Position numbers and translations under genes: made by a program. Of a DNA stretch of 64,000 bases, positions 1-64,000 are shown piece by piece. Under the pieces are notes generated by a model. The model was given only the letters and a program-made list of their open reading frames with translations. It made no database searches and was not told the origin of the DNA. Within the stretch, counting starts at the first letter, position 1; every line of letters starts with the position of its first letter. The stretch comes from Paludibacteraceae bacterium (GTDB taxonomy: Bacteria; Bacteroidota; Bacteroidia; Bacteroidales; Paludibacteraceae), in contig JAQUTW010000001.1 of the NCBI GenBank assembly GCA_028694215.1, positions 62,001 through 126,000 on the forward strand. Reading direction: 5' to 3'.

Positions 1-2137
1 GACCTGTTTTTCCTTTTACCAAACGTGTCGGTTTGCAACCAAACATCAATGAATCAATTTTTGGAAGAATCGTTTCATTGGTTGTACGCAAAAGCGAATC
101 CAATCTAATAACCGTTGTATCCGACAGTTCTTTGTTGACATAATCAAATGCCAAATGATAATCTCCATCAGTATGATTCGACAAAAGTGTCAGATAATAC
201 TTGCCGGCTGCTACGTTCAATATGGTAGAAAAAGAAAATGCTTCTCCTCTCATATTGCCCAAGGGTAGTGTCAAAACTATAGATGATGGATCAAGTGATG
301 GTGATGTTGATATAATCAGGTAAGGATAAAAACCTGTGTCTTTATACGACATCATCAACAATGTATCTTGCGGTACGGTAACATAATAACCGTAAGCAGG
401 ATAAATATTGCCACCCATTATTGGAACAACCACTTCGGTTGCTTTTGATACTATAAAAGTGGTATCCGTAGCAAACGGTAATGTATATTCCGTGTACATA
501 GCCGGACGAGGCACTTCATTTACTACTAATGAATAATTTGCAGATGATACGCTTATCCAGTCTCTTACCAGCAAATAATAAGTATCCGTGCTGTCCGGAA
601 CAAAAGTCATTTCGGAAGTTACCGTCTTTGTATCGTCGTTATTATAACGATTTTCTTCTGCTATGGCATCATCATATTTGGTAAACGGATCAGCAAACAG
701 ACAAAGAGCAGCTTCATCATAATGCTCAAACGGAACTTGTGTAGTGAATGTAATATTATAATTGACACCTGCTTCCAAATGCACTGCATAGCCCGTACCG
801 TAACCATCCCAGTTAGAAGTTGTAATGAAAGGATCTTTTAATATGGTCACTGTGCCATACGCTGTTTTGCCTACCGTTAACTGCTGCTTGTCGAAAAAGT
901 CATTTGTAAGGCTGTCAATGTTTACATCTTCAAGTTTGGCAGGTAACGCACGGAAAGTATATGTGAAAGGTTGACCTTTTGTTTCATTAAACAAAGTTGC
1001 ATAATACACTCCGGCTTTCAACGTATCGGTATAGTATGGATAACTCTCATTCCATCCATTTACCAACGGTCGTTGTATGGAGCTTGTATCATTCCACAAG
1101 TATATATATTGATCATAATCTTGCGATACAGCCTGCAATCCCAGCACAGTATCATTAGGCAATGTGAAACGGTAAGCCACATAATACGTCTGGAAATAAT
1201 CGGAATAATTGGTAAATACACCGGTAGTATTCAAATATGGCAATGTAACATCTTGATATTCAAATACATCTTTCGGAGTTAATTCACCTTCTGTAATCTT
1301 TAATGAATAGGTTTTCCCCGTTGCTTGTGCCAAGAAGTAGCACGTATCAGGTGCTACGCCGCTATAAGGTAATGATAAAGCTCCTTGATAGTATAATTTG
1401 GCATTCATTTTACCAATAATCGACATATTAGAAGCGAAGATATTAATAGTAGTATCTTTTGCAGGTGTCCATTTGTAAGGAATAGCCTTTATATAATAGT
1501 TCAAACCCTCTGCTTTAACCAAAATAGTGTCTTCTTTGTCCGCCACATTGGCATTTTTAATGGAATAAGGAGCTTTGATTTCTTCAAATACCGGAGGATT
1601 AACATTGTTAATGACACTGCCGGCAAAAATATCCAGTGTATAAGGATATTGACCTATTCCTCCCGGTCGAAAGATATAGGTTCCTGCCTGTAGCGACACC
1701 GTAACAGGTAATTCATTCCCAAAAATAATGCCTTTGCTAAATTCGAAGCCATACTGAGTAAAGCCTAATGTTTCATTATATAATGAAACGGAAATAACGG
1801 TATCGGTAGGTACTGTTAAACGATAAACACGGTTATCATACAATATACCTGTTGAATGAAATGGTAAACGGGTAATCGTTATGGTGTCCACCGCTACATT
1901 GGTAGATTTTTGCCATGCCGTTGCATTTTTTGGTTGACCGATTTGTTGTTGACGCACCGGATTTACCAACGTTTTGCGTTTTTGCTGAGCATCTGCCACA
2001 GTCGTTTTTGGTGTAGGCGACATCAATTTAGATGCCCAAACATCCGATTTCGTGTCCTTGCGTTCGCGTGGTGTAGCAAAAAGCGCACCCACAGCCAAAA
2101 GGGCAACGAATAAACTTAAAAATAATTTTTTCGTCAT
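1..2137 (-). CDS. Large secreted/surface protein, N-terminal part (runs off the left window edge)
   Basis: Minus-strand frame from ATG at 2135-2137, open to position 1 in the parts read; N-terminus MTKKLFLSLFVALLAVGALFATPRERKD is a signal peptide; repeated beta-rich segments (YYLLVRDW..YSLVVN, YYLTLLSNHTDGDYHLAF). Confidence 0.75.
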   Translation of the reverse strand, partial: MTKKLFLSLFVALLAVGALFATPRERKDTKSDVWASKLMSPTPKTTVADAQQKRKTLVNPVRQQQIGQPKNATAWQKSTNVAVDTITITRLPFHSTGILYDNRVYRLTVPTDTVISVSLYNETLGFTQYGFEFSKGIIFGNELPVTVSLQAGTYIFRPGGIGQYPYTLDIFAGSVINNVNPPVFEEIKAPYSIKNANVADKEDTILVKAEGLNYYIKAIPYKWTPAKDTTINIFASNMSIIGKMNAKLYYQGALSLPYSGVAPDTCYFLAQATGKTYSLKITEGELTPKDVFEYQDVTLPYLNTTGVFTNYSDYFQTYYVAYRFTLPNDTVLGLQAVSQDYDQYIYLWNDTSSIQRPLVNGWNESYPYYTDTLKAGVYYATLFNETKGQPFTYTFRALPAKLEDVNIDSLTNDFFDKQQLTVGKTAYGTVTILKDPFITTSNWDGYGTGYAVHLEAGVNYNITFTTQVPFEHYDEAALCLFADPFTKYDDAIAEENRYNNDDTKTVTSEMTFVPDSTDTYYLLVRDWISVSSANYSLVVNEVPRPAMYTEYTLPFATDTTFIVSKATEVVVPIMGGNIYPAYGYYVTVPQDTLLMMSYKDTGFYPYLIISTSPSLDPSSIVLTLPLGNMRGEAFSFSTILNVAAGKYYLTLLSNHTDGDYHLAFDYVNKELSDTTVIRLDSLLRTTNETILPKIDSLMFGCKPTRLVKGKTG

Positions 2138-2174
2138 AATTGATATAATTTGAGTTATTAAAAATTTCGAGAGG

Positions 2175-2182
2175 CAAAATTA
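2175..2182 (-). promoter_or_regulatory. Bacteroidetes-type -7 promoter element (TAATTTTG) upstream of the 1..2137 gene
   Basis: CAAAATTA on + strand = TAATTTTG on -, matches TAnnTTTG. Confidence 0.45.
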
Positions 2183-2302
2183 CAATAAATAGTTACACAT
2201 CTTACGTTTTTTTACATAATTTAATTTTATAAATGTAAAAAATAATTATCTGAATCAAACAAGAAACAGGTAACCTCTTAAGTAAAAAACCTCAAAAGCT
2301 AC

Positions 2303-3721
2303 TTATTTTGACTTTTGTAATTTTATAAAAAAACGGGAAAATAATCCGATAAACAGAGTACAAACAATTCCTGCTGCCAAATAACCTGTCCACAAAGGCA
2401 AATTAAAGCCTTCGGGAGCCACAAAAATATAGCACGAACAGACCGCCGTCATAAACAATGCCGGAATTAAACTGATCCAATAACATTTTTTTTCACGTGC
2501 CAGCCATACCGTAATAGCCCACAACGTAAACACTGCCAACGTTTGATTACACCATGCGAAATAACGCCAAATAATGCTGAAATCAACCTGAAGCAGACAA
2601 AAACAGATTAAAAACAATGGTAATCCTATTGCCAGGCGGTTAATAATGCGTTTCTGATTTATGTGCATAAAATCGGCCACTATCAAACGTGCCGAACGCA
2701 AAGCCGTATCGCCGGAAGTAATTGGAGCTGCCACAACCCCCAACACAGCCAATATACCACCTACAATTCCCAACCAGTTTTGTGAAATAGTATTGACCAC
2801 TACAGCCGCACTGTTGTTGTGTTCACTCATAAAATGCGTAAAACCATCTACCGATCCCCAAAATGACGATGCCGCTGCTGCCCAAATCAATGCCACCACT
2901 CCTTCGGCAATCATGGCACCATAAAAACAGCGACGACCATATTTTTCGTTTTGAATACAGCGCGCCATCAATGGCGATTGTGTGGCATGAAAACCTGAAA
3001 TTGCACCACACGCAATACTGACAAACATCATTGGAAACAAGGGATAGCCTTTCGGATGCCGACTGGCTAAGCCATCGGTTACTTCCGGAATCGGTGCTCC
3101 GTTAATAAACATTACCACCATAATACCAAGTGCCATAAACAACAATGCTGCACCAAATAACGGATAAACATGACCTATCACCTTATCAATAGGCAAAAGA
3201 GTTGCCAATATGAAATAGGAAAACACCATAACAATCCACCAAGTAGTGGAAACAGATGGCACCAAGCCGTTTAAAATGTCGGCAGGACCGGAAATAAACA
3301 CCGTAGCCAGTAACACCAACAGTACCAAAGAAAAAACACGCATAAAACGTTTGACATGATTCCCAAGTTCTGCACCCACAAATTCGGGTAAGCTGGCTCC
3401 ATTGTGTCTTAATGACAACATACCCGAAAAATAATCATGTACACCACCGGCAAAAATAGAACCAAACACAATCCAGAGAAACGCAGAAGGACCGTACATC
3501 GCACCCATAATGGCACCAAAAATAGGTCCCAAGCCTGCAATATTCAAAAACTGAATCAGGAAAACACGCCACCAGGGCAGTGGCACATAATCCACACCAT
3601 CAGGATTGGTTAAAGCCGGAGTTTTTCGATTGACATCGACTCCAAACACACGCTCTACCACACGACCATAAACGATATAGCCGACAATGAGCAGAATAAT
3701 TGAAGCAATAAAAGTGTACAT
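2303..3721 (-). CDS. cstA: Carbon starvation protein A family transporter
   Basis: 472 aa multi-TM; NIAGLGPIFGAIMGAMYGPSAFLWIVFGSIFAGGVHDYFSGMLSLRHNGAS is typical of CstA. Confidence 0.85.
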   Translation of the reverse strand: MYTFIASIILLIVGYIVYGRVVERVFGVDVNRKTPALTNPDGVDYVPLPWWRVFLIQFLNIAGLGPIFGAIMGAMYGPSAFLWIVFGSIFAGGVHDYFSGMLSLRHNGASLPEFVGAELGNHVKRFMRVFSLVLLVLLATVFISGPADILNGLVPSVSTTWWIVMVFSYFILATLLPIDKVIGHVYPLFGAALLFMALGIMVVMFINGAPIPEVTDGLASRHPKGYPLFPMMFVSIACGAISGFHATQSPLMARCIQNEKYGRRCFYGAMIAEGVVALIWAAAASSFWGSVDGFTHFMSEHNNSAAVVVNTISQNWLGIVGGILAVLGVVAAPITSGDTALRSARLIVADFMHINQKRIINRLAIGLPLFLICFCLLQVDFSIIWRYFAWCNQTLAVFTLWAITVWLAREKKCYWISLIPALFMTAVCSCYIFVAPEGFNLPLWTGYLAAGIVCTLFIGLFSRFFIKLQKSK

Positions 3722-3732
3722 TTTTTATCTTT

Positions 3733-5070
3733 TTATTTCTGTCGGGGAAATAATAATATGGGCGTACCCGTAAATTCCCAATTGGCACGCAGTTTATTTT
3801 CCAAAAAGCGCATATAGGGAAGTTTGATATACTGTGGCAAATTTGCAAAAAATACAAATGTAGGAACTTGTGTATCAGGTAGTTGTGCAACATATTTTAT
3901 TTTCACGTATTTTCCTTTGTAAGCCGGTGGCGGATAGTTTTCTATCAAAGGCAAAAACAGTTCATTAAGTTTCGCTGTCGGCACTTTGCGTTTTTTGTTC
4001 TCGTACACCTGCATAGCGGTTTCCATTACCTTAAAAATACGTTGTTTGGTCAATGCCGAAGTAAAAATAATAGGGAAGTCGGTAAATGGCGAAAAGCGTT
4101 CGCGTATGGCATTTTCGTAAGTTTTGATGGCTTTTGTCGATTTATCTTCCACCAAATCCCACTTGTTGACACAAACGACCAAACCTTTACGATTTTTTTG
4201 AATAAGCGAGAAAATATTCAAATCCTGCCCCTCTATGCCACGCGTACCGTCAATCATCAAAATACAGACATCGGAACTTTCGATGGCACGTATGGCACGT
4301 ATAACCGAGTAATACTCAATATCTTCGTTCACTTTCGCTTTTTTTCTGATACCGGCGGTATCTACCAAATAAAAATCGCGGCCAAACTTATTGTAACGCG
4401 CATAGATAGAGTCGCGTGTAGTTCCGGCAATATCGGTTACAATATGTCTATCCTCTCCTATAAAAGCATTTATGATAGAGGACTTTCCGGCATTTGGACG
4501 ACCCACAACGGCAAAACGCGGCAAATCTTCCAACTCTTCAGGTGCTTCCGAATCAAAATGTTTGACCAGCTCGTCTAACACTTCGCCGGAGCCCAAACCA
4601 TTGATGGCAGAAAGAATAAACGGCTCGCCCAATCCCAATTTATAAAATTCGGCAGCCTGATACTGTAAATCAAACGTATCAACTTTATTGGCAACCAAAA
4701 TCACAGGTTTTTTGCTTTTTCGCAGAATGTTGGCTACCATTAAATCCAAATCGGTAATGCCGTTCAACACGTCCACCACAAACATAATGACGTCCGCTTC
4801 TTCGATGGCGATAGTTACCTGACGGTTAATTTCTTCTTCAAAAACATCTTCCGAATTGACCACCCAGCCTCCTGTGTCGATAACCGAAAAGTCGTGTCCG
4901 CACCACTCACTCAAACCGTACTGACGGTCTCGCGTGGTTCCGGCTTCTTCGTCCACTATGGCTCGCCGCGACTGTGTGAGGCGATTAAACAACGTTGATT
5001 TACCTACATTCGGACGGCCAACGATAGCTACTAAATTTCCCATTTTTCTTATTTTTTTAGGTTTATACAA
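3733..5070 (-). CDS. der: Ribosome biogenesis GTPase Der (two GTPase domains)
   Basis: [18 protein letters not shown] and [30 protein letters not shown]. Confidence 0.95.
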
Positions 5071-5157
5071 GGGCGCCTGTTACTTTCGCAAGCAACTCCG
5101 TATCTCGCACAAGCGAGCGGACAAGCACCGACTAACACTATTTCAAAAACACTGCAA

Positions 5158-6060
5158 TTATTCTGTTTTGTGTTCCAATTGATAACCGAAACCGCGCAAT
5201 TTTTGCTCGCGGTTACGCCAATCTTTTTCCACTTTCACAAACAATTCCAAAAACACTTTCTTCTCAAAAAACGCCTCAATGTCTTTGCGCGCTTCTGTGC
5301 CAACTTTGCGAAGTGCCAACCCGCCTTTACCAATAAGGATTCCTTTTTGCGAATCGCGTTCGCAATAAATTACCGCACTGATACGCAACAAATTACCTTC
5401 TTCCTTAAATTGTTCCACCGCCACTTCTACCGAATACGGAATTTCTTTATCGTAATTCAGCAAAATTTTTTCGCGGATAATTTCCGTTACAAAAAAGCGT
5501 TCCGGTTTATCCGTCAGTGCATCTTTGTCGAAAAATGCCGGCGATTCGGGCAACAAAGCTTTTATATGCTTAAACAGCGGCTCTATATTAAATTTTGCTT
5601 TTGCCGAAATTGGAAAAATTTCAGCTTGCGGCAATTCGCTATGCCAAAAATCGACCAACTGTTCCAATTTGGGCTGGTCTATCAAATCGATTTTATTGAT
5701 TACCAAAATGATTTTGGTGGTATCCTGCATTTTTTGAACTTTCTCCAAAAAAAAGGCATTTTTCTCAGCCGAATCGAGTACATCGGTTACGTACAGCAAT
5801 ACATCGGCATCGGTCAGTGCAGAATTGGAAAAGCCCAACATCGACTCCTGCAACTTGTAATTGGGTTTGAGTACACCCGGCGTATCCGAATAGACAATTT
5901 GGAAATCGTCGCCATTGACAATGCCCAAAATACGATGACGTGTTGTTTGAGCTTTAGAGGTAATAATAGAAATACGCTCGCCTACCAAAGCATTCATCAA
6001 CGTCGATTTGCCAACATTCGGATTGCCGACAATATTTACAAAACCGGCTTTATGTGCCAT
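5158..6060 (-). CDS. era: GTPase Era
   Basis: [36 protein letters not shown]-terminal KH domain (GILIGKGGLALRKVGTEARKDIEAF). Confidence 0.95.
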   Translation of the reverse strand: MAHKAGFVNIVGNPNVGKSTLMNALVGERISIITSKAQTTRHRILGIVNGDDFQIVYSDTPGVLKPNYKLQESMLGFSNSALTDADVLLYVTDVLDSAEKNAFFLEKVQKMQDTTKIILVINKIDLIDQPKLEQLVDFWHSELPQAEIFPISAKAKFNIEPLFKHIKALLPESPAFFDKDALTDKPERFFVTEIIREKILLNYDKEIPYSVEVAVEQFKEEGNLLRISAVIYCERDSQKGILIGKGGLALRKVGTEARKDIEAFFEKKVFLELFVKVEKDWRNREQKLRGFGYQLEHKTE

Positions 6061-6127
6061 AACTTACTGATTAATAAATTAATAAATTAACGCATTGCTA
6101 AACCCAAAATTTATCAAAACGATTTTA

Positions 6128-6135
6128 CAAAGATA
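6128..6135 (-). promoter_or_regulatory. Bacteroidetes-type -7 element (TATCTTTG) upstream of era
   Basis: CAAAGATA on + strand. Confidence 0.5.
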
Positions 6136-6191
6136 GTTAAAATAAAGGTACGGTGTACAAACGAATTTTCGCAGGTAAAAATGACAGAAAT

Positions 6192-6226
6192 AAATCAGGG
6201 TTTCGCTAATAGCGAAACCCTGATTT
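6192..6226. repeat. Perfect inverted repeat, 16-bp arms with 3-nt loop (AAATCAGGGTTTCGCT-AAT-AGCGAAACCCTGATTT)
   Basis: Direct reading; could be a bidirectional terminator or dispersed palindrome. Confidence 0.85.
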
Positions 6227-6230
6227 CCTG

Positions 6231-6257
6231 TACAGACGTTTGCAAAACGTCTCTACT
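6231..6257. repeat. Palindrome GTAcAGACGTTT-gca-AAACGTCTcTAC-like, overlapping the TAG stop of the 6256 ORF
   Basis: Direct reading; resembles the GTAGAGACG...CGTCTCTAC type of dispersed palindromes. Confidence 0.7.
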
Positions 6258-6951
6258 ATTTTACTGCCACTTTCATGGTTTGGTTGCCAACTTTTACGAT
6301 GTACAAACCTTGCGGAACACTTAATTCATAATTCGTAATTCGTAATTCGTAATTAATTAGCTGTCCGACAGAATTATACACATACACATCGGCATTGGCG
6401 TTATTTTCTATGACGATTTTGCCATCACGCACAAACACGCCTTCGATAACGGAAATATCCGATAAGGCATCTACTGTCTTTTTAAATGTAGCTGTATAGG
6501 TAACATTGGTAGTAACAGTAATGGTACGTTTTTTGATTTTATTGCCATCATTCCACTGTACAAATTCGTAACCACTGTTGGGAATGGCTTCTATAGTTGC
6601 CTGCGTAGCGTACGTATAGGTACCTGCACCGGTTACACTGCCCATTATAGAATCATTCACTTTAAGAGTAACCATATAACTGTCAATGGCAAATTCTGCC
6701 ACAAATGTAGAATCCTGCGTTACCATTACCGTACGCGGATTATCGGTATTATCATCATTCCACTTTACAAAATGATAATGCGGATTCGCTGTTGCCTGAA
6801 TTATTGCTTCTGAATTCGGACAGTACATACCACTGCCAATTACAGAACCCATAACAGACTGAGAAACCGATACTGTTACTTGAGGAGCCTCTATTGGCTT
6901 AATAACTTTTTTTACCGGACAGCAATAGTTTGGATTAAACCACTTATCACG
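6256..6951 (-). pseudogene. Fragment of a T9SS cargo protein: two InlB-B/Flg_new-type repeats plus type A sorting domain
   Basis: Frame open 6256-6951 but no signal peptide and no ATG before 6852; repeats ..GSVTGAGTY..IEAIPNSGYEFVQWNDG..TVTTNVTYTATF; C-term VYNSVGQL...QGLYIVKVGNQTMKVAVK. Confidence 0.6.
6324..6358. repeat. Heptanucleotide tandem repeat (ATTCGTA)n inside the coding region
   Basis: aattcataattcgtaattcgtaattcgtaattaatt; on the minus strand encodes INYELRITNYEL. Confidence 0.85.
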
Positions 6952-7028
6952 TCATGCGAAGTGAATGTTTTTTTCTGTTTCGAAACCAAATCCGCAATTT
7001 GTTTTGAAATTGTCTGAATATTACTCAT
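6912..7028 (-). other. Small ORF, 38 aa (MSNIQTISKQIADLVSKQKKTFTSHDVISGLIQTIAVR), frame-offset upstream piece of the 6256-6951 fragment
   Basis: Manual translation; ATG 7026-7028, stop 6912-6914, overlaps the open T9SS frame. Confidence 0.4.
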
Positions 7029-7205
7029 AATCATAAAATTGAATTAATATCCCTACTCACTTTATGGCTTTTCGGTTACTCCGTTAGTTTTTTAATTTTG
7101 TAAATATAAGAGAAACAATTTATTAAAAATCAAATTGCTGCTATCCAATGTGGTTACACTTTTGTATCCAATTTGGATTATTTATCAGAAAAGTGCTAAA
7201 TTCTA

Positions 7206-7481
7206 TTATTTTTTAAAATAATCATCAAAAAAATTATAATCCAAAATTTGCGAGATGTGTTGCAGCAAGATGGTGTCGAGATTGGGTTTTCTGAATATTT
7301 TGTACATATTGTTGCGTGTACACGGAATCTGTCGGGCTAACCATGTTACACTGCGCCCCTGTTCGTACAGTTTTGCACGAATAAGTTTGCCAATATGTAC
7401 TTGAACCGGTACAAGCATAAAAAAAGCGTAGAAACTGTTGTTACTCATTCTACGCATAAAGGTCTTCGCATTACCCATCAA
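7206..7481 (-). CDS. Small helix-turn-helix (XRE-like) DNA-binding protein; start codon uncertain
   Basis: HIGKLIRAKLYEQGRSVTWLARQIPCTRNNMYKIFRKPNLDTILLQHISQILDYNFF. Confidence 0.6.
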   Translation of the reverse strand: MMGNAKTFMRRMSNNSFYAFFMLVPVQVHIGKLIRAKLYEQGRSVTWLARQIPCTRNNMYKIFRKPNLDTILLQHISQILDYNFFDDYFKK

Positions 7482-7815
7482 GTATGAACGAGCAACGCAA
7501 GTGCCTACGCTGAATATTTCATGCCTAAAACCGACATGAAACCTTCATTGGCATTTACGTCACACTGTTTCTCTACTTGACTTGTTAAAACCTGCGAAGT
7601 TCTTATGCGTCAAAAAAAACAAAGCGCAATAAACGCTGTTATGTAAGTTGTTCTACTGTCGAAATTTACCGACGTAACTGTTTGAACAACCGTGCAAAGA
7701 TACTAAATTTAGTTAGAACAACGATAAATATTGTTATTTCAACAACAGATAAAATTGCATTGACAAAATCTACATTTATTTCCAAAATACCTTACAGGTC
7801 ATCATTGCTTTTTTG

Positions 7816-7823
7816 TACCTTTG
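7816..7823 (+). promoter_or_regulatory. Bacteroidetes-type -7 element TACCTTTG upstream of MFS gene
   Basis: gtacctttgcgtctc. Confidence 0.55.
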
Positions 7824-7844
7824 CGTCTCAATCTTTTAGCAAAA

Positions 7845-9047
7845 ATGGTACAGGACAAATTGTGGTCGAAAAGTTTTGTTTGTGCATGCTGCGGCAATTT
7901 TTTGCTGTGTTTTGCCTTTTATCTCTTATTGCCATTGTTGCCGCTCTATCTTATAGAAACTTTTCAGACAGGAAAAGCCGAAGTCGGCATCATACTTTCG
8001 TGCTATACGGTGGCCGCCTTGGCCATTCGTCCGTTTTCGGGTTTCATTCTCGATGCTTTCAACCGCAAACGTGTTTACCTGCTGACCTATTTTCTATTTG
8101 TCGTTATATTTTTTGGTTACACCTACTCCAAACTTATAGCTCTGTTTGTGGTATTTCGTATTTTACACGGCTTCATTTTCGGTACGGTAACCACCGCCGG
8201 CAACACTATTGTGGTGGACATTACGCCATCAAGTCGCCGCGGCGAAGGCTTGGGCTACTATGGTGTCGCCAACAATTTGGCAATGGCTACGGGACCGATG
8301 TTGGCACTTTTCATGCACGACGCTTGCAGCTACAATACCATTTTTTACACCGCTATCGCATTTGGCACCTTGGGGCTGGTGTTTGCAAGTTGCATAAAAG
8401 TACCACGCAAAGTGCCAACTGTTGATAAAGAACCTGTTTCATTAGACAGATTCTTTTTGAAAAAAGGATTGCCGGCAGGTTTCAGTCTGATGTTTCTGGC
8501 AGTTCCGTACGGAATGACTACCTCGTATGTGGCTTTGTACGGGCAGGAATTAGGTATTGCTGCCAGTATGGGACTGTTTTTTACCATTATGGCTGTCGGC
8601 CTGATAGCTTCACGGCTTTTTTCGGGAAAAATGGTTGACAAAGGCAAAATTCCGTTGGTAATCAATATCGGCATTGTAATTTCTATTGCTGCATATATCT
8701 TGTTTACACTGTTACATTGGGTTGCCTTATACAATTTGCAGCTATGTACCATCTTGTTTTTCAGTGTTCCTGCCATGTTGGGTGTTGGTTACGGCATGAT
8801 GTTTCCTGCATTTAACACGCTGTTCGTCAATTTGGCTCCAAACAACCGTCGGGCAACTGCAAGTTCTACGTATCTGACCAGTTGGGATATCGGCATCGGT
8901 ATCGGTTTGGTAGTTGGCGGGCGTTTGGCTGACGTAGGCTGTGGCTTGTGGCTGTCATTCGGAGCTGGGTGCATATCCAACTGTATTGCTTATGTTCTGT
9001 TTAGCAGTTATGCCATTCCACATTTTCTTAAAAACAAACTGCGATAA
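7845..9047 (+). CDS. MFS transporter
   Basis: ATG at 7845 in frame with the ORF-track call at 7821 (TTG); MVQDKLWSKSFVCACCGNFLLCFAFYLLLPLLPLYLIE; ~12 TM pattern. Confidence 0.85.
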   Translation: MVQDKLWSKSFVCACCGNFLLCFAFYLLLPLLPLYLIETFQTGKAEVGIILSCYTVAALAIRPFSGFILDAFNRKRVYLLTYFLFVVIFFGYTYSKLIALFVVFRILHGFIFGTVTTAGNTIVVDITPSSRRGEGLGYYGVANNLAMATGPMLALFMHDACSYNTIFYTAIAFGTLGLVFASCIKVPRKVPTVDKEPVSLDRFFLKKGLPAGFSLMFLAVPYGMTTSYVALYGQELGIAASMGLFFTIMAVGLIASRLFSGKMVDKGKIPLVINIGIVISIAAYILFTLLHWVALYNLQLCTILFFSVPAMLGVGYGMMFPAFNTLFVNLAPNNRRATASSTYLTSWDIGIGIGLVVGGRLADVGCGLWLSFGAGCISNCIAYVLFSSYAIPHFLKNKLR

Positions 9048-9070
9048 CAGAAAAACACTCCTCAACTAAT

Positions 9071-9096
9071 TTATTTATTTGAATAAATAATTTTTT
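9071..9096 (+). terminator. AT-only hairpin (TTATTTATT-TG-AATAAATAA) followed by T6
   Basis: Direct reading just after the MFS gene. Confidence 0.45.
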
Positions 9097-9127
9097 ATTT
9101 CGCCGTTTAACCTTTTGTTATTTTCTA

Positions 9128-9135
9128 TATCTTTG
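9128..9135 (+). promoter_or_regulatory. -7 element TATCTTTG upstream of the RimK-like gene
   Basis: tatatctttgtacac. Confidence 0.55.
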
Positions 9136-9157
9136 TACACTTCTTTAATAATTTAAT

Positions 9158-10630
9158 ATGAATAGCGTTTTCATTTTATTGAACAACTTAAACGACTGGA
9201 AACCATATTATGAGACTGACAGCATTATGTTTCTTTCCGATTATTTGGAACACCGGTATGAAAGCAGAAAACCACAATTAGTCATCAATCTTGCCAACGA
9301 TTACAGCTACAATTCGGAGGGCTATTATTGTTCGCTTTTGGCTCAGGCTCGCGGACATCGCGTACTTCCGGCTGTAGAAACGCTCAATAAGTTGGAAAGC
9401 GGCACGGGCATCCGAATGAGCGATACTTTGCAAAAGCAATGCTATCAATGGATTTGCCACAATAATATTACCGACAACATTTGGTATCTGAATATCTATT
9501 TTGGTACTTGCAAAGAAAAAGGACTTGAAAAAATAGCCCGTTTCATATTCGACAACTACCCGTGTCCCATGTTGCGCGTAACATTTAACACAAATGTACG
9601 CAATCAGATAGAAAATGTCCAGTCCGTAGCTTTGCCGGACTTAACCGATAAAGAACAAGATGAATTTGCCACTGCGTTGGATAATTTTAACAAAAAGGTG
9701 TGGCGTTCACCACGCAGCAGCCGTTCACCACGCTACAGTTTGGCAATACTATATGACCCTGCCGAAAAATTTCCACCCAGCGACACGGCTGCCATGCACA
9801 AGTTTTTAGACGTCGCCAAACGTATGAACATTCATGCAGAATTGATTACAGAAGAAGATGCGTTGCGCTTAATGGAGTTCGATGGATTATTTATTCGTAC
9901 TACAACTTCGCTCAACCACTATACATTCCATCTGTCACAAAAAGCCGCTCTCAACGATATGGTGGTAATAGACGACCCTGAATCTATCATTCGCTGTACC
10001 AACAAAGTATATCTGTGCGAATTGTTCGAAAAAGGAAAAATTTCGGCTCCACAGTCGCTGTTACTATTTCGTTCCGACAAAATGACATTTGATGAAATCA
10101 GTGCACAAGTAGGTACGCCTTTTATCATTAAAATTCCCGATGGCTCTTTCTCTATCGGCATGTATAAAGTTTCCAATGAAACAGAATTAGACAATGCGCT
10201 GAAAATTTTGTTTGAACGATCGTCCATTCTGCTGGTACAAGCGTTTACACCAACAGAATTCGACTGGCGTATCGGCATTTTGGACGGGGAACCATTATTT
10301 GCCTGCAAATATTATATGGCAAAAGGACATTGGCAAATTTACAACCATGCGGTAACCGGTAAAAATTTGTGCGGACCTTGGGAAACCATTCCTATTTATC
10401 AAGTTCCGCCAAAAGTAGTGGATTTAGCTTTAAAAGCAGCCGGCTTGATAGGTAAAGGCTTGTATGGCGTCGATTTAAAAGTGGTGGACGGCAAACCAAT
10501 GGTTATAGAAATTAATGATAACCCAAGCATTGACCACGAAGTGGAAGATGCCGTTTTGGGAGATGAGTTGTATTACCGTATCTTAAATTATTTCGTTCAC
10601 AAACAAAGTCAAAAACAAGTCGGATTATGA
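9158..10630 (+). CDS. RimK-family ATP-grasp ligase with RLAN-like N-terminal domain
   Basis: 490 aa; C-terminal ATP-grasp GTPFIIKIPDGSFSIGMYKV...DWRIGILDGEPLFACKYYMAKGHWQIYN...GKGLYGVDLKVVDGKPMVIEINDNPSIDHEVED. Confidence 0.8.
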   Translation: MNSVFILLNNLNDWKPYYETDSIMFLSDYLEHRYESRKPQLVINLANDYSYNSEGYYCSLLAQARGHRVLPAVETLNKLESGTGIRMSDTLQKQCYQWICHNNITDNIWYLNIYFGTCKEKGLEKIARFIFDNYPCPMLRVTFNTNVRNQIENVQSVALPDLTDKEQDEFATALDNFNKKVWRSPRSSRSPRYSLAILYDPAEKFPPSDTAAMHKFLDVAKRMNIHAELITEEDALRLMEFDGLFIRTTTSLNHYTFHLSQKAALNDMVVIDDPESIIRCTNKVYLCELFEKGKISAPQSLLLFRSDKMTFDEISAQVGTPFIIKIPDGSFSIGMYKVSNETELDNALKILFERSSILLVQAFTPTEFDWRIGILDGEPLFACKYYMAKGHWQIYNHAVTGKNLCGPWETIPIYQVPPKVVDLALKAAGLIGKGLYGVDLKVVDGKPMVIEINDNPSIDHEVEDAVLGDELYYRILNYFVHKQSQKQVGL

Positions 10631-11073
10631 CAGGTGTTAAAAAAGCCACATCGACCGATTTAGATGCTATTGTAGCCATCGAAAATGCCTGTTTCACCGA
10701 CGATCGTTTTTCACGTCGCCAATTAGGCTATTTAATAACCAAAGCCCAAGGTGCTTGTTTTATTATATCCCGAAACAACTCTGTAAAAGCCTACATTTCA
10801 GTTATTTATAAAAACAACACTTCTAATTTGCGCATTTATTCCATCGCTGTTTTGCCCGAAGCAAGAGGTCGCGGATTTGGACAAATGCTGATAGACAAAA
10901 GTAAAACTTTTGCAAGGGAACAACATTGTAGTAAAATAACATTGGAAGTAAAAACTACTAATGCCGGTGCATTGGCATTGTACAAAAAAAACGGATTTCA
11001 AATTAACGGCATTATCCCAAATTATTATCATGACGGCACAGCAGCCTATCACATGATACTGAATTTAAAATAA
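10627..11073 (+). CDS. GNAT-family N-acetyltransferase (RimI-like), ATGA-overlapped with the ligase
   Basis: IYSIAVLPEARGRGFGQMLIDKSKTFAREQHCSKITLEVKTTNAGALALYKKNGF. Confidence 0.85.
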   Translation: MTGVKKATSTDLDAIVAIENACFTDDRFSRRQLGYLITKAQGACFIISRNNSVKAYISVIYKNNTSNLRIYSIAVLPEARGRGFGQMLIDKSKTFAREQHCSKITLEVKTTNAGALALYKKNGFQINGIIPNYYHDGTAAYHMILNLK

Positions 11074-11086
11074 GAACGGGGAAAAA

Positions 11087-11389
11087 TTATTTGATAACAA
11101 AAATCTCTTCGTCGGGGCATTTCATAAAGTATTCTTCACGCGCAAGTTTCTCCAGTTCGTCAATGCTTGACCCGTAAAGTTCTATCTGTTTCTTGTCATT
11201 ATCTATTTTCTTTTTGTAATAATTAATGTCCGACTCCATTTCTGCAATCTGATACTTTGTTTTGGCACGTTCAATCCAATTGTGCTGATCAAAAAACAGA
11301 CAATAAATTACAAATACAATAATGACAATAATGTATTTATTGGTTATGGCATATTTCACGTATGTCCAAAAACTTTTCTTCTCTTCCAT
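11087..11389 (-). CDS. Septum formation initiator family protein (FtsB/DivIC-like)
   Basis: 100 aa; single TM then coiled coil ending ELEKLAREEYFMKCPDEEIFVIK. Confidence 0.75.
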   Translation of the reverse strand: MEEKKSFWTYVKYAITNKYIIVIIVFVIYCLFFDQHNWIERAKTKYQIAEMESDINYYKKKIDNDKKQIELYGSSIDELEKLAREEYFMKCPDEEIFVIK

Positions 11390-11413
11390 AAGTTACTTGT
11401 CCTTTAAATTTTG

Positions 11414-11421
11414 CAAAGATA
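11414..11421 (-). promoter_or_regulatory. -7 element TATCTTTG for the FtsB/DivIC-like gene
   Basis: CAAAGATA on + strand. Confidence 0.5.
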
Positions 11422-11475
11422 TTCAATTTCTCCAAAAACAAGTCACATCAAAACTGTTTTTTTATAAAATGTTTG

Positions 11476-11483
11476 TATATTTG
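11476..11483 (+). promoter_or_regulatory. -7 element TATATTTG for dnaX
   Basis: gtatatttgcagtaaa. Confidence 0.55.
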
Positions 11484-11501
11484 CAGTAAATAATCGACAC
11501 A

Positions 11502-13214
11502 ATGGAATCTTATATTGTTTCTGCCAGAAAATACCGTCCGCAAACTTTTCGATCGGTAGTCGGACAAAGTGTACTGACTACTACACTAAAAAATGCCATC
11601 GCTCAAAATCATTTGGCTCACGCTTACTTGTTTTGCGGTCCACGTGGAGTTGGAAAAACCACCTGCGCCCGTATTTTTGCAAAAACCATCAACTGTATGC
11701 ACCTTACAGCCGACGGCGAAGCCTGCAATGAATGTGAATCGTGCAAAGGTTTCAACGAACAACGTTCATTCAACATACACGAATTGGATGCGGCTTCAAA
11801 TAATTCTGTTGACGATATTCGTGCTTTGGTCGATCAGGTACGCATTCCGCCACAAATAGGCAAATACAGCGTTTACATTATTGATGAGGTTCACATGCTT
11901 TCAACAGCAGCTTTCAACGCTTTCTTAAAAACATTGGAAGAGCCACCGGCACATGCCATCTTTATTCTGGCAACTACAGAGAAACATAAAATTATTCCTA
12001 CCATACTTTCGCGATGCCAAATCTACGACTTCAACCGCATACGCATAGCCGACATGGTGGAACATTTGCAATACATTGCACAACAAGAAGGCATTACCGC
12101 CGAAGAAGAAGCTCTCAATGTAATTGCACAAAAAGCTGACGGAGCCATGCGCGATGCACTTTCCATTTTCGATCAGGTGGTCAGTTTTTGTGGTACCAAC
12201 ATTACTTATAAAGATGTCATCGCCAACCTGAATGTGTTGGATTACGAATATTATTTTCGCTTGGTTACCTGTTTTCTGAAAGGAGAAGTAACTACTTCGT
12301 TACTAATCTTCAACGAAATATTAAACAAAGGCTTTGATGGACAACATTTTATTTCAGGCTTGGCAGCACACTTCAGAAATTTATTGGTCAGTCGCGACCC
12401 CGAAACCATTGTCCTGTTGGAAGTAGCAACTTCCGTAGCCGAACAATATCAACAGCAGGCTCAACAATGCACACCCGAATTTATTTATAAAGCTTTGGAA
12501 TTATCCAACGATTGTGATTTGAATTTCAGACAAAGCAAAAACAAACGTTTATTGGTGGAACTTTTGTTGGTTCGCTTGTGCCAACTGACAAGTAACACAC
12601 CTACGCCGGGAAAAAAAAGTGACATAAAACCTATTGCACTTGAAACGCCGACGACAACACCACAGACAACGGTACAAACGCCGCCAAAAACGGCAAATAA
12701 CGTTTCCATGCCAAAAACAACTTTTCCCGAAACGGTAAAAAGCATAAAAACACAAACTGCCGCACCTGTACACATCTCCATATCGCAACCTAAAAAAAGC
12801 GAACCGACAGCCACGGCAGAAGTCAAGGAACAACCTGTCGCAAAAGAAAAACAACAGGAGCCGTTTACCGAAACCGCTCTGACATCTGCATGGAAAGCTT
12901 ATGCCGACACTATCGCCGACGAAGCACATACCTGTAATACCATGCTCAATTTCCTTCCACACAAAAACGGGACTATTTGCTCTGTGATTCTCATCAATAC
13001 CATGCAGCAGAAAGAATTGCAAACACACATGACAAAACTGACCGATTTTTTAAGAGAAAAATTGCATAATGATGATGTAACCGTTCAAATGAAAGTAGAT
13101 GAATCGCAAGTAAAAAAAATGGCGTTCACTCCGGCTGAGAAATTAAACGCCATGATAGACAAAAATCCTGCAATCAACTCATTGAAACAGCAATTGGATT
13201 TGTCGTTGCTGTAA
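11502..13214 (+). CDS. dnaX: DNA polymerase III subunit gamma/tau
   Basis: ARKYRPQTFRSVVGQ, HAYLFCGPRGVGKTTCARIFAKTINC, IIDEVHMLSTAAFNAFLKTLEEPP. Confidence 0.95.
   Translation: MESYIVSARKYRPQTFRSVVGQSVLTTTLKNAIAQNHLAHAYLFCGPRGVGKTTCARIFAKTINCMHLTADGEACNECESCKGFNEQRSFNIHELDAASNNSVDDIRALVDQVRIPPQIGKYSVYIIDEVHMLSTAAFNAFLKTLEEPPAHAIFILATTEKHKIIPTILSRCQIYDFNRIRIADMVEHLQYIAQQEGITAEEEALNVIAQKADGAMRDALSIFDQVVSFCGTNITYKDVIANLNVLDYEYYFRLVTCFLKGEVTTSLLIFNEILNKGFDGQHFISGLAAHFRNLLVSRDPETIVLLEVATSVAEQYQQQAQQCTPEFIYKALELSNDCDLNFRQSKNKRLLVELLLVRLCQLTSNTPTPGKKSDIKPIALETPTTTPQTTVQTPPKTANNVSMPKTTFPETVKSIKTQTAAPVHISISQPKKSEPTATAEVKEQPVAKEKQQEPFTETALTSAWKAYADTIADEAHTCNTMLNFLPHKNGTICSVILINTMQQKELQTHMTKLTDFLREKLHNDDVTVQMKVDESQVKKMAFTPAEKLNAMIDKNPAINSLKQQLDLSLL
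12611..12622 (+). promoter_or_regulatory. Candidate slippage/frameshift site in dnaX (A8 then GTGA)
   Basis: 0-frame GGA AAA AAA AGT GAC; -1 frame ...AAA AAG TGA. Confidence 0.45.
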
Positions 13215-14960
13215 TTAATTCAGTTCCAGCAAAAACGGCAAACGCGCCTGCATACCACAACTGTTTTTCACTTGTTCGGCATAATGATAATATGTATAAT
13301 CATTGCCCAAGGTCTCTTTTAGCATATTGACCTTTATAGAAGAAAATTCTTCCATCAACTCGGCCAAAATATCTTTCTTGGCAGGATATTCTTTTATCAT
13401 ATAATCTGTCAGCTCCGCTTTTTCTATGGCTATGGCTATGGCAGTATCCAAACCTCCAATGGCATCGACTAAACCAAGACGCTCGGCTTCTATACCACTC
13501 CAGACACGTCCCTCGCCTATGGCTTTAATAGAATCTATCGACATTTTGCGACCATCGGCACAACGTTTCACAAAAGTTTCATAACCTTCATTGATATATT
13601 GTTGAAGAAGCGCATTTTCCGTTGCTGTAAGCGGACGCGAGAAATCGCCAAAATCACTCAACTTATTAGTTTTTACGCCATCAAAATTGACACCAAGTTT
13701 TTGAGTCAAGCCCTGAACATTCGGGAATAAACCAAAAATACCGATAGAACCTGTAATGGTATTCGGCTGTGCCACAATCACATCGGCGGCACACGACATA
13801 TAATAACCACCCGATGCCGCATAACCACCCATCGACACAATCAACGGTTTTTTAGCTTTTAAAACCGTAGTGGCATGCCACATCTGCTCCGAACCGTAAG
13901 CACTTCCTCCGCGCGAATTTACGCGTAAAACAACGCATTTTACATTGTCATCATCTGCCAATTTCAATAACTCTTTGGTAATTTTCTCCGAATCCATACC
14001 CGATTCATCATTGCCATCAATTTCTCCATTGGCATACAAAACCGCAACCTTGTTTTTAGAATATTTTTCAACAGTTTTCACATGCATCATCTGTTTCAAA
14101 TTAATCAGTTCCACCTCGTCCGAAGCAGTCAGATGTTCCAAAATAGTTTCCATCTCATTACGATAAACCAGCGAATCGACCAAATGTAGAGCAACCGCCT
14201 CCGAAGCATCTTGTAGGAAGGTGCCATTATCGGCAAATTCGTCAAAAACAGCCGGCATCACTTGCCGCGATGGTGCAATCACAAAACGGTAATTAGTCCA
14301 AATAGAATTTGACAAAGCATTTAACTGCAAACGATTGGCATCACTCATGGAAGTATTGATGTAGGGTTCTACCGCCGATTTGTACGTCCCAACTTTCACC
14401 ACCTGCATTTTGATTCCGAGTTTATCCAACAAATCTTTGACAAAAACTGTACGCATGGATAATCCGGTAATCATAAGATGACCATAAGGATTTAGTAACA
14501 CAGAGTCGGCTACCGAAGCCACCATATAATTTCCCTGCGAATAGGTATCGGAATAGCTGACTACAAATTTGCCGGTTTTCTTAAATTGCATCAAGGCATT
14601 TCTGATTTCGAGCAATGCAGCAGGCGAAGCAGAAAATGAAGGATCGCAATCCAAATAAATACCCTCAATATTGGCATTTTCGGATGCCGTACGAATACCT
14701 TTAAGAATTTCGTCCAACCCTATTGTTTTTTGCGAATCATTTAAAGTCCCCATCAAAAAATGAAGGCTGTTTTCTTCGGCACGTTCAGTCAAAACTCCAC
14801 CCAACTTAAGATGAAATACGGAATTTGGCTTAACGGACACTTCCGCTTCCGACGCAGACATTAACGCTCCAACAACAGAAGCGGACAGAAAAAACAATGC
14901 AAAAGCAAATATCATTAATCCGACTACCGTGGCAAATGCCATTTTGAAAAATTCTTTCAT
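13215..14960 (-). CDS. sppA: Signal peptide peptidase SppA, 67K type
   Basis: Two S49 domains; VVLRVNSRGGSAYGSEQMWHAT, YAASGGYYMSCAADVIVAQPNTITGSIGIFG. Confidence 0.9.
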   Translation of the reverse strand: MKEFFKMAFATVVGLMIFAFALFFLSASVVGALMSASEAEVSVKPNSVFHLKLGGVLTERAEENSLHFLMGTLNDSQKTIGLDEILKGIRTASENANIEGIYLDCDPSFSASPAALLEIRNALMQFKKTGKFVVSYSDTYSQGNYMVASVADSVLLNPYGHLMITGLSMRTVFVKDLLDKLGIKMQVVKVGTYKSAVEPYINTSMSDANRLQLNALSNSIWTNYRFVIAPSRQVMPAVFDEFADNGTFLQDASEAVALHLVDSLVYRNEMETILEHLTASDEVELINLKQMMHVKTVEKYSKNKVAVLYANGEIDGNDESGMDSEKITKELLKLADDDNVKCVVLRVNSRGGSAYGSEQMWHATTVLKAKKPLIVSMGGYAASGGYYMSCAADVIVAQPNTITGSIGIFGLFPNVQGLTQKLGVNFDGVKTNKLSDFGDFSRPLTATENALLQQYINEGYETFVKRCADGRKMSIDSIKAIGEGRVWSGIEAERLGLVDAIGGLDTAIAIAIEKAELTDYMIKEYPAKKDILAELMEEFSSIKVNMLKETLGNDYTYYHYAEQVKNSCGMQARLPFLLELN

Positions 14961-15002
14961 GATTTTTTTATTTAATAATGAATACTCAAAAAAAAAACAG
15001 TT

Positions 15003-16007
15003 TTAATTTTGATATATCAGTTCAAGCAAAGTTTGTCCTATTACTTTAAGTGTGTTTTTATCAATTATGTCCATATCATCATTTTGTGTATGCCAATAAT
15101 CGCCAAAACCGCTTTCCGATGGACAATACTGAATAATGTCAACCATAGGTATGCCTGCCAATTCATTAATATAATAATGATCGTCGATAATATAACCGCC
15201 CAACTCATTAATAAAATAGTTACCATAACCTAATCGTTCGGCACATTGCCAAATTTTATCCACCACCAAAGCTGCATAATGTACAGAATAACGTTCCTTG
15301 TAGAACATCGCATCTTTTGCTCCTACCATATCCAGCAATATGCCATATTCTGCCCTATAATTCTTAACATGCGGGGTTTGTGCCCAATATTGCGAACCCA
15401 AACACCATGTATGCTGCTTTGTTTGACCCTGAAAAAACTGCGGTGTACCGGAATCTTCCATATCAAACAACACAATATCAACACCAATATTCGGTTTTGC
15501 AAAAGAGATTTGTCGTGCCAGCTCCATCAATACTCCACAACCACTTGCGCCGTCATTAGCACCTAAAATAGGTTTGTACCAATTCGCCTCATCTGAGTCA
15601 TTGTCGGAATACGGACGCGAATCCCAATGAGCACAAAGCAAGATGCGTCTTTTCTCGGCTTCGTTAAAGGAAGCAATAATATTTTTTGCTTTGATAATTT
15701 TCCCGTCAAACCGCTCTACCACACCTTGTTGTACCTGCGTTTTTACTCCAAACCGACTAAAGGCTGATACAAAATAATCGGTACAACGAGCATGTGCTTT
15801 CGATTCGGGAACACGAGGACCAAAAGCAACCTGTTGTGCCACAAACAGATAAGCCGAATCCGCATCAAACACCGGCACTACCAATGGAACCTTTTGCTCT
15901 ACCGATTTCTCAGATTTTACGGTTTCTTCGGTTGCCTTTGCCTTGTTAAGCCCACAAGAGCAAAACAAAAACAATGTCAAAAGCGGTAATAACATCTTTT
16001 TCATCAT
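15003..16007 (-). CDS. M28-family lipoprotein, glutaminyl-peptide cyclotransferase-like
   Basis: Lipobox LFLFCSCGLNK; RRILLCAHWDSRPY, ILGANDGASGCGVLMELAR, VLFDMEDSG. Confidence 0.8.
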   Translation of the reverse strand: MMKKMLLPLLTLFLFCSCGLNKAKATEETVKSEKSVEQKVPLVVPVFDADSAYLFVAQQVAFGPRVPESKAHARCTDYFVSAFSRFGVKTQVQQGVVERFDGKIIKAKNIIASFNEAEKRRILLCAHWDSRPYSDNDSDEANWYKPILGANDGASGCGVLMELARQISFAKPNIGVDIVLFDMEDSGTPQFFQGQTKQHTWCLGSQYWAQTPHVKNYRAEYGILLDMVGAKDAMFYKERYSVHYAALVVDKIWQCAERLGYGNYFINELGGYIIDDHYYINELAGIPMVDIIQYCPSESGFGDYWHTQNDDMDIIDKNTLKVIGQTLLELIYQN

Positions 16008-16534
16008 TTTTTTTCGTCTGTTTCCTGATACCAGCCGGCATACATAGCATAGTTATGTGCAATTTTCCGGTTTATCTCTTTCGACTGTTTTTCATCTACT
16101 TTTTTCACACATTTAGCGGGGACACCTGCCCAAATAGTATTTGGTTCTATTACCGTATTGCTCAAAACCAGTGCATTGGCAGCCACAATTACACCCTCAC
16201 CAACAACAGCTCCATCTAAAACCGTTGCACCCATACCTATCAAAGCATAATCGCCTATTTTGGCACCATGAATTGTAACATTATGACCCACAGAAACATA
16301 ATCGCCTATTTCAATAGTTGATTTTTGATAAAGCGTATGCAACACCGCGCCATCTTGTATGTTCACGTGATTGCCAATACGAATGGAATTAACATCACCA
16401 CGCAACACCGCATTAAACCAAATGCTGCAACCTTCACCTATTACCGTATCGCCGATAATGGTAGCATTTTCGGCCAAAAAACAATTTTCGCCAATTTGAG
16501 GAGAGAATCCTCGTACCGATTTTATAAGTGCCAT
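16004..16534 (-). CDS. Gamma-carbonic anhydrase family / hexapeptide-repeat protein
   Basis: AENATIIGDTVIGEGCSIWFNAVLRGDVNSIRIGNHVNIQDGAVLH. Confidence 0.88.
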   Translation of the reverse strand: MALIKSVRGFSPQIGENCFLAENATIIGDTVIGEGCSIWFNAVLRGDVNSIRIGNHVNIQDGAVLHTLYQKSTIEIGDYVSVGHNVTIHGAKIGDYALIGMGATVLDGAVVGEGVIVAANALVLSNTVIEPNTIWAGVPAKCVKKVDEKQSKEINRKIAHNYAMYAGWYQETDEKK

Positions 16535-16780
16535 AATAGTTGTATAAATATGAATGCAAAATTACATGTTTTCATTCAACTATTCTCAAAATTCTGATTT
16601 TTTTGCACTTTTTCATCGTTTCGTTTCAAAAAACAACTCCCCAAAAACTCCTTTTTGACTATAATTTAAGCTTTTAAATTATTTAATTAACAGAATTTGG
16701 CTAAATAAACAAAAAACGATACTCTGCTTAAAATAAGATATTTAATGTTATATACATACTGTTTTATGTATCAAAAATAA

Positions 16781-16815
16781 GCACAAAAACACTGTTTTGT
16801 GCATAATTTGTGCAT
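16781..16815. repeat. Imperfect inverted repeat GCACAAAAAC..GTTTTGTGC and direct repeat TTTGTGCAT x2 (11-nt period) upstream of acpP
   Basis: Direct reading. Confidence 0.6.
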
Positions 16816-16912
16816 TTTTATGCCAAATATGTAATGGTATATGAAAAAAAATGGTTTCCTTTGCAATTCAAAATTGAATAATTATTTTTTACTAACTAAA
16901 ACAATTAAAATC

Positions 16913-17152
16913 ATGTCAGAAATTGCAGACAAAGTAAAAGCTATCATTGTAGAGAAATTAGGTGTTGAAGAATCGGAGGTTACTCCGGAAGCAAGTTTTA
17001 CAAGTGATTTAGGTGCCGACTCTTTGGATACGGTTGAATTAATCATGGAATTTGAAAAAGAGTTTGATATCCAGATTTCTGAAGATGTAGCAGAAAAAAT
17101 TCTAACAGTTAAAGATGCTGTGAGCTATATCGAAGAAGCCACCAAAAAATAA
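16913..17152 (+). CDS. acpP: Acyl carrier protein
   Basis: [51 protein letters not shown]. Confidence 0.95.
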
Positions 17153-17158
17153 TCTTAA

Positions 17159-18421
17159 ATGGAATTAAAAAGAGTAGTAGTAACAGGCTTAGGTGCAATT
17201 ACCCCATTGGGAAATAATGTCACGGAAACGTGGACTAATTTACTAAAAGGAGTAAGCGGTTCTAAACCTGTTACTTCTTTTGACACTACTAACTTTAAGA
17301 CTAAATTTGCATGTGAGGTCAAAGATTTTGATCCCACACTTTATTTGGACAAAAAAGAGGTTCGTAAAATAGACCGATTCTCTCTATTTGCTATTGTGGC
17401 AGCCACAGAAGGCATCGCCGATGCAGGTCTCAATCTTGAAAAAGAAAATCTGGATAAGATTGGAGTTATTTGGGGTAACGGAGTTGGTGGAGTCAATTCG
17501 TTTCAGGAAGAATTATGTGCTTATTATACTCAAGAAGAAGGGAAACGTATTCCACGATTCAATCCTTTCTTTACCACACGTATGATAAGTAACCTTGCAC
17601 CCGGATCCATCTCTATCAAATTTGGTTTGAGAGGACCAAATTTTGCGACAGCTTCTGCTTGTGCTTCATCTACCAATTCTATTATTGACGCTTTCAATTA
17701 TATCAGATTAAATAAAGCAACTGTAATGGTTACAGGAGGTTCCGAAGCATGTATTTGTGCAACAGGAATTGCCGCATTTAATGCCATGTTTGCTTTATCT
17801 ACCCGCAACGATTCGCCGGAAAGTGCGTCAAGACCTTTCAGTAAAAGTCGTGATGGATTTGTAATGGGCGAAGGCGGTGCCTGCCTTATTTTGGAAGAAT
17901 ACGAACATGCCAAAGCAAGAGGCGCACACATCTATGCAGAAATTGTGGGAGGAGGTTTAAGTGCCGATGCCTATCACATTACAGCACCACAACCGGACGG
18001 ATTGGGAGCAGCGACTGTTATGCGTAATGCCCTCGAAGATGCAGAAATGCAACCAAGCGATATTGATTATATCAATTTGCATGGAACATCTACTCCTTTG
18101 GGCGACATTGCTGAAGTGAAAGCCATACAGCATGTTTTTGGCGACAGCGCATACAAAATGAATTTAAGTTCGACAAAATCGATGACAGGTCACTTACTTG
18201 GTGCCGCCGGTGCTTTGGAAGCCATGATTTCGGTTTTATCGGTAAAAAATGACATTGTGCCGCCTACCATTAATTTTACCGAAGGCGACGAAGACCCTGA
18301 AATTGATTATAAACTCAATTTTACATTTGAGAAACCGCAACACCGAACAGTGCGTGCGGCCTTATCGAATAATTTCGGTTTTGGAGGACACAACGCCAGC
18401 GTTATTTTCAAGAAACTATAA
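17159..18421 (+). CDS. fabF: Beta-ketoacyl-ACP synthase II
   Basis: RVVVTGLGAITPLGNNV, ATASACASSTNSI, NNFGFGGHNASVIF. Confidence 0.95.
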   Translation: MELKRVVVTGLGAITPLGNNVTETWTNLLKGVSGSKPVTSFDTTNFKTKFACEVKDFDPTLYLDKKEVRKIDRFSLFAIVAATEGIADAGLNLEKENLDKIGVIWGNGVGGVNSFQEELCAYYTQEEGKRIPRFNPFFTTRMISNLAPGSISIKFGLRGPNFATASACASSTNSIIDAFNYIRLNKATVMVTGGSEACICATGIAAFNAMFALSTRNDSPESASRPFSKSRDGFVMGEGGACLILEEYEHAKARGAHIYAEIVGGGLSADAYHITAPQPDGLGAATVMRNALEDAEMQPSDIDYINLHGTSTPLGDIAEVKAIQHVFGDSAYKMNLSSTKSMTGHLLGAAGALEAMISVLSVKNDIVPPTINFTEGDEDPEIDYKLNFTFEKPQHRTVRAALSNNFGFGGHNASVIFKKL

Positions 18422-18445
18422 AACAGACAAACAGATTTTGGATAG

Positions 18446-18479
18446 AAAGCTCTTCATGTTTGTTCAAGAAGGGCTTTTT
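18446..18479 (+). terminator. Intrinsic terminator after fabF (AAAGCTCTTC ... GAAGGGCTTTTT)
   Basis: 10-bp stem with one G-T pair plus T-run. Confidence 0.7.
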
Positions 18480-18509
18480 ATTGTTTATATAGAATAAAAT
18501 TAATCTATT

Positions 18510-19058
18510 ATGGATGAACAAATTAAGCAAATAGCACGTCGTTTGGCAGGGTTGCGTGATTCTTTAGATTTAAGTATTGCAGAAATGGCACAAAGTATTG
18601 CTATTTCACAAACCGAGTATGCTCAATACGAATCGGGAAACTTTGATATTCCAATGAGTGTTTTATGTAAAATAGCCCAAAATTTCGGAGTAGAAACCTC
18701 TACACTTGTAAGCGGCACAGAACCTCATGCTCAAGCCTATTTTTTAACACGCAAAGGAAAGGGTGCTTCCATAGAACGCACAAAAGCATACAAATATCAG
18801 GATTTGGCAAGCGGTTTCAAAAATGCCAAATCGACGCCTTTTGAAGTAACGGTAGAACCTAACGACAATCCTATGCACCTCAATCAACACGAAGGTCAAG
18901 AATTTAACTACGTACTTGAAGGTAAACTGATGTTGCACATTGCAGACAGTGAACTGATTTTGAGTGAAGGCGACAGTATCTATTTTGATGCGCAGAAACC
19001 TCACGGAATGAAAGCGTTAGACAACAAGGAAGTACGATTTTTAGCTATAATAATTTAA
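18510..19058 (+). CDS. XRE-family regulator with C-terminal cupin domain
   Basis: N-term [41 protein letters not shown]-term cupin [35 protein letters not shown]. Confidence 0.88.
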
Positions 19059-19062
19059 ACAC

Positions 19063-20715
19063 ATGATAGAAAAATTTCTTCCAAGAAAAGAATTTGAAAG
19101 TCTTGAAGATTTCAAAGCCAATTTTAAGATAAATGTGCCTGAAAATTTCAACTTCGCCTACGATGTAGTGGACGAATGGGCGCGCATCCAGCCAAAAAAA
19201 CGCGCTATCTGCTGGACAAACGACAATGGTGACCATGTGGACATCACTTTCGACGAATTGCGCCACCATAGCGATATTACTGCTTATTATTTTCAGAAAC
19301 TCGGCATTGGCAAAGGCGACAGAGTAATGCTTATTTTGAAACGTCGTTTTGAGTTTTGGTTTTCCATTATTGCTCTGCACAAATTAGGCGCAGTGTGCAT
19401 TCCTGCAACCCATTTACTGACAAAAAAAGATATTGTTTACCGCTGCAATGCCGCAGGTATCAAAATGATTGTAGCTGTAGATGATGATTTTGTTATAAAC
19501 GAAATTAATGCCGCACGCCCCGATTGTCCGACCATAGAACATCTGATTGCTGTCGGTAACCAGTGTCCGGACGGATGGAAAGATTTTCATGCAGGAACAC
19601 GTCATTCAAAAATATTTGTACGTCCCGAAAATGTCAATACAAACAATGATATTTCATTACTTTATTTTACGTCTGGAACGACCGGCAACCCCAAAATGGT
19701 TGCACACGATTTTACTTATCCGCTGGGACACATTGTTACCGCAAAATATTGGCAAAATCTACACGAAGGCAGTTTACATCTGACCGTAGCCGACACAGGC
19801 TGGGGAAAAGCTGTTTGGGGGAAACTGTACGGACAAATGATTGTTGGAGCTACCGTTTTTGTTTACGACCACAATAAGTTTGCGGCAGCAGATTTACTTT
19901 CCATGATTGAGAAATACAAAATCACTTCGTTTTGTGCTCCTCCAACCATATACCGTTTCATGATAAAAGAAGATTTGACAAAATACGATTTATCTTCATT
20001 GGAATATGCCACCATAGCAGGCGAACCATTAAGCCCGACTGTTTTCAATGCTTTTTATAAAGCCACCGGAATAAAACCGATGGAAGGCTTCGGACAAACG
20101 GAAACCACACTGACCATTGGTAATTTTCCTTGGATGGAACCGAAACCCGGATCGATGGGCAAACCCAGCCCTGCTTACGACTTGGACATTGTTACATCTG
20201 ACGGACGTTCTGCCGAGGCAGGCGAACAAGGCGAAATTATCATTCGAACAAATGCAGGAAAACCTGCTGGCTTGTTCAAAGGCTACTTCAGAGATGACGA
20301 ACGCACCAAACAAATTTATTCAGACCATATTTACCACACGGGAGATGTGGCATGGCGCGACGAAGACGGTTATTTTTGGTTTGTCGGACGTACCGACGAT
20401 GTTATCAAAAGTTCCGGCTACCGCATTGGTCCTTTCGAAGTAGAAAGTGCACTGATGGCTCACCCTGCCGTTTTGGAATGTGCCATTACAGGTGTTCCCG
20501 ATGAGATAAGAGGACAAGTGGTAAAGGCCACCATTGTACTAACCAAAGAGTATCGTAATGCCGATAAAGAGGCGCTGATTAAAGAAATACAGAATCACGT
20601 TAAGCACGTCACGGCTCCGTACAAATATCCACGTGTGGTAGAATTTGTAGATGAGTTGCCCAAAACCATCAGTGGAAAAATACGCCGTAGTGCCATACGC
20701 GACAATAAGGTATAA
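19063..20715 (+). CDS. AMP-binding acyl-CoA synthetase
   Basis: [66 protein letters not shown]. Confidence 0.9.
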
Positions 20716-20741
20716 AACTGCAAAATAAAAAAACACAAATA

Positions 20742-21509
20742 ATGCTGTACGAATCTATTGTTTTTGGTCCAATAAAAAGCCGTCGTTTAGGTATCTCATT
20801 AGGAATCAACTTATTACCAACAACAGCTAAAATATGTTCATTTAACTGCATCTACTGTGAATGTGGTTTTAATTTTACGAACGAAGCTGCACATTGTCCT
20901 ACACACACCGAAGTAGAAAACGCGTTGAATAATGTTTTGTGGCAAATGGCAAACGAAGGAAAACATATTGATTCACTGACATTTGCGGGGAATGGTGAAC
21001 CAACCTTACATCCCGATTTCGACAAGATTGTCGATGCCACCATTTGCTTGAGAAACAGATATTATCCAAATGCCAAAATCAGTGTTTTATCTAATTCCAC
21101 CATGCTGCACCGCCCTAAAGTGGTAGCTGCACTAAAAAAAGTAGATAACAACATTTTAAAACTTGATTCGACCATTTCAAAAACCGTAAGAATACTCAAC
21201 CAACCGGTCAACGAAAAATTTGACATTAAGGAAATCATCGAACAGCAAAGACAATTCAACGGGCAACTGATTATTCAGACATTTTTCGTAAAAGGCACTT
21301 ACAATGGGCACTCTATCGACAACTCTACCGAAAAGGAAGTAGAAGCATGGTTAGACGCCATCAACCGTATTCGCCCGAAATCAGTCGAATTGTACTCATT
21401 AGACAGAGTTCCGCCGGTAAGCACTCTGCAAAAAATAGACGGCGAAACACTGAAAAAAATTGCCTCGCGCGTAGAAGATTTAGGTATTTATACTTCCGTT
21501 ATCTTATAA
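20742..21509 (+). CDS. Radical SAM protein
   Basis: ICSFNCIYCECG (CxxxCxxC), FAGNGEPTLHPDF. Confidence 0.85.
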   Translation: MLYESIVFGPIKSRRLGISLGINLLPTTAKICSFNCIYCECGFNFTNEAAHCPTHTEVENALNNVLWQMANEGKHIDSLTFAGNGEPTLHPDFDKIVDATICLRNRYYPNAKISVLSNSTMLHRPKVVAALKKVDNNILKLDSTISKTVRILNQPVNEKFDIKEIIEQQRQFNGQLIIQTFFVKGTYNGHSIDNSTEKEVEAWLDAINRIRPKSVELYSLDRVPPVSTLQKIDGETLKKIASRVEDLGIYTSVIL

Positions 21510-21513
21510 ACTC

Positions 21514-22530
21514 ATGCAAACAAATTCCCTGCTCCAAGAGGTTATAACTACACTGAAAGGTAATAAAATTCTGCTGTGTCCCCTCAATTGGGGATTGGGA
21601 CATGCAACCAGATGTGTACCTATTGTGAACGCATTGATACAAGCAGGCAAAGAAGTTGTAGTGGCAGCAGACGGATTTGCTTTGGAGTTTCTCAAACAGG
21701 AATTTCCACATCTGCAAACTATTAAATTTTCGGGAATGCAAGTAGAATACAGCAACAGCGATTCACAAAACAAGATTCTTGCAAAAAACATCCCCTACTT
21801 CATCAAAAGTATTGCCACCGAACACAAACAATTGCAGAAAATCGTTGCCCAACATCATATCAACACCGTCATCTCCGACAATCGTTTCGGATTGTGGCAC
21901 AAACATATCGAAACAGTTTATATTACGCACCAGTTACTTGTAAAAATGCCTCCCGAACTGAAATTTGCCGAACGATTTGTGTGGCATATTCATCGTCGCA
22001 TTATTTCCAAATACAATCATTGCTGGATTCCCGATGTTTCGGGCAAAGACAATTTATCGGGCGACTTGTCACATCTGTACCCATTGCCAAAGAATGCTGC
22101 ATTTGTAGGATGGTTGTCGCGCTTTCAACAACAACCGCAAGACTCCTCAAAAACTTCTCCTTACGAAGTAGTAGCATTGCTGTCGGGACCGGAACCACAA
22201 CGCAGCATATTGGAACAAAAATTGGTCAACTACCTACAACGCAGCCTGTTCCCGTCGCTTATTGTACGCGGAATACCCTCAAAAATAACCGATAAGATGA
22301 AGATTGCCAATATCGATTTGATCTCGCACATCAACACGCAAGAGCTACAGCAGCTTATCGTAAATGCACCGACCGTTATCTGCCGTTCTGGATATTCTAC
22401 TCTGATGGACTTAATGACATTGGGAAAAAAAGCCGTTCTTATCCCTACTCCGGGACAAACCGAACAAGAATATTTAGCAGAAAATTTGAAAGAGAAGGGT
22501 TTTAAAATTCTACTTCAAAACGAACTGTAA
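21514..22530 (+). CDS. Glycosyltransferase-like protein (GT28/MurG-like fold)
   Basis: ILLCPLNWGLGHATRCVPIVNALIQAGKEVVVAADG; CRSGYSTLMDLMTLGKKAVLIPTPGQTEQEYLAENL. Confidence 0.75.
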   Translation: MQTNSLLQEVITTLKGNKILLCPLNWGLGHATRCVPIVNALIQAGKEVVVAADGFALEFLKQEFPHLQTIKFSGMQVEYSNSDSQNKILAKNIPYFIKSIATEHKQLQKIVAQHHINTVISDNRFGLWHKHIETVYITHQLLVKMPPELKFAERFVWHIHRRIISKYNHCWIPDVSGKDNLSGDLSHLYPLPKNAAFVGWLSRFQQQPQDSSKTSPYEVVALLSGPEPQRSILEQKLVNYLQRSLFPSLIVRGIPSKITDKMKIANIDLISHINTQELQQLIVNAPTVICRSGYSTLMDLMTLGKKAVLIPTPGQTEQEYLAENLKEKGFKILLQNEL

Positions 22531-22729
22531 TATTTCCAACCAACAAATTAACAAAATCCACAAGCATTCGGCGACACCAATCATTCAAGTCATCGAAAGT
22601 CTTTAGTTGCCTAAAATGCCACACGATAGAATCGCGCGGCAACAAAGGGCTAACCGAATGTTATATTGTTTTTTTTGTAATCACCTACAATTTTTTCAAA
22701 AAAATCAACTGCTTTTCAAAAAAATACGT

Positions 22730-22737
22730 TACCTTTG
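22730..22737 (+). promoter_or_regulatory. -7 element TACCTTTG of the aromatic amino acid operon
   Basis: gttacctttgcaac, 43 nt upstream of the leader ATG. Confidence 0.6.
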
Positions 22738-22780
22738 CAACGTTTTTGTTGCGATTAGCAATTTTAAAAGACTTGTTGAT

Positions 22781-22855
22781 ATGAAATCTTTGTTTTTTAG
22801 CTATTTTTATTTTTACTTTTACATTAGCTGTAAGAGCAGGATTTTGTATAATTAA
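22781..22855 (+). CDS. Phe/Tyr leader peptide (24 aa) MKSLFFSYFYFYFYISCKSRILYN
   Basis: Manual translation; 9 of 10 residues in FFSYFYFYFY are Phe/Tyr; precedes pheA/tyrA-type operon. Confidence 0.88.
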   Translation: MKSLFFSYFYFYFYISCKSRILYN

Positions 22856-22891
22856 ATAGAATTAATTTATTTCAAAAATCAATCCTGCTCT
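22833..22891 (+). promoter_or_regulatory. Antiterminator pairing: AGAGCAGGATT (22833-22843) with AATCCTGCTCT (22881-22891)
   Basis: Perfect 11-bp complementarity; 5' arm lies inside the leader ORF. Confidence 0.8.
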
Positions 22892-22915
22892 AAAGAGTAG
22901 GATTTTTTATTTTTT
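22881..22915 (+). terminator. Attenuator terminator AATCCTGCTC-TAAA-GAGTAGGATT + TTTTATTTTTT
   Basis: 10-bp stem (one G-U), UAAA loop, U-rich tail ending 4 nt before pheA ATG (22920). Confidence 0.85.
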
Positions 22916-22919
22916 ATGT

Positions 22920-23759
22920 ATGCAAAAGGTGGCAATTCAGGGATTTGAAGGCTCGTACCACGATAAAACGGCACGTATTTTTTTCGGTAACAACATAGAT
23001 ATTGTACCCTGTGATACTTTCAAAATGCTGGTAGAAAAGGTACGGTCGGACTCTGAAATTTTGGGCACTATTGCCATCGAAAATACCATTGCAGGAAGTT
23101 TGTTGCAAAACTATAATCTTATCAAAGATCAATCGTTGGTCATTGTCGGTGAACATAAATTGCGCATAAAACATTGTTTGGCAGTATATCCGGGACAAAC
23201 ATTATCGGAAATTAAAGAAGTACATTCGCACTATATGGCATTGTTGCAATGCGAAGATTTTCTTGCACAGCACCCTGAAATAAAATTGGTAGAGTCGGAC
23301 GATACCGCTAAAAGTGCTTACGAAATAGCACAAAATAAACAATTGGGAGTTGCTGCTATTTGTAATGCCGATTCTGCACGCAAATTCGGTTTGGAAATCT
23401 TGGCAGACGGCATAGAAACCAACAAACACAATTTTACGCGATTTCTAATGATTGCCAACATTAAAAACACCAAATACCAACTTGCCAAAGAGGAATGCAA
23501 CAAATCATCACTGGTATTTTCGTTGCCGCACGAAGAAGGAAGTTTGTCGAAAGTATTGACGATATTGTCGTTTTATAATATCAATTTAACCAAAATCCAA
23601 TCATTGCCGATTGTCGGACAAGAATGGGAATATCTGTTTTATATTGATGTACTTTTTGATGATTATCATCGTTATTTACAGGCAATAGAAGCCATTCGTC
23701 CACTTACAAGGAATATTAAGATTTTGGGAGAATATAAAGAAGGGACTCAAACCATTTAA
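22920..23759 (+). CDS. pheA: Prephenate dehydratase (monofunctional, with ACT domain)
   Basis: VAIQGFEGSYHDKTARIFF, TIAIENTIAGSLLQNYNLI, ACT domain SLSKVLTILSFYNINLTKIQSLP. Confidence 0.92.
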   Translation: MQKVAIQGFEGSYHDKTARIFFGNNIDIVPCDTFKMLVEKVRSDSEILGTIAIENTIAGSLLQNYNLIKDQSLVIVGEHKLRIKHCLAVYPGQTLSEIKEVHSHYMALLQCEDFLAQHPEIKLVESDDTAKSAYEIAQNKQLGVAAICNADSARKFGLEILADGIETNKHNFTRFLMIANIKNTKYQLAKEECNKSSLVFSLPHEEGSLSKVLTILSFYNINLTKIQSLPIVGQEWEYLFYIDVLFDDYHRYLQAIEAIRPLTRNIKILGEYKEGTQTI

Positions 23760-23771
23760 AAAAATGAAGAG

Positions 23772-24932
23772 ATGAAAGAAGCCGTTATGTGTGCAAATCG
23801 CTTGGCATTGGTTCAAGAATATTACTTCTCGCGCAAATTGAAAGAAGTGGCACAAATGAATGCCGAAGGTAAAGATGTGATTTCACTTGGCATCGGGAGT
23901 CCCGATATGCCACCATCGGAAGCTGCCGTGAAAGCATTATGTAACAGTGCCGTAAAAGCAGATGTACATGGTTACCAGCCTTATACGGGTATTCCGGAAT
24001 TGCGACAGGCTTTTGCCGATTTTTATAAAAAATGGTATGGCGTAACGCTGAATCCTGCCAACGAAATTCAACCGCTTATTGGTTCGAAAGAAGGGATCCT
24101 ACATATTACCCTTGCGTTTGTGAATCCCGGAGAACAGGTTTTGGTGCCAAATCCCGGATATCCAACTTATACATCACTCAGTAGCTTGCTTGGTGCAGAA
24201 GTTATTCATTATGATTTAACAGAAAAAAATGGTTGGTTACCCGATTTTGACGCGTTGGAAAAAATGGATTTGAGTCGTGTAAAACTGATGTGGACAAACT
24301 ATCCGCACATGCCTACAGGTACCAATGCCAGTTTGGATTTGTATCGGAAATTGGTAGCCTTCGGTAAAAAGCACAATATTGTTATTGTCAATGATAATCC
24401 TTACAGCTTTATTTTAAACCGCAAGCCAATCAGCATTTTGCAAATAGACGGAGCAAAAGATTGCTGCATTGAACTTAATTCGATGAGTAAAAGTCATAAT
24501 ATGCCGGGATGGCGTATTGGCTTGGCAGCGTCCAACAGCACTTTTATTCAGTGGATTTTGAAAGTAAAAAGCAATATCGATTCGGGAATGTTTCGTCCTA
24601 TGCAGTTGGCAGCGGTAGAAGCTTTGCATAATACAGACGCTTGGCATGAAGCAATGAATTATGATGTTTATAAACAACGACGTATTTTGGCAGAACAGAT
24701 AATGAATGCACTTGGTTGCACCTATAACAACAATCAGGTCGGAATGTTTCTTTGGGGACGTATCCCCGACGAATATGCAAATGTAGAAGATTTAACAGAG
24801 AAACTTTTACATGAAAAGCATGTATTTATTACTCCCGGTTTTATTTTTGGTACGAATGGTGCACGATATATTCGAATCTCACTTTGCTGTAAGGAAGATA
24901 AATTACAGGAAGCATTAAACAGAATAATATAA
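23772..24932 (+). CDS. PLP-dependent aminotransferase class I/II (aromatic operon)
   Basis: DVISLGIGSPDMPPSEAAVKAL, ELNSMSKSHNMPGWRIGLAASN. Confidence 0.88.
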   Translation: MKEAVMCANRLALVQEYYFSRKLKEVAQMNAEGKDVISLGIGSPDMPPSEAAVKALCNSAVKADVHGYQPYTGIPELRQAFADFYKKWYGVTLNPANEIQPLIGSKEGILHITLAFVNPGEQVLVPNPGYPTYTSLSSLLGAEVIHYDLTEKNGWLPDFDALEKMDLSRVKLMWTNYPHMPTGTNASLDLYRKLVAFGKKHNIVIVNDNPYSFILNRKPISILQIDGAKDCCIELNSMSKSHNMPGWRIGLAASNSTFIQWILKVKSNIDSGMFRPMQLAAVEALHNTDAWHEAMNYDVYKQRRILAEQIMNALGCTYNNNQVGMFLWGRIPDEYANVEDLTEKLLHEKHVFITPGFIFGTNGARYIRISLCCKEDKLQEALNRII

Positions 24933-24975
24933 ACATAAAGATTTCTTTATTTAGGAATTTAAAAATATATAGTAT

Positions 24976-26037
24976 ATGGATTTTCAACCACTTAACTTAC
25001 AAGGCACTGATGCAAAACGTCCGATAGTAATCGCAGGTCCATGCAGTGCCGAAACAGAAGAACAAGTACTCGCCACTGCCAAACAGTTGGCAGCCAACGG
25101 AATTAAAATTTTTCGTGCAGGAATTTGGAAACCGCGCACCAAACCGGGAGGTTTTGAAGGTGTCGGCAGCGAAGGTTTGCCATGGCTGCGACATGTAAAA
25201 CAGGAAACAGGAATATACACAGCCACCGAAGTTGCCACGGCAAAACATGTTTATGAAGCTCTGAAATATGGTGTAGATGTATTGTGGATAGGTGCTCGTA
25301 CCACCGCCAATCCGTTTGCAGTGCAGGAAATTGCCGACGCTCTGAAAGGCGTGGATATTCCAATACTGATAAAAAATCCGGTCAATCCGGATTTAGAGTT
25401 GTGGATTGGAGCCATTGAACGTATCTACAATGCAGGTTTACATAAAATTGCAGCCATTCATCGCGGATTCAGTTCATACGACAAAAAAGTGTATCGCAAT
25501 CAACCACAATGGCATATCCCAATAGAATTGCATCGTCGTTATCCAAATTTACCTTTATTTTGCGATCCAAGTCATATAGGCGGAAAGCGCGAACTTATTG
25601 CACCACTATCGCAACAGGCAATGGATATGCAGTTTGACGGTTTGATAATTGAAAGTCATTGCACTCCTGATACAGCATGGAGCGATAAAGACCAACAGGT
25701 TACTCCTGAAATTTTAGACGTTATTTTGCGCAAATTGGTTATTCGCGAAATGAAACAATCGACAGAAGATTTAGTAGATTTGCGTCGTCAAATAGATGGT
25801 TTAGACAATGATTTGCTCGAAATACTTGCCAAACGAATGCGGGTTTCAAAAGAAATAGGTACGTACAAAAAAGAACATGATGTAGCTGTAGTACAAACCG
25901 GGCGTTACAACGAAATTCTTGAAAAACGCATTGCAAACGGCGAAAAACTTGGTATGAGCCACGATTTTATGCGTACTATTTTGGAGGCCATTCATGAAGA
26001 ATCGGTTCGTGTACAGGTAGAACTTATAAATAAATAA
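24976..26037 (+). CDS. Bifunctional 3-deoxy-7-phosphoheptulonate synthase / chorismate mutase type II
   Basis: VIAGPCSAETEEQVLATA, FRAGIWKPRTKPGGFEGVG, C-term DLVDLRRQIDGLDNDLLEILAKRMRVSKEIGTYK. Confidence 0.92.
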   Translation: MDFQPLNLQGTDAKRPIVIAGPCSAETEEQVLATAKQLAANGIKIFRAGIWKPRTKPGGFEGVGSEGLPWLRHVKQETGIYTATEVATAKHVYEALKYGVDVLWIGARTTANPFAVQEIADALKGVDIPILIKNPVNPDLELWIGAIERIYNAGLHKIAAIHRGFSSYDKKVYRNQPQWHIPIELHRRYPNLPLFCDPSHIGGKRELIAPLSQQAMDMQFDGLIIESHCTPDTAWSDKDQQVTPEILDVILRKLVIREMKQSTEDLVDLRRQIDGLDNDLLEILAKRMRVSKEIGTYKKEHDVAVVQTGRYNEILEKRIANGEKLGMSHDFMRTILEAIHEESVRVQVELINK

Positions 26038-26062
26038 TCAATTAACCGAATAACTGAATTTT

Positions 26063-26836
26063 ATGAAAATTTTGATTCTCGGTGCCGGCAAAATGGGCAC
26101 ATTTCTGACCGATTGTCTATGTATGAAACATGAGGTGGCATTATTTGAAACCGATCCGCATCGCTTACGCTTTGTTTTTAATACACAACGATTTACCAAA
26201 TTGGAAGAGATTCGTACATTTCAACCTGAAATCTGTATTAATGCCGTTACCTTGAAATATACTATTTCGGCCTTTGAAAGCGTATTTCCTTACTTGCCAA
26301 AATCGTGTATTTTGTCTGATATTGCTTCGGTAAAAACAGGCCTGCAGGCATTTTATCAACAAACCGGACATCGTTATGTTTCTACGCACCCGATGTTTGG
26401 TCCCACATTCGCCAATTTGTCAGACCTTAGCACACAAAGTGCCATCATTATTGCTGAAAGTGACCACATGGGTAAAGCTTTTTTTAAAGATTTCTATGGC
26501 TCACTCAAATTACATATTTTTGAATATACGTTTGAAGAACATGATGAAACCATTGCCTATTCTCTATCCATCCCTTTTGTGTCATCATTGGTGTTTGCTG
26601 CCGTAATGAAACATCAGGAAGCACCCGGAACCACATTTAAAAAACATTTGGCAGTGGCACGCGGGCTTTTGTCGGAAGACGATTATTTGCTGTCGGAAAT
26701 TTTGTTCAACCCACATACGGCGGGACAAATAGACGCTATCAAAGAGCAAATGACTTTATTACAGGATATTATAGAGAAAAAAGACACAACACGCATGCAG
26801 CGGTTTTTGACAAAAGTGCGTGAAAATATTGGATAG
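26063..26836 (+). CDS. tyrA: Prephenate dehydrogenase
   Basis: MKILILGAGKMGTFLTDCL, SDIASVKTGLQAF, STHPMFGPTFA. Confidence 0.88.
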   Translation: MKILILGAGKMGTFLTDCLCMKHEVALFETDPHRLRFVFNTQRFTKLEEIRTFQPEICINAVTLKYTISAFESVFPYLPKSCILSDIASVKTGLQAFYQQTGHRYVSTHPMFGPTFANLSDLSTQSAIIIAESDHMGKAFFKDFYGSLKLHIFEYTFEEHDETIAYSLSIPFVSSLVFAAVMKHQEAPGTTFKKHLAVARGLLSEDDYLLSEILFNPHTAGQIDAIKEQMTLLQDIIEKKDTTRMQRFLTKVRENIG

Positions 26837-26923
26837 AAAGAACTTTGGATAAGAAGTAAAAGTGAAGAGCCGACACTACTTAAAAAAAATCGCTTTTTCT
26901 GTTTAAGTTTTGACTAATTTGAT

Positions 26924-26931
26924 TACCTTTG
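26924..26931 (+). promoter_or_regulatory. -7 element TACCTTTG upstream of tRNA-Pro
   Basis: gattacctttgcactcc. Confidence 0.6.
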
Positions 26932-26949
26932 CACTCCCCAAAAGAAATT

Positions 26950-27024
26950 CGGGATGTAGCTCAGCCCGGTTAGAGTACGCGTCTGGGGGGCGCGTGGTCG
27001 CTGGTTCGAATCCAGTCATCCCGA
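26950..27024 (+). tRNA. tRNA-Pro (anticodon GGG), CCA not encoded
   Basis: Acceptor CGGGATG/CATCCCG, anticodon stem CGCGT/GCGCG with loop CTGGGGG, T-arm CTGGTTCGAATCCAG. Confidence 0.95.
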
Positions 27025-27025
27025 C

Positions 27026-27064
27026 AAACACGTTGGTAACATAATTGTTACCAACGTGTTTTTT
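27026..27064 (+). terminator. Intrinsic terminator after tRNA-Pro (AAACACGTTGGTAAC-ATAATT-GTTACCAACGTGTTT)
   Basis: 15-bp perfect stem with T-run. Confidence 0.9.
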
Positions 27065-27247
27065 ATAAACTTAAATAATTTACGTTTTATACGTTCTACC
27101 GACAATATTATTTCACTTTCCTGAAAATCCCAAAAAAGAGCTGAATTTGTTGATTTTAAATTTGACAAATCCAAAAAAAAGTATTTACTTTGCACCCTAA
27201 TTGTAAACACATTCCTTCAAACGGGAAACATATAAAATTTATTGAAT

Positions 27248-27598
27248 ATGTACACACTATTAATCATCTTAATTGTTATTGCTGCGGTTCTTTTAACGCT
27301 CCTTGTATTGGTTCAAAATTCCAAAGGAGGCGGATTAGCTTCAGGGTTTTCTTCGTCAAATCAAATTATGGGCGTTCGTAAAACGACCGATTTTTTGGAA
27401 AAAAGCACATGGACTCTAATCGCAATTATTGTGGTATTGAGTATCGTGGCTTCGGGTGTTTCAAAACGTCACTCTGCTACCAAATCAGTTTCCGCTATTT
27501 CGACAGAAGCCATAGAAAAACAAGCAGAATCTTCAGAACAACCAATGGTTAATTTTGATGAAACGGCACCGGCGGAAGAAAACTTGCCCGTGCAATAA
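27248..27598 (+). CDS. secG: Preprotein translocase subunit SecG
   Basis: MYTLLIILIVIAAVLLTLLVLVQNSKGGGLASGFSSSNQIMGVRKTTDFLEKSTW; second Met of the ORF-track call. Confidence 0.9.
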   Translation: MYTLLIILIVIAAVLLTLLVLVQNSKGGGLASGFSSSNQIMGVRKTTDFLEKSTWTLIAIIVVLSIVASGVSKRHSATKSVSAISTEAIEKQAESSEQPMVNFDETAPAEENLPVQ

Positions 27599-27621
27599 AG
27601 AGCTAAAACGGAAAACCATAT

Positions 27622-27652
27622 AAAGGGGATTCTTCAAGAATTCCCTTTTTTT
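27622..27652 (+). terminator. Terminator after secG (AAGGGGATTCTTCAAGAATTCCCTTTTTTT)
   Basis: Strong hairpin plus T-run. Confidence 0.85.
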
Positions 27653-27704
27653 AACGTATCAACGAAACAAAAATAATTATCATAACTACTTAATTTTTAA
27701 CATC

Positions 27705-29180
27705 ATGAAACAAAAACACTTTCTAAAAATCGCCTTGTTTGCTCTATTGTTCTCATTGCCTTTGTCAATAGTGGCAGAATCAGTTACGTATAAAGTTATC
27801 AAAGAAGATGACTTGGGTACAATTGTTAACGGCTTTGGGAAACAACCACAATATTCGCACGTCTATTTTGAAAATGAATTTGGTGACGTTACAGGTAATC
27901 GCTATAACCAGATAACCAAAGATAAAAGTGCTATTTTTGAATTATATGGTTGGGACGGTTGCACAATCAATAATGTTACTTTCAATATGTGTTCAAACAT
28001 GAAATCGGGCGGTGCCGAAGTGGTTGTAGAAGTAGGAGACAAAACCATTTTTAAACAACGTGCCCAATTTAATGATGCAGATTGGTATGGTGAATGGGTT
28101 GGTTTTCAAAATAATATTTATGTTGACATCACTAAAGCCATGGACAGCATTTACCAAGTACCCGCTAATGATATTGTAACGATTAGAATTACCGGTACAG
28201 AAAGTTCGGTTTATATTAACAGCTATACCATAGAATATAATCCGGGTACAAATATTACAGAAAGTCCTATGGGATACGTATATGAAAAAATCGGTAAAAA
28301 TGGAACTATTGCCGAAAATGACAATGTAATTATTTATTATGCAGGAGTGGCAGCCGGTGATTTGATTGGTGGTACAAATCCATATTTGAGTATTTATAAA
28401 GTAAATAATACCTCTAACGTATTTGAGCCGGAATTGATGTATTTTACTATGGCTAAACAAGATACGCATTGGATGTTTATCAATCAGTATGGCGACACAT
28501 TGAGTGCTACCGGCGAAAAAAAGATGGCGTTGAATGAGGGTGTGCAAACTTGGGATATCAATTTTACATTTAATGGAGCAGAAATTGCCAATACAAACAC
28601 AAGTTATGGCGTTATCCGCTATAACACTTCAACAGGCGACCGTTTTACTACTTATACAAGCACTTCTATGAAGTTACCATATCTCTATAAACGTGTCAGA
28701 CAGAACGAACCGATTAAGGCAACTTCTTTGGATATACCGGAAGAAATAACTATTTTTATGACTCAGGATACCGCAGTTTTGCGTCCAAAAATTTTACCTG
28801 CTACAGCCACTGACCAACGCGTTACTTGGAAATCGACCAATACAGAAATTGCTACGGTACGTGATGGCATAATAAAACCCGTTAAGATAGGAACTACGGA
28901 TATTGTTGTAACTACCATAGATGAGACATTGACGGACACCTGCCATCTTATTGTAAAAGATAAAGCAGATGGACTTGAAAATGTTGTTATTGGTGGCGTT
29001 TACACACACAAAGGTAAAATTATTGTAGAACAAGGCGCGCTTGTAGATGTAACGATTTTCAATAGTGTTGGACAACTTGTTGGCAAAAAAGAGCAGGTAA
29101 CCAATGCCACATTCGATGTACAACAAGGCATCTACATTGTAAGAATAGGAAATGCCGCCATGCCGATAATGGTAAGATAA
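27705..29180 (+). CDS. Secreted Big_2 (Ig-like) domain protein with T9SS type A sorting domain
   Basis: Signal peptide; ATSLDIPEEITIFMTQDTAVLRPKILPATATDQRVTWKSTNTEIATV; C-term VTIFNSVGQLVGKKEQVTNATFDVQQGIYIVRIGNAAMPIMVR. Confidence 0.85.
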   Translation: MKQKHFLKIALFALLFSLPLSIVAESVTYKVIKEDDLGTIVNGFGKQPQYSHVYFENEFGDVTGNRYNQITKDKSAIFELYGWDGCTINNVTFNMCSNMKSGGAEVVVEVGDKTIFKQRAQFNDADWYGEWVGFQNNIYVDITKAMDSIYQVPANDIVTIRITGTESSVYINSYTIEYNPGTNITESPMGYVYEKIGKNGTIAENDNVIIYYAGVAAGDLIGGTNPYLSIYKVNNTSNVFEPELMYFTMAKQDTHWMFINQYGDTLSATGEKKMALNEGVQTWDINFTFNGAEIANTNTSYGVIRYNTSTGDRFTTYTSTSMKLPYLYKRVRQNEPIKATSLDIPEEITIFMTQDTAVLRPKILPATATDQRVTWKSTNTEIATVRDGIIKPVKIGTTDIVVTTIDETLTDTCHLIVKDKADGLENVVIGGVYTHKGKIIVEQGALVDVTIFNSVGQLVGKKEQVTNATFDVQQGIYIVRIGNAAMPIMVR

Positions 29181-29201
29181 ATAAATCATTCATACAAAAA
29201 C

Positions 29202-29237
29202 AAAGCGAGGTAAACAAATGCGTTTACCTCGCTTTTT
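29202..29237. terminator. Bidirectional terminator AAGCGAGGTAAAC-AAATGC-GTTTACCTCGCTTTTT between convergent genes
   Basis: 13-bp stem, A- and T-rich flanks. Confidence 0.85.
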
Positions 29238-29251
29238 GATATGATTTCTAC

Positions 29252-31309
29252 TTATTTCAGTAAATCAACACTGCGTTTTACAAAATCGGCCAAATCTTTG
29301 CCTTTCAACATATTGTTAGCAAGTAAAGCCAAATCTATCATTTGTTTAATTTTGTTTTGTCCGACGGCAAATTTGGTATAAACCTCCTTTTTCTTGTTGC
29401 GCAATTCGCCGACTTGTTTATCAATGTTTTCAATTTCATCTTTCTCGGCTTGCGGTATCTCTTCGTCTTTTTTACCTTTCTGACCGTCTTTTATATCATT
29501 TCTACGTTTTTCCAAATCGGCAATTTCGGTTATGAATGGAGCCACTTTATCAGCACAAGAAGTTTCTTCTGCTTGCAACACATTTTCAACCAAAGGATGC
29601 GCTGTATTTAGCACTACATTGTAGCTATCGGGCATTTCGCCATAGAATCCCATCATTGGATTACCACCGGTGGCTGCCATATCTTTCATACGACGCATAA
29701 ACTCGTTTTGAGTAATAATAATCGGTTGATCTGTGGCACTCAATTGTTCCATCTTTACCAAAAATTCGGTTTTGTCTGCTTTTGGCAATTGTGATTGGAA
29801 AATATCAATCAATGCGTTTTGTTGCTCGTCTGTCAGAGTAACTTTAGCAGCATCGGCTTTAACGATTAGTTTTTCAACCACATCACTATCGACACGCACA
29901 TAACGCGATTTTTCGTTTTTCTGTTCCAATTGGCTAATCCAGTGCGTATCCAGCTGTCCGTCCATCAACAACACATCGTAACCTTTGGCTTTGGCTGACT
30001 CAATATAAGCGTGTTGCTCATCAACATTATTGGCATACAAATAAATCAGATTGCCGTCTTTATCCGTTTGTTCTGTTTTAATTAAATCGTTGTATTCATT
30101 AAATGTAAATAGTTTACCATCAACATTTTTCAGCAATGCAAAATCTTTGGCGCGATCGTAAAATTTGTCGTCGGTAAGCATTCCGTAAACGATAAAAATG
30201 CGTAGTGCGTCCCATTTCTCTTCAAATTGAGCGCGGTCGGTTTTAAAAATTTCCTGCAAACGGTCAGCTACTTTTTTGGTAATATGTGCCGAAATTTTCT
30301 TCACATTTTGATCGCTTTGTAAGTACGAACGACTCACATTCAACGGGATATCCGGCGAGTCAATCACACCGTGCAGCAAAGTCAGGAAGTCTGGAACAAT
30401 GCCTTCGACCGAATCGGTTACAAATACCTGATTGCAATAGAGTTGAATTTTATTGCGTTGTAAATCAATATTGTTTTTGATACGCGGGAAATACAAAATA
30501 CCTGTCAAGTTGAACGGAAAATCGACATTCAAATGAATATGAAACAGTGGATTTTCGCCGTATGGATAAAGTTCGTGATAAAATTTATCATAATCTTCAT
30601 CTTTTAAATCGGCAGGTTTTTTAGTCCATGCAGGTTCTGTATTATTAATAATGTTGTCTTCGGCAGTTTCTACTTCCTTCCCGTCCTTCCACTCTTTCTT
30701 TTTTCCAAAAGCAATGGGAACAGGCAAAAATTTGCAATATTTTGTCAACATTGTATTGATGCGGGCTTCTTCAAGAAATTCTTTATCCTCGTCATCAATA
30801 TGCAAAACAATATCCGTTCCGCGATCTGTTTTATTGCATTCTTCCAATGTATATTCCGGCGATCCGTCGCAACTCCAGTGTTGTGCAGGAGCATCAGTGT
30901 ACGATTTCGTAAAAATTTCCACTTGTTTCGACACCATAAATGCCGAATAAAATCCTAATCCGAAATGACCGATGATTGCGTTGGCATCATTTTTATATTT
31001 GTCCAAAAATTCCGTTGCGCCGGAAAAAGCAATCTGATTGATATATTTGTCAATTTCGTCGGCAGTCATACCTACGCCTCGGTCGCTGATAGTCAGCGTT
31101 TTTTTCTTGGTATCAATACTGACCGAAACTTTCAAATCACCCATTTCACCTTTATAATCGCCGACAGATGCCAGTGTTTTCAGTTTTTGCGTAGCATCAA
31201 CAGCATTCGATACGAGTTCACGCAAAAAAATCTCGTGATCGCTGTACAAAAATTTCTTGATTACGGGGAAGATGTTATCTGTTGTTACCCCAATGTTTCC
31301 TTTTGCCAT
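29252..31309 (-). CDS. htpG: Molecular chaperone HtpG (Hsp90)
   Basis: DHEIFLRELVSNAVDATQKLK, DRGVGMTADEIDKYINQIAFSGATEF, IGHFGLGFYSAFMV. Confidence 0.95.
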   Translation of the reverse strand: MAKGNIGVTTDNIFPVIKKFLYSDHEIFLRELVSNAVDATQKLKTLASVGDYKGEMGDLKVSVSIDTKKKTLTISDRGVGMTADEIDKYINQIAFSGATEFLDKYKNDANAIIGHFGLGFYSAFMVSKQVEIFTKSYTDAPAQHWSCDGSPEYTLEECNKTDRGTDIVLHIDDEDKEFLEEARINTMLTKYCKFLPVPIAFGKKKEWKDGKEVETAEDNIINNTEPAWTKKPADLKDEDYDKFYHELYPYGENPLFHIHLNVDFPFNLTGILYFPRIKNNIDLQRNKIQLYCNQVFVTDSVEGIVPDFLTLLHGVIDSPDIPLNVSRSYLQSDQNVKKISAHITKKVADRLQEIFKTDRAQFEEKWDALRIFIVYGMLTDDKFYDRAKDFALLKNVDGKLFTFNEYNDLIKTEQTDKDGNLIYLYANNVDEQHAYIESAKAKGYDVLLMDGQLDTHWISQLEQKNEKSRYVRVDSDVVEKLIVKADAAKVTLTDEQQNALIDIFQSQLPKADKTEFLVKMEQLSATDQPIIITQNEFMRRMKDMAATGGNPMMGFYGEMPDSYNVVLNTAHPLVENVLQAEETSCADKVAPFITEIADLEKRRNDIKDGQKGKKDEEIPQAEKDEIENIDKQVGELRNKKKEVYTKFAVGQNKIKQMIDLALLANNMLKGKDLADFVKRSVDLLK

Positions 31310-31402
31310 TACTTTTATATTTAATTTGTTAGATAAATCAATAATTACCGACCGATTCTATTCAAAAAAAATGCCAAAGGCCTTTATCTGTCATTTTGAC
31401 AC

Positions 31403-31441
31403 AAAAAAACTTCCTTGTTGATGATTCCCAACAAGGAAGTT
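31403..31441 (-). terminator. Terminator after pgk (ACTTCCTTGTTG ... CAACAAGGAAGT, T-run on minus strand)
   Basis: Perfect stem; poly-A on + side = poly-U on transcript. Confidence 0.85.
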
Positions 31442-31463
31442 GATTATAAAAACAAATAGTTGC

Positions 31464-32720
31464 TTACTTTTTGATAGCGGCTACACCCGGCAATTCTTTG
31501 CCTTCAATGGCTTCGAGTAATGCACCACCACCTGTGGAAATATATGAAACTTGGTCAGCCATACCGAATTTATTAATGCAGGCAACAGAGTCGCCACCAC
31601 CAATTAATGAGTAGGCACCCGCTTTGGTTGCTTTACCGATAGCTTCGGCAATGGCGCGTGAACCGGCGGTGAAATTGTCGAATTCAAATACGCCTGCAGG
31701 ACCATTCCATAGAATGGTTTTTGCATTTTCAATGGCAGCTGCAAAAGCTTTGCGTGTTTCCGGACCGGCATCCAAACCTTCCCAACCTTCGGGAATAGCG
31801 TTAGATGGAACGATTTGAGTTTTTGCATCATTGGAGAAAGAGTCGGCTGCTACACAATCGCTGCCTAAAACCAAATTGACACCTTTTGTTTTTGCTTGAG
31901 CAATAATGTCAAGAGCCAAATCCATTTTGTCGTCTTCGCAAATAGAATTGCCAATATGTCCACCTTGAGCTTTTGCAAAAGTATAAGTCATTCCACCACA
32001 AAGGATCAGATTGTCCACTTTGTCCATAAGGTTTTCAATAATTCCGATTTTTGTAGAAACTTTTGAACCTCCCATAATGGCTGTGAATGGGCGTTTGATA
32101 TTGCTTAAAATATTATCAACGGCTTCAACTTCTTTTTCCATCAAGAAACCAAGCATTTTGTTGTTTGTATCAAAATAATCGGCAATCACAGCAGTAGAAG
32201 CATGTTTACGATGTGCAGTTCCAAAGGCATCGTTTACATAACAATCGGCATAAGATGCCAATGTTTTCGCAAACTCTTTTTGCGAAGCTTTCATTGCTTT
32301 TTTAGCTTCTTCATAAGCAGGATCTTCTTTTTCGATACCTACCGGTTTACCTTCTTCTTCAGGATAAAAACGAAGATTTTCGATCATAAGAGCTTCACCG
32401 GGTTTCAGTGCGGCAGCAGCTTTGGCAGCTTTGGCACAATCGGGAGCAAATTGAACTTTTACGCCTAATTTTTCAGAAACAGCATCTACAATTTGACTCA
32501 AAGAATATTTGGCATTGACTTTTCCTTTCGGTTTGCCCATGTGCGACATAATAATCACACTACCGCCATCGGTCAAAATTTTTTTCAAAGTAGGAAGAGC
32601 ACCACGAATACGGGTGTCATCGGTAATTTTACCGTTTTCGTCCAACGGAACATTAAAATCCACACGAACGATTGCTTTTTTACCGGCAAAGTTGAATTTT
32701 TCAATTGTTTGCATATTCAT
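31464..32720 (-). CDS. pgk: Phosphoglycerate kinase
   Basis: [45 protein letters not shown]. Confidence 0.95.
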
Positions 32721-32756
32721 AATAATTTAAAAAATAATAATCTCAATATTTTTGTG

Positions 32757-32764
32757 CAAAAATA
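32757..32764 (-). promoter_or_regulatory. -7 element TATTTTTG for pgk
   Basis: CAAAAATA on + strand. Confidence 0.45.
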
Positions 32765-32795
32765 CACATTTATTCAATAAAAAAGTTGGTTTGAG

Positions 32796-34109
32796 TTAAA
32801 AATCCTCATCTTTCCTTTCCCATTCGGCATTTAAGCGTAATGTAACTGCATTTTTATGGGCTGTAAGGCCTTCGTGAGCAGCCATAATTTCTATGGCATT
32901 GCCAAGTACGCTCAAGCCATCACGAGAAATTTTTTGAAATGTAATTTTTCTCATGAAACTGTCCATATTGACACCGTTATACATTTTGGCATAACCGTTT
33001 GTTGGAAGTGTGTGATTGGTACCGGAAACATAATCGCCGGCACTTTCCGTAGCATATTTACCAATGAAAACCGAACCGGCATTAATAATACAATCTGCCA
33101 GATCATCTTCGTTTCGGGCAGAAATAATCAAATGTTCAGGCGCATAATCATTGGTAAATTCAACAGCTTCGGCCATATCATGCATTAAAATCAGTCGTCC
33201 ATTATTTACTAATGATGCTTCTGCAATTTCTTTACGTGATAATTGTGGTAATTGTTCTTCTAATTGCGTTTGTACATCTTTCAACAACTGCAGACTGTTT
33301 GTTACCAAAATGGATTGAGAATCTTTGCCGTGTTCAGCCTGCGAGAGCAAATCTGCAGCAACAAATGAAGCGTCGGCACGTTCGTCTGCCAAGACTTCCA
33401 CTTCCGATGGACCGGCCGGCATATCAATGGCAACATCTTTTTGTCCTACAATTTGCTTGGCAGTAGTAACAAACTGATTGCCAGGTCCAAATATTTTGTA
33501 CACTTTCGGTACACTTTCTGTTCCATAAGCCATAGCTGCAATCGCTTGTGCGCCGCCTATTTTAAACACTTTATGAACACCTGCCAATTGTGCAGCATAT
33601 AAAACGGCCGGATTTACTTTACCTTCTTTGTTGGGAGGTGTGCATAGAATAATTTCCCGACAGCCGGCAATATCAGCCGGAACTGCTAACATTAACACTG
33701 TAGAAAACAAAGGAGCGGAACCTCCGGGAATATATAAACCAATTTTGTCGATTGGTATTTGCTTTTGCCAGCAGGTAACTCCGGATGTTATATTTACTTT
33801 CCCCAATTCCTGAATTTGGGCATTATGAAAAATAAATAAATTGCGTTTTGCTTGCGACATGGCTTCTTTTAAACTCTCATCAACCAAGGTTTTTGCTTCC
33901 TGAAACTCTTCTTTTGTAACCAAAAACGACTCTAAAGCAACACTATCAAATTTTTCTCCATAGTTGTGCAAAGCTTTATCTCCATTCAGTTTTACATCAT
34001 TTACAATAGCAGAAACGACATCGTCTAATTTTGATTTATCCAGAATAGAACGTTTTTGTAATTCGTTCCAAGTCTCTTTCGGAGGATATTTTACAACTTT
34101 TATATTCAT
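32796..34109 (-). CDS. hisD: Histidinol dehydrogenase
   Basis: IGLYIPGGSAPLFSTVLMLAVPA, KVYKIFGPGNQFVTTAK, DMPAGPSEVEVLAD. Confidence 0.95.
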   Translation of the reverse strand: MNIKVVKYPPKETWNELQKRSILDKSKLDDVVSAIVNDVKLNGDKALHNYGEKFDSVALESFLVTKEEFQEAKTLVDESLKEAMSQAKRNLFIFHNAQIQELGKVNITSGVTCWQKQIPIDKIGLYIPGGSAPLFSTVLMLAVPADIAGCREIILCTPPNKEGKVNPAVLYAAQLAGVHKVFKIGGAQAIAAMAYGTESVPKVYKIFGPGNQFVTTAKQIVGQKDVAIDMPAGPSEVEVLADERADASFVAADLLSQAEHGKDSQSILVTNSLQLLKDVQTQLEEQLPQLSRKEIAEASLVNNGRLILMHDMAEAVEFTNDYAPEHLIISARNEDDLADCIINAGSVFIGKYATESAGDYVSGTNHTLPTNGYAKMYNGVNMDSFMRKITFQKISRDGLSVLGNAIEIMAAHEGLTAHKNAVTLRLNAEWERKDEDF

Positions 34110-34121
34110 AAGATGAATTAA

Positions 34122-34973
34122 TTATAAAATCATTTTCTCTATCGGCAACACCAAAATGCCTTCAGCTCCCAATTGTTTTAATTTACCAATAATATCCCAA
34201 AATCGTTTTTCGTCTAACACAGTATGCAAAGAACTCCATCCATCGCGCACCAATGGCATTATGGTTGGAGCTTTCATTCCGGGCAGAATATCTATAATGG
34301 CTTTAATCTTTTCATTGGGAACATTCATTAAAATATATTTTTTATTGTAGGCTTCTTGTACGGCTTCAATACGAAACAACAATTCATCAAAAATGGTTTG
34401 TTTCAGTGGCGTCAGTTGTTTGTTGGCAATCATCACTGCTTCCGATTCCATAATTACTTCTACCTCTTTCAAATGATGTGCCACCAAAGTGCTTCCGGAG
34501 CTTACAATATCGAAAATGGCGTCCGCAACACCTAATTCGGGAGAAATCTCTACAGAACCTGTAATGATAAATATTTTAGCTTTAATACTATTTTTTTTAA
34601 GAAATGTCGCTAAAATATCAGGATAAGAAGTGGCTATCTTTTTCCCGTTAAACCATTCCAATCCTTTATATTTTGCTTCTTTGGGAATTGCCAAAGAAAG
34701 GCGACAATTGCTAAAACCAAGTCGTTTCACAATATCGGCATTAGCCCGTTTCTCTACATATTCATTTTCGCCGACAATACCAACGTCAGCAATGCCTTCT
34801 GCCACCGATTTGGGAATGTCATCATCTCTTAAAAATAAGATTTCGGCCGGAAAATTGCTTGAACGTGTCAATAATTGGCGTTTCCCGATGGACAATTTTA
34901 CGCCTACTTCTTCCAATAAGTTCATGGTGTCTTCATTCAAGCGACCTTTCGACTGTACTGCTATTCGTAACAT
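34122..34973 (-). CDS. hisG: ATP phosphoribosyltransferase
   Basis: LRIAVQSKGRLNEDTMNLLEEVG, DVGIVGENEY, C-terminal regulatory domain. Confidence 0.95.
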   Translation of the reverse strand: MLRIAVQSKGRLNEDTMNLLEEVGVKLSIGKRQLLTRSSNFPAEILFLRDDDIPKSVAEGIADVGIVGENEYVEKRANADIVKRLGFSNCRLSLAIPKEAKYKGLEWFNGKKIATSYPDILATFLKKNSIKAKIFIITGSVEISPELGVADAIFDIVSSGSTLVAHHLKEVEVIMESEAVMIANKQLTPLKQTIFDELLFRIEAVQEAYNKKYILMNVPNEKIKAIIDILPGMKAPTIMPLVRDGWSSLHTVLDEKRFWDIIGKLKQLGAEGILVLPIEKMIL

Positions 34974-34998
34974 ATAATATAAATTAAAAATTGAGCTA

Positions 34999-35006
34999 CA
35001 AAAGTA
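34999..35006 (-). promoter_or_regulatory. -7 element TACTTTTG for hisG-hisD
   Basis: CAAAAGTA on + strand, 26 nt upstream of hisG ATG. Confidence 0.5.
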
Positions 35007-35026
35007 ATATTAATTTAAACATTAAT

Positions 35027-35073
35027 CATTTATTGAAATGTTAAAAAATAAACTTTTAACATTTCAATAAATG
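35027..35073. repeat. Perfect inverted repeat, 20-bp arms and 7-nt loop (CATTTATTGAAATGTTAAAA-AATAAAC-TTTTAACATTTCAATAAATG)
   Basis: Base-by-base check: 20/20 complementary. Confidence 0.95.
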
Positions 35074-35077
35074 ACAT

Positions 35078-35110
35078 AAAAAAAGCCCGTCAGAAGACAG
35101 GCTTATTTTT
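35078..35110. terminator. Terminator AAGCCCGTC-AGAA-GACAGGCTT with A/T tails (for the small lipoprotein gene)
   Basis: Hairpin with poly-A left and T-rich right. Confidence 0.75.
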
Positions 35111-35128
35111 TTGTTGTGGTTTCGTTGA

Positions 35129-35305
35129 TTATTTTGCAACGCTATCAGCAGCAACTTCAACAGCTGTAGTATCAGCAGCAACTTCTTCTACAACAACTTC
35201 TTCTACAGCAGGAGCAGCAGCTTCTTCTGTAGCTTCTTCTTTAGCACCGCAAGAAGCGAAAGCAACTGCAGTAGCAACAGCAAAGAACAATACTAATTTT
35301 TTCAT
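35129..35305 (-). CDS. Small low-complexity acidic lipoprotein (58 aa)
   Basis: MKKLVLFFAVATAVAFASCGAKEEATEEAAAPAVEEVVVEEVAADTTAVEVAADSVAK; lipobox FASC. Confidence 0.8.
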   Translation of the reverse strand: MKKLVLFFAVATAVAFASCGAKEEATEEAAAPAVEEVVVEEVAADTTAVEVAADSVAK

Positions 35306-35353
35306 TTGACTAACGTTTAAAAAAATAAATAATATTATATAATAAAATCGCTG

Positions 35354-35383
35354 CAAAGTTACTACTTTTTTTGATATCACAAA
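35354..35383 (-). promoter_or_regulatory. Promoter of the small lipoprotein gene: TTTG-N18-TAACTTTG
   Basis: CAAAGTTA at 35354-35361 and CAAA at 35380-35383 on + strand. Confidence 0.6.
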
Positions 35384-35536
35384 AAAAAATACTTTTTTCG
35401 CTTACTTTTTTTGTGATATTTTTAATACATTGATAATCAGCTATATATAATTCTGTTTTTGATAAAACTCGAATTCAAACTTTGTTTTTGCCAATCATTT
35501 TGACTCAACCAAATTGACTTTTCCTCTTTTTTTACA

Positions 35537-36292
35537 CTAAATTTTTAATTCTGCACGTCTGTTTCGTCCAAAACTTCGATAGTCATCAAACGGAATATCT
35601 ATCTTGGGCTCAATAAGTTTCATTTCTTTCGGTAAAGAAAATGCCAAATATTTTATAGAGATGTTACGTGCCAACCACTGACGTTCGTAATAGGTTTTGA
35701 TTGTGAGCGTAATATTCTGAATATCAGACTTATACAAATCTAATATTTGGTAAAGAATCGGTAAAGAATTAATTTTTAATAATTCCGATGTGTACTGAAA
35801 CAGGAAAGAACTGTCCGTTTTGAGGTGCACGGTACCATTATCGGTTAAAACAGAACGGTATATGTCCAAAAACGTTGTTGCGGTTAAACGTTTGCGTACC
35901 TTTTTCATTTGTGGATCCGGAAATGTAATCCAAATTTCATTGATTTCGTTTTCAGCAAAAAAATGATTCAGCAAATGAATATCTGTTCGTATAAAAGCTA
36001 CATTCGACAGATTTGCATCTTTGGCTTCTGTGGCTCCTGTCCACATACGAGCTCCTTTAATATCAACGCCTATAAAATTTTTATTCGGAGTACATTTGGC
36101 TTGTTCAATGGTGTATTCTCCTTTACCACATCCCAACTCTAAGACAATTGGATTCGTATTGTGAAAGAAATTTTCGCGCCAACATCCTTTCAAAACAAAT
36201 ATGGTGCCTTGGGCAATATCGTTGTAGGAGCATTGAAATACATGTTCAAATTGCTCCATTTCATGAAATTTTTTGAGTTTATTTTTTGCCAC
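35537..36292 (-). CDS. trmB: tRNA (guanine-N7-)-methyltransferase
   Basis: PIVLELGCGKGEYTIEQA, FIGVDIKGARMWTGA, EIWITFPDPQMKKVRKRLT. Confidence 0.92.
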   Translation of the reverse strand: MAKNKLKKFHEMEQFEHVFQCSYNDIAQGTIFVLKGCWRENFFHNTNPIVLELGCGKGEYTIEQAKCTPNKNFIGVDIKGARMWTGATEAKDANLSNVAFIRTDIHLLNHFFAENEINEIWITFPDPQMKKVRKRLTATTFLDIYRSVLTDNGTVHLKTDSSFLFQYTSELLKINSLPILYQILDLYKSDIQNITLTIKTYYERQWLARNISIKYLAFSLPKEMKLIEPKIDIPFDDYRSFGRNRRAELKI

Positions 36293-36767
36293 GATTTTCT
36301 TGTGTTATCAGCAATCCAACTGTATTAATTCCTTCTAAATAATCGTAACGCATGCCTTGCGTAATGTTATATTGATACTGTCCTTGATGCTTAAAAACAA
36401 GACTATCGTTATATACAAATGTATTCGTAAAAATAGATCCGATACCGGAACCTTTCCATCGCCCAACTTCATCTGCCAAAATATATTGTACGGTATCTTT
36501 ATGTAGGCAGCTATCGGGAGAAATTGTTTCGATAAACAACCATAAATTTTGGTTTGGATATGTACCCGAGTGACGAATAATTATTTCTACTTTATTAGCG
36601 TGTAGTGTGTCGGTAACATTGACAAGAAAAGTACAGGTACTGTCTTTGTGCCAGCCTACGTTATCTATTGTTTGGCATTCATTGAACAGTGTGTTTCTAT
36701 TGCAATGACAGAGTAACCCGCATAAAAACAACACAACAACAACGCGAAGTTTAGTTATTATTATCAT
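36279..36767 (-). CDS. gldH: Gliding motility lipoprotein GldH
   Basis: LFLCGLLCHCNRN lipobox; GWHKDSTCTFLVNVTDT...IIIRHSGTYPNQNLWLFIE..GRWKGSGIGSIF; start moved to Met 30 of the ORF-track call. Confidence 0.8.
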   Translation of the reverse strand: MIIITKLRVVVVLFLCGLLCHCNRNTLFNECQTIDNVGWHKDSTCTFLVNVTDTLHANKVEIIIRHSGTYPNQNLWLFIETISPDSCLHKDTVQYILADEVGRWKGSGIGSIFTNTFVYNDSLVFKHQGQYQYNITQGMRYDYLEGINTVGLLITQENRGKK

Positions 36768-37911
36768 GATTGTTGGGTTTCGAATTACGTGGTTTTTCGT
36801 TATTTTGATTATATCTGTTACGCTTATCGCGTAAACGTTTTTTTGAAGCATCAAAGCGTGTTAAACTATCTTGACCTACTACATTGTGAAAATCTGTTTG
36901 AGGTGCGGTAGAAACAGGACATTTTTCTTCTAAAGAATCAACTTTTTCGCCTTTTTTGTTCAACGCAATAATTTCCTTTACCCTTTCTACGGACAGAACC
37001 ACCAAATTAGCCGCACAATTTGGTGCAGACGAGTAAGTCATTTGACGTTTCAGTATATCTGTTTTAAAATGATAATATACGGCATCTTTGGCTTCCAGCG
37101 TAATTTCTCGAGACGGGAACCCTTTTTGGGCTTCCATATACATACAAGCTTCAAAATTGACGCAACACTTTATTTTGGCACATTGTCCTGCCAATTTTAA
37201 AGGATTGGTAGAAATATCCTGACACCGTGCCACTGCGGTAGAAACAGAGTTGAAATTGGACATCCATGTGGCACAGCACAATTCACGTCCACATGGTCCA
37301 ATACCTCCGATTCGGCCGGCTTCCTGACGTGCGCCTATCTGTTTCATTTCAATACGCACACGGAAGGCATCAGCTAATATTTTTATAAGTTCACGAAAAT
37401 CAACACGTTCGTCTGCAATATAATAAAAAATAGCCTTATTGCCGTCGCCCTGATATTCTACATCACCTATTTTCATAGACAAATGCAAATCTTCGGCAAT
37501 TTTACGGGCTTTTATCATTGTATCATGCTCTTTGGCTTTGGCTTCTTCGTATTTTGTTAAATCGGCAGCACGTACTTTGCGATATACTCTTTTTACTTCG
37601 TAACGATCCAAATTAATGTTGTTTTTGCGCATTTGTGTAAGCACCAACCTTCCGATCAGTGTAACTTCACCAATATCATGTCCGGGTGTAGCTTCCACAG
37701 CTATCATATCGCCTTTTTCCAAGGCAATTTTGGTGCTGTTTAAATAATATCCTTTTCTGGTATTTTTAAATTGCACCTCTACCAATTCGGTTTCCAAGCG
37801 AGTTTCAGGCAAATCGGCCAACCAATCTATTACCGGCAATTTATGGTGCGTATTTCCTTTAAATCCGCTTAAACCGGGATTACTCTCACCTGTATTCAGA
37901 GTATATTCCAT
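36751..37911 (-). CDS. ricT: PSP1 domain / RicT-like regulatory protein
   Basis: EYQGDGNKAIFYYIADERVDFRELIKILADAFRVRIEMKQIGARQEAGRIGGIGPCGRELCC. Confidence 0.88.
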   Translation of the reverse strand: MEYTLNTGESNPGLSGFKGNTHHKLPVIDWLADLPETRLETELVEVQFKNTRKGYYLNSTKIALEKGDMIAVEATPGHDIGEVTLIGRLVLTQMRKNNINLDRYEVKRVYRKVRAADLTKYEEAKAKEHDTMIKARKIAEDLHLSMKIGDVEYQGDGNKAIFYYIADERVDFRELIKILADAFRVRIEMKQIGARQEAGRIGGIGPCGRELCCATWMSNFNSVSTAVARCQDISTNPLKLAGQCAKIKCCVNFEACMYMEAQKGFPSREITLEAKDAVYYHFKTDILKRQMTYSSAPNCAANLVVLSVERVKEIIALNKKGEKVDSLEEKCPVSTAPQTDFHNVVGQDSLTRFDASKKRLRDKRNRYNQNNEKPRNSKPNNHDNNN

Positions 37912-37915
37912 TATT

Positions 37916-39046
37916 TTATATGTTTTTTATTTTTAAAAGTCGATTTAAAACCAATATGGTATCAAACAAAACGATTTTTGCATTAGCATTTTGTTCAATT
38001 TGTGCTGCCGCCAATTGAAATTCTTCTACAATCGGAACGATGTTTGCTTCGTTGATAATTTTAGAAAAATTTTGAGCAAAAGCCGCTTGTTCATCATTCA
38101 TAAAATTAAGTTGTGGCTGTCCCAATCGTAATATAAAATTCTCACGTAATTGGCGTTGCGCCTCTTGCAAGAAATTTTTCTGACCTTCACGTCCGAGGGT
38201 AACCAACCTATCCACCAGCAATTTTATATCTTTAAATTCCAACGTCCACGCCAAACGCATCATGGTGATAAATGCCTGAAAATATTCTTGTTGCGTTTCG
38301 TGTGATTCAATTTGACTCATCACAGCAGTCCAGCTGCCATGTGCATTTTTTACAAAGAAATCTGCTTCTGCGCTTGTAATATCTTTGTATTCGGATAAAT
38401 GTTGCAGCAGACAAGCGTTATCAATTGACGGAATATTTATGCGTTGTACACGCGATTGAATGGTGCCGATAATTTCTTCCGGAGAATCGGATACCAATAG
38501 AAAAATTGTTTTTTCCGGCGGTTCTTCAATGATTTTCAGCACCCGATTTGCACAGCTTTCGTGCATTTTTTCGGGTTCCCAAATTATCATTATCTTATAT
38601 TCCGATTCATAAGGTTTAAAATTCAATTTGCGAATAATTTCATCGCCTTCATTGGTGTAAATTTGTCCTTGTTTCCCTTCTGAAATACTCTCAATCCATT
38701 CTTCCTGTGTCAGATAAGGATGTGCTAAAACTTGTTCTCGAAATTCAGGTAAAAAGTCGTTACAGACCGTCAATTTTTTACTTTCATTTTTAACAATAGG
38801 GAAAGCAAAATGCAAATCGGGATGGATCAATTTTGCAAATTTGATACACGATGGACATTTGCCACAGGCATCATTGTCGTGTTTGTCCGTGCAGCAAATA
38901 TATTGAGCATAAGCTAATGCCAGAGGTAGTTTCCCAACTCCGGGAAGGCCACAAAACAACTGCGCATGCGAAATTCTCCCTTCGCGAGTTGTCTGTATTA
39001 AGTGGCTTTTTATTTTTTCTTGTCCGATGATTTCGGAAAATAACAT
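37916..39046 (-). CDS. holB: DNA polymerase III subunit delta'
   Basis: IIGQEKIKSHLIQTTREGRISHAQLFCGLPGVGKLPLALAYAQYICC; EPEKMHESCANRVLKIIEEPPEKTIFLL. Confidence 0.85.
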   Translation of the reverse strand: MLFSEIIGQEKIKSHLIQTTREGRISHAQLFCGLPGVGKLPLALAYAQYICCTDKHDNDACGKCPSCIKFAKLIHPDLHFAFPIVKNESKKLTVCNDFLPEFREQVLAHPYLTQEEWIESISEGKQGQIYTNEGDEIIRKLNFKPYESEYKIMIIWEPEKMHESCANRVLKIIEEPPEKTIFLLVSDSPEEIIGTIQSRVQRINIPSIDNACLLQHLSEYKDITSAEADFFVKNAHGSWTAVMSQIESHETQQEYFQAFITMMRLAWTLEFKDIKLLVDRLVTLGREGQKNFLQEAQRQLRENFILRLGQPQLNFMNDEQAAFAQNFSKIINEANIVPIVEEFQLAAAQIEQNANAKIVLFDTILVLNRLLKIKNI

Positions 39047-39080
39047 AACTTACAATTAAGTGTTCTTTATTTGAAAAGTA

Positions 39081-39088
39081 CAAAGATA
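39081..39088 (-). promoter_or_regulatory. -7 element TATCTTTG for the holB-ricT-gldH-trmB set
   Basis: CAAAGATA on + strand. Confidence 0.5.
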
Positions 39089-39153
39089 CGCATTTTATCT
39101 GAAAAATCGTTTTTGTAGGTTTAGAAAAAAACCAACATCAGCTATTGTGCGTT

Positions 39154-39161
39154 ACTTTTGT
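39154..39161 (+). promoter_or_regulatory. -7 element TACTTTTG for the sigma-54 activator gene
   Basis: gttacttttgtat. Confidence 0.45.
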
Positions 39162-39230
39162 ATATTCCAACAAAAATATGTAATTTTGTCAGTTTTCTGC
39201 AATATTTACAGTCTTATTAAAACGCTCATT

Positions 39231-40481
39231 ATGCAATTATCTGAAATTCAATCAATAAAACAACGATTTGGGATTATTGGTAATGCTCCGACGCTCAATC
39301 GTGCCATTGATATTGCCGTACAAGTTTCAGGGACAGATCTTTCGGTATTGATAACCGGCGAAAGTGGTGTTGGTAAAGAGAATTTCCCACAAATTATTCA
39401 TCAATACAGTCCGCGTAAACATAATGCTTATATTGCTGTTAATTGTGGAGCCATTCCCGAAGGTACAATTGATTCTGAACTTTTCGGACATGAAAAAGGT
39501 GCTTTTACAAGTGCCACCTCCGACAGAAAAGGCTATTTTGAAGTGGCAGATGGCGGCACAATTTTTTTGGACGAAGTAGGAGAATTACCATTGTCCACAC
39601 AAGTACGACTTTTGAGGGTGCTTGAAGCCGGAGAATTTATGCGGGTCGGCTCATCAAAAGTACAAAAAACCAATGTCAGAGTAGTGGCTGCCACTAACCT
39701 TAATATGCAAGATGCAATATCTGAAGGGCGTTTTAGAGAAGATTTATATTATCGTTTGAATGCGGTTCCTATCCATATTCCGCCATTGCGCGAACGTAAA
39801 GATGACATTCCTTTGTTGTTCAGGAAGTTTGCGTCCGATTTTGCCGAAAAATATACCATGCCGCCTGTAAAATTGAATGAAGAAGCACAACAATTGCTGA
39901 AAAACTATTATTGGAAAGGTAATGTTCGCCAATTGAAAAATCTGACGGAACAAATTTCGGTTATCGAACAAAACCGTGATATAACAGCAGACACATTAAA
40001 TCGATATTTAACCACACCGGAAATTGATAATTTGCCGGCAGTTTTGTCGCCAACCCATACCGACTCAAAGACTTTCAACAGCGAACGCGAAATTTTATAT
40101 CAGGTTTTATTTGATATGAAAAAAGACATGAACGATTTGAAAAAACTGGTACACGACATTATTGCCAAAGAAGATTTGACTTATCCTTCAGATTTTAAAA
40201 CTAATACAGGAAATACATTGGTTACTCCCCAAACAGACAATGAGGTAATTAATATTACACCAAATGTTGTGGCGAGACCAAAAAAAATCAATCAGTCAGA
40301 TGATTCCATTGAAGATACGGAAGAATATGTAGAAGAGTCTTTCTCACTTATTGATGCAGAAAAAGAGATGATAAAAAAGGCATTGGAACGCCACAACGGC
40401 AAACGTAAATATGCCGCTCAGGATTTGAAAATATCGGAACGTACTTTGTATCGAAAAATAAAAGAATACAATCTGGAATAA
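39231..40481 (+). CDS. Sigma-54 interacting transcriptional activator (AAA+ and Fis-type HTH, no receiver domain)
   Basis: ITGESGVGKENFPQIIHQYSPRK, GHEKGAFTSATSDRKGYFEVADGGTIFLDEVGELP; start at Met 29 of the ORF-track call. Confidence 0.9.
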   Translation: MQLSEIQSIKQRFGIIGNAPTLNRAIDIAVQVSGTDLSVLITGESGVGKENFPQIIHQYSPRKHNAYIAVNCGAIPEGTIDSELFGHEKGAFTSATSDRKGYFEVADGGTIFLDEVGELPLSTQVRLLRVLEAGEFMRVGSSKVQKTNVRVVAATNLNMQDAISEGRFREDLYYRLNAVPIHIPPLRERKDDIPLLFRKFASDFAEKYTMPPVKLNEEAQQLLKNYYWKGNVRQLKNLTEQISVIEQNRDITADTLNRYLTTPEIDNLPAVLSPTHTDSKTFNSEREILYQVLFDMKKDMNDLKKLVHDIIAKEDLTYPSDFKTNTGNTLVTPQTDNEVINITPNVVARPKKINQSDDSIEDTEEYVEESFSLIDAEKEMIKKALERHNGKRKYAAQDLKISERTLYRKIKEYNLE

Positions 40482-40483
40482 TT

Positions 40484-40999
40484 ATGAAAAATTTGAGAAC
40501 ACCACTTATATTGTTTGTATTCAGCTATTTATTAGCCATTTCATGCTCTGTTTCCTATAAATTTAACGACGCATCTATTGACTATTCAAAGGTTAAAAGT
40601 ATTGCCATTACCGATTTTCAAAATCGTGCAACGCTCGTATATCCGCCTTTAGCCGAATATTTTAGCGAACACATTCGAGATGTATTTTCCAAACAAACAC
40701 GCTTAACTCAAGTGCGACGTGATGGTGATTTGAGTTTGGAAGGTGAAATTGTAGAATATAGTTTGCAACCATTATCTATTGGAGCCGATGCTTTGGCTGC
40801 CGAAACGCGGCTTACCATAACCGTAAGAGTACGTTTTGCAAATGATGTAAAGCCAAGCGAAGATTTTGAACGCTCATTCAGTGCCAACCGTACTTTCCCA
40901 AGTACCTCAACTTTGACTGATGTACAAGATCAGTTGATGCAGGAAATTACGGAAGAGTTGGTGGATAACATATACAATGCCACTGTTGCCAATTGGTAA
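40484..40999 (+). CDS. lptE: LptE-family LPS assembly lipoprotein
   Basis: LAISCSVSYKFNDASIDYSKVKSIAITDFQNRA..; lipobox; position after sigma-54 activator. Confidence 0.75.
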   Translation: MKNLRTPLILFVFSYLLAISCSVSYKFNDASIDYSKVKSIAITDFQNRATLVYPPLAEYFSEHIRDVFSKQTRLTQVRRDGDLSLEGEIVEYSLQPLSIGADALAAETRLTITVRVRFANDVKPSEDFERSFSANRTFPSTSTLTDVQDQLMQEITEELVDNIYNATVANW

Positions 41000-41053
41000 A
41001 CCTTAAAAACAACTGAAAAACACACAAACAAAAGCATTCTTTTTATAATTTTT

Positions 41054-42502
41054 ATGTCGAAAAAAAAGAATAACAATATTATTGACGAAGTTACTTCGGG
41101 TGAATACAAATATGGTTTTACCACTAATATTAAAACCGATGTTATTCCTGCAGGATTAGACGAAACAGTCATTCGGCTTATTTCATCGAAAAAAAATGAG
41201 CCGGAGTGGTTGCTTGATTTTCGCCTGAAGGCTTATCGGCATTGGCTGACATTGAAAATGCCAACGTGGGCACATCTTACAATCCCTGAAATTGATTATC
41301 AAAGCATAACTTATTATGCAGCACCGCGCAAAAATGCGCCGCAAAGTCTTGATGAGGTTGATCCTGAATTGCTCAAAACATTCGATAAATTGGGCATCCC
41401 GCTCGAAGAGCAGAAATCACTTTCGGGCATGGCTGTTGATGCCGTGATGGACAGCGTGAGTGTAAAAACAACGTTTCGCGAAAGTTTGGCCGAAAAGGGA
41501 ATTATTTTCTGCTCTATCAGTGAGGCGGTAAAAGCATATCCCGATTTGGTGCGACAATATCTTGGCTCGGTAGTGCCTTATACCGACAACTTTTTTGCAG
41601 CTTTGAATTGTGCGGTATTCTCCGACGGTTCGTTTGTTTATATCCCCAAAGGCGTGCGTTGCCCGATGGAACTTTCCACCTATTTTCGTATCAATGCCAG
41701 CAATACCGGACAATTTGAGCGCACGCTCATTGTGGCGGACGACGACAGCTATGTTTCCTATTTGGAAGGTTGCACGGCGCCCATGCGCGACGAAAATCAA
41801 TTGCACGCTGCCATTGTCGAAATAGTGGTGATGAACAATGCCGAAGTGAAATACAGTACCGTACAAAATTGGTATCCGGGCGATAAAAACGGCAAAGGCG
41901 GTATCTACAACTTTGTAACAAAACGTGCCATGTGTAAAGGCGACAATTCCAAAATTTCGTGGACGCAGGTTGAAACAGGTTCTGCCATCACTTGGAAATA
42001 CCCAAGTTGCATTCTCAAAGGCGACAATTCTGTCGGCGAATTTTATTCGGTGGCGGTAACCAACAATTACCAACAAGCCGACACGGGTACAAAAATGATT
42101 CATCTTGGGCGCAATACCAAAAGTCGCATAGTGTCGAAAGGAATTTCGGCAGGTAAAAGCCAAAACTCGTACCGCGGTTTAGTCAAAGTGGTGCCCAATG
42201 CCACCGGCGCACGCAATTTCTCGCAGTGCGACAGCTTACTGTTGAGCGATACATGTGGTGCGCACACGTTTCCGTATATGGATATCAAAAACGATATGGC
42301 CATTGTGGAACACGAAGCTACCACGAGCAAAATTAGCGAAGACCAACTCTTCTATTGTAATCAGCGCGGCATTGGCACAGAAGATGCTATTGGCTTGATT
42401 GTAAACGGTTACGCCAAAGAAGTTTTGAATAAATTGCCAATGGAATTTGCTGTAGAGGCGCAAAAATTACTGTCCATTTCGTTGGAAGGCAGCGTAGGAT
42501 AA
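41054..42502 (+). CDS. sufB: Fe-S cluster assembly protein SufB
   Basis: [40 protein letters not shown]-like core; C-term [31 protein letters not shown]. Confidence 0.95.
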
Positions 42503-42513
42503 AAAATTAATTT

Positions 42514-43167
42514 ATGTCTTTTTTTGATATACAAAATACGGCGTTTACGTTGTTGGGTTATCCACTCAGCTGGTTGGAGTTGTTGGGCGTACTTACAGGC
42601 TTGGCAGCTGTGTTGCTGGCATCGATGGGCAAGGTGACAAATTTTTATATTGGATTGGTAAATAATGTGCTTTATTTTGCTATTTTTTATCAACATCAAT
42701 TATATTCAATGATGTTGTTGCAGGCTGTTTATTTCTCGCTATGTTGCTACGGTATTTATAGTTGGAGCAAGCCCAACGAACGACAGGAAAAGCTAAAAAT
42801 CAGCAATTTGAATATTCATCAGCGAATTATAATCGGTATAATGCTGATTGTAGCAGGTATTGTGTGGGCAAAATTTGTGGTCTATTTTTCCAATCTATAT
42901 CCTGAACATATTAAAACACCTGCCTATCCGAGTATTGATGCACTTTTAACGATAGCCAGCATTGCCGGACAAATATTGCTTACACGCAAAAAATTGGAAA
43001 GTTGGGCATTGTGGATGATTATAGATTTTAGCAGTACAATTTTGTATGCAGTAATGGGTATGTACTTTACGGCAGCTTTGTATGGCGTTTATTTTTTCAT
43101 TGGTACACACGCTTTCTTTGCATGGCGTAAGGAATTTTTAGAAACGAAACCGAATAATTACAAATAA
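42514..43167 (+). CDS. pnuC: PnuC-family nicotinamide riboside/vitamin transporter
   Basis: LELLGVLTGLAAVLLASMGKVTNFYIGLVNNVLYFAIFYQHQLYSMMLLQAVYFSLCCYGIYSW. Confidence 0.9.
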   Translation: MSFFDIQNTAFTLLGYPLSWLELLGVLTGLAAVLLASMGKVTNFYIGLVNNVLYFAIFYQHQLYSMMLLQAVYFSLCCYGIYSWSKPNERQEKLKISNLNIHQRIIIGIMLIVAGIVWAKFVVYFSNLYPEHIKTPAYPSIDALLTIASIAGQILLTRKKLESWALWMIIDFSSTILYAVMGMYFTAALYGVYFFIGTHAFFAWRKEFLETKPNNYK

Positions 43168-43168
43168 T

Positions 43169-43918
43169 ATGTTAGAAATCAATAATTTGCATGCCTCTAT
43201 TAATGGTAAGGAGATTCTCAAAGGCTTGAATTTAGTTGTTCGCCCGGGCGAAGTACATGCCCTTATGGGACCGAATGGTGCCGGAAAATCCACACTTTCG
43301 TCAGTTCTTACCGGATATCCTGCATTTACCGTTACCGAAGGTTCTATTACATTTTACGGCAAAAATTTATTGGCATTATCGCCAGAAGATCGTTCACGTG
43401 AAGGTATATTTATGAGTTTTCAGTATCCGGTGGAAATTCCGGGTGTGAGTATGGTCAATTTTATGCGTACAGCAGTCAATGAACACCGTAAATATAATGG
43501 TTTAGAACCTATTTCGGCTTCGGAATTTTTGAAAATGATGCGTGCCAAAAAAGAGTTGTTGGAACTGGATAATAAATTGGCAAACAGATCGGTAAATGAG
43601 GGCTTTTCGGGTGGCGAGAAAAAGCGGAACGAAATATTCCAAATGGCTATGCTCGAACCTAAATTATCCATTCTTGACGAAACGGATTCCGGTCTCGACA
43701 TTGATGCGTTACGTATTGTGGCAAATGGTGTCAATGCGTTAAAAAGCAAAGATAATGCCTCGATTGTGATCACACACTACCAACGACTGCTTGATTACAT
43801 TGTACCCGATTTTGTGCATGTGCTTTATAATGGTCGTATTGTGAAAACAGGCGATAAAAATCTTGCACTTGAGTTGGAAGAACGCGGCTATGATTGGATT
43901 AAGAAAGAATTTGAATAA
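43169..43918 (+). CDS. sufC: Fe-S cluster assembly ATPase SufC
   Basis: HALMGPNGAGKSTLSSVLTGYP, SGGEKKRNEIFQMAMLEPKLSILDETDSGLDIDAL. Confidence 0.95.
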   Translation: MLEINNLHASINGKEILKGLNLVVRPGEVHALMGPNGAGKSTLSSVLTGYPAFTVTEGSITFYGKNLLALSPEDRSREGIFMSFQYPVEIPGVSMVNFMRTAVNEHRKYNGLEPISASEFLKMMRAKKELLELDNKLANRSVNEGFSGGEKKRNEIFQMAMLEPKLSILDETDSGLDIDALRIVANGVNALKSKDNASIVITHYQRLLDYIVPDFVHVLYNGRIVKTGDKNLALELEERGYDWIKKEFE

Positions 43919-43919
43919 A

Positions 43920-45257
43920 ATGAGTTTGGAACAACAATATATTGATTTGTATCGGCAGACATCGGAAGCCTTGAAAGTACATTCAGCGACACTTCTCAAT
44001 GCACGGCGCAACGCAGCTTTTGAAAAATTTACACAACTTGGTTTTCCTACCACACAGCAAGAAAATTATTTATATAGTCGGGTACAAGAGAGTTTGGATT
44101 TAAATTATGGCTTGAATATCAATCGTATAAAGATTTCGATAAACGAAAAAGAACTCTTTTCGTGTAATGTACCAGGGATTCATGCCGATTTATTTTTTAT
44201 GATTAATGATCAATTCCATGTGTCACAACAAACAAAATCGTCGCCAAATGGTGTGATTATATGCTCTTTAAGCGAAGCTTGTCAAAAGTATCCGGCATTG
44301 GTTGAACACTATTTGAACCGGCAAATTACTGATAAAAATGATGGTTTTGTTGCGTTCAACGAAGCTTTTTCGCAAGATGGTTTTTTCCTTTATGTACCCA
44401 AAAATACCGTATGTAAAAATCCTGTTCAACTTATCAATATACTTCGTTCCAATGTTGATACAATGAGTTTGGGGCATAACCTTATTATTTTGGAAGAAGG
44501 TGCGCAAATAAAATTACTTGTATGCGATCATGCTGCCAATGATGTTCATTTCTTTAATCATACACTTACTGAAATTTTTGTCGGTGAAAATGCACATTTT
44601 GATTATTATGGACTCGAAAGTACACATTTAAAAACAACGGCTTTGAAACAAATATTTGTTTCACAAAAATCTGATTCACAAATTGTTATGAATACAATTG
44701 GGCTAAATAACGGTTGTACACGCAATCATATTGAGGTTGATATGAATGGATCGGGTGCCGAAACTTGGCTTGGCGGAATGTTGGTAAGCGATAAAACACA
44801 ACAAAGTGAGAATTTTACGGTTATTCGACATAACGCGCCTCACTGTAAAAGTAATGAATTGTATAAATATATACTTGATGGAGAGGCTGATGGAGCTTTT
44901 TCGGGACGTATCATTGTAAAAGAAGGTGCACAAAAGACAGAAGCTTATCAAACCAATCGGAATATCTGTTTAAGCAAACAAGCACAGATGCATGCCAAAC
45001 CACAACTTGAAATTTATGCCGATGACGTGAAATGTGGACATGGTGCAACCACCGGACAATTGGACGAGTCGGCTCTTTTTTATATGCAAACGCGTGGAAT
45101 AGGTAAAACAGAAGCTCGTATGTTGTTACTGTTGGCTTTTACGGCAGATGTTTTACAGTTTGTCGAAGTTGAAGCATTGCGTGAGCGGTTGCGTACTATG
45201 GTAGAGCGACGTTTACGTGGCGAAAATGCTAAATGTCAAGGATGTGGAGGATGTTAA
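43920..45257 (+). CDS. sufD: Fe-S cluster assembly protein SufD
   Basis: SGRIIVKEGAQKTEAYQTNRNICLSKQAQMHAKPQLEIYADDVKCGHGATTGQLDESALFYMQTRGI; start at Met 20 of the ORF-track call. Confidence 0.93.
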   Translation: MSLEQQYIDLYRQTSEALKVHSATLLNARRNAAFEKFTQLGFPTTQQENYLYSRVQESLDLNYGLNINRIKISINEKELFSCNVPGIHADLFFMINDQFHVSQQTKSSPNGVIICSLSEACQKYPALVEHYLNRQITDKNDGFVAFNEAFSQDGFFLYVPKNTVCKNPVQLINILRSNVDTMSLGHNLIILEEGAQIKLLVCDHAANDVHFFNHTLTEIFVGENAHFDYYGLESTHLKTTALKQIFVSQKSDSQIVMNTIGLNNGCTRNHIEVDMNGSGAETWLGGMLVSDKTQQSENFTVIRHNAPHCKSNELYKYILDGEADGAFSGRIIVKEGAQKTEAYQTNRNICLSKQAQMHAKPQLEIYADDVKCGHGATTGQLDESALFYMQTRGIGKTEARMLLLLAFTADVLQFVEVEALRERLRTMVERRLRGENAKCQGCGGC

Positions 45258-45269
45258 TTATAGACGACA

Positions 45270-46490
45270 ATGATAGATATGGATATTAGTAAAATTCGTG
45301 CTGATTTCCCGATTTTATCGGAGAAAATATATGGTAAGCCGCTTATTTATTTTGATAATGCAGCGACTACACAAAAACCGCGTTGTGTGCTCGATAAGAT
45401 CACAGAACTTTATACAACGCAAAATGCCAATATACATCGTGGCGTACATTATTTAAGCCAACGGGCAACTGCAGCACACGAAGAAGCACGTCAAACAGTA
45501 GCAGAGTTTATTCATGCAGCAGCAGCCAAAGAAATCATTTTTACACGTGGTACAACAGAATCGATAAATTTGGTAGCGACTTGCTTCTCTGAATTATGTA
45601 AAGCCGGTGATGAAATTGTAATTACACAAATGGAACATCATTCCAATATTGTACCATGGCAAATAGCTGCCGAACGTAAAGGATTACATTTGCGTATTGC
45701 TCCTATCGATGAAAAGGGTGATTTATGCATCAAAGAATTAGAAAGATTGTTGAACAGCAATACAAAATTATTGGCAATAGCTCATGTGTCGAATGTATTG
45801 GGAACAATAAATCCAATAAAACAGATTATAGCAATGGCACATGCCAAAAATATACCGGTGCTGATAGATGGTGCACAAGCAGTTGCTCATTTGGCAGTTG
45901 ATGTGCAAGATTTAGATGCTGATTTTTATACTTTCTCCGGTCATAAAATTTATGGTCCCACAGGCATCGGCATACTTTACGGCAAAGCTTCTTGGCTGAA
46001 TAAGCTACCGCCCTATCAAGGTGGAGGTGAAATGATTCAAAATGTGACGTTTGAAAAAACCACATTCAATGAATTACCTTATAAATTTGAAGCCGGTACT
46101 CCTGATTTTATTGGATCTGTGGCATTGGCTACGGCTTTGAATTATATAAAAGATATTGGAATTGAGCATATTAAAGAATATGAAAATTATTTATTGCAAT
46201 ATGCCACTGAACGTTTATTAGAAATTCCGCAGATGCGCCTGATTGGTACATCAGAACATAAAAGTGGTGTCATTTCGTTTTTGGTTGGGAATATTCATCC
46301 ATACGACTTAGGATTATTGTTGGATAAAACAGGTGTGGCGGTGCGTACGGGTCACCATTGCGCACAACCGCTTATCGATTTGTTAGGAATTCCCGGAACT
46401 GTACGTGCGTCATTTGCTTTGTATAATACAAAAGCGGAAATAGATGATTTTATCGAACATTTACAACTGTGTATTAATATATTGATGTAA
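45270..46490 (+). CDS. sufS: Cysteine desulfurase SufS
   Basis: IYFDNAATTQKPRCVLD, FSGHKIYGPTGIGILYGK, VAVRTGHHCAQPL. Confidence 0.95.
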   Translation: MIDMDISKIRADFPILSEKIYGKPLIYFDNAATTQKPRCVLDKITELYTTQNANIHRGVHYLSQRATAAHEEARQTVAEFIHAAAAKEIIFTRGTTESINLVATCFSELCKAGDEIVITQMEHHSNIVPWQIAAERKGLHLRIAPIDEKGDLCIKELERLLNSNTKLLAIAHVSNVLGTINPIKQIIAMAHAKNIPVLIDGAQAVAHLAVDVQDLDADFYTFSGHKIYGPTGIGILYGKASWLNKLPPYQGGGEMIQNVTFEKTTFNELPYKFEAGTPDFIGSVALATALNYIKDIGIEHIKEYENYLLQYATERLLEIPQMRLIGTSEHKSGVISFLVGNIHPYDLGLLLDKTGVAVRTGHHCAQPLIDLLGIPGTVRASFALYNTKAEIDDFIEHLQLCINILM

Positions 46491-46507
46491 TTTGACTTAA
46501 CATTTTT

Positions 46508-47347
46508 ATGGAAAAGGACACCGCAAAATATGTAAAGGTAGAACGTCTTTTAGGGGAGCAATTAGTTCAAAAAATGCCGCGTTGCATAATAAATTATATA
46601 AAAAAAATTATCCACGAAACAGAAATCAATGAATCAATAGATTTCTCGCAAGGTGCTATGGGTGCCGATTTTTTTAAACCGGGACTTGAGTACTTAGATA
46701 TTGCGTACGAGGCACATGGCGTTGAAAATTTACCTCCAAATGATGGTAAACGTTATATTTTTACCTGCAATCATCCTCTCGGAGGACCGGAAGCCTTAAT
46801 TATAGGAGAGGTTATTCGGCAATATTTTGGTAATAATATTCGTTTCATTGTGAATAAATTATTGACAGAGTTAAAACCACTATCACCGGTTTTTATTCCT
46901 GTTGATTTATTAAGTAATAGGCAAACACGTGATTTAAGTATAAACATAGATAATTTATTTCAGTCTGATAGTCAAATTTGCCTTTTCCCTGCAGGTACTT
47001 GTGCTAAAAAAATAAAAGGTAAAATAACAGAAATGCCTTGGAAAAAAATGTTTGTCACACGAGCTAAAGTATCTCAACGTGATGTGATTCCGGTGCATTG
47101 CACGGGACATAATTCTAACTGGTATTATTTTTTATCCAATGTCAGTCGTTTTTTTGGTATGAAAATGAACCTTGGCATGTTTTATTTGGTTGATGAACTT
47201 TTTAAAAACAAACATAAAACCTTTACAGTAACATTTGGTAAACCTATTGCATGGCAAACATTTGATATAGCCAAAACTGATGTGCAATGGGCCAATGAAG
47301 TGCGTGAAAAAGTACTTACATTAGACAAAATGAATGTAACTGTTTAA
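46508..47347 (+). CDS. PlsC-like acyltransferase (GlsA-like, putative glycine/ornithine lipid O-acyltransferase)
   Basis: IFTCNHPLGGPEALIIGEVIRQYFG, LFPAGTCAKKIKGKI; adjacent to GlsB-like genes. Confidence 0.7.
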   Translation: MEKDTAKYVKVERLLGEQLVQKMPRCIINYIKKIIHETEINESIDFSQGAMGADFFKPGLEYLDIAYEAHGVENLPPNDGKRYIFTCNHPLGGPEALIIGEVIRQYFGNNIRFIVNKLLTELKPLSPVFIPVDLLSNRQTRDLSINIDNLFQSDSQICLFPAGTCAKKIKGKITEMPWKKMFVTRAKVSQRDVIPVHCTGHNSNWYYFLSNVSRFFGMKMNLGMFYLVDELFKNKHKTFTVTFGKPIAWQTFDIAKTDVQWANEVREKVLTLDKMNVTV

Positions 47348-47368
47348 TACAAATACAAAGAATATTAC

Positions 47369-48316
47369 ATGGAATCTATTATCAAACCAATTGATAAATC
47401 GTTAATAAAAGCAGAACTAACAAAAGAATGTTTTTTACGAAAAACAAACAAGGCAGCTAACAAAATATATGTATTGAATGCATTTAATGCTCCAAATGTC
47501 ATGCGTGAAATCGGACGATTACGCGAAATAGCCTTTCGGGCTGCAGGTGGTGGAACCGGCATGGAGGCAGACATTGACAAGTTTGATACTATGGAAGAAC
47601 CGTGTCAGCAATTAATTGTATGGAATCCGGAAGCAGAAGAAATTGTTGGAGGTTACCGATTTGTTTTAGGCGAGAATGTAAAACTTGATGATGATTTACA
47701 ACCAATGTTGGCTACTGCTCACTTATTTAATTTTTCTAAAGAGTTTATAGACAATTATTTACCGTATACTATCGAACTTGGTCGATCATTTGTACGCTTG
47801 GAATATCAATCGACACAGGCAGGAGCTAAAAGTCTTTTTACACTTGATAATTTATGGGACGGATTAGGTGCTTTGGTTGTAAAATATCCGCAATTAAGGT
47901 ATTATTTTGGCAAAGTTACAATGTATCCGTCATTTGGCAGTATAGGTCGCGATTTAATTCTTTTTTTCTTGCAGAAGCATTTTTCCGATCCCGAAAAGTT
48001 GGTAACACCTATCAATGAACTTCAGTTGGAAAGTGATATGCAGAAACTGAAAACAACATTTAATAAAAGTAATATGAAAGATAATTATAAAATATTGAAT
48101 CGGGAAATACGCAATTTAGGACAGAATATTCCACCGCTTGTCAATGCTTATATGAATTTGGCGAATACAATGAAAGTTTTTGGAACAGCCGTTAACGATG
48201 AATTTGGCGATGTAGAAGAAACAGGTATTCTTATTACTGTTGCCGATATTTATAAAGAAAAACGTGATAGACATATAGAAACCTATATTTCCGAATTACA
48301 GAAAAAGTACGCTTGA
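47369..48316 (+). CDS. GNAT/OlsB-like acyl-ACP N-acyltransferase, GlsB-like, copy 1
   Basis: NVMREIGRLREIAFRAAGGGTGMEADIDKFD...QLIVWNPEAEEIVGGYRF...ELGRSFVRLEYQ. Confidence 0.72.
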   Translation: MESIIKPIDKSLIKAELTKECFLRKTNKAANKIYVLNAFNAPNVMREIGRLREIAFRAAGGGTGMEADIDKFDTMEEPCQQLIVWNPEAEEIVGGYRFVLGENVKLDDDLQPMLATAHLFNFSKEFIDNYLPYTIELGRSFVRLEYQSTQAGAKSLFTLDNLWDGLGALVVKYPQLRYYFGKVTMYPSFGSIGRDLILFFLQKHFSDPEKLVTPINELQLESDMQKLKTTFNKSNMKDNYKILNREIRNLGQNIPPLVNAYMNLANTMKVFGTAVNDEFGDVEETGILITVADIYKEKRDRHIETYISELQKKYA

Positions 48317-48353
48317 AATCTATATTATTAACCCAAACTAAACGGCAAAAGAT

Positions 48354-49310
48354 ATGGAAAAAATAATAGCTCCGGTAGATAGACCATTGTTGCGCAATGA
48401 ATTGACAGCTGAAAAGTTTTTTCGTAACACGAATAAAGCTAACAATGAAATCTATATTGTTAATGCGCATAATTCACCAAATATTATGCGTGAAATAGGG
48501 CGTTTGAGGGAACTTTCTTTTCGCCAGGGTGGTGGTGGCAGTGGTCACGAAATTGATGTCGATGAGTTTGATTTTATGGAGAAGCCTTACGAACAGTTGA
48601 TTGTTTGGGATACTGATGCAGAAGAAATCATTGGCGGATACCGTTTTATTCAAGGTAAAAATGTTGTTATCAAACCTGATGGTCAGCCTAAAATGGCGAT
48701 GGAACATTTGTTTAATTTCTCGCCGGAATTTATACAAACAGATTTGTCTGCTACAATGGAATTGGCACGGGCTTTCGTACAACCGAAATACCAATCGGTA
48801 CAAATGGGGCTGAAAAGTCTTTTTGCACTTGACAACTTATGGGACGGTATTGGTGCATTGATTGCCACTTCAAGCGATATTAAATATCTTATCGGGAAAG
48901 TTACGATTTATTCTACCATGAAAGAAGAAGCCCGTAATGCCATTATTTTCTTTCTTGATAAATTTTTTGGCAGCCGTACGGGAAAAATTACAGCCAAAAA
49001 TATTGTTGAGATATCGGAAAAAGAACAGAAAACATTGACACAATTTTTTTCGGAAAAGGATTATAAAGATAATTACCGATTACTTCATAATTACGTTCGT
49101 CGATTTGGCGAAGCCATTCCTCCGCTTATTCACGGATATATTGAATTATCATCGAGTATGCAAACTTTTCGTACAGGTTTGGATTGTGACTTCGGAAATA
49201 TTTACGATACCGGTATGATGATTACCGTAGATGATATTTATACTGCAAAACGACAACGTTATGTAGAAACTTTTTTGGACTCTCATTCAGGCGAAACGCC
49301 AAAACTATAA
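48354..49310 (+). CDS. GNAT/OlsB-like acyl-ACP N-acyltransferase, GlsB-like, copy 2 (tandem paralog)
   Basis: NIMREIGRLRELSFRQGGGGSGHEIDVDEFD...QLIVWDTDAEEIIGGYRF...ELARAFVQPKYQS; full-length similarity to the preceding gene. Confidence 0.72.
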   Translation: MEKIIAPVDRPLLRNELTAEKFFRNTNKANNEIYIVNAHNSPNIMREIGRLRELSFRQGGGGSGHEIDVDEFDFMEKPYEQLIVWDTDAEEIIGGYRFIQGKNVVIKPDGQPKMAMEHLFNFSPEFIQTDLSATMELARAFVQPKYQSVQMGLKSLFALDNLWDGIGALIATSSDIKYLIGKVTIYSTMKEEARNAIIFFLDKFFGSRTGKITAKNIVEISEKEQKTLTQFFSEKDYKDNYRLLHNYVRRFGEAIPPLIHGYIELSSSMQTFRTGLDCDFGNIYDTGMMITVDDIYTAKRQRYVETFLDSHSGETPKL

Positions 49311-49314
49311 TTGT

Positions 49315-49707
49315 ATGGTTCTAATAACCTTTTGTGTGGTTGGAGGCGTAGCTTTAGCCGTATTAATAGGATTCATAATAAAAACAAAACCTCAAAACCA
49401 GGATCCTCCAAAGAAAATTCCTGCCGATTGCTGTGGAGAACATTCCGTATGTATGCGTGATAACTTATTGTCAACTACCGATGAAATCGTCTATTTTGAT
49501 GATGAAGAGTTAGATATGTTAGCCTATAGAGACCCTGTCGATTTTTCAGAAAAAGAGATAGAAGTCTTGGGAAACGTATTTTATACCTTGCGCGAGCAAG
49601 ATGTGGCAGGGTGGTTGCGCAGCCTGCAACTACGACATATTACATTACCCGATGAAATGCGTGAAGAAGCTCTTTTGATTGTTTCGGAACGTCGAAATCG
49701 TGTTTAA
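49315..49707 (+). CDS. Conserved-looking membrane-anchored hypothetical protein with CCGEHSVC motif
   Basis: N-terminal TM then PADCCGEHSVCMRDN; 5 nt after the previous CDS. Confidence 0.7.
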   Translation: MVLITFCVVGGVALAVLIGFIIKTKPQNQDPPKKIPADCCGEHSVCMRDNLLSTTDEIVYFDDEELDMLAYRDPVDFSEKEIEVLGNVFYTLREQDVAGWLRSLQLRHITLPDEMREEALLIVSERRNRV

Positions 49708-49716
49708 AATTAGCTG

Positions 49717-50577
49717 TTATTGTTGCACATAACTTTTCAGCGTTTCTGCTACTTGTTCCATAAGCCATTTTGGGGTAGATGTTGCACCGCAAATTCCGAT
49801 GGTTTCAATATTTTTCAGCAAGGAAAAATCTATTTCGTCCAAATCCGAAATAAAATGACTGTTTGGATTGACTTTTTTACATTCTTCGAAAAGAACTTTG
49901 CCATTTGAACTTTTTTTGCCGCTTACAAAGAAAATCAATTCAAATTTCACCGCAAAATTCAGAATGTTAGGAATACGGCTGGCAACTTGGCGACAAATGG
50001 TATCAAAATAATAAAAATTTGTTTGTGGAGGTTTTACTTCTTTTAGTCGTGCAACTAAACGATTAAATTCTTTAACGGATTTTGTGGTTTGGGAAAACAA
50101 CAGAATGTCTTTCGAGAAATCAATTTTATCAAAATTATGTTCTCCCTCAATTACAATGGCATGACCGTTTGTTTGCCCTACCAGACCGTTTACTTCGGCA
50201 TGACCGATTGTTCCGTATATTACAATTTGTGCACCGGCATTCTCCTGATAGGCTTTTTTGATTTTCTTTTGAAGCATTAAAACCACAGGACAGGTGGCAT
50301 CGATAACCGTAAGATTCTGTTGCTTGGCAATTTCATATGTTGATGGTGGCTCGCCATGTGCTCGAAATAAAATCTTTTCATTAGCAATAGTATTTAACCG
50401 TTCATGGTCGATTGTTTTCAGACCACGTGCTGCCAAACGGTGAACCTCTTGCCCATTATGAACAATATCACCTAAACAAAATAATTGTGGAGAAGTAGCC
50501 AACTCTTGTTCCGCTTTTTTTATGGCATTTACCACACCAAAACAAAATCCGGATCCTTTGTCAATTTCTATTTTCAT
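49717..50577 (-). CDS. ispH: 4-hydroxy-3-methylbut-2-enyl diphosphate reductase
   Basis: GFCFGVVNAIKKAE, FRAHGEPPSTYEIA, VIDATCPVV, ICGATSTPKWLMEQV. Confidence 0.95.
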   Translation of the reverse strand: MKIEIDKGSGFCFGVVNAIKKAEQELATSPQLFCLGDIVHNGQEVHRLAARGLKTIDHERLNTIANEKILFRAHGEPPSTYEIAKQQNLTVIDATCPVVLMLQKKIKKAYQENAGAQIVIYGTIGHAEVNGLVGQTNGHAIVIEGEHNFDKIDFSKDILLFSQTTKSVKEFNRLVARLKEVKPPQTNFYYFDTICRQVASRIPNILNFAVKFELIFFVSGKKSSNGKVLFEECKKVNPNSHFISDLDEIDFSLLKNIETIGICGATSTPKWLMEQVAETLKSYVQQ

Positions 50578-50596
50578 ATTTCAAATTTATAATCAT

Positions 50597-52993
50597 TTAA
50601 AAATCCAAATCAAACAACAAACGTACGCCCCAATTAATGGCATCCGGTTCTTCACGGCGTGTTACTCTCCAAATAGATTCCACCGAAAAAACTTTAAAAA
50701 TATTGTTTATGCCAAAACCAAGTTCTATATAAGGAACATCAAGTGACAAGGCTGTTTGTGGTAAATCTAATATATGTGAATGTCCATCGCGTAATCCGCC
50801 CCATGCAATTTTAAAAATTAATTCTTCGCGCCAATTTAATTTTTTAATGCCGGGAATATAGTTAAAGATCCAACCGTTGGTACAATATCTAAAATGTCCG
50901 GAAACAAAAGCATCGGCAATAAATTCCATAGAATTTATTAAACTGAAATCATTTTCCGGGAACCATAATCCACGAGAGCCACGCATCACATTAAGCAAAT
51001 TAAATGGCACATCACCAAATACGTAACCACCTTCGATGGTATATTTTAATTTCCCAAACATCAGGGGCACGGATTGTTTTACCGATAGATTGAGTTTTCC
51101 ATATTGTTTGGAATAATCTCCAGTTAAAAAATAACCGTATTCACCGATAAAATTTACAATCGGATAACTATTTTGTAAATAATAACGCCGGAAAAATCCG
51201 TCTAAACTTTTTTCTTTAAATGAAAAGCGTAAGCCGATTTTTCCAGATAAAGTACGTACAAACGGTACCGTTTGCTGTTGCTGAACAAATGGCATTAAAT
51301 CATTACTCAAAATTTCGTCACCACTTACTGTCGCTGTTAGACGGAATCCTTTTTGCTCATAACGATAGGACAGTCCCGCGGTGTGGTGTTCTGCCAAATT
51401 TGAATATAACATGGCGCGAGAAAGTGTGGTAAAAATATTTTCGGAGCTTCCTATCATATTGTCGTTTACCAATAATGCACTTTCGTAGCCATAACGTAGA
51501 ACATCGTTATCGTAAGTTAGGCTAATGGTGTGATGATTGTTGTTGAAACGAGTTCGAAATTCGCCACCATATTTCCAGCGATTGTCGCCAAATCCATAAC
51601 CTACATAGCCTCCGATGGTAAAATGTTTCATTAAACTTTCTCCCGTGCGTAACGAAATGGTTGGACGAAAACCTTCCAATTTATTATAGCGCAACATGTT
51701 AACTATCGGTCCAATATCCAATTTCCAAGCATGAACATAACCAAACATCATAAAATCAACCAAACCATAGGCTACTTTTTGCAATCGGGTTTTGTTTAAA
51801 CTGTCTATGGCAGAAGAAAAAGTATTTTTGGTAATAGAATCATCCGTTTCATCGACAATTTGTGTGATTGTCGAATCCATGGATTGTGTTTGTGAAAAAG
51901 TTTCCTGTTGAGATAAAATGACTGAAATACGAGAGGTATTTTTCTGTGGAATCATATCAAAATGGAAACATAAATTGGCTTTTTTATCGGCATAAAAATA
52001 ATCGTCTTGTGTAATTTTTTGGAACGTTTGCTCAATTTGTAAGCCGTTTAAAAAATTGATATTGGCAGTATAAGGCATTGAAGCTTTGATTTTTACCAAT
52101 GCCGAAGATGCAGAATCTATCCACATTTCGCCTTTAAAAACGAGCTCTTTGTCATTTTTAGGGTAAAAACGAATATGATATATTTTGGCTTCTGCTTTTT
52201 GAATACTGTCAATCAGATAATATTGATAATACAAATTTCCCTGGTTGGCAATCGGACTCATAAAATTTCGCTGTAAAACAGGAATGACATTGTGGTAGAA
52301 ATTGATTTCCGGAATTTGGTTATCAAGAAAAATTCTTAATTGTTCATTTGAAAGGATATTAAGTGTTTTCGCTTGCTCGTCAAGCACATTTATTTGAATA
52401 GAATCAGGCGAAAAGCAATCTATTTTTTCTGATTTCATCGAAAAATGAACAGGCAATTGATACGAAGAATCGGAATTATTTAAAGTTCCGGCGGTTAGCT
52501 CGCGAAATAATTTGCGCTGCAAGTGTTTTGATCGAATATTGTTAAGATAAAATTTGCGTTCATCATTTCGAATTGTGCTATAATGTTGTTTTTTATCAGG
52601 GTTATTATTGTCTTTGTTTTTGCGTACTTTTTCCAAAATTGGTAATGCTTCATTTGCCCCGGGAACTACTACCAGTTCGTCCAATACATTGCTCTCCTCT
52701 TTCAACAAAACTTGTATAACTTCATCTTTCTTTTGTAGCGAAATCTCACGTTTCTTATAACCTAATACCGACACACATAACTTCTTGTGATAGTCGGAAT
52801 TACGAAAGAAAAAATACCCTTCCGAATTAGTAGTCGTACCTATAGATGTACCTTTAAACCATACATTTGCAGCTTCTATGGGTGTACCGTCTTCTGCGCT
52901 TAAAACCTGCCCAAAAACAATAAAATCCTGAGCACACAGCCAAGGTGAACTAATAATTGTCAGAAGCAGATATATTGCTATTTTTTTTGTCAC
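50597..52993 (-). CDS. DUF5686 / carboxypeptidase-like regulatory domain outer membrane protein
   Basis: CarboxypepD_reg-like VFGQVLSAEDGTPIEAANVWFKGTSIGTTTNSEGYFFFRN; C-terminal beta-barrel strands ending in F. Confidence 0.82.
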   Translation of the reverse strand: MTKKIAIYLLLTIISSPWLCAQDFIVFGQVLSAEDGTPIEAANVWFKGTSIGTTTNSEGYFFFRNSDYHKKLCVSVLGYKKREISLQKKDEVIQVLLKEESNVLDELVVVPGANEALPILEKVRKNKDNNNPDKKQHYSTIRNDERKFYLNNIRSKHLQRKLFRELTAGTLNNSDSSYQLPVHFSMKSEKIDCFSPDSIQINVLDEQAKTLNILSNEQLRIFLDNQIPEINFYHNVIPVLQRNFMSPIANQGNLYYQYYLIDSIQKAEAKIYHIRFYPKNDKELVFKGEMWIDSASSALVKIKASMPYTANINFLNGLQIEQTFQKITQDDYFYADKKANLCFHFDMIPQKNTSRISVILSQQETFSQTQSMDSTITQIVDETDDSITKNTFSSAIDSLNKTRLQKVAYGLVDFMMFGYVHAWKLDIGPIVNMLRYNKLEGFRPTISLRTGESLMKHFTIGGYVGYGFGDNRWKYGGEFRTRFNNNHHTISLTYDNDVLRYGYESALLVNDNMIGSSENIFTTLSRAMLYSNLAEHHTAGLSYRYEQKGFRLTATVSGDEILSNDLMPFVQQQQTVPFVRTLSGKIGLRFSFKEKSLDGFFRRYYLQNSYPIVNFIGEYGYFLTGDYSKQYGKLNLSVKQSVPLMFGKLKYTIEGGYVFGDVPFNLLNVMRGSRGLWFPENDFSLINSMEFIADAFVSGHFRYCTNGWIFNYIPGIKKLNWREELIFKIAWGGLRDGHSHILDLPQTALSLDVPYIELGFGINNIFKVFSVESIWRVTRREEPDAINWGVRLLFDLDF

Positions 52994-52994
52994 A

Positions 52995-53498
52995 CTAATT
53001 TACATGTTTTGGAAATTCCACAACTTCAAGATTCTGGATATTTGTACCATCAATTTCCAAACGAATAATGGTGCGTACCATGTGTTGCCCTGATATTCCT
53101 GCGGCTCCCGGGTTTACACATAACATATTAAAATCTTTGTCATATTGTACTTTAAGAATATGTGAATGTCCGCAAACAAATAATTGAGGCTTATATTTTA
53201 AAATTTCTTGTCGTGCTTCAAAAGCATACCGTTTTGGATAGCCGCCAATGTGGGTAAGCAAAACAGAGACCTGTTCACATTGAAAGAAATTAAATTGACG
53301 AAGTTCTATATAGCGCAATGCTCCTCCGTCCATGTTTCCGTAAACGGCACGCAAAGGCTTAAAATCTTTCAACTGATTATACACTTCTTCGGAACCGATA
53401 TCACCGGCATGCCAAATTTCATCGCAGTTTTTCAAAGCATTCATCACCGATTCATCCAAAAAACCATGAGTATCCGATAAAATACCAATCTTTGTCAT
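52995..53498 (-). CDS. Metallophosphoesterase, YfcE/MJ0936 family
   Basis: IGILSDTHGFLD, IWHAGDIGSEEV, VYGNMDG, VCGHSH. Confidence 0.9.
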   Translation of the reverse strand: MTKIGILSDTHGFLDESVMNALKNCDEIWHAGDIGSEEVYNQLKDFKPLRAVYGNMDGGALRYIELRQFNFFQCEQVSVLLTHIGGYPKRYAFEARQEILKYKPQLFVCGHSHILKVQYDKDFNMLCVNPGAAGISGQHMVRTIIRLEIDGTNIQNLEVVEFPKHVN

Positions 53499-53502
53499 AT
53501 TC

Positions 53503-54486
53503 TTATTTTTTGTGATGTTTTGCTTTTTCTATGGCGCGCTGTTGCAAATAAGCGGCTAAATTTTCGGGGGTGGTTTTCCAGCGTCGGTGCATCCATACCC
53601 ATTGTGTAGGATATTGTCGGATAATATTTTCCAGCACTAATGTCTGTTGTTGTGTATTGTCATACAAATCTTGTTCTGTATTGCCTGTATTTATTGTTTC
53701 CAAAGGCGGTTGAATAATAAATTTATAGTTGCCGTCGTTTTTGCGTGTCATGGCCATTGGTACCACAATTGCACCTGTTTCTATTGCCAATCGTGATACA
53801 CCCATTGGTGTATAAGCCTTTTTGCCGTAGAAATCGACAAAAACACCTTTTACTTTGGTATCCTGATCTATCATTACTATTAAGCAATCGCCTTTTGTTA
53901 AGGCTTCTACCAATTTTTGGTAAGAACCATCACGCGAAATATTTTTCATACCACGACGGCTGCGAAAACGTACCATCATTCGTTGAATGAGGAAACCTTT
54001 AATTGCCTTACTTGCTGCAGAAGTTTCGTACCCCATCATAGGAGGTGTGACGGCAGCCAATTCCCACAAACTTAAATGCGGAACCAAACAAATTACGCCT
54101 TTCTTTTGTTCATAAGCCGTTTTGAGATAATTTTCGCCTTCAACTTCTACCAATTCAAAGAAGTGTTTTTTGTCCGTAATATGAGCCGTAGCATAAAAAT
54201 CGATAACCGTTTTGGCTGTATTCACAAATACGTCTTGTGCCATTTGTTCAATTTCATTGGATGATAAAACGTTGCCATAAGCAATGGTAAGGCTGTTTAG
54301 TGTGCGCTTTTTTGATGTTTTGTTAAACTTATAAGTAAATGTTCCGATACGGGTGGCAAATGCGCCACGTTTGGATTTCGGGTAAAACCGAACAAACAAA
54401 ATCATTAACCGCAAAAATGGATATGCCAGAAACAGTAATGTTTCTCTACGGGCAGTTTTTATTTTTTGATTTTTAATGAGTGACAT
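53503..54486 (-). CDS. Lipid A biosynthesis (LpxL/HtrB-like) acyltransferase
   Basis: KKGVICLVPHLSLWELAAVTPP, IVMIDQDTKVKGVFVDFYGKKAYTPMGVSRLA, WVWMHRRWKT. Confidence 0.85.
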   Translation of the reverse strand: MSLIKNQKIKTARRETLLFLAYPFLRLMILFVRFYPKSKRGAFATRIGTFTYKFNKTSKKRTLNSLTIAYGNVLSSNEIEQMAQDVFVNTAKTVIDFYATAHITDKKHFFELVEVEGENYLKTAYEQKKGVICLVPHLSLWELAAVTPPMMGYETSAASKAIKGFLIQRMMVRFRSRRGMKNISRDGSYQKLVEALTKGDCLIVMIDQDTKVKGVFVDFYGKKAYTPMGVSRLAIETGAIVVPMAMTRKNDGNYKFIIQPPLETINTGNTEQDLYDNTQQQTLVLENIIRQYPTQWVWMHRRWKTTPENLAAYLQQRAIEKAKHHKK

Positions 54487-54498
54487 TTGATTTAGATT

Positions 54499-55104
54499 TT
54501 AAAAGTTTCCATTATCCGACTTTTTCTTGATTCCGTTTAAAACAACGGACATAATTTGTGTGCGATGACCTTTGATGTAGTTACCAATATTATTGTTGAT
54601 GTAGGGCGCTTCAAGACCTTTCAGTGAATAGAGGAACATCATCGCTACCCACTGAGTGTTGTTTAGGCGAAAATCACCGGAAGCAACTCCTTCGTCAAAA
54701 ATCTGTTTTATCATGCGTATTTCGCGTACATCTATGGGACGACGTGCTTTTTCCACTTCATAAATGTTTCTGAAAAAATCGGAACGCAAAGACCCATTGC
54801 GTGAAATAGCTTCTTTAATAGCTTCGAAGCGGACAAAAATGTAATCTTCCAATTTTCGTTCCGGCGATGCAGACGAAGCTAAAACTTTCTTTAAACGATC
54901 AATCAATAAATCTAATTCGTTCTCTATTACAGCCAAATAGACTTCATCTTTGTTGCGAAAATAGGTATAAACAGTACGCCTGCCCTTACCTGCGGCAACG
55001 GCAATTTCGTTCATTGTAACATTACCTTTTCCACGTTCGGCAAATAATTGTCGGGCGACATCTACTAAGATATCCCGCGTTTTGGAGTGCTTTTCTTTTC
55101 TCAT
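54499..55104 (-). CDS. TetR/AcrR family transcriptional regulator
   Basis: TRDILVDVARQLFAERGKGNVTMNEIAVAAGKGRRTVYTYFRNKDEVYLAV. Confidence 0.92.
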   Translation of the reverse strand: MRKEKHSKTRDILVDVARQLFAERGKGNVTMNEIAVAAGKGRRTVYTYFRNKDEVYLAVIENELDLLIDRLKKVLASSASPERKLEDYIFVRFEAIKEAISRNGSLRSDFFRNIYEVEKARRPIDVREIRMIKQIFDEGVASGDFRLNNTQWVAMMFLYSLKGLEAPYINNNIGNYIKGHRTQIMSVVLNGIKKKSDNGNF

Positions 55105-55119
55105 ATTTCAGATTTTGTG

Positions 55120-55127
55120 CAAAAATA
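55120..55127 (-). promoter_or_regulatory. -7 element TATTTTTG for tetR
   Basis: CAAAAATA on + strand. Confidence 0.45.
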
Positions 55128-55170
55128 TAAAATTTCTTGTTATTAACACCCCAAAAACAAAGATTATTTT

Positions 55171-55190
55171 CACACTTTAATTAAAGTGTG
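55171..55190. promoter_or_regulatory. Perfect 20-bp palindrome CACACTTTAATTAAAGTGTG, candidate TetR operator
   Basis: Direct reading; in the tetR-pyrG divergent intergenic region. Confidence 0.6.
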
Positions 55191-55241
55191 CATATTTATT
55201 GTTTGACATTTTAAAAAATTCATAATGAGTCATTTTTTTTG

Positions 55242-55249
55242 TACCTTTG
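55242..55249 (+). promoter_or_regulatory. -7 element TACCTTTG for pyrG
   Basis: gtacctttgcaact. Confidence 0.6.
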
Positions 55250-55275
55250 CAACTTATTTATAAAATTCATTCTAT

Positions 55276-56877
55276 ATGTCGGACACCAAGTATATTTTTG
55301 TAACCGGCGGAGTAGCTTCTTCGCTTGGGAAAGGTATTATATCCGCATCTTTGGGCAAACTGCTGCAAGCTCGCGGTTATCGGGTAACCAACCAAAAATT
55401 AGACCCTTACATCAATATTGATCCGGGAACATTAAATCCTTATGAACATGGGGAGTGTTATGTTACTGTTGATGGACATGAAGCCGATTTGGATTTGGGA
55501 CATTATGAACGTTTTCTAAATGTTCAAACACATAAATCGAACAATATAACCAGCGGACGTATTTATCAAAATGTTATTCAACGTGAAAGGCATGGCGATT
55601 TTTTGGGAAAAACCGTTCAGGTAATCCCGCACATCACCGATGAAATTATTCGCAATATCAAGCAATTGGGAACTAACAATCAGTTCGATTTTGTAATTAC
55701 AGAAATAGGCGGAACTGTTGGCGATATAGAATCACTTCCATACATAGAAAGTGTACGACAAATGCTTTGGAATATGCGCAAAAACTGCTGCTGTATTCAC
55801 TTAACGTATGTTCCTTATTTGGCAGCTACCGGCGAACTTAAAACAAAACCAACACAACACTCTGTAAAAGAATTGCAGCAAGAAGGTGTTCAACCCGATA
55901 TTTTGGTGCTTCGAACAGAACACCCCGTTACCAAAGAAGTACGTAAAAAAGTGGCACTTTTTTGCAATGTAGATTTAGATGCAGTTATAGAATCGGCGGA
56001 TGTCAAAACAATCTATGAAGTTCCGATAAGAATGCAAAAAGAAGGTTTAGACAAAGTGGTACTCCGAAAATTGGGGGTTCCTGATGATAAACCTACCGAC
56101 ATGAAAGATTGGAATGCTTTTCTTGATAAGCTCAATAATGCCAAAGAAGAAGTTAAAATAGGTTTGGTAGGTAAATATGTCAAACTGCCCGATGCCTATA
56201 AATCCATTACCGAATCATTAATACACGCTTCAGCATATAATAATCGCAAACTTAATCTTAAACTTATTTTATCCGAAGATATAACAGAAGAAAACAGTGC
56301 AAAAATATTAGACGGGTTAGATGGCATTTTAATTGCACCCGGTTTTGGAGAACGTGGAACAGAGGGCAAAATTTCGGCTGTGAAATTTGCTCGTGAAAAC
56401 AATATTCCTTGTTTGGGCATCTGTTTAGGTATGCAATGTATGGCTATTGAGTTTGCTCGCAATGTGTTAGGATTGAAAGGCGCACACAGCACAGAATTAG
56501 ATCCCTCTACACCATATAAAGTTATTGATATTATGGAAAGCCAAAAAACTGTACTGCAAAAAGGTGGCAGTATGCGTCTTGGAGCTTTCAATTGCGAAAT
56601 AAAAGACGGAACGCTTATAAAATCGATTTACGGAAAAGACATTATCAGTGAACGTCATCGTCATCGTTTTGAATTTAACAACGAATACAAAGCAGAGTTT
56701 GAAGCCAATGGCATGATTTGCTCCGGCATCAATCCTGAAACAAATTTAGTAGAAATCATAGAACTACCTCAAAACAAATGGTTTATAGGTGTTCAATTCC
56801 ATCCGGAATATAGTAGCACCGTTTTAAATCCACATCCTTTATTTATTAATTTTGTAAAAGCGGCTATTGAGAAGTAG
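55276..56877 (+). CDS. pyrG: CTP synthase
   Basis: KYIFVTGGVASSLGKGIISASLGKLLQARGY, KLDPYINIDPGTLNPYEHGE, GICLGMQCMAIEFAR. Confidence 0.97.
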   Translation: MSDTKYIFVTGGVASSLGKGIISASLGKLLQARGYRVTNQKLDPYINIDPGTLNPYEHGECYVTVDGHEADLDLGHYERFLNVQTHKSNNITSGRIYQNVIQRERHGDFLGKTVQVIPHITDEIIRNIKQLGTNNQFDFVITEIGGTVGDIESLPYIESVRQMLWNMRKNCCCIHLTYVPYLAATGELKTKPTQHSVKELQQEGVQPDILVLRTEHPVTKEVRKKVALFCNVDLDAVIESADVKTIYEVPIRMQKEGLDKVVLRKLGVPDDKPTDMKDWNAFLDKLNNAKEEVKIGLVGKYVKLPDAYKSITESLIHASAYNNRKLNLKLILSEDITEENSAKILDGLDGILIAPGFGERGTEGKISAVKFARENNIPCLGICLGMQCMAIEFARNVLGLKGAHSTELDPSTPYKVIDIMESQKTVLQKGGSMRLGAFNCEIKDGTLIKSIYGKDIISERHRHRFEFNNEYKAEFEANGMICSGINPETNLVEIIELPQNKWFIGVQFHPEYSSTVLNPHPLFINFVKAAIEK

Positions 56878-56893
56878 CCAGATTTTTTAATTT

Positions 56894-58765
56894 ATGGACA
56901 AAAACACGATTATTGGGTTTGTTCTTATTGCAGCCATTTTAATTGGCTTTAGCTGGTTGAACAAACCTTCGGAAGAAGAACTCGCGAAACGTAAACATTA
57001 CAATGATTCTATTACGCTTGTAAATCAAGCCAACGAAGCTGCTGCTTTGTTGCAACAAGAGATGCAGCAAAACGATACAGCTACAAAAGAAACTGTTGTT
57101 CCAACACTATCTCTTAAAACTTCCATGGGCACAGAAGAGTTTGTAACCATTGAAAACGATTTATTAAAATTAGTTTTTTCCACTAAAGGCGGCTTTGTAT
57201 ATTCGGCGGAACTTAAACAATTTAGAACGCACGATTCTTTGCCACTGATTTTATTTAACGGACCAGATGAAAATCTGATAAATTTTGCATTTCTTACGGT
57301 CAACAATCGCATATTAAACAGTAGTGAACTCTACTTCAAACCGTTTGTTACACGTACAGACAGCAATTCGACAGTAACCATGCGCTTGGCTGTCGATTCG
57401 GTAAGTTATATTGATTTCGTATATGATTTACCAAAGGATAATTACATGGTGGATTTCAAAATTGTGCCCCACAATATGACCGAGGTTTTGGATGCACGCA
57501 TGCAAAGTGTAGAACTCACATGGACCGAAAAAATTCGCCAACAAGAAAAAAGTCGTAAGTTTGAAAATCGCTATGCAACCCTTAATTTCAAATATACAGG
57601 TGATGATATGGAGGCGCTTAGTGAATCAAAAAATGACAGAAAACAAGGAGCCGGACGAATTAATTGGATTGCATTCAAAGACCAATTTTTCAGCAGTATT
57701 TTAATCGCTGACAAATCGTTTCGTTCAGGAACATTTGAAAGCAATATGGCCAAAGATAATTCTAAATATCTAAAATTTTATTCGACACGTACAGCTGTCG
57801 ATTTGGATCCAAGTGGTCAACAGCCGACAAATTTAAAATTATATTATGGTCCAAATCAATATAAAATTTTGGATTCCTATAATAAAAACATGCCGGAAGG
57901 TGTTGACAAGTGGGAGTTGGAAGAACTTATTCCTTTGGGATGGAGTTTATTTCGATGGATTAGCAAATGGCTAATTATTCCATTATTTAATTTCTTTGGC
58001 AGCTTTATTTCCAATTATGGTATTATTATTCTTTTGCTTACCATTGTGGTAAAACTCATTTTATTGCCTTTTACCTTCAAATCGTATATGTCATCGGCAA
58101 AAATGCGTGTGCTTAAACCGCAAATTGATGAAATTAATGCAAAAATACCACCCGAAAAAGCGATGGAACGTCAACAGGCAACCATGAACTTGTATCAAAA
58201 AGTAGGGGTCAGCCCTATGAGCGGGTGTTTACCATTACTTTTACAAATGCCTATCTTATTTGCCATGTTCAGCTTTTTTCCTGCCAGTATCGAATTACGG
58301 CAGCAAAGCTTCTTATGGGCGCAAGACCTTTCGAGTTATGACCCGATAATCAGTTGGGACGCTTATATTCCGATTATTACGCCTTATTTTGGTAACCACA
58401 TCAGTTTATTTTGTTTGCTGATGACCATTACCAATATTATTTATACCAAAATAAACATGGCATCGCAAGGTGGTGGAGGCGAGCAAATGAAAATGATGAA
58501 ATGGATGATGTATTTGATGCCATTGATGTTCCTTTTCATGTTCAATGATTATGCTTCAGGATTAAGTTATTATTACTTTATTTCATTGCTTATTACTATC
58601 GGACAAACTTATCTGTTCCGTTTGTCTGTTAATGAAGAAAAATTGCTGAAACAGTTGGAAGCCAACAAGAAAAAGCCTAAAAAGAAAAGCGGTTTCATGG
58701 CTCGTTTGGAAGAAGCACAACGTTTGCAGCAACAACAAATGAAACAACAGAACAAGAAAAAATAA
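56894..58765 (+). CDS. yidC: Membrane protein insertase YidC
   Basis: MDKNTIIGFVLIAAILIGFSWLNKPS; LPFTFKSYMSSAKMRVLKPQIDEINAK, VGVSPMSGCLPLLLQMPILFAMFSFFP. Confidence 0.95.
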   Translation: MDKNTIIGFVLIAAILIGFSWLNKPSEEELAKRKHYNDSITLVNQANEAAALLQQEMQQNDTATKETVVPTLSLKTSMGTEEFVTIENDLLKLVFSTKGGFVYSAELKQFRTHDSLPLILFNGPDENLINFAFLTVNNRILNSSELYFKPFVTRTDSNSTVTMRLAVDSVSYIDFVYDLPKDNYMVDFKIVPHNMTEVLDARMQSVELTWTEKIRQQEKSRKFENRYATLNFKYTGDDMEALSESKNDRKQGAGRINWIAFKDQFFSSILIADKSFRSGTFESNMAKDNSKYLKFYSTRTAVDLDPSGQQPTNLKLYYGPNQYKILDSYNKNMPEGVDKWELEELIPLGWSLFRWISKWLIIPLFNFFGSFISNYGIIILLLTIVVKLILLPFTFKSYMSSAKMRVLKPQIDEINAKIPPEKAMERQQATMNLYQKVGVSPMSGCLPLLLQMPILFAMFSFFPASIELRQQSFLWAQDLSSYDPIISWDAYIPIITPYFGNHISLFCLLMTITNIIYTKINMASQGGGGEQMKMMKWMMYLMPLMFLFMFNDYASGLSYYYFISLLITIGQTYLFRLSVNEEKLLKQLEANKKKPKKKSGFMARLEEAQRLQQQQMKQQNKKK

Positions 58766-58780
58766 ATCTGTATCTGATTA

Positions 58781-58823
58781 TAAAATCCCGCCCTTTTTAT
58801 AGAGAGAAAGAGTGGGATTTTTA
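58781..58823 (+). terminator. Terminator after yidC (AAAATCCCGCCCTTT ... AAAGAGTGGGATTTTT)
   Basis: Hairpin plus T-run. Confidence 0.7.
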
Positions 58824-58831
58824 GTGTCATT

Positions 58832-58863
58832 TTTGGGTGTATAAAAAGAAATACTTATATTTG
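58832..58863 (+). promoter_or_regulatory. Bacteroidetes promoter TTTG-N20-TATATTTG for the endonuclease gene
   Basis: TTTG 58832-58835 and TATATTTG 58856-58863, 20-nt spacer. Confidence 0.7.
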
Positions 58864-58903
58864 CAATCCTATATAATATTTTTTGAAATAAAATTATTGT
58901 TTT

Positions 58904-60919
58904 ATGAAACGAATTACTCTTTTAGTTTTATCTACATTCTTTTGTGTTTGCTCATTTGCTGCAATTACCCATGGTAGCAAAGAAGGAGTTGGTGGTCAAG
59001 AAGAAGCAAGCGTACCGGCTCTTGTTCGATTTAAAGCGTATGCTACTATTTGGACTGCACCTGTTATAGACTATCGTTATTGGGATATCGCACAAAATAA
59101 ATGGGTTGAATTTGCTTCAGTAGGAGCAATGAGAAAAGTGTCGGTAATTGACAATAGTCCTTATGTCATTTGGGAATACGATATTGATCAAGACGCCTAT
59201 ACACTGGCAGAGCGTGCCAATGCCGAATTACAGATACGTATAGGACAAGGTAACCGAGTGTTATCTACACAATATGTAACAGCTCCTACTTACAATGATT
59301 CGGTACTTTATACGGCATCAAACATTCCTGCTCAAACGGTTACGGAGAATAACACCAACTACACAATGGGCTATTTGTATAAAATGACTTGGAATGATCC
59401 CGATTTCCATAAATATTATGCATCATTGGAAGGAAAATCCGGTTATGAATTGCGCCGTGCCGTGACTGATATTATTGGTGATCCGAGTGTTATTAGTTAT
59501 GGCGCTTTACGTTCAGCCTATAAACTGACAGATGTGAGGTCAGATGGTTCGATGTGGGATATGTATTCCAATTGTGGCGGAACGTATTATGATCCGGCAG
59601 GAGAATCAGGAGGTGTAGAAGAATGTTCGGCTGGTTATAACAGAGAGCATTCGTTGCCTAAATCGTGGTGGAAACATGTAGATACGGCACCTCTGAAAAT
59701 GTACAGCGATATTGTACATGTAATACCTACAAATAGTACGATAAACAGTGCACGTGGTGCCTATCCGTATAGCGAAATAGCCAATCCGACAACAACTTAT
59801 GGAAACGGAAGTAAAGCGGGAAACAGTTCATACCCGGGTTATACCAATTCGGCTTTTGATCCTGCAGATGCATACAAAGGCGATTTGGCGCGCATCTATT
59901 TTTATATGACAATTTGCTATCCGAAAGCAAATTATACTCAATCTACATTTACGACAAGTGCCGGCAGCATTATTTTTACATTTGATACTATCAATGATTT
60001 TACGGCAATGGGACGCAGTTTGTTGATGAAGTGGCACCGCAATGATGTCGTTTCCGACAAGGAACACATTCGTAATGATGGTGTACAATCATTTCAAGGC
60101 AACCGCAATCCGTTTGTCGATATTCCGCAATTAGCTGAATATTTCTGGGGCAAAAAACAAGGTAAACCGTTCTATTTTGATCCATCGAAAGAGCCTGTAG
60201 AACCGGAGCAACCTTGCGCTGATATTGATTACAGTGAAGCTTTTACAAACACATTTGGAAAATTCAATATTTTGAATATGGTTGGTACGAAAACATGGAT
60301 AAATGACGCCACCTATGGTGCCAAAATAAATGGTAATGGCACAAATGTTGAGTCTTGGTTAATTTCCCCAATGTTCAATTTTTCAAAAAAGAAAAATGCC
60401 GTCATTACATTTGAGCAAGCTATTAATTACTGTTCAAATGCAGATGCATTAAAAACCAACCATACGCTTTGGATTTCAAAAGATTATGATTACAATCCGG
60501 CAGAAGCCACGTGGGAGCCATTGACCTTTTCTGCCATGCCAACAGGTACTAGTTGGACTTTTAAGGCTAATACAATAAATATCCCGCAATCTTATCTGAC
60601 AGACAGCATTCATATAGCTTTTAAATATCTGTCCACTACAACTCTTGCATCTGTTTGGGAAATTAGAAAATTTGTGCTAAAAGCTGAATGCTCTGAAAGT
60701 GCAGTAGAAGAACATTATGATAATGTAACTTGTATTTTTACGGATAATAACGGTATTGTAATTCAAAAATTACAACCTGCTACCATAGCTGTTTACGATT
60801 TGTTGGGACGTTGCTGTTTCCACTCGTCAAAAAATTATGAGAGTACCGTTCATATTCCTGTTGATGCAGGCATCTATTGTGTACGGATTGACAATACGAC
60901 TTACAAAGTAATTAAATAA
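58904..60919 (+). CDS. Secreted endonuclease I family nuclease with choice-of-anchor-like domain and T9SS sorting domain
   Basis: YNREHSLPKSWWK...DIVHVIPTNSTINSARGAYPYSE; C-term TIAVYDLLGRCCFHSSKNYESTVHIPVDAGIYCVRIDNTTYKVIK. Confidence 0.88.
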   Translation: MKRITLLVLSTFFCVCSFAAITHGSKEGVGGQEEASVPALVRFKAYATIWTAPVIDYRYWDIAQNKWVEFASVGAMRKVSVIDNSPYVIWEYDIDQDAYTLAERANAELQIRIGQGNRVLSTQYVTAPTYNDSVLYTASNIPAQTVTENNTNYTMGYLYKMTWNDPDFHKYYASLEGKSGYELRRAVTDIIGDPSVISYGALRSAYKLTDVRSDGSMWDMYSNCGGTYYDPAGESGGVEECSAGYNREHSLPKSWWKHVDTAPLKMYSDIVHVIPTNSTINSARGAYPYSEIANPTTTYGNGSKAGNSSYPGYTNSAFDPADAYKGDLARIYFYMTICYPKANYTQSTFTTSAGSIIFTFDTINDFTAMGRSLLMKWHRNDVVSDKEHIRNDGVQSFQGNRNPFVDIPQLAEYFWGKKQGKPFYFDPSKEPVEPEQPCADIDYSEAFTNTFGKFNILNMVGTKTWINDATYGAKINGNGTNVESWLISPMFNFSKKKNAVITFEQAINYCSNADALKTNHTLWISKDYDYNPAEATWEPLTFSAMPTGTSWTFKANTINIPQSYLTDSIHIAFKYLSTTTLASVWEIRKFVLKAECSESAVEEHYDNVTCIFTDNNGIVIQKLQPATIAVYDLLGRCCFHSSKNYESTVHIPVDAGIYCVRIDNTTYKVIK

Positions 60920-60939
60920 TAATCAGCAAATAAATTGAT

Positions 60940-60980
60940 ACAAAACGCAGCAAAATCCATTGGATTTTGCTGCGTTTTGT
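60940..60980. terminator. Near-perfect 41-bp palindrome between convergent genes (ACAAAACGCAGCAAAATCCA-T-TGGATTTTGCTGCGTTTTGT)
   Basis: 20-bp arms; likely bidirectional terminator. Confidence 0.75.
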
Positions 60981-60991
60981 AAATGAATATG

Positions 60992-61723
60992 TTAATTCAC
61001 AAATTCTATTTCTTTAAAGAAAAACTCCTTGTTTTGCCCACTTTGAGTTTGTAAAATCAATATTCCCGATGGTTTTACACCCAAAAGTTTAGCTTCCACA
61101 ACTTTTGATGTTGCTTTGATAAGGAACGGATAAAACCCGTCGTTGCGGTAGAGCGCATCAAAATAACGTTGTTGGAGAGTATGATTAATTTTGCAATAGG
61201 AAGCGAGCATTGCGTCAATAATTTTTCCCAAAACCATTGTTCTGTCAAATTCATGTCCTGCAATTTGGCACATGGAAACAGGATTGGGTGCATCGCTAAA
61301 AAAATGTGTTTGATTTACATTGATACCTATTCCAACTATTGCCTGTTCCATTTTTCCTGCTATTACGGTCGTTTCAATTAAAATACCGCACAATTTTTTA
61401 TTGTTCCAATAAATATCATTTGGCCATTTTATTTTGACAGTTTCACCCAAAATATCGGATAGAGCCGTTTTTATGCCCAATGCTATTGCTTCTGAAAGGA
61501 GAAACTGACAGGCGATATCTAAAGTTGTAGGATAAAATAGTGTACTGAATAACAGGTTTTTACAACGCTCCGATTCCCATTTGTTGGCAGCTTGCCCACG
61601 TCCTGTTGTCTGAAAATCGCTTACAATGGTGTAACCTTCAGGCAAAACAGAGTTTTTGAGTTTTTCCCGTAACGCATCGTTGGTTGAGGTTGTTTCGGAA
61701 ATATGTGAAATCAGATTGTTCAT
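60992..61723 (-). CDS. birA: Biotin--[acetyl-CoA-carboxylase] ligase
   Basis: ETTSTNDALREKLKNS, TTGRGQAANKWESERCKNLLFSTLF, KIKWPNDIYWNNKKLCGILIET; start at Met 11 of the ORF-track call. Confidence 0.9.
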   Translation of the reverse strand: MNNLISHISETTSTNDALREKLKNSVLPEGYTIVSDFQTTGRGQAANKWESERCKNLLFSTLFYPTTLDIACQFLLSEAIALGIKTALSDILGETVKIKWPNDIYWNNKKLCGILIETTVIAGKMEQAIVGIGINVNQTHFFSDAPNPVSMCQIAGHEFDRTMVLGKIIDAMLASYCKINHTLQQRYFDALYRNDGFYPFLIKATSKVVEAKLLGVKPSGILILQTQSGQNKEFFFKEIEFVN

Positions 61724-63123
61724 TCGGTTGTTGTTACACTGTCGAGCAGCCATTGTTGAATAGCTTTGATAACAACCGATCGTGGTTGCGAAAAATTATT
61801 GACTGCTACGGTAAAAATATAATGATGTTTTCCGTCATTGATATAACCGGAATAACATTGAATATGCGACATACTGCCACTTTTTAGTTGCACACAACCT
61901 TGTAATCTTGTGTTTTTCAATATGTTACGAACTGTTCCATCTTTTCCTGCTTGTGGTAATGATGCCAAAAAATCTTCACTGTAACGACTCTTTGTATTCA
62001 TATACAGCAAAATTTCGTTTAAAAATTTTACAGTAAAAGTATTTTCGCGTGATAATCCGGAACCGTCTTGTTGCATAAACGAACTGACATCAATGCCTTT
62101 TTGTTCCCAAAATGATTTGATAATTCGTTTTGCACTGTCGTTGGTACCAACTCCGGTTTTGACAAACGCTATGTGTTTAAAAATATGTTCGGCATAGTGA
62201 TTGTTGCTTTGGAAATTGACTATTTTAATCATCTCTTTTAAAGCAGGAGAAGTGTGTATGTACAACTGTTTTCGTGATGTGGTGGAAACCGTAAAAATGG
62301 CAGTTTCATGACCCGAAACAGTAATGTTGTTTTCTTCTAATGCTTGTTTAAACTGTTGTGCCAAAAGTTGTGGAGGATTTGGAATGTCGCCACGTACTAC
62401 AAATGTTTTTCGGTAGGCGGGAATTGCTCCACGTAATATGCGTGTGTTACACAATGGTGCGCCGTAGATGTAGGCACTGTCGTAGTCAATTTTAGAAGCA
62501 CGTAACTGATTGTTTATTATCAGATTTGGATTTTCGGGTTTTATTTTGAACAGCACAGGTGTCGTTCCGACAGCATCTGTCTGAAAACTAAGGTACAACG
62601 TATTGTCGTTTATGGAAATGCCATATATTCCCGATGCGTAATAATTAGCCACATCAAGCCATGTCCAGCGAGGATTAAATCCTTCATCATCATAAGCAGA
62701 TGCGTCTGCCACAATATTTCCGGTTACTTTGGCTATGCCTGCACGCCGAACAGCTTCCGTCCACGTTTGCATAAAATTGCGGTCGCCAATAAAATCCGAA
62801 CCTAATGTAGGATCTCCAGTGCCACGAATATACAAATTGCCATTCAAAATGCTGTCTTGTATTGTGCCATCGTATTCTATGTAAGTTCTAAACCGGTAAT
62901 CGGCACCCAAAATTTCGAGTGCGGAAGCTGTGGTTATCAATTTGGTAATGGAAGCAGGCGTAATCGCGACCTCCGATTGATAATGTGTAATTCTCTCTCC
63001 TGTAATGGCATCATTAATGGCAAAACTTACCATTGCACCATTCAACTTTTGCTGCAATGTAGCTTGTCCCTTGCTTGGCAAAAAGAATATGAGGGAAAAA
63101 CAAAAAATTAATATGTAACGCAT
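61720..63123 (-). CDS. dacB: D-alanyl-D-alanine carboxypeptidase/endopeptidase (PBP4, DacB)
   Basis: ITPASITKLITTASALEILGADYRF (SxxK), DGSGLSRENTFT, QLKSGSMSHIQCYSGYI (KSG); start at Met 13 of the ORF-track call. Confidence 0.92.
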   Translation of the reverse strand: MRYILIFCFSLIFFLPSKGQATLQQKLNGAMVSFAINDAITGERITHYQSEVAITPASITKLITTASALEILGADYRFRTYIEYDGTIQDSILNGNLYIRGTGDPTLGSDFIGDRNFMQTWTEAVRRAGIAKVTGNIVADASAYDDEGFNPRWTWLDVANYYASGIYGISINDNTLYLSFQTDAVGTTPVLFKIKPENPNLIINNQLRASKIDYDSAYIYGAPLCNTRILRGAIPAYRKTFVVRGDIPNPPQLLAQQFKQALEENNITVSGHETAIFTVSTTSRKQLYIHTSPALKEMIKIVNFQSNNHYAEHIFKHIAFVKTGVGTNDSAKRIIKSFWEQKGIDVSSFMQQDGSGLSRENTFTVKFLNEILLYMNTKSRYSEDFLASLPQAGKDGTVRNILKNTRLQGCVQLKSGSMSHIQCYSGYINDGKHHYIFTVAVNNFSQPRSVVIKAIQQWLLDSVTTTE

Positions 63124-63125
63124 GT

Positions 63126-63731
63126 TTACCATAGTAAAGCCGGAAAAAACGTACAACAAAATCCCAAGCAGAACCCTGCAAATGTTTGGGCTAAAGTATG
63201 TGCTTTAAGGTAGATGCGGCACGAAGCCACAATGCCTGAAAGTAGAATGACGCACACAAACAATCCGACAGGATTGGCATTAACCAAGAAAGCACCTGCA
63301 AAAACTGCTCCGCAAAAACCGCCCATGCCACTCATGTGAGCACTTATTTTCCACGAAAAATTAATCATAATCATGCAAATAAGGCTGATAGAAACACCTA
63401 ACATTACACGAACAATCCAAAGATTTAGATTGACCATCCATAAAAATACGGCACACAGCAGATAACAGAAGAAACAGATGATATAAGGTATTGTTCGTTC
63501 CGCTTTGTCGTCGATAAAATAATCCTTTACCTTTTTGGTTTTTATAAGACACAAAATAACCAAAGCAGGAACGATTGCCGTGAACAGTGCAACTCCGAAA
63601 AGAATAAAAAGTTTTTGACCAATGGTGTAATAATATTGATAAATCGGTAGATTTAACAATAAAATGATGCCATATAATGGAAGAAACAGCGGTTGAAAAA
63701 CAATGGATATTATTTGAGCAAAATTGCGCAT
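63126..63731 (-). CDS. PAP2-like membrane protein
   Basis: Multi-TM; SWKISAHMSGMGGFCGAVFAGAF..SRIYLKAHTLAQTFAG-like C-term. Confidence 0.65.
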   Translation of the reverse strand: MRNFAQIISIVFQPLFLPLYGIILLLNLPIYQYYYTIGQKLFILFGVALFTAIVPALVILCLIKTKKVKDYFIDDKAERTIPYIICFFCYLLCAVFLWMVNLNLWIVRVMLGVSISLICMIMINFSWKISAHMSGMGGFCGAVFAGAFLVNANPVGLFVCVILLSGIVASCRIYLKAHTLAQTFAGFCLGFCCTFFPALLW

Positions 63732-64000
63732 TTATGTTCGGATTTTTTACAAAGATGTTTATATTCGCTATAAAACAAGGAAACGAATACGTTTATTTTC
63801 AATTAATTAGCGGTATAAATATGAATTAATTGCCATAAACAAAGTTACCTGAATTTTTGAAACTTACAAAAAACTCCCCTATAAGGGGCAAACCGTGCAC
63901 TGTGTTACGTTAAATATCTGGTTACCGTTATTCATTTTTAGTATTTTTCTTTTGATATAATAAGAGGTCATTGTCAATATCAACAAATATTGTTGTGGTT

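Follow-up and report, generated by a model that had tools for sequence, protein, structure and literature searches.

What controls an operon that serves the synthesis of two different amino acids? The question arises in a stretch of 64,000 nucleotides (here called the window) from a Paludibacteraceae bacterium, where a short ORF dense in Phe and Tyr codons stands before four aromatic amino acid genes. All features described below lie on the forward (+) strand unless stated otherwise. The first gene is pheA, encoding prephenate dehydratase (22920–23759; Pfam PDT, 8.6e-53). It is followed by genes for a class I/II aminotransferase (23772–24932; Aminotran_1_2, 8.8e-65), a DAHP synthase fused to chorismate mutase (24976–26037; DAHP_synth_1, 4.9e-39; CM_2, 1.8e-23) and the prephenate dehydrogenase TyrA (tyrA, 26063–26836; PDH_N, 7.1e-8, with the NCBIfam prephenate dehydrogenase models below cut-off). 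A preliminary description of this DNA had proposed the same gene order, and the Pfam matches bear it out. Judging from these assignments and from the composition of split operons, the structural genes make the amino acids that the short ORF encodes. The answer suggested by the sequence is that a ribosome-mediated transcription attenuator, sensing charged Phe and Tyr tRNA, very probably controls the operon. Conservation and covariation strongly support this core reading of the preliminary description.

The leader ORF and its conservation

The leader peptide ORF, MKSLFFSYFYFYFYISCKSRILYN, occupies positions 22781–22855, with an ATG at 22781 and a TAA stop codon at 22853–22855. Reading its codons directly, positions 22793–22822 encode FFSYFYFYFY, that is, five Phe, four Tyr and one Ser, such that 9 of 10 codons are Phe or Tyr. 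The codon pattern TAT TTT TAT TTT TAC TTT TAC within the run is the same as in relatives. Across both strands of the window, this is the sole ATG-initiated ORF of 8–60 codons with at least seven Phe or Tyr codons in a stretch of eight. The same density, 7–8 of 8 codons, is found at 98 of 106 pheA upstream regions and in none of 980 dinucleotide-shuffled upstream regions (0/980). The ORF and its run are where they had been placed, and the shuffles speak strongly against a chance origin.

A putative promoter precedes the leader. The sequence TACCTTTG (22730–22737) matches TAnnTTTG, the consensus of the Bacteroidetes-type −7 box, and transcription would begin ~6–10 nt downstream of it. Of 93 loci, 86 have a box of this kind in the 90 nt preceding the leader ATG, as against 5.5% of mononucleotide shuffles, and where present its distance to the ATG is mostly 18–30 nt. 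The preliminary description had remarked that the list of ORFs shows the leader only as the end of an 82-aa frame. That frame does exist, starting at a TTG, and is irrelevant to the argument because the −7 box puts the predicted transcription start within it.

The leader is conserved. pheA was found in 37 of the 61 genomes searched at the levels of genus, family and order, and all 29 relatives with a fetched upstream region (29/29) carry a Phe/Tyr leader, a segment resembling GTAAGAG-C-A/G-GG and a matching terminator. A gapless scan lost a few of the terminators and of the duplexes between the second and third RNA segments, including bulged duplexes at L014, L019, L026 and L092; a covariance model regained these. 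Among 80 named Bacteroidales loci, drawn from Bacteroides, Prevotellaceae, Paraprevotella, Alistipes, Dysgonomonas, Marinilabiliaceae and others, the leader is present at 77. It stands directly before pheA at 76 of these, and at the remaining one (L095) it lies upstream of an inserted gene. The three named loci without a leader (L063, L086 and L107) have a pheA gene with no adjoining aminotransferase or DAHP synthase gene. The alignment of upstream regions that the preliminary description had called for thus shows the Phe/Tyr run kept, and the helices it had drawn covary, as detailed below.

RNA segments and the proposed switch

How could translation of the leader be linked to transcription of pheA? 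Four RNA segments are involved. Segment 1, CTTTTAC (22816–22822), lies within the last Phe/Tyr codons, and its partner is the GTAAGAG of segment 2; its assignment comes from covariation and from a preference for TAC codons. Segment 2, GTAAGAGCAGGATT (22830–22843), contains AGAGCAGGATT (22833–22843), which is, as had been claimed, the exact reverse complement of segment 3, AATCCTGCTCT (22881–22891). Segment 3 is common to the anti-terminator (2:3) and the terminator (3:4), and segment 4 (22894–22904) is the 3′ arm of the terminator. A terminator scan places the U-rich tail at 22905–22915, and both the scan and the alignment put an intrinsic terminator with a U-tract upstream of pheA, the first structural gene. 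The UAAA loop attributed to this hairpin stands, while the 11-nt pairing does not: the stem has 10 bp (22881–22890 with 22895–22904, one of them G-U) because adding an 11th would shrink the loop to 2 nt. As a whole, the leader (161 nt) folds better than 200 of 200 dinucleotide shuffles (z −3.0).

Pairing in the three mutually exclusive helices was tallied across 68 diverse leaders aligned with MAFFT. The terminator 3:4 is paired in 94.8% of cells, with double changes in 10 of 11 pairs; the corresponding values are 79.0% and 9 of 11 pairs for the anti-terminator 2:3, and 86.4% and 7 of 8 pairs for a protector helix 1:2 (CUUUUAC:GUAAGAG). All three exceed 500 column shuffles, which retain sequence relatedness, in pairing, double changes and covariation score, and all three exceed slid versions of themselves in pairing and covariation score. 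The preliminary description had envisaged a minimal design of three segments. The conserved, covarying 1:2 helix overturns this: the element has the four segments of a classical attenuator, the first of them embedded in the regulatory codons. Folding of the window predicts a further 1:2 hairpin, longer and species-specific, with its 5′ arm at 22779–22803 and its partner at 22825–22849. Codon choice fits the same architecture. At the last two Tyr codons of the run, in its second- and fourth-last positions, TAC is used in 138 cases and TAT in 14 (73 to 4 and 65 to 10), a bias that a constraint on segment 1 as RNA would produce; at the two Tyr positions further upstream, TAT outnumbers TAC by 88 to 37 (42 to 6 and 46 to 31).

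These data bear on two other accounts of the hairpin. One is that an ordinary terminator, belonging to a small RNA or to upstream transcription, happens to follow a meaningless short ORF. The hairpin and U-tract in the window would satisfy such an account, yet it predicts neither a codon run kept in nearly all relatives and missing from every shuffled region nor mutually exclusive helices that covary, and it can be dismissed for practical purposes. The other is translational control, in which the 3:4 stem interferes with ribosome access to pheA and transcription is not stopped. An initiating ribosome could reach the stem in the window, where 15 nt separate its end from the pheA ATG. Elsewhere the geometry is less favorable to this idea: the distance from stem to pheA ranges from 10 to 155 nt, with a median of 28 nt and at least 25 nt at 59 of 92 loci, and at L095 the inserted gene comes between. 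Moreover, a stem followed by a U-tract is typical of intrinsic terminators and is found at nearly all loci. Translational control is thus very unlikely, and transcription attenuation is the preferred reading.

Under transcription attenuation, RNA polymerase would synthesize the leader with a ribosome translating the short ORF behind it. A shortage of Phe-tRNA or Tyr-tRNA would stall the ribosome in the Phe/Tyr run, where it would cover segment 1, leaving segment 2 free to pair with segment 3 once the latter is made. With 2:3 formed, the 3:4 terminator would come too late, and the pheA–aminotransferase–DAHP synthase/chorismate mutase–tyrA operon would be transcribed. When charged tRNA is available for both amino acids, the ribosome would proceed to the stop codon and cover segment 2; 3:4 would then form, and transcription would stop in the U-tract ahead of pheA. 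Without a ribosome, segment 2 would be held by 1:2, such that 3:4 would again terminate. Like the promoter, translation of the leader, ribosome stalling, transcription termination and responsiveness to Phe and Tyr are predictions from the sequence.

Folding of 91 loci with a masked ribosome footprint is consistent with this scheme for transcripts that extend through segment 3 and still lack segment 4. With the ribosome stalled at the sixth codon of the run, the median probability of 2:3 is 0.98; it is 0.00 with the ribosome at the stop codon, a position in which the full leader forms 3:4 at 0.95. At equilibrium, 3:4 beats 2:3 at most loci, even under a stalled ribosome. A kinetic choice between 2:3 and 3:4 is therefore required, which is the usual assumption for attenuators of this kind. 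The earlier proposal that stalling lets segments 2 and 3 pair accordingly holds before segment 4 exists and fails at equilibrium, where 3:4 wins in most species. Two features call for refinement of the scheme. First, when the window is folded with no ribosome and with segment 4 not yet synthesized, 2:3 is energetically favored over 1:2 (0.88), so basal termination would rely on 1:2 forming first. Second, at ~16% of loci the stop codon lies far past segment 2, and a ribosome masking the RNA there does not prevent 2:3 in the model. The stop is thus too distant for simple masking at about one-sixth of loci, meaning that the model is incomplete there and the off-state needs another explanation. 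Stop codons ~36–43 nt past the start of segment 2 are seen at L070, L073, L096, L040 and L112.

Spread, split operons and tandem copies

How widespread is the element? A covariance model of it (R1) scores the window at E 2.8e-9, which is the only clear match in its own genome (next best, E 0.099). R1 matches 66 of 197 genomes in the order Bacteroidales, 29 of 241 in the class and 41 of 297 in the phylum, and these fractions are lower bounds because the filters were strict, the E cut-off was 0.001 and many genomes had no pheA match. Other families of the class are among those matched, and 25 of the 29 class matches are at pheA or DAHP synthase loci with a Phe/Tyr leader. In another family of the class, one genus has Phe/Tyr attenuators at loci that encode DAHP synthase/chorismate mutase and give no pheA match in the vicinity (L137, L138 and L139). 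Five genomes of the phylum outside the class have R1 matches (G346, G350, G428, G519 and G546). Within the genome of the window, a gene-by-gene search found no matching leader at ilvD or at the aspartokinase/homoserine dehydrogenase gene, and no match for trpE itself in what is an incomplete assembly. At hisG (34365–34829, reverse strand; upstream region to 35500) there is no His-rich leader, and a promoter-like box stands just before the ATG.

Does the leader sense both amino acids? It is possible that it senses only one in practice, for example Phe, with the other codons serving the UUU-UAC repeats of the helix; indeed, the CUUUUAC repeat is constrained as RNA. Operons that have been split speak to this point. 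In one genome (G054), a single-gene pheA locus (L015/L191) coexists with a locus comprising tyrA and DAHP synthase (L183); in another (G563), a single-gene pheA locus (L184) coexists with a locus comprising aminotransferase, DAHP synthase and tyrA (L161/L192). The runs before single-gene pheA, MTRFFTHFFFFFTQQ (L015) and MRRNSFRFFFFFAFFFCNGRNGVSYLY (L184), contain Phe and no Tyr. The leader at L183, MNNTFGYYAFYYYFFYNN, is Tyr-rich, and that at L161/L192 is MIKNISVFAYFYYYFYFSKK. All 97 operon leaders counted (97/97) have at least three Tyr codons, such that Tyr-free runs occur at 2 of 2 single-gene pheA loci and at 0 of 97 operons (one-sided Fisher 2e-4, on small numbers). The pheA leaders without Tyr keep the same design, which argues against a purely structural role for the Tyr codons; together with the Tyr-rich L183 leader, they show that codon content follows the genes controlled. 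Although the cases are few, this points to the codons as the sensor, and sensing of a single amino acid from the mixed leader is unlikely. A leader that would respond to Phe and Tyr alike is the favored reading.

Some relatives carry the element twice. At L019, L030, L065 and L068/L069, pheA is preceded by two Phe/Tyr leaders and a separate terminator for each, with both units recognized by the model, and the tandem form is also present in G629, G713, G618, G722, G615 and G698. Tandems thus occur in several families of the order. Base-by-base inspection at L019, L030, L065, L068 and L071 found no promoter box between the units, so both probably act on one transcript. Further tandem Phe/Tyr attenuators before pheA are seen at L071 and L185–L190, and, by peptide scan, at L163, L167 and L182. 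The second leaders of tandems differ in sequence; for example, helix 1:2 can be CTTTATG:CATAAGG. A broader history can be proposed, with a little more in its favor than against it: the mixed Phe/Tyr attenuator may be ancient in the class Bacteroidia, unrelated by descent to proteobacterial pheL and a main control of aromatic amino acid synthesis in the phylum, with a codon content that adjusts when operons split and with repeated doubling into serial same-signal pairs that sharpen or widen the response.

Relation to known attenuators

How does this element compare with known systems? Like the trpL, hisL, thrL and ilv leaders and E. coli pheL, it combines a leader peptide rich in codons for the product, mutually exclusive 1:2, 2:3 and 3:4 helices and a terminator before the operon. 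It differs in four respects. First, one leader here would sense two aromatic amino acids over a joint Phe and Tyr operon; mixed-codon sensing as such occurs in the thrL and ilv leaders. Second, segment 1 lies within the regulatory codons. Third, the stop codon is at the start of segment 2 in many relatives. Fourth, the predicted promoter is of the Bacteroidetes type, and a Shine-Dalgarno sequence is not evident here. Rfam has a family, RF01859 (Phe_leader), that shares the function and general plan; the window matches it weakly and partially at the terminator region, scoring 23.7 bits (E 0.21) where the gathering threshold is 55, and membership is not detectable. T-boxes also control aromatic amino acid genes in other phyla, and a T-box or protein-binding attenuator could in principle use the same terminator. 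However, conservation centers on a run of codons within an open frame, and positions 22400–23300 have no T-box match in Rfam up to E 10, all Rfam hits being sub-threshold. This alternative has next to nothing to recommend it over ribosome-mediated attenuation.

Attenuation had been called unusual for this phylum in the preliminary description. It has a precedent there: leader-peptide attenuation was inferred earlier, on strong clues, at amino acid operons of Flavobacterium psychrophilum (PMC9723704). That work, in the parts available, describes 5′ elements upstream of pheA and hisG, with the pheA element conserved in Flavobacteriaceae and not in Rfam. The phylum and target gene are the same as here, which makes it a possible counterpart; in those parts, the element is presented without sequence anatomy, covariation or wider spread (PMC9723704). 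Short ORFs reminiscent of leader peptides have also been reported in 5′ UTRs of Bacteroides thetaiotaomicron (PMC7366714). For the tandem relatives, rather than the window, the closest likeness is Salmonella mgtCBR, where two leader ORFs stand in series on one mRNA. The mgtCBR attenuators answer different signals, ATP and proline (PMC3641672), whereas the tandem relatives have Phe/Tyr runs in both leaders, each with its own terminator. The kind of attenuator is thus known. Relative to the literature searched, what appears new is the anatomy, the predicted sensing of Phe plus Tyr, the shift in composition on operon splitting and the tandem copies. Some Bacteroidetes/Chlorobi attenuators may already be listed by Vitreschak et al. 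2004 (FEMS Microbiol Lett), and hence no claim to a first prediction is made.

What are the implications? A 2013 survey argued that amino acid attenuators may originate in the gamma-proteobacteria and have rarely spread (PMC3766115). The element in the window stands in contrast to that argument, being widespread in another phylum, with an architecture of its own and no Rfam family. Bacteroidetes dominate the gut, and to our knowledge little is known about how they control amino acid synthesis. The leader provides a testable case of one leader that would sense two amino acids, for which the split operons are a natural experiment, and its tandem relatives offer a rare arrangement in which two serial attenuators would share one signal.
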